From a virus: 20,658 nt of DNA. Position 1 is the stretch's first letter. Each line of letters opens with the position of its first letter. Shown here in pieces: positions 1 to 20,658 of this stretch. The notes below the pieces were generated by a model. It was not told the DNA's origin. It saw only the letters and a list, made by a program, of their open reading frames with translations, and searched no databases. The DNA lies in IMG/VR virus record IMGVR_UViG_3300020411_001998, positions 1 to 20,658 of that record; one strand, 5' to 3'. The position numbers and the translations under genes were made by a program.

Positions 1-417
1 TTGCCTGTTTGTGACATAGTGCGTGTCCATGTAGGCGGTGACTATTTCAGCAAGGCTTATCTTGAAGCATGGATAGAGGTAGCCAAGCGCAAACCTGATG
101 TTATATTCTACTCATATTCAAAGAGTCTTAAATTCTTCTCTGAGTATGCCTTGCCTGAGAATCTCATATTGACTGCCTCTCGTGGTGGTAAGTATGACGA
201 GTTGATTGACTTGCACGGTTGGAAGGAAGCTGTTGTTGTTTACAGTGAAGAAGAAGCAGCGGAGAAGGGGTTAGACATAGACCACGACGACGAACACGCT
301 GCGTTTGGCGCAGATAACTTTGCATTGCTTATACATGGTACGCAACCCAAGGGTAGCGCAGCAAGTAAAGCGTTGCAGGTACTGAAACAAAAGAATAAAC
401 TCGCACAGGTTGCATAA
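1..417 (+). CDS. GP88-family phage protein, 5' truncated by the window edge
   Basis: The 138 visible residues match my memory of the phage GP88 (gene product 88) family: VRVHVGGDYFSKAYLEAWIE near residue 8, an FYSYSKSL stretch, LILTASRGG, then IDHDDEHA and a C-terminal FALLIHGTQPKGSAA block. Family members are usually longer, and the conserved part begins at the very first base, so the N-terminus lies outside the window and the TTG at base 1 is probably internal. The biochemical role of the family is not known to me. The gene ends at TAA 415-417, which overlaps the AAAGGAGGT ribosome site serving the next micro-ORF, so the two are likely cotranscribed. Confidence 0.75.
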   Translation: MPVCDIVRVHVGGDYFSKAYLEAWIEVAKRKPDVIFYSYSKSLKFFSEYALPENLILTASRGGKYDELIDLHGWKEAVVVYSEEEAAEKGLDIDHDDEHAAFGADNFALLIHGTQPKGSAASKALQVLKQKNKLAQVA

Positions 418-424
418 AGGAGGT
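416..424 (+). promoter_or_regulatory. Strong Shine-Dalgarno AAAGGAGGT
   Basis: This near-perfect anti-16S complement overlaps the stop codon of the GP88-like gene. Two starts lie downstream: ATG 436 (12 nt gap, gives a membrane peptide) and TTG 429 (5 nt gap, gives a short cysteine-rich peptide in another frame). The ATG is the more protein-like choice. Confidence 0.7.
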
Positions 425-435
425 ATAATTGAATT

Positions 436-507
436 ATGTTAGTTATACTACTGTTTGTTGTTGTTCTTGGTGTGTCGTTTGTTTCAACTGTTAGTCGGAA
501 GATTTAA
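436..507 (+). CDS. 23-aa single-pass membrane micropeptide
   Basis: The peptide starts MLVILLFVVVLGVSFVS and ends STVSRKI, that is, one hydrophobic helix of about 17 residues with a short basic tail, so an N-out/C-in orientation is likely under the positive-inside rule. A strong ribosome site (AAAGGAGGT, 416-424) supports translation, although the gap to this ATG is long. The function is unknown. It is one of four 23-25 aa membrane peptides in the left 5 kb. An alternative reading from TTG 429 would encode a different short peptide ending at about 494. Confidence 0.5.
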   Translation: MLVILLFVVVLGVSFVSTVSRKI

Positions 508-536
508 TTGACACGCACGCAAGAATGTTGTATAGT
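508..536 (+). promoter_or_regulatory. Sigma-70 promoter (TTGACA, 17 nt, TATAGT)
   Basis: Perfect -35 TTGACA at 508-513, 17-nt spacer, -10 TATAGT at 531-536. Predicted start near 543, only about 8 nt before the ATG at 551. It is the only clear housekeeping-type promoter in the left region and contrasts with the twelve -24/-12 promoters that follow. Confidence 0.8.
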
Positions 537-550
537 TAGAGAATAATCAT

Positions 551-742
551 ATGAAGAGAGAACAAGTAAGAAGCGGGCGTCTTTATTTTAACAAGGCGCG
601 GAAACAAGTTGAGCAAGTGCGGAGCTCAGCATCAGGATCCTCGGTCATCACCGCACGTAAAGATGGCCAAGCCATGGTCGCTAAGGCGGAGGACCTTAGG
701 CGTGCTAGCAAACGGGAGGTTGACAAGTACTTAGAACGTTAA
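551..742 (+). CDS. Small basic protein, unknown function
   Basis: 63 aa, rich in Lys/Arg (MKREQVRSGRLYFNKARKQ at the start; DLRRASKREVDKYLER at the end) with a Ser/Ala middle. The composition fits a nucleic-acid-binding or host-factor-binding early protein, but I recognise no family. The gene is a complete monocistronic unit: a consensus sigma-70 promoter before it, almost no leader, no SD, and a strong intrinsic terminator 20 bp after the stop. Such isolation with a strong promoter is typical of a gene expressed immediately after infection; that timing is inference. Confidence 0.7.
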   Translation: MKREQVRSGRLYFNKARKQVEQVRSSASGSSVITARKDGQAMVAKAEDLRRASKREVDKYLER

Positions 743-762
743 ATTCTTCCGCGCATCGATTG

Positions 763-801
763 CCTCGGGTTGCCTGCAGCAGGTACCCGAGGCATTTTTT
801 T
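763..801 (+). terminator. Intrinsic terminator
   Basis: Stem CCTCGGGT (763-770) pairs with ACCCGAGG (785-792); inside it CCTG pairs with CAGG. Seven T's follow at 795-801. It closes the 551-742 unit. Confidence 0.92.
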
Positions 802-814
802 ATCAAATAACAAG

Positions 815-853
815 TAATAAATAGCACATTCATTTTTAATAAATAGTACATTC
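815..853 (+). repeat. Two 17-bp direct repeats, period 22 bp
   Basis: TAATAAATAGCACATTC (815-831) and TAATAAATAGTACATTC (837-853) differ at one base and are spaced two helical turns apart. They lie in a 203-bp gene-free stretch (743-945) otherwise filled by the terminator, a hairpin and the first -24/-12 promoter. Relative to that promoter's start (946) they sit at about -131 to -93, where enhancer-binding activators of sigma-54 usually bind. That role is inference. Confidence 0.5.
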
Positions 854-867
854 TTCCTGCGTGGGTG

Positions 868-908
868 GGTAGTTGCAGGGCGGGCGCAGCGGGCCGGCAA
901 CAACTACC
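868..908 (+). repeat. Hairpin module, long form (copy 1)
   Basis: GGTAGTTG (868-875) pairs with CAACTACC (901-908) around a G+C-rich loop. The only other long-form copy is at 4176-4216. No T-run follows. Confidence 0.75.
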
Positions 909-918
909 ACATTTGAAG

Positions 919-945
919 TTGGCACGGAACTTGCTGTATATAGGT
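919..945 (+). promoter_or_regulatory. Sigma-54-type promoter 1
   Basis: Core TTGGCACGGAACTTGCT (919-935) fits the -24/-12 consensus YTGGCACGNNNNTTGCW at every position. Counting C934 as -12 puts +1 at 946, the A of the DUF2958-like start codon. A TATAGG follows the -12 box. Confidence 0.75.
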
Positions 946-1227
946 ATGAAGTTAATGACAGAAGCAATTCAATCCTCACTACCAACCCGCAACGAGAGCG
1001 ATGACGCTCAAGCCGTGGTTAAGTATTTCACGCCTGACGCTGACTGGACTTGGTACGCTACCGAGTACGACCCAGAGAGCCGTTTGTTCTTTGGCTTGGT
1101 GGATGGGTTTGAGAGAGAGCTAGGTTATTTCAGCTTGGATGAGTTGGAGCAACTGCGTGGGCCTTTAGGCTTGCCAGTGGAGCGTGACCTATATTGGAAG
1201 CCAACCCCATTGTCAGAGTTGGCATAG
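946..1227 (+). CDS. DUF2958-like protein
   Basis: 93 aa. The order KYFTPDADWTWYATEYDP, LFFGLV, ELGYFSLDEL and GLPVERDLYWKP matches the DUF2958 signature as I remember it; the family is common on plasmids and phages and has no established activity. The reading frame is open from 865, but I place the start at ATG 946 because it coincides with the predicted +1 of promoter 1, leaving no 5' leader; the translated part upstream is promoter and hairpin. The last codons (LA, stop TAG 1225-1227) lie inside the -24 element of promoter 2. Confidence 0.8.
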   Translation: MKLMTEAIQSSLPTRNESDDAQAVVKYFTPDADWTWYATEYDPESRLFFGLVDGFERELGYFSLDELEQLRGPLGLPVERDLYWKPTPLSELA

Positions 1228-1245
1228 AACCTGCTATGTATAAGG
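1219..1245 (+). promoter_or_regulatory. Sigma-54-type promoter 2, overlapping a stop codon
   Basis: TTGGCATAGAACCTGCT (1219-1235). The usual CACGG is CATAG here, which supplies the TAG stop of the gene upstream. Predicted +1 at 1246, 5 nt before ATG 1251. No hairpin precedes it. Confidence 0.7.
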
Positions 1246-1250
1246 TAGAT

Positions 1251-1490
1251 ATGATAAAAGGACAAGTATGGCGCAACAAGCGCAACGGACAGTTGGAGCG
1301 GATTAATCAATCTCGCTGGAATGAAACCACAGCCCGCACCGAGCATTATTATCGGGCGCGAGTTAGCGACCCTTTACCCAAGGGAGACTTGGAGAGGGTC
1401 ACGCATCGGGAGGCTCTTGCCTACGTCGAGGCGCAACGTAAACATGAACGGTCGGGATTACCAGCCCTGCCACTTCCTGCTGGGGTATAA
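1251..1490 (+). CDS. Small protein of unknown function
   Basis: 79 aa starting MIKGQVWRNKRNGQLERI, with several basic residues and WNETTARTEHYYRARVSD in the middle; an N-terminal beta-rich fold of the 'G-x-V-W-x-N' kind is suggested by eye only. The start is set by promoter 2, since the frame is open from 1194 but that part belongs to the gene and promoter upstream. It heads a three-gene operon with 1492 and 1659. No known family recognised. Confidence 0.65.
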   Translation: MIKGQVWRNKRNGQLERINQSRWNETTARTEHYYRARVSDPLPKGDLERVTHREALAYVEAQRKHERSGLPALPLPAGV

Positions 1491-1491
1491 A

Positions 1492-1662
1492 ATGAAAGAC
1501 AAACAACCAGACATCAAGAAGCAGTTGTTGGCTGTGTTGTTCTACCAGAACGTGGCTGGTGCGAGGAACGTCTCCGTTAAGGAGCGTTACTTCGCACTGG
1601 CCCAAGATGTCGGAGCAATTCACGAAGATAAAGAACCAAAGCACAGCAAAGAATTAATATGA
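1492..1662 (+). CDS. Small protein of unknown function, second in operon
   Basis: 56 aa starting MKDKQPDIKKQLLAVLFYQN. It begins 2 nt after the TAA of the preceding gene, has GGGG about 6 nt upstream as a weak ribosome site, and no promoter of its own. Its final TGA overlaps the ATG of the next gene (ATGA, 1659-1662), which suggests translational coupling. No recognised domain. Confidence 0.6.
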   Translation: MKDKQPDIKKQLLAVLFYQNVAGARNVSVKERYFALAQDVGAIHEDKEPKHSKELI

Positions 1663-1880
1663 TCGCAGATACGCCAGAAGAAATTGAATTCTATAGATTG
1701 AGAGCATTACGCAGTGCGCTTAAACTTGAGATTCTTGGAATGAAACGACGAGGGCAATCAGCCTACTCAATCATCAAGAAGGAGTTCGGTTTTAAGGGAA
1801 GTCGAAATAAGGTATTGCGAGAGTTAAATACCTTAATAACAACCAAAGCCGAGCAACTCCCCTTCCGAGTGAGGGGGTAG
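1659..1880 (+). CDS. Small helical protein, possible DNA-binding
   Basis: 73 aa, predicted mostly helical: EEIEFYRLRALRSALKLEIL, then GMKRRGQSAYSIIKKEFGFK, then RNKVLRELNTLI. The middle part (GQSAYSIIKKEFGFKGSRNK) has the look of a helix-turn-helix, but this is a visual judgement. Similar small proteins with 'G-x-S-x-x-x-I-K-x-E-F-G' are common in T4-like phage early regions. The stop TAG (1878-1880) is also the first triplet of the next hairpin/promoter module. Confidence 0.65.
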   Translation: MIADTPEEIEFYRLRALRSALKLEILGMKRRGQSAYSIIKKEFGFKGSRNKVLRELNTLITTKAEQLPFRVRG

Positions 1881-1900
1881 TTGCAGAGCGGCGGCTGCGA
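1878..1900 (+). repeat. Hairpin module, shortest copy (copy 2)
   Basis: Starts with the stop TAG of the gene upstream; GCAG (1883-1886) can pair with CTGC (1895-1898). The 3' half found in the other copies is missing, and the promoter follows directly. Confidence 0.5.
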
Positions 1901-1927
1901 TTGGCACGGAACTTGCTCTGTATAGGT
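1901..1927 (+). promoter_or_regulatory. Sigma-54-type promoter 3
   Basis: TTGGCACGGAACTTGCT (1901-1917), identical to promoter 1. Predicted +1 at 1928 is the A of the start codon. Confidence 0.75.
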
Positions 1928-2098
1928 ATGCATATGCAACATTGGACAGTACGAACCTACAACTACAAAACTGACACCACAAGCTATAGCGTGTATAGCA
2001 ACATGAGCAAGGAGGAGGCTGTACGCATAGCCAAGGCAGACCACCCAAATAGCGTCGAGAATGGGGTGTGGCCCTACATCCTAGACATCTGCAAGTAG
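1928..2098 (+). CDS. Small protein of unknown function
   Basis: 56 aa, MHMQHWTVRTYNYKTDTTSY then SNMSKEEAVRIAKADHP and VWPYILDICK: probably two beta strands followed by an amphipathic helix. The start at 1928 is chosen because it is the predicted transcription start; a second in-frame ATG at 1934 is possible. The stop TAG (2096-2098) opens the next hairpin module. No family recognised. Confidence 0.65.
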   Translation: MHMQHWTVRTYNYKTDTTSYSVYSNMSKEEAVRIAKADHPNSVENGVWPYILDICK

Positions 2099-2130
2099 TT
2101 GCAGCGGGGCCGCTGCCGCCCGCCTACAAC
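2096..2130 (+). repeat. Hairpin module (copy 3)
   Basis: GCAGCG (2101-2106) pairs with CGCTGC (2111-2116); the outer GTTG can pair with the CAAC ending at 2130. Confidence 0.65.
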
Positions 2131-2157
2131 TTGGCACACATCCTGCTGTGTATAGTG
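2131..2157 (+). promoter_or_regulatory. Sigma-54-type promoter 4
   Basis: TTGGCACACATCCTGCT (2131-2147). The bases between the boxes differ from the other copies (ACAT for GGAA) while GG, CA and TGCT are kept, which argues against GGAAC being the key element. Predicted +1 2158; ATG 2159. Confidence 0.7.
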
Positions 2158-2158
2158 T

Positions 2159-2233
2159 ATGATTGAATTGTTGTTTGCGAATAGCGTTGTTTTACTTTGG
2201 GTCTGCTTTATGACTAAAATGATAAGAGGATAA
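2159..2233 (+). CDS. 24-aa membrane micropeptide
   Basis: MIELLFANSVVLLWVCFMT followed by a basic tail KMIRG. One hydrophobic segment fills the peptide. The start lies 1 nt after the predicted start of promoter 4. Its 3' end contains AGAGG, which serves as ribosome site for the next micropeptide, so the two are probably made as a pair. Function unknown. Confidence 0.5.
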   Translation: MIELLFANSVVLLWVCFMTKMIRG

Positions 2234-2235
2234 TT

Positions 2236-2313
2236 ATGGAATTAATATTAATTGTAAGCGTTGTTGTGTTGGCGTTTGGCTCATTCTATTTGAGCATAAC
2301 CAGCCACCTCTAG
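2236..2313 (+). CDS. 25-aa membrane micropeptide
   Basis: MELILIVSVVVLAFGSFYLS then ITSHL: a single hydrophobic helix. AGAGG (2225-2229) lies 6 nt before the ATG, a good SD, and the start is 2 nt after the previous stop. Downstream is hairpin copy 4. Function unknown; small holin-like or membrane-modulating roles are possible but unsupported. Confidence 0.55.
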   Translation: MELILIVSVVVLAFGSFYLSITSHL

Positions 2314-2316
2314 AGG

Positions 2317-2351
2317 TAGTTGCAGCAGGGCCGCTGCGGCCGGCTTGCAAG
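2317..2351 (+). repeat. Hairpin module (copy 4)
   Basis: Outer TTGCA (2320-2324) pairs with TGCAA (2346-2350); inner GGCCG (2329-2333) pairs with CGGCC (2337-2341) around CTG. Confidence 0.7.
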
Positions 2352-2378
2352 TTGGCACGGAACCTGCTGTGTATAGGG
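2352..2378 (+). promoter_or_regulatory. Sigma-54-type promoter 5
   Basis: TTGGCACGGAACCTGCT (2352-2368). Predicted +1 at 2379, 8 nt before ATG 2387, the longest leader among the twelve. Confidence 0.72.
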
Positions 2379-2386
2379 TAGAGATT

Positions 2387-2536
2387 ATGAAAGACAAACA
2401 CGAATTCAAGAGCGACCTGCACGAATGGCTCGCAGAGATGAAAGCTAGGCAGGAGATTAACCGCAAGCGTGATGAGGAGCAAGCCCGTTGGGATGCCCAA
2501 TTCAACGCTCCGCTCAACATCAAGGATAGAGACTAG
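2387..2536 (+). CDS. Small charged helical protein, unknown function
   Basis: 49 aa, strongly charged: MKDKHEFKSDLHEWLAEMKA, RQEINRKRDEEQARWDAQF. It should be largely alpha-helical, possibly coiled coil. The frame is open from 2345 but that part is promoter sequence, so ATG 2387 is chosen. TAG (2534-2536) is followed at once by a second TAG that opens the next module. Confidence 0.6.
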   Translation: MKDKHEFKSDLHEWLAEMKARQEINRKRDEEQARWDAQFNAPLNIKDRD

Positions 2537-2571
2537 TAGTTGCACGGGGCGCGCTGCCCCCGACCTGCAAG
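2537..2571 (+). repeat. Hairpin module (copy 5)
   Basis: Outer TTGCA (2540-2544) with TGCAA (2566-2570); inner GGGGC (2546-2550) with GCCCC (2556-2560). Confidence 0.7.
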
Positions 2572-2598
2572 TTGGCACGGAACCTGCTGTGTATAGGT
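2572..2598 (+). promoter_or_regulatory. Sigma-54-type promoter 6
   Basis: TTGGCACGGAACCTGCT (2572-2588); predicted +1 2599 is the A of ATG. Confidence 0.75.
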
Positions 2599-2808
2599 AT
2601 GGATAGGAAGATTTTACCCTGCAACAACTGCAAGATAACACAAGCGCCCGAAGTGCCGGAGAGCACTCAAAACATCGAGGGCGACCTTCGTGACTTGATG
2701 CCCACCTCACAGGAAGCCTATGACGGTTGGGGTGGCTGCTGGCCCGGTGACGGAAGTGGCATGGATGACTTTGAAGATTGGAACCAGCAAGAAGGCTGGG
2801 ATATGTAA
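2599..2808 (+). CDS. Small acidic protein with a CxxC motif
   Basis: 69 aa. An N-terminal PCNNCK (Cys8, Cys11) is followed by an acidic, Trp/Gly-rich second half (YDGWGGCWPGDGSGMDDFED, then WNQQEGWDM). The strongly acidic tail resembles DNA-mimic or protein-binding phage products, but no family is recognised. It starts exactly at the predicted +1 of promoter 6. The stop TAA is 1 nt from promoter 7, with no hairpin between. Confidence 0.6.
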   Translation: MDRKILPCNNCKITQAPEVPESTQNIEGDLRDLMPTSQEAYDGWGGCWPGDGSGMDDFEDWNQQEGWDM

Positions 2809-2809
2809 G

Positions 2810-2836
2810 TTGGCACGGAACCTGCTCTGTATATAG
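2810..2836 (+). promoter_or_regulatory. Sigma-54-type promoter 7, no hairpin
   Basis: TTGGCACGGAACCTGCT (2810-2826), directly after the stop codon of the previous gene. Predicted +1 2837; ATG 2838. Confidence 0.74.
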
Positions 2837-2837
2837 T

Positions 2838-3107
2838 ATGATGAACGAATTAGAACAATTCAAGGAGGATAGCGCAATGTCGTTATTCGGGCGTAGTCGT
2901 GAGATTGCCATCGCTGGCGGTCAGTGCGTCAAGTGCGGCTCACTAAACCTTGAGTTCAGAGATGAACTCTCCCGCAAGGAGCATGGCATCTCCGGTCTCT
3001 GCCAAGGTTGCCAAGATGAAATCTTCGGCGGCCCAGAGGAGGACGACGATGGAGAGAAGGAGATTGTTCTTGATTTTATGCATAAAATTCTTAAGGATAA
3101 AGAATGA
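2838..3107 (+). CDS. Phage zinc-ribbon protein, two possible starts
   Basis: 89 aa from ATG 2838 (a second ATG follows at once). Cys30-x2-Cys33 and Cys55-x2-Cys58 around LNLEFRDELSRKEHGISG form a four-cysteine zinc ribbon of a kind frequent in tailed phages; the tail is acidic (PEEDDDGEKEI). ATG 2838 is 1 nt after the predicted transcription start. An internal in-frame ATG at 2877 has a consensus AAGGAGG (2862-2868) 8 nt upstream and would give a 76-aa form that keeps the zinc ribbon. The stop overlaps the next start (ATGA, 3104-3107). Likely role is nucleic-acid or protein binding. Confidence 0.75.
   Translation: MMNELEQFKEDSAMSLFGRSREIAIAGGQCVKCGSLNLEFRDELSRKEHGISGLCQGCQDEIFGGPEEDDDGEKEIVLDFMHKILKDKE
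2862..2868 (+). promoter_or_regulatory. Internal Shine-Dalgarno AAGGAGG
   Basis: It lies inside the 5' end of the zinc-ribbon gene, 8 nt before in-frame ATG 2877, and could give a second, SD-driven product from the same message. Confidence 0.6.
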
Positions 3108-3277
3108 GTGGTAATTATTATGATGATGATTATTATGGCGATGAATACATTGGTCATAGTAAGTATGAGCGTGTGCTAAAAGAGTGCAAGCGATGTGGGC
3201 AAACTGTGGACATGAGCAGCGATCACGGAATCTGTGACTCATGCGCCACTCAAATAGAACGTGGTTGGGAGTACTAG
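3104..3277 (+). CDS. Small zinc-ribbon protein
   Basis: 57 aa. A Tyr/Asp-rich start (MSGNYYDDDYYGDEY) is followed by Cys28-x2-Cys31 (CKRC) and Cys44-x2-Cys47 (CDSC), a compact zinc ribbon. It overlaps the preceding gene by 4 nt and has AAGGA at 3093-3097 as ribosome site, so it is translated as the second cistron of promoter 7. Two zinc-ribbon genes in tandem suggest a shared function, but none is known to me. Confidence 0.7.
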   Translation: MSGNYYDDDYYGDEYIGHSKYERVLKECKRCGQTVDMSSDHGICDSCATQIERGWEY

Positions 3278-3286
3278 TTAACAAAT

Positions 3287-3308
3287 AGAGGAGACACATA
3301 TGCCATAA
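3287..3308 (+). other. SD plus two-codon minigene (ATG CCA TAA)
   Basis: AGAGGAG (3287-3293) lies 6 nt before ATG 3300-3302, an ideal spacing, but the frame is only Met-Pro-stop. It may be the decayed 5' end of a lost gene, or a two-codon minigene comparable to the lambda bar minigenes. The bases after it to 3327 hold no gene. Confidence 0.4.
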
Positions 3309-3327
3309 CATAAACATACATTTTAGG

Positions 3328-3362
3328 TAGTTGCAGCAGGGCGGCTGCCGCCAGCCCGCAAG
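3328..3362 (+). repeat. Hairpin module (copy 6)
   Basis: Inner GGCGG (3340-3344) pairs with CCGCC (3348-3352) around CTG; outer TTGC (3331-3334) with GCAA (3358-3361). Confidence 0.7.
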
Positions 3363-3389
3363 TTGGCATGGAACCTGCTGTGTATAGGT
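3363..3389 (+). promoter_or_regulatory. Sigma-54-type promoter 8
   Basis: TTGGCATGGAACCTGCT (3363-3379); predicted +1 3390 is the A of ATG. Confidence 0.74.
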
Positions 3390-3521
3390 ATGAAAGCGAA
3401 GGCAACCACCAAAGTGATTAAAGCTAGGGTAAACCCGCAGGGCTATATGGGTAGCGCAAGCCAAGAGCATCGCCCCAAGAAGGGCAAAGGTAGCTATAGG
3501 CGTAAACCTAAACACCCATAA
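3390..3521 (+). CDS. ArfA-like alternative ribosome-rescue factor
   Basis: 43 aa, very basic. The C-terminal KKGKGSYRRKPKH closely matches the conserved KKGKGSYxRKxKH segment of ArfA (PF03889), the part that lies in the empty mRNA channel of a stalled ribosome and recruits RF2. The N-terminal half (MKAKATTKVIKARVNPQGYM) is shorter and different from bacterial ArfA, and the hydrophobic C-terminal tail that makes host ArfA unstable is absent, so the protein should be stable and constitutively active (inference). It is leaderless by position of promoter 8. It was too short for a 60-aa ORF cutoff. A general basic RNA-binding peptide is the alternative. Confidence 0.65.
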   Translation: MKAKATTKVIKARVNPQGYMGSASQEHRPKKGKGSYRRKPKHP

Positions 3522-3525
3522 TTTT

Positions 3526-3726
3526 ATGAAAGCAGTAATTGAAATTGAGTTAGGCAATGATGCCTTTGGTAACAACGATGCAGCGCGTTTGTATGAGATG
3601 CGTAATGTGATGGACAGACTAATGGACAATGCCCAGCGCATTATGGCAGCAGATGTCGGTGACATGGTTACAGCACAAGACTATAACGGCAACACAGTTG
3701 CAAGAATGGATATTGTAGATGAGTGA
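3526..3726 (+). CDS. Small acidic protein, unknown function
   Basis: 66 aa: MKAVIEIELGNDAFGNNDAA, RLYEMRNVMDRLMDNAQRIM, AADVGDMVTAQDYNGNTVAR. The layout, beta strand, helix, then a final strand with a 'D-x-N-G-N-x-V' turn, is typical of many small phage proteins of unknown role. It starts 5 nt after the ArfA-like stop without SD or promoter, so it is the second cistron of promoter 8; ATG 3719 of the next gene lies within its 3' end (8-nt overlap). Confidence 0.7.
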   Translation: MKAVIEIELGNDAFGNNDAARLYEMRNVMDRLMDNAQRIMAADVGDMVTAQDYNGNTVARMDIVDE

Positions 3727-3910
3727 AGCACCACAATTCGCTATATTCCAGAATAGCCGCACCAAGCAATCAGCAATCTGGACAGGTGATAAATGGACTG
3801 ATGCACCGCAAGAAGATTACGAGCATTTGCGTTTGCTCGCTACTCTAATACGGACTGACCCAGACCCCGTGGGGATAGTCAAAGCAATAGTCAAGAAGAA
3901 TGAGGAGTAG
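3719..3910 (+). CDS. Small protein of unknown function
   Basis: 63 aa: MSEAPQFAIFQNSRTKQSAI, WTGDKWTDAPQEDYEHLRLL, then a helix ending KAIVKKNEE. It overlaps the previous gene by 8 nt and is the third cistron of promoter 8. The stop TAG (3908-3910) is the first triplet of hairpin copy 7. No family recognised. Confidence 0.68.
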   Translation: MSEAPQFAIFQNSRTKQSAIWTGDKWTDAPQEDYEHLRLLATLIRTDPDPVGIVKAIVKKNEE

Positions 3911-3942
3911 TTGCGGCTGGGCCGCAGCCGCTGGTCTGCAAG
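3908..3942 (+). repeat. Hairpin module (copy 7)
   Basis: The strongest stem of the set: GCGGCTG (3913-3919) pairs perfectly with CAGCCGC (3925-3931). Confidence 0.75.
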
Positions 3943-3969
3943 TTGGCACGTATCCTGCTGTGTATAGGT
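3943..3969 (+). promoter_or_regulatory. Sigma-54-type promoter 9
   Basis: TTGGCACGTATCCTGCT (3943-3959), again with changed bases only between the two boxes. Predicted +1 3970; ATG 3972. Confidence 0.72.
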
Positions 3970-3971
3970 AT

Positions 3972-4175
3972 ATGTTAGGTGATAACGACATTCCAAAGGT
4001 AGGTGACCGAGTGGTTCACAAGCACAACGTAATGCTCAAGGGCACAGTAGTAGGTTACCCTGCCTTCCCTGCTCCTCGTCGGGGTAATCTTATGGTGCAG
4101 CTTGAGTGCGGTTTGACGTACCAAGCCACCAAATACGTTTGGCGTAAGATAAACTACGAGGTATTCAACTACTGA
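3972..4175 (+). CDS. Small SH3-like beta-barrel protein (tentative)
   Basis: 67 aa: IPKVGDRVVHKHNVMLKGTV, then NLMVQLECGLTYQATKYVW. The 'VGDRV...G.V...V.LE.G' alternation suggests a small SH3-like barrel, perhaps binding nucleic acid or protein. The frame is open from 3900, but that part covers the hairpin and promoter, so ATG 3972 is preferred, 2 nt after the predicted transcription start. Similar in look to the 4593 product. Confidence 0.65.
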   Translation: MLGDNDIPKVGDRVVHKHNVMLKGTVVGYPAFPAPRRGNLMVQLECGLTYQATKYVWRKINYEVFNY

Positions 4176-4216
4176 GGTAGTTGCAGGGAGGCCGCTGCCG
4201 ACCGGCAACAACTACC
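4176..4216 (+). repeat. Hairpin module, long form (copy 8)
   Basis: GGTAGTTG (4176-4183) pairs with CAACTACC (4209-4216), as in copy 1, including the following ACATT. Confidence 0.75.
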
Positions 4217-4226
4217 ACATTCAGAC

Positions 4227-4253
4227 TTGGCACGGAACCTGCTACTATATAGG
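4227..4253 (+). promoter_or_regulatory. Sigma-54-type promoter 10
   Basis: TTGGCACGGAACCTGCT (4227-4243); predicted +1 4254, 6 nt before ATG 4260. Confidence 0.73.
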
Positions 4254-4259
4254 TAGATT

Positions 4260-4439
4260 ATGAAGATTAAACCTACATCCCTCGCAACTCGCCGCACCGC
4301 TAACCGCATCAACGAGCATGGCCGCTTTGGCTTCCTCATTGCTGGTCGCAAGGCGGACGGTTCGGAGTGGTTACTCCGCTCTCGTTTAACCAAGTGGTTG
4401 GGTTGGTTGCCCACCCGTGAGTTCACAGAAGCAGACTAG
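4260..4439 (+). CDS. Small basic protein, unknown function
   Basis: 59 aa: MKIKPTSLATRRTANRINEH, GRFGFLIAGRKADGSEWLLR, SRLTKWLGWLPTREFTEAD. Rich in Arg with a Trp-containing helix near the C-terminus; an RNA- or DNA-binding role is plausible but unproven. Missed by a 60-aa cutoff. A structured, gene-free stretch follows. Confidence 0.62.
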   Translation: MKIKPTSLATRRTANRINEHGRFGFLIAGRKADGSEWLLRSRLTKWLGWLPTREFTEAD

Positions 4440-4448
4440 AATGTAAGC

Positions 4449-4515
4449 CCCCTGCTCTACGCTTGAGGAACTCGAAGTGCCATGGGCCTCGTTCCGACAC
4501 AGCGTGAAGCAGGGG
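4449..4515 (+). ncRNA. Long imperfect hairpin, possible structured RNA
   Basis: CCCCTGCTCTACGCT (4449-4463) pairs with AGCGTGAAGCAGGGG (4501-4515): 15 positions with one C-A mismatch and one U-G wobble. Within the 37-nt loop GGAAC can pair with GTTCC. It is not a tRNA (no cloverleaf, no canonical T-loop) and not an intrinsic terminator (no T-run). It is probably transcribed from promoter 10 with the 4260 gene. Confidence 0.45.
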
Positions 4516-4523
4516 CAGTCTGG

Positions 4524-4559
4524 GTAGTTGCAGCTGGGCCGCTGCCGCCGGCCCACAAC
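4524..4559 (+). repeat. Hairpin module (copy 9)
   Basis: GGGCCG (4536-4541) pairs with CGGCCC (4549-4554); outer GTTG with CAAC (4555-4558). Confidence 0.7.
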
Positions 4560-4586
4560 TTGGCACGGAACCTGCTGTGTATAAGG
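4560..4586 (+). promoter_or_regulatory. Sigma-54-type promoter 11
   Basis: TTGGCACGGAACCTGCT (4560-4576); predicted +1 4587, 6 nt before ATG 4593. Confidence 0.73.
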
Positions 4587-4592
4587 TAGATT

Positions 4593-4850
4593 ATGAATGA
4601 AGTAAACATCCTCCTCAACAACGAAGTCAAGGTGACTGACCATCGTAGTCAGTTCGTCGGCCAAACTGGTCTTGTGCGCCGCATCATGGCAGACGGTCGC
4701 ACTCTTGAGATTGAGCTTGCCCACACTAGCGGCATGATTGTCCTCTTGGACTACACCCTTGTGAGTGAGATTCAAGAGCGCACGCAGTTTGCCAAGGTAG
4801 AGCAAAGCCTTGGCCCAATCGCCAACAGCGTAGTAAAGGACACACTTTAA
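4593..4850 (+). CDS. Small KOW/SH3-like protein (tentative)
   Basis: 85 aa. NNEVKVTDHRSQFVGQTGLV followed by RRI resembles a KOW motif (small barrel of ribosomal and transcription-elongation proteins), then TLEIELAHTSGMIVLLDYTL and a helical C-terminus. If the match is real, the protein may bind RNA or RNA polymerase; this is inference. It is the first cistron of promoter 11; its stop overlaps the next start (TAATG, 4848-4852). Confidence 0.65.
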   Translation: MNEVNILLNNEVKVTDHRSQFVGQTGLVRRIMADGRTLEIELAHTSGMIVLLDYTLVSEIQERTQFAKVEQSLGPIANSVVKDTL

Positions 4851-4921
4851 TGCTGTTATCCATATTCCTGCTTTATATAATGTGGTCGGCTGTACAGTCA
4901 GCCAGCCAGAACTTGGCATAG
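4850..4921 (+). CDS. 23-aa membrane micropeptide
   Basis: MLLSIFLLYIMWSAVQSASQ then NLA: hydrophobic first half, polar end. AAAGGA (4835-4840) lies 9 nt upstream and the ATG overlaps the previous stop, so translational coupling is likely. The stop TAG lies inside the -24 element of promoter 12, the same arrangement as at 1225-1227, and both upstream proteins end in Leu-Ala. Confidence 0.5.
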   Translation: MLLSIFLLYIMWSAVQSASQNLA

Positions 4922-4939
4922 AACCTGCTGCGATATACC
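4913..4939 (+). promoter_or_regulatory. Sigma-54-type promoter 12, overlapping a stop codon
   Basis: TTGGCATAGAACCTGCT (4913-4929), with the stop-forming CATAG variant. Predicted +1 4940 is the A of ATG. No hairpin precedes it. Confidence 0.72.
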
Positions 4940-5107
4940 ATGAACGAACAACCAAAAGAAGCGATATTCGTCAAGATTGTCGATAAAACGAGTAAAATCG
5001 AGGAACAAAAGAAGCAAATTCATGAAATTGACTCAAAGATACGAGCCACTCAAGCAAAATTCCAACTTCCGCAGGGGCCAGCCTTCATAAATGGCCGGTG
5101 GTGGTGA
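4940..5107 (+). CDS. Small coiled-coil-like protein, last gene of the array
   Basis: 55 aa: MNEQPKEAIFVKIVDKTSKI, EEQKKQIHEIDSKIRATQAK, FQLPQGPAFINGRWW. The middle is a charged helix with heptad-like spacing; the Trp-Trp C-terminus is unusual. The stop TGA (5105-5107) sits in the loop of terminator 5097-5120, so translation ends within the terminator. Function unknown. Confidence 0.62.
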   Translation: MNEQPKEAIFVKIVDKTSKIEEQKKQIHEIDSKIRATQAKFQLPQGPAFINGRWW

Positions 5108-5120
5108 CCCCCCACCTTTT
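5097..5120 (+). terminator. Intrinsic terminator overlapping the last array gene
   Basis: GGTGGTGG (5097-5104) pairs with CCCCCACC (5109-5116) at 7 of 8 positions around TGAC, then four T's. Confidence 0.65.
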
Positions 5121-5152
5121 ACGAATTTATTTTGCGACTTTGTCTCAATAGC

Positions 5153-5190
5153 GGCCGGGGGGTGTCGGCATGAGTCTCCCCCAGCCTTTT
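5153..5190 (+). terminator. Second terminator-like hairpin
   Basis: GGC-CGGGGG (from 5153) pairs with CCCCC-AGCC (5178-5186), followed by TTTT. With the previous hairpin it isolates the array from the A+T-rich region. The remaining 5191-5263 is A+T-rich; I see no convincing gene in it. Confidence 0.65.
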
Positions 5191-5263
5191 AAAAATGAAA
5201 TAATATACCATTAATAATATAAAGCTTAACTTCTAAAAATCCCGGGGGTATTAAATTAAAATA

Positions 5264-6457
5264 GTGCTTGTTATATATGACTCTTATAATATAAATGAAA
5301 TGGAAAAATATGTATACAATGGCGTTTGGTTAGATGGCAAGCTAGAAAAAGAAGGATACCGGCCAAGCGAGGAGCGATATGAACAAATATCTAAATTTTG
5401 TAAACAATATTCGCGCCCGTTCTCCGTTTTAGACATCGGCGCGGCCGAAGGCTACTTTACGCATAGGTTAGCCAGCGAATTTGACGGCTGCTTTACTGCT
5501 GTTGAGTCCGACAAGGGCAGAAATTTACTAGAGACATGCAAAAAGAATAATAATGATAAGGTTTTCTTATTAGAAAAGAAAATTAATTTAAAGGATCTTA
5601 AGGCTATGGCCGAAGTTCATTATTTTGATGTGATTTTAGCCTTGAATGTCGTTCATCATTTCGACGAACCCTTCCAAGAAGTGCTTGATACTATGATGAG
5701 TATGTGCTCCTACTGCTTCTTTGAGCATCCTGACGAAAAAGAAGACAAGAAAACTATAAATTTTGAAAGATTGGCCGCTGAAAAACTCAATTTAGATAAA
5801 TATAACGCCAAATACCTCATAGACACCGATAGGTGGGACGCTATAAGCAGAAAATTGTACTTACTTGAGAATAAATCGCCCAAGAAGATAGCTAGACGCT
5901 GGAGCAAGGGCAAATTTTATAAAGATGACGAGGGAATTGACATAAACACCTCCTTTGAAAACATAAAAGTAAGCTACAAACACAAAGATGAAGAAAGAGA
6001 TTGGCGGCTAGGCTTAAATTTAAGAACTTTTTTTGAAAATGATGGAGCTTACCCAACTCTATATCAAATTTTTGAGCAAATTGATGCGTGCGAAGTAGAT
6101 GAAGACAATGAAACAATCGATCTAGCTTCTCATAATTTAATATTAGACAACGGGCGCGTTGATTTTATAGATCAAGGTGGTGGTCCGGACTACGATAACA
6201 CTAAATACTTCTACATAAATGAAAAAGAAATGTTCAAAGCTCACTTACTGATGTCATTCCCCCGCTTACAAATACCTAAAGAGGTTTACGAGCAAGCTCA
6301 AATGCAGAGGGGCGTGTTAGAGCATAAAAATATTAAACTTTTAACTGTTTTAAGCGAATCTAGCGGTAAAACTAGAATATTTTCTACCATGGGCCCCGGG
6401 TGTGAAGACATATGTGCTGAATTAATGGAGGAACAATTAAAACAAGAAACCCTTTAA
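5264..6457 (+). CDS. SAM-dependent methyltransferase with kinase-like C-terminal segment
   Basis: Up to 397 aa. A class I methyltransferase fold is clear: motif I VLDIGAAEG (residues 55-63), an acidic residue after the next strand (Glu81) and FDVILALNVVHHF (121-133), the post-motif loop. Residues about 245-310 show DLASHN (286-291) and VDFID (299-303), resembling the catalytic-loop and DFG-like elements of small-molecule/LPS kinases, though no glycine-rich N-lobe is evident. Methyltransferase-kinase proteins such as WbdD cap O-antigen chains, so a role in modifying host surface glycan is possible. The start is uncertain: GTG 5264 or ATG 5300, which follows TATAAT (5285-5290). No SD for either. 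Confidence 0.7.
   Translation: MLVIYDSYNINEMEKYVYNGVWLDGKLEKEGYRPSEERYEQISKFCKQYSRPFSVLDIGAAEGYFTHRLASEFDGCFTAVESDKGRNLLETCKKNNNDKVFLLEKKINLKDLKAMAEVHYFDVILALNVVHHFDEPFQEVLDTMMSMCSYCFFEHPDEKEDKKTINFERLAAEKLNLDKYNAKYLIDTDRWDAISRKLYLLENKSPKKIARRWSKGKFYKDDEGIDINTSFENIKVSYKHKDEERDWRLGLNLRTFFENDGAYPTLYQIFEQIDACEVDEDNETIDLASHNLILDNGRVDFIDQGGGPDYDNTKYFYINEKEMFKAHLLMSFPRLQIPKEVYEQAQMQRGVLEHKNIKLLTVLSESSGKTRIFSTMGPGCEDICAELMEEQLKQETL
5285..5292 (+). promoter_or_regulatory. TATAATAT box before the methyltransferase ATG
   Basis: TATAAT at 5285-5290 has no -35 box at normal spacing and lies 7 nt before ATG 5300. Similar boxes precede 8488 and 16424. It may be a phage (late) promoter or chance in A+T-rich DNA. 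Confidence 0.35.
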
Positions 6458-6461
6458 CTTT

Positions 6462-6524
6462 ATGCTTAATAAAAAAGAAAAGAAAAAAAAGAAAGAATCA
6501 AAATTTCGCGGTATTTATTTTTAA
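6462..6524 (+). CDS. Possible 20-aa lysine-rich peptide
   Basis: MLNKKEKKKKKESKFRGIYF, in the 122-bp gap between the methyltransferase and PhoH genes, 5 nt after the previous stop. No SD. It may be chance A-rich DNA; the remaining gap to 6579 holds nothing else I can support. Confidence 0.25.
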   Translation: MLNKKEKKKKKESKFRGIYF

Positions 6525-6579
6525 CGCCATGCAGTTTAAAAATGGTTAATTTAAATGTTATTGTGTAATTATTTGTACA

Positions 6580-7356
6580 ATGTCGAAGGAAAGAAAGTCC
6601 AACGGTAAGGTAAAGATCCGAGGGGATAGGAAGACAGCCGAGGAACTAAGCGAAACAACAAACAGATTTGTATCTCCAAATCCTATTAAGAGGCAAATCA
6701 AAATCAATCAACTCCCATGGACAGAAAGACAAAAAGAGTTCTTCCGAGTTGCTCTAGACTATAATACTAAGATAGTATTTGTAGAAGGGCCTGCTGGAAC
6801 AGCAAAAACTTTATTATCTACTTATTGTGGATTGCAGTTACTTAATATGAAGGTTATTGATGATATTATGTATTTGCGATCTGCTGTTGAAAGCAGCGAA
6901 GCTAAACTTGGCTTTTTGCCGGGTTCTGCTGATGACAAATTAAGATTTTATAATTTACCTTTTTTGGATAAGCTCGAAGAGCTTTTGGGAGAAGCTAAAT
7001 CGAAAAGGCTCGAGGAAGAGCATAGAGTTTCGATGTTCCCTGTGAATTTTGCACGGGGCATGAATTGGTCCGCGAAGTGCATAATTCTAGACGAAGCCCA
7101 AAACTCAACATTTAAAGAGATAACTACGGTTTTAACCCGACTAGGGGAAAACAGTAGATGTTTCATTTTAGCTGACCCAATGCAAACTGATTTACGTAAT
7201 GACAGTTCAGTAGGGGGATTCAGTAAAATGTTCAAAGGGTTTTCAGATGTAGAAAGCGCACAGATGGGTGTTTATACTTTTAAGTTTACCGAAGAAGATA
7301 TTATGAGGTCAGAATTAGTAAAATTTTTAATTAAGAGGTTTAAAGACATAAAATAA
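6580..7356 (+). CDS. phoH: PhoH-like P-loop ATPase
   Basis: 258 aa. Walker A GPAGTAKT (70-77), Walker B IILDEAQN (168-175) and ILADPMQTDL near 195-205 (the PhoH GDxxQxD-type motif) define the family. FARGMNWSAKCIILDEAQN is the usual PhoH context. PhoH-like proteins are common phage auxiliary genes with ATPase and, in some members, RNA-helicase or RNase-linked activity; the phosphate-starvation link is not established for phage copies. The N-terminal 45 residues are basic and variable. No SD precedes ATG 6580. The next gene starts 6 nt downstream. Confidence 0.92.
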   Translation: MSKERKSNGKVKIRGDRKTAEELSETTNRFVSPNPIKRQIKINQLPWTERQKEFFRVALDYNTKIVFVEGPAGTAKTLLSTYCGLQLLNMKVIDDIMYLRSAVESSEAKLGFLPGSADDKLRFYNLPFLDKLEELLGEAKSKRLEEEHRVSMFPVNFARGMNWSAKCIILDEAQNSTFKEITTVLTRLGENSRCFILADPMQTDLRNDSSVGGFSKMFKGFSDVESAQMGVYTFKFTEEDIMRSELVKFLIKRFKDIK

Positions 7357-7362
7357 GTATAT

Positions 7363-7815
7363 ATGAGTAACGGCAAAGGAAGTAAAGAGAGGCCAATGGA
7401 TCATAAAAAATACAAAGATAATTATGATTCCATTTTTAATAAAGAAGACGCAACATTTCACGAGTCAAAAAAATTCTCATCAGACGATGTGCAAGTTGCT
7501 TTAGTTGACATTGATGAGACGGTTTGTGCTTATGGAGAAAAGCGAAGATATGATTTAGCTGTCCCGATTAAAAAAAACATTGACAAAATAAACAAAATGT
7601 ATGACGACGGCTGGTACATTATATATTGGACAGCGAGAGGTGGATCTGAAAAATCTAAAAAAGCCGGAAGGTGTTATTACGACTTTACTTGGAATCAGTT
7701 AGAATCATGGGGATGTAAGTTTCATGAATTGTCTACTGGCTCTAAGGGTAACTACATAAAACCCGCCTGTGACATAGTCATAGACGACAAAGCGAAAAGG
7801 ATAGAAGAAATATGA
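7363..7815 (+). CDS. HAD-superfamily phosphatase-like protein
   Basis: 150 aa. HAD motif I DIDET (49-53, nucleophile Asp49, general acid Asp51), motif II WTARG (89-93, Thr90), a Lys region near 129, and motif IV VIDDKA (139-144). This is the short, cap-less type seen in T4 Pnkp phosphatase domains and phage 5'-nucleotidase-like proteins; the substrate could be a nucleotide, a DNA/RNA 3'-phosphate or a sugar phosphate. The N-terminus (GKGSKERPMDHKKYKDNYD) resembles a short stretch found at the start of other small phage proteins. Its stop overlaps the next ATG (ATGA, 7812-7815). Confidence 0.85.
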   Translation: MSNGKGSKERPMDHKKYKDNYDSIFNKEDATFHESKKFSSDDVQVALVDIDETVCAYGEKRRYDLAVPIKKNIDKINKMYDDGWYIIYWTARGGSEKSKKAGRCYYDFTWNQLESWGCKFHELSTGSKGNYIKPACDIVIDDKAKRIEEI

Positions 7816-7961
7816 AAAAATTAATTATACTGTTTATTGGAATGCTTGCTACGGCATGTAACTGGGGTAATTCAGGTTGTGATCATTGCTCCTGTGGCGC
7901 TGGTTGCTGCGACTCTGGCTCCTGCGATACCGAAGCGTGCGCTTGCGATTGTAAAAGCTAA
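7812..7961 (+). CDS. Cysteine-rich lipoprotein-like peptide
   Basis: 49 aa. MKKLIILFIGMLATAC is a short signal peptide ending in a lipobox-like LATAC (Cys16), suggesting a lipid-anchored, exported product. The mature part holds ten Cys in 34 residues (GCDHCSCGAGCCDSGSC, then CACDC), a density like metallothioneins or disulfide-rich peptides. The -3 residue is Ala instead of Leu, so lipidation is only likely. Overlaps the HAD gene by 4 nt and is followed by a second Cys-rich gene. Function unknown; metal binding is inference. Confidence 0.65.
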   Translation: MKKLIILFIGMLATACNWGNSGCDHCSCGAGCCDSGSCDTEACACDCKS

Positions 7962-7978
7962 GTAAAAGGAAACCAACT

Positions 7979-8155
7979 ATGGGTACTTGGAGTTCAGGAC
8001 ATGGCAAGTTTTTAAAAAAAGACCCAGATCATGGGAAACTGTGGAAAAAGATAAAACATTGGTTTTGCAAAGTCGGCTTATGCAACTTAGACAAATGCCA
8101 ATGCGACTGCCACAAGAAAAAACGTTGTAAATGCTCTAATTGTAAATGTAGTTGA
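7979..8155 (+). CDS. Small Lys/Cys-rich protein, metallothionein-like
   Basis: 58 aa with no signal peptide. The C-terminal half has nine Cys (residues 30, 35, 40, 42, 44, 50, 52, 55, 57) in C-x-C pairs with Lys between them (CQCDCHKKKRCKCSNCKC), the classic metallothionein-like pattern, plus His in range. AAAGGA lies about 8 nt before ATG 7979. It sits 17 nt after the exported Cys-rich peptide, so the pair may handle metal or thiols in two compartments (inference). Confidence 0.65.
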   Translation: MGTWSSGHGKFLKKDPDHGKLWKKIKHWFCKVGLCNLDKCQCDCHKKKRCKCSNCKCS

Positions 8156-8156
8156 A

Positions 8157-8405
8157 TTACTGAAGGTATGGGTTATTATAATAATCTTCCCAGCCTTTAG
8201 CTTCTTCAATTGCATCTCTATCAGGGAGATATTCTTTTTTTTCTAGTGAATTATGTAAATCTTTAGCTATCTTATTAATTTTCACTGCCTGATCCCATAT
8301 CTCAGTTTTGCCGAGAATTTTGTGGGATTCATTAATTATGAATAGAGAGTGATCACCTATTTTCGATAGCTCTGATCGTGCTTGGTTTCTTTCAGAAGAG
8401 CTCAT
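8157..8405 (-). CDS. Possible minus-strand small helical protein
   Basis: 82 aa, MSSSERNQARSELSKIGDHS, LFIINESHKILGKTEIWDQA, ending WEDYYNNPYLQ. The composition is protein-like and helical, the plus strand here has no ORF, and the stop abuts the stop of the 7979 gene, so this is probably a real convergent gene. The reverse strand has ACTATATAAG just before the ATG. It is the only credible minus-strand gene in the window. No family recognised. Confidence 0.55.
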   Translation of the reverse strand: MSSSERNQARSELSKIGDHSLFIINESHKILGKTEIWDQAVKINKIAKDLHNSLEKKEYLPDRDAIEEAKGWEDYYNNPYLQ

Positions 8406-8476
8406 TCTTATATAGTTTACACATTCGTAACACGCCTGTAATCTTAAAAAAAATGTTATTTACTCCCATATATTAA

Positions 8477-8484
8477 TATAATTT
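8477..8484 (+). promoter_or_regulatory. TATAATTT box 3 nt before ATG 8488
   Basis: It lies in the 82-bp intergenic gap between the minus-strand gene and the zinc-ribbon gene, where a plus-strand promoter is needed. There is no SD, so the message may have almost no leader. Confidence 0.4.
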
Positions 8485-8487
8485 TAT

Positions 8488-8796
8488 ATGAAAATGTATT
8501 GCACAGAATGCGGAACTCCTTTAGAGTATACGACTAGTAAGCCTAAGTTTTGCTCTAATTGTGGGTATAATTTCGTAACCAAAACAAAAGCCTCAGATAA
8601 TACACTCGCTACACCCCCTCCCGATAATCAAAATTTAGATTCCGTCGAGCTAGACGAATATGACGTAAGAGAAATAGATCCACGCATACATGCAATGACT
8701 GGTCTAGACGTAGAAATAACAAAAGACGAGAGGAAGAGTATGACATTCGGACAAATGTTCCCGGATAATGAGACCGAAGAAAAAAAGAAAAAGTAA
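8488..8796 (+). CDS. Zinc-ribbon protein
   Basis: 102 aa. N-terminal Cys5-x2-Cys8 (CTEC) and Cys22-x2-Cys25 (CSNC) form a zinc ribbon of the kind found in zinc-ribbon/'double zinc ribbon' proteins; the rest is acidic, disordered-looking sequence with DVREIDPRIHAMTGLDVEIT and a Lys-rich end (EEKKKK). ATG 8494 is an alternative start. Its 3' end overlaps the sigma-factor gene by 29 nt, which suggests linked expression; such a protein could be a transcription cofactor (inference). Confidence 0.75.
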   Translation: MKMYCTECGTPLEYTTSKPKFCSNCGYNFVTKTKASDNTLATPPPDNQNLDSVELDEYDVREIDPRIHAMTGLDVEITKDERKSMTFGQMFPDNETEEKKKK

Positions 8797-9475
8797 GTCT
8801 AAAAAACCCTCTTTCGAAGAAAGTATTCATCTAGTAGATGAAGAGATCAGGAAAAGGAGAAATAAATGGAACCTTACGGCCTTGGCGTGGATGGATTACG
8901 AAGATGTTTCGCAAATCATTCGTGTCCATATATATAAAAAATGGGATATGTATGACCCAGCGAAACCACTGGGCCCTTGGTTGAACAGAATAATATCCAA
9001 CCAAATTAAAAATTTAATAAGAAATCATTATGGTAATTATAGTAGGCCATGTTTAAAATGTGCAGCTGCAGAAGGGGAGAATCTTTGCGAGATATATTCT
9101 AAACAGTGCTCTGATTGTCCATTATATGCAGATTGGGAAAAGAACAAAAAAAGAGCTTATGACATTAAGATACCGCTTTCAATAGAGAATCACCAGAACG
9201 AAGTGAAAATGTTGGAGCAGGGAGAGTTTAACATAGAAACTAATGCTAAAAAGCTACATGAGAAAATGCAAACTATTTTAAAGCCTTTAGAGTGGAAAAT
9301 GTATAATTACTTATATATAGAAAATAAATCTGAAAAAGAAGTTGCTAAATTAATGGGCTATAGGACTTCAGAAAAAAACAGATCCCCGGGTTACAAACAA
9401 ATTAAAAATATCAAGAAGTCCATACTAATAAAGGTTAAGAAAGTTTTAGATAAGCACGAAATAGACTTTTTTTAA
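8768..9475 (+). CDS. Phage RNA polymerase sigma factor (sigma-70 superfamily)
   Basis: 235 aa. A Lys-rich N-terminus is followed by region 2-like sequence: DYEDVSQIIRVHIYKKWDMY (43-62), then PLGPWLNRIISNQIKNLIRN (67-86). Residues 174-230 (LEWKMYNYLYIENKSEKEVAKLMG and following helices) form the region 4 helix-turn-helix. Between them is a Cys cluster (Cys95, 98, 107, 114, 117) in CLKC...C...CSDC form, probably metal-binding, which ordinary ECF sigma factors lack. By analogy with T4 gp55 it likely redirects host RNA polymerase to phage late promoters. The gene starts inside the zinc-ribbon gene and ends 1 nt before the next ATG. Confidence 0.75.
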   Translation: MRPKKKRKSKSKKPSFEESIHLVDEEIRKRRNKWNLTALAWMDYEDVSQIIRVHIYKKWDMYDPAKPLGPWLNRIISNQIKNLIRNHYGNYSRPCLKCAAAEGENLCEIYSKQCSDCPLYADWEKNKKRAYDIKIPLSIENHQNEVKMLEQGEFNIETNAKKLHEKMQTILKPLEWKMYNYLYIENKSEKEVAKLMGYRTSEKNRSPGYKQIKNIKKSILIKVKKVLDKHEIDFF

Positions 9476-9476
9476 A

Positions 9477-10553
9477 ATGAATTATTCATTATCAGATGAT
9501 CAAAGGAAGATAATTCTGGATCTGTGGAACTCAAGACCAGAAGATCCACCGTCTTTACTCGAACTCATAAAAGCAGCTTTCCCAGATCAAAAAATCGATG
9601 GCAGAAGTAAGGAGGGTAGGGCAGTTAAAGAATTCCTAGCCACCAGAAAAATAAAAGCCAGAGGAGCTCACGAGTACCAACCGAAAGACATAGTATTATC
9701 AGACGAGCAAAAAGAATACATAACTAATAACGTCTATACTATGAAGGCGGTCGAGATAGCTAGAATATTATTCGGAAACGAAAGAATAAACAATCTCAAC
9801 GCAGAAACAAAAGCAGTCAACGAATTCATCAAAACGCTTTCTCCTGAAGACTTGTACGCTGACCCTAATGATGTACCACAGGAGGAATATAAACCTCCCA
9901 GAACGCAAGCTGCGGCCATTATGAGGATAAATAAATACGTCTTAGATGCCGTAGATAAGTCAAAAATTTTACCCAAACAAAAAAAAGATATAGAGTCTTT
10001 AATTGGTTACTTAAGTACCTATAGGTTTATCCACCAGATTAACACATACGGAACAGAAAATGATAGAGAATTATTCGAGAGTAGTTTTATCAGATATACA
10101 TATGACAAATTTGATCTTACTCAGGAAGAGGTAGATCAGTATATAGTATTGTCAATGGAAGTTGTTATATCATTTAATATTCAAGCTACGATCCAAATCA
10201 TACAAAGACAAATCGACCAAGAGGTAGAGACCGGTGGAAAAATACCGATGGCGTTGATTGAGGCTAACAACACAGCAAGAACGGAGTATAATCAATGCGT
10301 AACTCGTCAGCAAAAGCTACTCAGCGACCTTAAAGAGAAAAGAAGCACGCGCTTAAGTAAACAAATCAAAGCTACCGCCAGCATTTTAAATTTAGTAGAA
10401 ATGTGGAAAGAAGAAGAGTCTAGGCAAAAAATGTTGAAGCTTGCCGACTTAAGGAAGCAGTCCGTTAAGGACGAGGTCGACAGACTAGAAACCATAGACG
10501 AAATGAAAGCCAAAATCTTAGGAATAGGAGAGGACGAGATATTAAATGGTTAA
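9477..10553 (+). CDS. Protein with two HTH-like repeats, possible terminase small subunit
   Basis: 358 aa. Two similar N-terminal segments, about 4-55 (LSDDQRKIILDLW ... GRSKEGRAVKEFLA) and 68-113 (LSDEQKEYITNNV ... NAETKAVNEFIK), share an L-S-D-[DE]-Q-[RK] start and an E-[GT]-x-A-V-[KN]-E-F end, suggesting duplicated helix-turn-helix domains. The rest is helical, with long charged helices from about 230 to 350. DNA-binding domains plus an oligomerising helical region, two genes before the large terminase, fit a small terminase subunit, but this is inference. The last 8 nt overlap the nuclease gene. Confidence 0.55.
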   Translation: MNYSLSDDQRKIILDLWNSRPEDPPSLLELIKAAFPDQKIDGRSKEGRAVKEFLATRKIKARGAHEYQPKDIVLSDEQKEYITNNVYTMKAVEIARILFGNERINNLNAETKAVNEFIKTLSPEDLYADPNDVPQEEYKPPRTQAAAIMRINKYVLDAVDKSKILPKQKKDIESLIGYLSTYRFIHQINTYGTENDRELFESSFIRYTYDKFDLTQEEVDQYIVLSMEVVISFNIQATIQIIQRQIDQEVETGGKIPMALIEANNTARTEYNQCVTRQQKLLSDLKEKRSTRLSKQIKATASILNLVEMWKEEESRQKMLKLADLRKQSVKDEVDRLETIDEMKAKILGIGEDEILNG

Positions 10554-11496
10554 ATGCGCGGTATGTGGTAAAGAATTTGATTCTGATAGACAGCTTCATG
10601 CTCATATCAAGGCTCATGATTTACGAATGGTTGAGTACTATCAAAAGTATTTCCCTAGGTATGACCTTCATACTGGAGACTTCATAAAATTTAAAAACAA
10701 AAAACAATATTTTTCTTCTGATTTCAATTCTAGAACTAACCTAAGGATGTGGCTTAAATCTCAAAGTCAAGAAGAAGCTAAGAATTATTGCATGGAGCTT
10801 TTAGTTAGTAGGAAAGAAGAGAAAGAGCTAGTTTATACGCCTACTCAAGTTGAATTAAGATCTATACTCAGCCCACCGATACAATACTACAACGAAATAT
10901 TCGGAGATTATTACAAACTTTGCTCAGAGATAGGCTTTAAAAATAAGTATAAAAATGTAAGGGAAATTATCAGCGCTAGTCAGTGGGACAAACCCGAATA
11001 TAAAATATTTATAGATACGCGCGAACAACGTCCATTAAGATTCTCTAGGGGAGTAGAGGTGCGTAAACTAGATTATGGAGACTACGCTTTTAATAGCAAG
11101 CAAGCCACATGCAACTGCTATATAGAAAGAAAGGGGCTGTCTGACTTTGTTGGTACTCTAAGTGGGGGTTACGAGAGGTTCGTCAAGGAGATAGAGAGAG
11201 CAAAAGAAAACGAAGCTAATTTAATCATCTTAGTTGAGTCTAAATTTACAAATGCTCTATACTTTAATGAGCAAAGAAAGTCTTATAACAAGGAGAAGGT
11301 ATTTAAAAATGTTAAGGCTACTCCAGAGTTTGTGTTTCATAGAGTAAGAAGCTTATCCCAAAAATACCCACATATTCAATTTTTATTTGTTAATGGTAGG
11401 AAGGAAGCCTCAAGAGTAATTGAAAGAATCTTTACGTGCGAGTGCGCGTATAAAAATGTCGACTTACAATTAGCATACGACTTAAAAATCTTATAA
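10546..11496 (+). CDS. ERCC4-type nuclease with N-terminal C2H2 finger
   Basis: 316 aa. Residues 4-24 form a C2H2 zinc finger (Cys4, Cys7, His20, His24). Residues 150-310 are an ERCC4/XPF nuclease domain: IDTREQRPL (156-164), LDYGDY (175-180), and the catalytic ERK (194-196) with Asp200 in GLSDFVGTL. The enzyme should cut branched or structured DNA in a metal-dependent way. It lies directly between the putative small terminase and the large terminase, so it may resolve branched replication DNA before packaging, the job of T4 gp49 in other phages (inference). Start overlaps the preceding gene; GGAGAGG lies about 14 nt upstream. Confidence 0.85.
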   Translation: MVKCAVCGKEFDSDRQLHAHIKAHDLRMVEYYQKYFPRYDLHTGDFIKFKNKKQYFSSDFNSRTNLRMWLKSQSQEEAKNYCMELLVSRKEEKELVYTPTQVELRSILSPPIQYYNEIFGDYYKLCSEIGFKNKYKNVREIISASQWDKPEYKIFIDTREQRPLRFSRGVEVRKLDYGDYAFNSKQATCNCYIERKGLSDFVGTLSGGYERFVKEIERAKENEANLIILVESKFTNALYFNEQRKSYNKEKVFKNVKATPEFVFHRVRSLSQKYPHIQFLFVNGRKEASRVIERIFTCECAYKNVDLQLAYDLKIL

Positions 11497-11499
11497 AGC

Positions 11500-13326
11500 A
11501 TGTTATATTCGCCAGAAAAATATGAGAAACCATTAATAAACATTAACGAAGAGTTAATGAAAATTAAGGGCGATCTTAACGACAAAGAAGCTAAGATAAC
11601 TTTAGCTAAATTTTTAAGGTCAAACTTAGGCATAACAACTGAGTTAATATCTGGAATAAAATTAGCACCATTTCAAGAAGTTACTCTCAAGGGGTTATTT
11701 AATAGAAATTTTAGCATGTGTGTTTGGGGTCGTGGTTGTGGCAAATCTTTTATCGCTGCTGTCTACTGCTTCCTTCAGTGCATATTTGAACCCAATACAA
11801 AAATTCTCATTGCTGGACCCACATTTAGAACAGCCCGTTTTATATTTGAAAATTTAGAAAAATTCGTTGACTCAAAAGGCGCCGAATTACTAGCGCAAGC
11901 TTTTGGCGCAAAATCAAAAAGGAATGATCAGTTTAGGTGGGAGATAAACGGGGGTACTATAACAGCTATCCCATTGTCTGGCGAAAAAATTCGTGGTTTT
12001 CGCGCAAACGTTCTTGTTCTTGATGAGTATTTGCTTCTACCCGAGGACACAATTAAAACAGTTCTTATGCCGTTCTTGGTTGCGCCCCAAAACATGAAAG
12101 AGAGGTTAGAAGTTAGAGAGATGGAAGATAAGCTTATAGAAGCGGGTAAGATGACAGAGGGGGAAAGACTGGTATTCGAAAATGATTCTAAAATGATTGC
12201 TCTTTCTTCTGCTTCTTATACTTTCGAAAATTTATATAAAACTTACAAAGAGTGGGTTGATCATATTTACTCCAAAGAAACTGGAGATGCTACTTACTTT
12301 ATTTCTCAAATGGGTTATGAAGCCTTACCTGATTACATGATTGACCATACGGTAATTGAGGAAGCTCAAAACGGTGGTCAAAGTCACTCTAGTTTTCAGC
12401 GCGAGTATTGTGCTCAATTTACTGACGGATCTGATTCTTATTTCAGCGCTAAGAAAATGTATGAATGCACTATACCAGACGGGCAATCTCCAACGACTTT
12501 AATTAAAGGCAAGCCTAGTGAGAAGTATATAATGGCTATTGACCCGAGTTTCAGTAACAGTCCTACTTCTGATTATTTTGCTATGTCTGTCCTAGAATTG
12601 GATGACGAAACACAACAAGGCACTTTGGTTCATAGTTATGCTGTTGCAGGCGGCGACCTTAAAGATCATATCAAATATATGTATTATATAATGAGTCATT
12701 TTAATATTGAGATGATTTGTATTGATAATGCTGGTTATCAGTTTATTGACAGTTGTAATGAAAATTCTTTATTTACTCAGGATAAGATTAATATGTCTTT
12801 TATAGATTTCGATTCAACTAAAGAAGAGGCAGATTACGTAAAAGAGCTAAGAAAACTGCGGAGAGAGTACAGTAAGGAGTCTGGAAGGATTGTTTTTAAG
12901 CAAAATTTCTCTACAGATTTCATAAGAAAGGCTAATGAACACCTTCAGGCATGCATCGACCACAAAAAAATATGGTTTGCGTCAAAAACTAGCGCTAATT
13001 CCGCCGCATTCATGTCTCAAACAGGGGAAAAGGTAAAACTTCAGCTAACTGGAGAGCAAAACGTAGGAGATTTTATCGATACGCAAGACAGCTTAGTATA
13101 TCAAACCAAAAAGCAATGTTCTTTAGTTGAAGTTAAAAGCACAGCCAAAGGAACTCAGACATTTGATTTACCACTCCACCTGAAAAGAAGTACTTCAGCA
13201 ACGAGAGCAAGAAAGGATAATTATACTACTTTAATGTTGGCAAATTGGGCCTTAAAAAGTTATTATGACATGAAATCAGAATCAAGTGATATTACGTCGA
13301 CTTTTTCGCCAGTAATGATACAATAA
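11500..13326 (+). CDS. terL: Terminase large subunit
   Basis: 608 aa, the full length for this family. The ATPase half has Walker A GRGCGKS (77-83), Walker B VLVLDE (171-176) and a coupling motif ALSSAS (234-239). The RNase H-fold nuclease half has the first Asp in IMAIDPS (Asp348), the second in ICIDNAG (Asp409) and a third candidate in DTQDSL (527-532). The protein powers DNA translocation into the prohead and cuts the concatemer. Motif spacing is like T4 gp17-type terminases. It begins 4 nt after the nuclease gene without an SD. Confidence 0.95.
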   Translation: MLYSPEKYEKPLININEELMKIKGDLNDKEAKITLAKFLRSNLGITTELISGIKLAPFQEVTLKGLFNRNFSMCVWGRGCGKSFIAAVYCFLQCIFEPNTKILIAGPTFRTARFIFENLEKFVDSKGAELLAQAFGAKSKRNDQFRWEINGGTITAIPLSGEKIRGFRANVLVLDEYLLLPEDTIKTVLMPFLVAPQNMKERLEVREMEDKLIEAGKMTEGERLVFENDSKMIALSSASYTFENLYKTYKEWVDHIYSKETGDATYFISQMGYEALPDYMIDHTVIEEAQNGGQSHSSFQREYCAQFTDGSDSYFSAKKMYECTIPDGQSPTTLIKGKPSEKYIMAIDPSFSNSPTSDYFAMSVLELDDETQQGTLVHSYAVAGGDLKDHIKYMYYIMSHFNIEMICIDNAGYQFIDSCNENSLFTQDKINMSFIDFDSTKEEADYVKELRKLRREYSKESGRIVFKQNFSTDFIRKANEHLQACIDHKKIWFASKTSANSAAFMSQTGEKVKLQLTGEQNVGDFIDTQDSLVYQTKKQCSLVEVKSTAKGTQTFDLPLHLKRSTSATRARKDNYTTLMLANWALKSYYDMKSESSDITSTFSPVMIQ

Positions 13327-13372
13327 AGTGTAATTAATTGAGAAATCTAAAGGGATTCCAAGGTATAAGGGT

Positions 13373-15496
13373 ATGGCTGATAATAAAATTAGAGTTAAGC
13401 AAATAGAGCAAACCGATCTTTCTGGATATATCGGTGGTGTATTTGCGGGTACTACATCTGGAAAAGCTACAGATTTAAACCCTGCTTCTAGCGGTGCTCA
13501 TGATTTAGGCTCCGCCGATAAACCTTGGAAAACAGTTTACGCAGAATCAATTTCTGTTTCAGGTATAGATGGAGCAGCGAATTCAATATACCCAGCGACT
13601 GGTAACTTATTACCTATACAAAGTGGCGTTCATGATCTAGGTTCCCCCACAAGACCTTGGAATGATTTATACTTAGATTGGGACAGTATATACATGGGCA
13701 ATGTCAAGCTCAGCATGGGCACTGATGGGGTAATTAGAACCACCAAACCCGGAGAAGGCGCAGTAAAAATGGCCATAGGCCCAACTGGAGAAAGGGGAGG
13801 ATTTGGGGGAGACAGCACGCTTTATTATTATGATCATCAGACTGGTTCTGTACAAACTTATCCGAATAGTGGTACCAGAAGCACGGGTTACTTTACGGTA
13901 AATTCAACTGGTAATTTCGATACAGTAACAAAATTTTACATACAAGATTCTGGATATTACAACCAAACTGGTAAGTATGACCTTGTTAACAACGAACCTT
14001 GGTTATCTTTGCTGTCTAATTCTACTAGCGATACTAAAGGTACGCTTCGTGTGTTTAATCATGACAACCCCTCTAACTTCGCTTCGTTTAATGTCGCGGG
14101 CGGTGTTGTAAATCAATCTGGTTATTATGAAGTTCCGGTTAGTTTTATAAATTCTAGCGAAACTAATCATTTAATTACGGGTGCGTTCAAAGAGGACGAG
14201 AAAGTTGTTTTATCTTTTTCCCCAAGGGGAGACAAGGGTTTAATAGGACCACAAGGGCCAAGTAATGGGCCACAAGGACCACAAGGAAATGTGGGTACAG
14301 TTGGACCGCAAGGGGGCGTGGGACCTCAAGGCCCGGGTGTTGGTGAAACTGGACCCACTGGAGAATCAATATATTGGAGTGGTATTTGGAACCCCATTAT
14401 ACCCTATAGTGGTAATACTATCGTATCTCGAGGAACTAATTCCTTTATAAACGTATGGACTGGCGCAGCTAACTTGGGCCACACGCCCACTGGTACTGCT
14501 GACGACAAGTATTGGGACCTTGTTGTTAGCGGCTTAAGCGGCCCTCAAGGACCTCAAGGAATTGAAGGCGGCCCTCCGGGATTAACTGGGGCAACAGGCG
14601 CACAGGGCCCCCAAGGCGCACAAGGTCAAGCGGGACCGATAGGGCAAATCAGTGGCAGCACTAACGCAGTTAAGAAAACGATACAACAAACTGATTTTTG
14701 GGTAGGGGAGAATGCGTTCGGCATAATTGATGCAGTTAGATTCAACGGAACGGAATACGTAAAATCTAGAGCTAACTCAGAGCAGAATTCAGAAGTAATG
14801 GGTGTAGTTGAGTCTCTAGATACAGGAAATAATTCTTTCACCATAGTGACGGAAGGTCACGTTAGTTGGGCAACTGGATCAATCGCTAACAGCCCATTTG
14901 CAGAAAAAACAACTCCAGCGCAATTTGTACCGGGTACAGTTTATTGGCTTGATGATTCAACTGCTGGTTTGCTAACTTCTGGAGAACCGAACACCGTAGG
15001 ATCCGTATCAAAACCTTTATTTCATGCAACTTCTATAAGTGGTGGCTTTATTCAAAACCACAGAGGTCAAGTTATCGATTCCGGAATTGGGCCTAACTTC
15101 ATTGTCCCGGGTATAGGTAATGTGACTCTTGACGGGCAACAGACTTTAACTAGCAAAACCATAGGCAGGGAAACTAAATATGGAGTTAAACTTTTAAACT
15201 GGAATAACGGTAATGTTACTATTGATTTTGATGAAGAACCATTTCAAACTTTGGAGATACTTGGAGACACTAGAATTAGGTTTACAAATGGAGGTGTCGG
15301 CAAAACAATAACACTTAGATTAAAGGGCGGTGGTTTTGATTTTGATTTAACTTGGGGGGATGTGGATGACAAACCAATATTCATAGGGTCTTTAGAACCT
15401 ACCCGACTAAAAGCAGGAAAATACGCATTAGTTAGTTTAACATCCTTTGGGGCGACTCATAGCGATACAATGATTGCATTCGGAGACCAGAAATGA
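13373..15496 (+). CDS. Collagen-like tail-fibre/adhesin protein
   Basis: 707 aa. The N-terminus has two copies of a phage-fibre motif (GAHDLGSADKPWKTVY and GVHDLGSPTRPWNDLY, near residues 42 and 84). Residues about 140-285 share a beta-rich module with the 16424 product. Gly-x-y collagen-like stretches lie at about 289-329 and 389-424 (GPQGPQG type). The C-terminus (from about 580) contains VTLDGQQTLTSKTIG and a strand-rich domain ending IAFGDQK, of a type seen in phage head/tail fibres. It is probably a trimeric virion-surface fibre. AAGG about 10 nt before the ATG may serve as SD; the stop overlaps the next start (ATGA). Confidence 0.8.
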   Translation: MADNKIRVKQIEQTDLSGYIGGVFAGTTSGKATDLNPASSGAHDLGSADKPWKTVYAESISVSGIDGAANSIYPATGNLLPIQSGVHDLGSPTRPWNDLYLDWDSIYMGNVKLSMGTDGVIRTTKPGEGAVKMAIGPTGERGGFGGDSTLYYYDHQTGSVQTYPNSGTRSTGYFTVNSTGNFDTVTKFYIQDSGYYNQTGKYDLVNNEPWLSLLSNSTSDTKGTLRVFNHDNPSNFASFNVAGGVVNQSGYYEVPVSFINSSETNHLITGAFKEDEKVVLSFSPRGDKGLIGPQGPSNGPQGPQGNVGTVGPQGGVGPQGPGVGETGPTGESIYWSGIWNPIIPYSGNTIVSRGTNSFINVWTGAANLGHTPTGTADDKYWDLVVSGLSGPQGPQGIEGGPPGLTGATGAQGPQGAQGQAGPIGQISGSTNAVKKTIQQTDFWVGENAFGIIDAVRFNGTEYVKSRANSEQNSEVMGVVESLDTGNNSFTIVTEGHVSWATGSIANSPFAEKTTPAQFVPGTVYWLDDSTAGLLTSGEPNTVGSVSKPLFHATSISGGFIQNHRGQVIDSGIGPNFIVPGIGNVTLDGQQTLTSKTIGRETKYGVKLLNWNNGNVTIDFDEEPFQTLEILGDTRIRFTNGGVGKTITLRLKGGGFDFDLTWGDVDDKPIFIGSLEPTRLKAGKYALVSLTSFGATHSDTMIAFGDQK

Positions 15497-16410
15497 TAGG
15501 TGGATTAAATACAGCAATTTTAGCCAACGCCGTATCTTTAGACGATGAGGTTCTTGATTGGCATACAGCTATTTCCAAAGACGGGGGCTCGGCTGATTCA
15601 GATACTTTAATGGCTTTAGATAAATTCATGACTACTTTGAAAGTAAATGGGGTCAGGGACAAAATTAAAAGATGTAATTTATTTTGCGGAAGTAATTTAA
15701 GATCTTGCTTTCACCCTATTATTAAAGGAGAAGTGGGTAAGCCAATTGGTTCTGAAAAAGATGTAAATTTTGGGTTCAGAAACTCTGACTATTCTTTATC
15801 TAGGGGTTTAAGCGCGGAAAGACTAAGCTCTTCGGCTTTGTTTTCGGATGCATCAAAATATCTGAAGACTGAGGGTTTCCTTACTTCGTTTGGTTTAGAT
15901 AATTATGGAGGACACGTATCTTTTATGTCCTATGGCTCTGAAACAAGTTTATCTTCAGTCGGTGGTTACATGATGCCCTTGTGCGGTGGCGATTATTCGA
16001 TGAAAAATGATTTAAGTGCTTATGTAGAATTTACGGACGAAAACACAAAAGCAGCGAGCCCTAGTTCATTCAATCCGTCTTCATCTAGAGGCTATGTTGA
16101 TTTGAATGCTTTAGATGGCGATACTGACGTCAGCGGGTTCTGGTTAGCGAATAGAACATCAAACACAGACCAAAAGCTATACAAAGATGCAGTAGTTTTT
16201 AATGACTCTGAATCTACGCTTGATCAGATTCCATACCCAATAGGAGGGTATAAATTTAGAATATTTTCTGCTTATTCCGGTGGTAAAGAATCGCAAACAA
16301 GCATAGGTAAAATGTTATTTTATAGTATAGGAGAAAGATTAAACGAAAGCAATATAACAGTATTAAACGATGCTTTAACTAAATTTAATGATGCTTTAGG
16401 AAGAAATTAA
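15493..16410 (+). CDS. Probable virion structural/tail protein
   Basis: 305 aa, Ser/Gly-rich. It overlaps the collagen-like fibre gene by 4 nt, so the two are coupled and likely act together. The end (MLFYSIGERLNESNITVLND, ALTKFNDALGRN) closely resembles the C-terminal 'FYSIGESL-x-L-x-x-L' helix seen in phage proteins annotated as LamG-like or minor tail proteins, and the middle is beta-rich with several Gly-Gly turns. I infer a lectin-like fold in a tail or fibre component; no catalytic residues are evident. Confidence 0.65.
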   Translation: MIGGLNTAILANAVSLDDEVLDWHTAISKDGGSADSDTLMALDKFMTTLKVNGVRDKIKRCNLFCGSNLRSCFHPIIKGEVGKPIGSEKDVNFGFRNSDYSLSRGLSAERLSSSALFSDASKYLKTEGFLTSFGLDNYGGHVSFMSYGSETSLSSVGGYMMPLCGGDYSMKNDLSAYVEFTDENTKAASPSSFNPSSSRGYVDLNALDGDTDVSGFWLANRTSNTDQKLYKDAVVFNDSESTLDQIPYPIGGYKFRIFSAYSGGKESQTSIGKMLFYSIGERLNESNITVLNDALTKFNDALGRN

Positions 16411-16412
16411 TA

Positions 16413-16420
16413 TATAATAA
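16413..16420 (+). promoter_or_regulatory. TATAATAA box 3 nt before ATG 16424
   Basis: It lies in the 13-bp gap between two structural genes; no SD is present. Placement matches the box at 8477-8484. Confidence 0.4.
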
Positions 16421-16423
16421 ATT

Positions 16424-18904
16424 ATGCCGCATAGCCCATTCACAACATATATTGGAGATACCGGACCGCAAGGTCAGCCCGGTGGAGATATAACTTTATA
16501 TAATTATAATCACTTAACTGGTACAGTAACTGATCCGGGCGCTGGTAATTTTTCATTTTTTAATACGGGGTTACAAGAAGTATCCAATATTTATTTGCAC
16601 GCTACTGGCTCTAGCTTAGAAAACTCAACATGGATATCTGGATTAGATGACTCTTCTTCGCCCACTAAGGGAACACTTAGATTATATGATAAAAATAACG
16701 CTTTGGACTTTGCTTTATTTGATATCACTGGAAATGTTGAAGCTCGTTCTGGCGTTGGTGGAGTAACAGGTGAATATTATTCTGTACCTTCTAAATTTGT
16801 TTATTCTAGTTCTCCGAGTAACAATCATCTAACTACTGGCGTTTTCTTAGATAATGATTCAGTGGTAATATCTTTTACGCGAGCCGGAGATTTAGGCCCG
16901 CAAGGAAGTCAGGGACCACAAGGCTCAGCAGGGCCACAAGGTGCAAGTTACGGACCTCAAGGCCCGCAAGGTGCTCAGGGAGCTCAAGGGCTATCTGGCG
17001 CCACGGGTTTATTGGGCCCGCAGGGACCACAAGGCGTAGGTGGTTCAATTGGCCCCCAAGGAGCTAGTGGTTTAAGTGGGTCAGGCCCACAAGGACCACA
17101 GGGAGAGCAAGGTCTTGTAGGGCCCAGTGGCGCAAGTGGCTACACTGGACCCACGGGCGCAACGGGTTTATTAGGACCACAGGGACCGCAAGGACCGTCT
17201 GGTCTTATAGGACCACAAGGATCACCAGCGGGACCACAGGGCCCAGCAGGATTAATTAGTGGTGGGGGATTTTCTGCTTACATTGGTACGAATTATAATA
17301 CAACCTCAGATGTAGAAGATATTGTTAGGTACGATACGGAATTATGGGATACTGAAGATGACTACAGCCCATCAACATATACTTTTTCACCAGATGTGTC
17401 TGGGGTTTATTATATTCAAGCCAAGCTTGGTCATGATAGACCTAGCTATGGTTATTGGGATCAAGTCGGTGATCGACTTAGAATCAAAAGGACCAGAGGA
17501 ACAACTACGACTGTTTTAGCCAAAAGCCTTTACGGTTTCTCTTCTCAGTATGGTATAGATGAGTTTATGCTAACTGAGGCTGACGTTGTTGCTGATTTAC
17601 ATTCAGGAGACCAAGTAACGGTAACATACACAGATGGCGGCAACGCCGGTAATCGAAATTTAGCTGGTAGAGATGTAAGCTTTTTCTCTGCTTACTTAAT
17701 GGGAGGTAAACCCGGTGATCTAGGTCCTCAGGGTCCATCTGGCGCATCAGGGTTAGTTGGCGCAACGGGTGCGACAGGCGCAGCAGGACCTCAGGGTCCG
17801 CAAGGTCCATCTGGAATTTCTGGCGCTGCTTTCTCGGGGAGCCAAGGCCCGCAAGGTGCAGCAGGACCGCAGGGCGCCATAGGACCAAGTGGCATAACTG
17901 GACCTTCTGGCTCAGCATTTGTAGGGAGCACTGGACCCCAAGGGCCACAAGGTATTCAGGGAGAAGTTGGATATGTAACTGGCGCTGGCTTTTACGCTTG
18001 GATATCTGGACAAGCAGATTTCTCTGTATCGGGCGCTACAGAAACAGTAATTAAAAATTACTCGACTGATAATTACCATGGTACAGACTACACGGCTGGT
18101 TTTGATAATCAATTCGATTGGACAGCGGGTAATTTAACGAGTGGGTTCTGGACTCCAAGTATTCCCGGAAAATATTATATTAAGGGGTCTACTAAGCTCA
18201 ACACTCATGGTAATACCGGAGAGCACGCTATTTTAAAAATAAGAATGGCGCATAGTGGTGATGACTATACTACTACCTCGCAAACATTAGCTGAAGAAGT
18301 CGCCGACAACGGTGCACCAACAAACTTAACTTTAGATGCGAATACAATTACGCAAGTTTCGGCTACTGGCGAGACTTACTTCTTAACTATCTCTCCTGAA
18401 GCTGCGGGAGAGTATACTTTAGAAGGAAATTCTTACGATACGTTCTTTACTGCTCACGCGCTTGGGGGAATAAGAGGCGCTTCTGGCCCAATGGGAACAC
18501 AAGGTCCGCAAGGACCGCAGGGTGCTCAAGGTGGATCGGGACCACAGGGAGCCGGAGGTTTAGTGTACCAAAACACAACGGGTGATTTAGATATGACCGC
18601 AAACAAAGGTTATATAATAAATAACTCAACAGTTAATGATAGATTAGTACTTACTTTACCCACGGGTTCTGACGCACAATACAACAAAAATGAAATTATC
18701 GGTAGGTCTATAGGGGGGTGGAGAATCTCTCAAAATGCAGATCAAAAAATTATATTCGGGAATTTAGAAACAACCGTCGGTACGGGTGGTTACATACAAA
18801 GTTCTCATAACAATGACTTTGTTAAAATAGTTTGCACAAGCACAGGAACTTATCCTTCTGAGTTTGTTGTAGCTGGATCAATAGGGTCAATAATAGTTTA
18901 TTAA
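16424..18904 (+). CDS. Large collagen-like fibre with two C1q-like domains
   Basis: 826 aa. Order: short Gly-x-y start; a beta-rich module (about 20-155) related to residues 140-285 of the 13373 product; collagen-like repeat 157-279; a C1q/TNF-like domain (about 281-428: GGGFSAYIG, YTFSPDVSGVYYIQAKL, HSGDQVTV, SFFSAYLMG); collagen-like 430-514; a second C1q-like domain (519-684: GAGFYAWISG, PGKYYIKGS, FFTAHALGG); a short collagen-like piece to about 711; a beta-rich tip (VYQNTTGDLDMTANKGYIIN and on). Collagen stalks with C1q heads are trimeric, so this is probably a receptor-binding fibre. Confidence 0.82.
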   Translation: MPHSPFTTYIGDTGPQGQPGGDITLYNYNHLTGTVTDPGAGNFSFFNTGLQEVSNIYLHATGSSLENSTWISGLDDSSSPTKGTLRLYDKNNALDFALFDITGNVEARSGVGGVTGEYYSVPSKFVYSSSPSNNHLTTGVFLDNDSVVISFTRAGDLGPQGSQGPQGSAGPQGASYGPQGPQGAQGAQGLSGATGLLGPQGPQGVGGSIGPQGASGLSGSGPQGPQGEQGLVGPSGASGYTGPTGATGLLGPQGPQGPSGLIGPQGSPAGPQGPAGLISGGGFSAYIGTNYNTTSDVEDIVRYDTELWDTEDDYSPSTYTFSPDVSGVYYIQAKLGHDRPSYGYWDQVGDRLRIKRTRGTTTTVLAKSLYGFSSQYGIDEFMLTEADVVADLHSGDQVTVTYTDGGNAGNRNLAGRDVSFFSAYLMGGKPGDLGPQGPSGASGLVGATGATGAAGPQGPQGPSGISGAAFSGSQGPQGAAGPQGAIGPSGITGPSGSAFVGSTGPQGPQGIQGEVGYVTGAGFYAWISGQADFSVSGATETVIKNYSTDNYHGTDYTAGFDNQFDWTAGNLTSGFWTPSIPGKYYIKGSTKLNTHGNTGEHAILKIRMAHSGDDYTTTSQTLAEEVADNGAPTNLTLDANTITQVSATGETYFLTISPEAAGEYTLEGNSYDTFFTAHALGGIRGASGPMGTQGPQGPQGAQGGSGPQGAGGLVYQNTTGDLDMTANKGYIINNSTVNDRLVLTLPTGSDAQYNKNEIIGRSIGGWRISQNADQKIIFGNLETTVGTGGYIQSSHNNDFVKIVCTSTGTYPSEFVVAGSIGSIIVY

Positions 18905-18912
18905 TGTGTTAA

Positions 18913-20658
18913 ATGTTGCCACCAAACTCGCAAAACAATATAGGAAGAAGCGCGGCAGACGTATCTTTAAGATACTCTGATTATGACCCCGTCGCTTCCA
19001 AGGGTGAGTTTCGCACAATTGATAATGTATTTGGGCCGCAGGTAACGTATTCCCCAGCAGATAATTTAATATATTACATAGGCTATGATCAATGGCCTTC
19101 TGGTGTAGGTGAAACAGAATATACAGAAACGCCCGATCAAGTTGTAAATATAGATTTAGAAGATTCTAGTTTTTACGAAACAACTGTCTTAAAAAGAGGA
19201 AGTGTTCAAATTGATCCGTCAGAAGCTCACGATAGTAAATTCAAAGGTTCATTAAAGTTTAACGGGGATGGCGACCACTTAATAGTAACTATACCTGAAT
19301 TAGGCTGCGATGCTGATGCTGATGGCGCAGCACCACCTAAACCTCTTGGTGGATCGACTTGCCCCCAGAACGCCCCTATATACAGAGAAAGATATAAATA
19401 TAGTGGTGAGGAAGCTGCGAAGAAAAATTCACTTTATATGTTGTCTAATTTAGCGGCAAATGATGGAGAATTTACTATAGAGTTTTGGGTCAAGCCCGAG
19501 AAGTTAGACGAAGAATATAATTATCAAACCATAATTGATGTTCAATCTAAAGATGTTGAGGGTCCCGAGGGGCCAAATGAACACGCTTCATTTTTGCATA
19601 TTGCTATAGGCTCTGGTGTTGGTGGTTGGGATAAGGGCAAGGTTTATGTTAAAAGCGCTCCAATGTTAGCCACTGGCGTAAAGGACTTTGGTGAAACTAA
19701 TAAGATGGAAGACCCCCGGCCTAGTGATAAAAAAACTTACGCAATTCCATCAGAAAATAAATTAAATTTAACTAGTACTACTCTTTTGTCTGAGGGTACT
19801 TGGTATCACATAGCTGTAGTTAAAAAAGAACAAACAGGTAATGATCAAGTAGACTTGTATATTAACGGAACAAGCGAAGCAAATCAAACTTGGACAAACA
19901 CAGTAGCAGCAGGCGCTCTTACAGAGTATTACGGAGTTACTTCTACAAAATTTAATTATTTTCCTTCTGGCGCTGGCTTAGAAAATAGTAACCAAGGTAA
20001 CCCTGACCCTAATAATCCACACCCATGGAACGGGTATGTCGAAAATATGGCCCTTGGAGTAAGCCCACCTTGGTATATCGGGGTACAGGCACAATTCTCT
20101 GAAGAAGATGTTTGGATGACAAGTACGCCTTGGGGGAAAAGTAAAAGAGGTATTAGTCCCGAAAGAGAAGATGCGGTTATAATGCGCGGCAATCAACAAG
20201 CAGATGTTAGCGGCGGGAACTTACGCGAAGTAAATTTTTATGGTTACTTTAGGGGGTGGCTGAATGAAATGAGGGTGTCTGAGAAGGCTATGTATACGGC
20301 AAATTTTTCAACACCTTCTAACCCTTTTGAGCCGGATGATTCACTTTTGGAAGTAGAGGGTGGCGAGGGTGAAGGTTCTGAATCCGCAGCGCTAAAATTA
20401 TTAATTAAGGGGTCTTCTTCGGCTCAATACGGAGATAGTATTCCAACTAAGGATTCTACTGGAACTCACACAATTACAGCTGTTAATTCAACGCAAATCG
20501 GCCCAGCGGAATGGTTCAAGCCACCCGGTAACGGAATTGCAATAGGTTATTCATCGGGTGGCCCCTCTGGCCATTACGCAGGTTATCTTTCTGTCGCTCA
20601 TCACGACGATTTCAAAATGAAAGACAAAACCACAAAAGTAGAATTTTGGATGTGGAAT
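18913..20658 (+). CDS. LamG-domain structural/adhesin protein, 3' end cut by window
   Basis: At least 582 aa, open to the last base. A LamG/concanavalin-A-like domain spans about residues 150-475: GEFTIEFWVKPEKLDEEYNY, then LLSEGTWYHIAVVKKEQTGN, VDLYINGTSE, and FRGWLNEMRVSEKAMY before PFEPD, which is the standard strand order of LamG_3-type domains. KTTKVEFWMWN at the end looks like the start of a second LamG domain. Such domains bind glycans or proteins; with the fibres upstream it probably belongs to the adsorption apparatus. It has no SD and starts 8 nt after the previous stop. Confidence 0.82.
   Translation, partial: MLPPNSQNNIGRSAADVSLRYSDYDPVASKGEFRTIDNVFGPQVTYSPADNLIYYIGYDQWPSGVGETEYTETPDQVVNIDLEDSSFYETTVLKRGSVQIDPSEAHDSKFKGSLKFNGDGDHLIVTIPELGCDADADGAAPPKPLGGSTCPQNAPIYRERYKYSGEEAAKKNSLYMLSNLAANDGEFTIEFWVKPEKLDEEYNYQTIIDVQSKDVEGPEGPNEHASFLHIAIGSGVGGWDKGKVYVKSAPMLATGVKDFGETNKMEDPRPSDKKTYAIPSENKLNLTSTTLLSEGTWYHIAVVKKEQTGNDQVDLYINGTSEANQTWTNTVAAGALTEYYGVTSTKFNYFPSGAGLENSNQGNPDPNNPHPWNGYVENMALGVSPPWYIGVQAQFSEEDVWMTSTPWGKSKRGISPEREDAVIMRGNQQADVSGGNLREVNFYGYFRGWLNEMRVSEKAMYTANFSTPSNPFEPDDSLLEVEGGEGEGSESAALKLLIKGSSSAQYGDSIPTKDSTGTHTITAVNSTQIGPAEWFKPPGNGIAIGYSSGGPSGHYAGYLSVAHHDDFKMKDKTTKVEFWMWN

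Follow-up and report, generated by a model that had tools for sequence, protein, structure and literature searches.

The window, that is, the whole stretch of 20,658 bases that makes up one virus record, carries an array of 12 sigma-54-type promoters, each predicted to start transcription at, or at most 8 nt before, the ATG of the gene that follows. It is highly probable that the array promoters depend on sigma-54, and equally so that the leaders do not exceed about 10 nt; that both are true together is likely. The record is a fragment from an uncultured marine phage and encodes a terminase, a PhoH-like protein, and tail proteins. The terminase was approximately 25% identical at best to those of cultivated phages, the array DNA had no match in cultivated phages, and an Rfam search of the region returned nothing. 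Small accessory genes of this uncultured phage are arrayed here in cassettes, and the usual order within a cassette is the previous gene, a GC-rich dyad, a sigma-54-type -24/-12 promoter, and a gene with its ATG 0 to 8 nt past the predicted +1. Flavobacteriales were considered as hosts and rejected; the assignment came from a single MAG contig, for which a binning error is possible, and it fits poorly with TTGACA/TATAAT promoters. The 12 promoters, and an ordinary sigma-70 promoter upstream of them, are as follows.

508 to 551, + strand: ordinary sigma-70 promoter, TTGACA-17-TATAGT, preceding the leadered gene 551-742
919 to 946, + strand: promoter 1 (TTGGCACGGAACTTGCT); predicted +1 is the A of ATG 946 (DUF2958 gene, 946-1227), leader 0 nt
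1219 to 1251, + strand: promoter 2, overlapping the upstream stop (TTG GCA TAG); ATG 1251, leader 5 nt, AAGG 5 nt before the ATG
1901 to 1928, + strand: promoter 3; ATG 1928, leader 0 nt
2131 to 2159, + strand: promoter 4; ATG 2159 (24-aa ORF), leader 1 nt
2352 to 2387, + strand: promoter 5; ATG 2387, leader 8 nt, AGGG upstream of the predicted +1
2572 to 2599, + strand: promoter 6; ATG 2599, leader 0 nt
2810 to 2838, + strand: promoter 7, without a hairpin, 1 nt past the upstream stop; ATG 2838, leader 1 nt
3363 to 3390, + strand: promoter 8; ATG 3390, leader 0 nt
3943 to 3972, + strand: promoter 9; ATG 3972, leader 2 nt
4227 to 4260, + strand: promoter 10; ATG 4260, leader 6 nt
4560 to 4593, + strand: promoter 11; ATG 4593, leader 6 nt, AAGG upstream of the predicted +1
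4913 to 4940, + strand: promoter 12, which overlaps the stop codon upstream of it; ATG 4940, leader 0 nt

The pattern TTGGCA-N6-YTGCT had 12 exact matches in the window, between 919 and 4929 and all on the + strand; there were none on the opposite strand and none for a reversed control pattern. A weight matrix was built from 42 intergenic E. coli sigma-54 ChIP-seq sites (PMC4591121, Table 1), and the same 12 sites ranked 1 through 12 in the window with scores of 15.3 to 18.6, compared to 11.4 for the next-best site and a median of 16.0 for the E. coli sites; since the array copies are homologous through duplication, these are not 12 independent observations. GG and GC doublets 12 bp apart within TGGCAC-N5-TTGC were present in 12 of 12 sites in the window and in all 48 sites pooled from five contigs. 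The GG-to-GC spacing was constant in the 48 sites, and the distance from GC to TATA was variable. Two other candidates were discarded. A sigma-70 reading of the repeat would need a TTGGCA-to-TATA spacer that is variable and too short (13-15 nt at the sites measured by hand), whereas the GG-GC spacing is constant, and the G005-type TTGGCACGAATCGTGC sites, considered as promoters, are palindromic hairpins. A sigma-54 promoter requires RpoN and an enhancer-binding ATPase. A search of 12 phage records, the majority incomplete, found neither rpoN nor a sigma-54 activator; both would therefore have to come from the host.

The terminase led to numerous relatives; G010 came instead from a pattern scan of viral contigs. 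The scan returned mainly lone sites with longer leaders or none, and one additional array, that of G010. The same sites as in the window are present in G001, G002, and G003/G004; G010 has a second, diverged array, and the layout is conserved in the five contigs. One promoter copy in G010 precedes a tRNA-Arg(TCT) gene, the 5' end of which lies 8 nt past the predicted +1, and this copy retains TATAGG. This argues for reading the element, TATAGG included, as a promoter rather than as a signal for translation.

All +1 positions are predicted, with the C of TGC taken as -12 as in PMC4591121. Under this convention the arithmetic of the first-pass annotation was exact, with a leader of 0 at promoters 1, 3, 6, 8, and 12 and leaders of 1 to 8 nt at the other seven (5, 1, 8, 1, 2, 6, and 6 nt at promoters 2, 4, 5, 7, 9, 10, and 11, respectively). 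For promoter 2, ATG 1251 was used; the first ATG past the box (1236) falls upstream of +1. The 48 pooled sites comprise the one before the tRNA gene and 47 before protein genes. Leaders of the 47 were 0 nt (10 sites), 1 nt (15), 2 nt (4), 5 nt (4), 6 nt (11), 7 nt (1), and 8 nt (2), which gives a class of 0-2 nt (29/47, with the sequence TATAGG(G)TATG) and a class of 5-8 nt (18/47, with GGTAGATTATG, hereafter class B); no leader was 3 or 4 nt long. The start codon was ATG at 46 of the 47 sites and TTG at one. In contrast, the 41 E. coli protein genes behind intergenic sigma-54 sites had predicted leaders of at least 18 nt by the same convention, as against 0-8 nt in the window. The base 12 nt past the C was T in 33 of the 48 pooled sites. 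T is a poor initiating base, and the true start may therefore move by about 1 nt to a purine, the next A, in which case many of the 1-nt leaders would probably become exactly 0.

More distant relatives place orthologs of the array genes behind different promoter cassettes. One type consists of a hairpin (GGTAGGACTACGGATGTCCCACC), an extended -10 (TATGNTATACT), six bases, and the ATG, and the ATG lies exactly at the predicted +1 in 34 of 42 such cassettes. Plain promoters in the relatives have the form TTGACA/TATATT; for TTGACA/TATAWT promoters at the clade loci, the ATG was within -1 to +2 of the predicted +1 in 66/98, compared to 1/17 in contigs from other viruses. The N-termini of orthologs diverge at the cassette junction (the gene at 3390 is an example), a divergence that would follow from the start codon being set by the promoter. 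Three promoter types, each anchoring +1 by its own rule, thus all place the predicted +1 at the start codon, and their concordance indicates that the first genes are probably leaderless throughout the clade. This agreement is the best evidence for leaderless first genes and supports the sigma-54 reading as well; the earlier proposal that first genes are leaderless or nearly so is borne out by it. Placement of +1 at the ATG seems to be characteristic of the phage group as a whole. We regard as evenly balanced the broader proposal that a marine phage clade expresses accessory and early genes through 5'-terminal AUGs under any promoter, and that one lineage changed from sigma-70 to sigma-54 and so brought leaderless messages under activator control.

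In the mechanism we propose, each cassette would be transcribed by the RNA polymerase and sigma-54 of the host, with a host enhancer-binding ATPase driving promoter opening. The resulting message would begin with AUG, or nearly so. Ribosomes would then initiate in leaderless fashion at the 5'-terminal AUG, and some downstream genes of the message would use Shine-Dalgarno (SD) sites. The exact start sites and initiation by 70S ribosomes are predictions. The downstream (follower) genes of the array are listed here.

1492 to 1662, + strand: follower gene, SD-like GGGG
1659 to 1880, + strand: follower gene without an SD; ATGA overlap with the preceding gene
2236 to 2313, + strand: follower gene, SD-like AGAGGA
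3104 to 3277, + strand: follower gene, SD-like AAGGA
3526 to 3726, + strand: follower gene without an SD; its G010 ortholog has its own sigma-54-like site with a leader of 2 nt
3719 to 3910, + strand: follower gene, weak SD
4850 to 4921, + strand: follower gene, SD-like AAAGGA

Sites pairing at -4.4 kcal/mol or better were counted as SD-like. The SDs that had been noted near 2225, 3093, and 4835 are real, as is one at 1492, and the genes at 1659, 3526, and 3719 fell below the threshold. By this count SDs are predicted for 4/7 followers, 1/12 first genes, 5/13 genes to the right of the array, and 26% of random positions, so the suggested division into two translation modes, leaderless for first genes and SD-driven for followers, is a tendency at most. 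No SD fits inside the message between the predicted +1 and the ATG. With leaders of 0-2 nt, the claim that first genes have no room for an SD is correct; whether it applies to the 5-8 nt class turns on precisely where transcription starts.

Class B is where a short-leader, SD-assisted reading finds its evidence. Transcription would start near the TATA/AGG, class-B messages would begin with AGG or GAGG, and the 0-2 nt class alone would be truly leaderless. Class B carries AGG or AAGG (GAGG or AAGAGG in G010) 5-8 nt ahead of the ATG and immediately upstream of the predicted +1. These would become SDs if transcription began about 5 nt earlier or ran in from an upstream promoter; the frequent T noted above also favors a different start. 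However, the tRNA promoter, which has no need of an SD, retains TATAGG, and AGG may accordingly be part of the promoter. Inclusion of AGG would also require a +1 about 8 nt after the -12 C, which is below the usual sigma-54 distance, and the 29 genes with 0-2 nt leaders cannot use an SD from any start. We consider this reading unlikely.

The boundaries between cassettes bear on whether the genes are instead expressed mainly from upstream promoters, with leadered functional messages and the sigma-54-type sites minor or conditional. A GC-rich dyad lies upstream of 9 of the 12 promoters (one in short form), and the dyads identified are the following.

869 to 918, + strand: GC-rich dyad, long form (GTAGTTGC..GCAACAACTAC), upstream of promoter 1
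4177 to 4226: GC-rich dyad, long form
2095 to 2130, + strand: GC-rich dyad, short form
2316 to 2351: GC-rich dyad, short form
2536 to 2571: GC-rich dyad, short form
3327 to 3362: GC-rich dyad, short form
3907 to 3942: GC-rich dyad, short form
4524 to 4559: GC-rich dyad, short form

The dyad has no T tail, its fold z-scores were modest (+0.3 to -2.6), and its left arm is conserved beyond what pairing needs; it may serve as an insulator at the 3' end or as a site for an activator. Consistent with read-through, the promoters at 1219, 2810, and 4913 overlap or abut the upstream stop and lack the hairpin, and a scan of the array for T-tailed terminators showed no excess. However, read-through messages would place promoter sequence, without a usable SD, before the genes of the 0-2 nt class. 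Moreover, G010 has a T-tailed terminator directly upstream of two sigma-54 sites, one of which is the tRNA promoter, and relatives swap the promoter rather than lose it. Read-through as the main source of expression is therefore very unlikely.

Lastly, it is most improbable that a phage factor, either the sigma-70-like/gp55-like protein encoded at 8768-9475 or an unseen RNA polymerase, reads the repeat and that its likeness to sigma-54 sites is fortuitous: although the phage encodes this sigma-70-region-2 protein nearby and neither activator nor rpoN was found in the phages, the sites agree in full with a matrix derived independently from E. coli sigma-54 sites, relatives that lack the array encode the gp55-like protein too, the word found upstream of the structural genes is another one (GTGTAA, located 8-15 nt ahead of an ATG in 117/252 occurrences, compared to 4/272 for the reversed word), and a search for a single-subunit polymerase was empty, its control likewise giving no signal.

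The host sigma-54 reading leaves the timing of expression to be considered. A role late in host shutdown, as raised in the first-pass annotation, found no support; orthologs in the relatives lie behind host-type TTGACA/TATATT or extended -10 promoters, the structural genes are marked by the separate word GTGTAA, and an early or middle role of the array fits at least as well as a late one.

Both leaderless genes and sigma-54 promoters are familiar, and sigma-54 genes are normally leadered. In the open-access literature we found no paper on sigma-54-driven leaderless phage genes and no description of leaderless messages under sigma-54 activator control, and phage sigma-54 arrays were hardly described in the literature searched. 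If true, a clade whose three unrelated promoter types all set +1 at the start codon would offer a natural setting for studying initiation at 5'-terminal AUGs, and would let one ask why a virus would rely on such starts. In phages of this kind, gene callers guided by SDs will place starts wrongly.

Among known systems, the E. coli sigma-54 promoters (PMC4591121) resemble those of the window in the -24/-12 motif, its spacing, and the range of matrix scores, and differ in leader length as given above. Leaderless genes of Bradyrhizobium have an extended -10 motif resembling that of leaderless phage genes (PMC4842269), and those of Deinococcus-Thermus have a -10 motif (PMC12340547). Both are like the window in that a promoter core lying a few bases ahead of the ORF yields a leaderless mRNA; however, both are sigma-70-type cellular genes, and the portions of these two papers that were searched describe no leaderless genes behind -24/-12 promoters. 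Most middle and late messages of the Thermus thermophilus phage phiYS40 are leaderless, with mapped starts (Sevostyanova 2007, as summarized in PMC3594737 and cited in PMC4842269). It is similar in its largely leaderless messages and in its extended -10 promoters, a type that the relatives of the window also have. In contrast, its host is Thermus, its starts are mapped, and its promoters are not sigma-54-type, whereas the window has sigma-54-type promoters and predicted starts. The comparison of a phiYS40-type program, in which most transcripts are leaderless and initiation factors are altered in infection, with the layout of the window is suggestive only. The PeSLs of T4-type phages, as outlined in the citing text, are shuffled promoter/stem-loop cassettes (Arbiol 2010; Comeau 2014, cited in PMC4503421). 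Like them, the window has repeated promoter and stem-loop modules among small accessory genes, apparently shuffled between relatives. PeSLs have early promoters, whereas in the window the promoter is sigma-54-type, the stem-loop has no T tail, and promoter and ATG are fused; the pairing of an early sigma-70 promoter with a stem-loop that marks a PeSL is absent from the window, and the relatives carry a hairpin with an extended -10. By analogy, the window array may work like a leaderless, sigma-54-type version of PeSL-like cassettes.

The GTGTAA word was found in the window and in related loci, as follows.

Window 6563: GTGTAA word
Window 13328: GTGTAA word
Clade loci L010-L089: further copies of the GTGTAA word

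In these relatives, 117 of 252 copies were located 8-15 nt 5' of an ATG; the reversed word had that position in 4 of 272 cases. This placement suggests that GTGTAA is a candidate late promoter core; if so, leaders would be very short here too.

Within the array of sigma-54-type promoters, the last codons of the preceding gene serve also as the -24 box at window 1219 and 4913 (TTG GCA TAG). A scan of viral contigs identified TTGGCA-N6-YTGCT followed by TATA in well over a hundred, often with shared upstream words, and many of these matches may be genuine promoters of the sigma-54 type whose genes have leaders of normal length. An unrelated viral contig (L100, 1457-1618) had a tandem run of five sigma-54-like sites inside 160 bases. 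G005, a relative without the array, possesses an intergenic palindrome, CACTTGGCACGAATCGTGC..TGCCAAGTG, in L098 (G005:78000-97000); this element resembles a sigma-54 site on both strands, but it is a hairpin and was rejected as such a site. In relative G001, a gene assigned by eye only as a RuvB-like AAA+ ATPase lies 5' of the array (L094, approximately 840-1830).

One window gene encodes a sigma factor domain.

Window 8768-9475: sigma-70 region 2 protein gene (Pfam Sigma70_r2, phrog_1740)

Its product is possibly a gp55-like late sigma factor.
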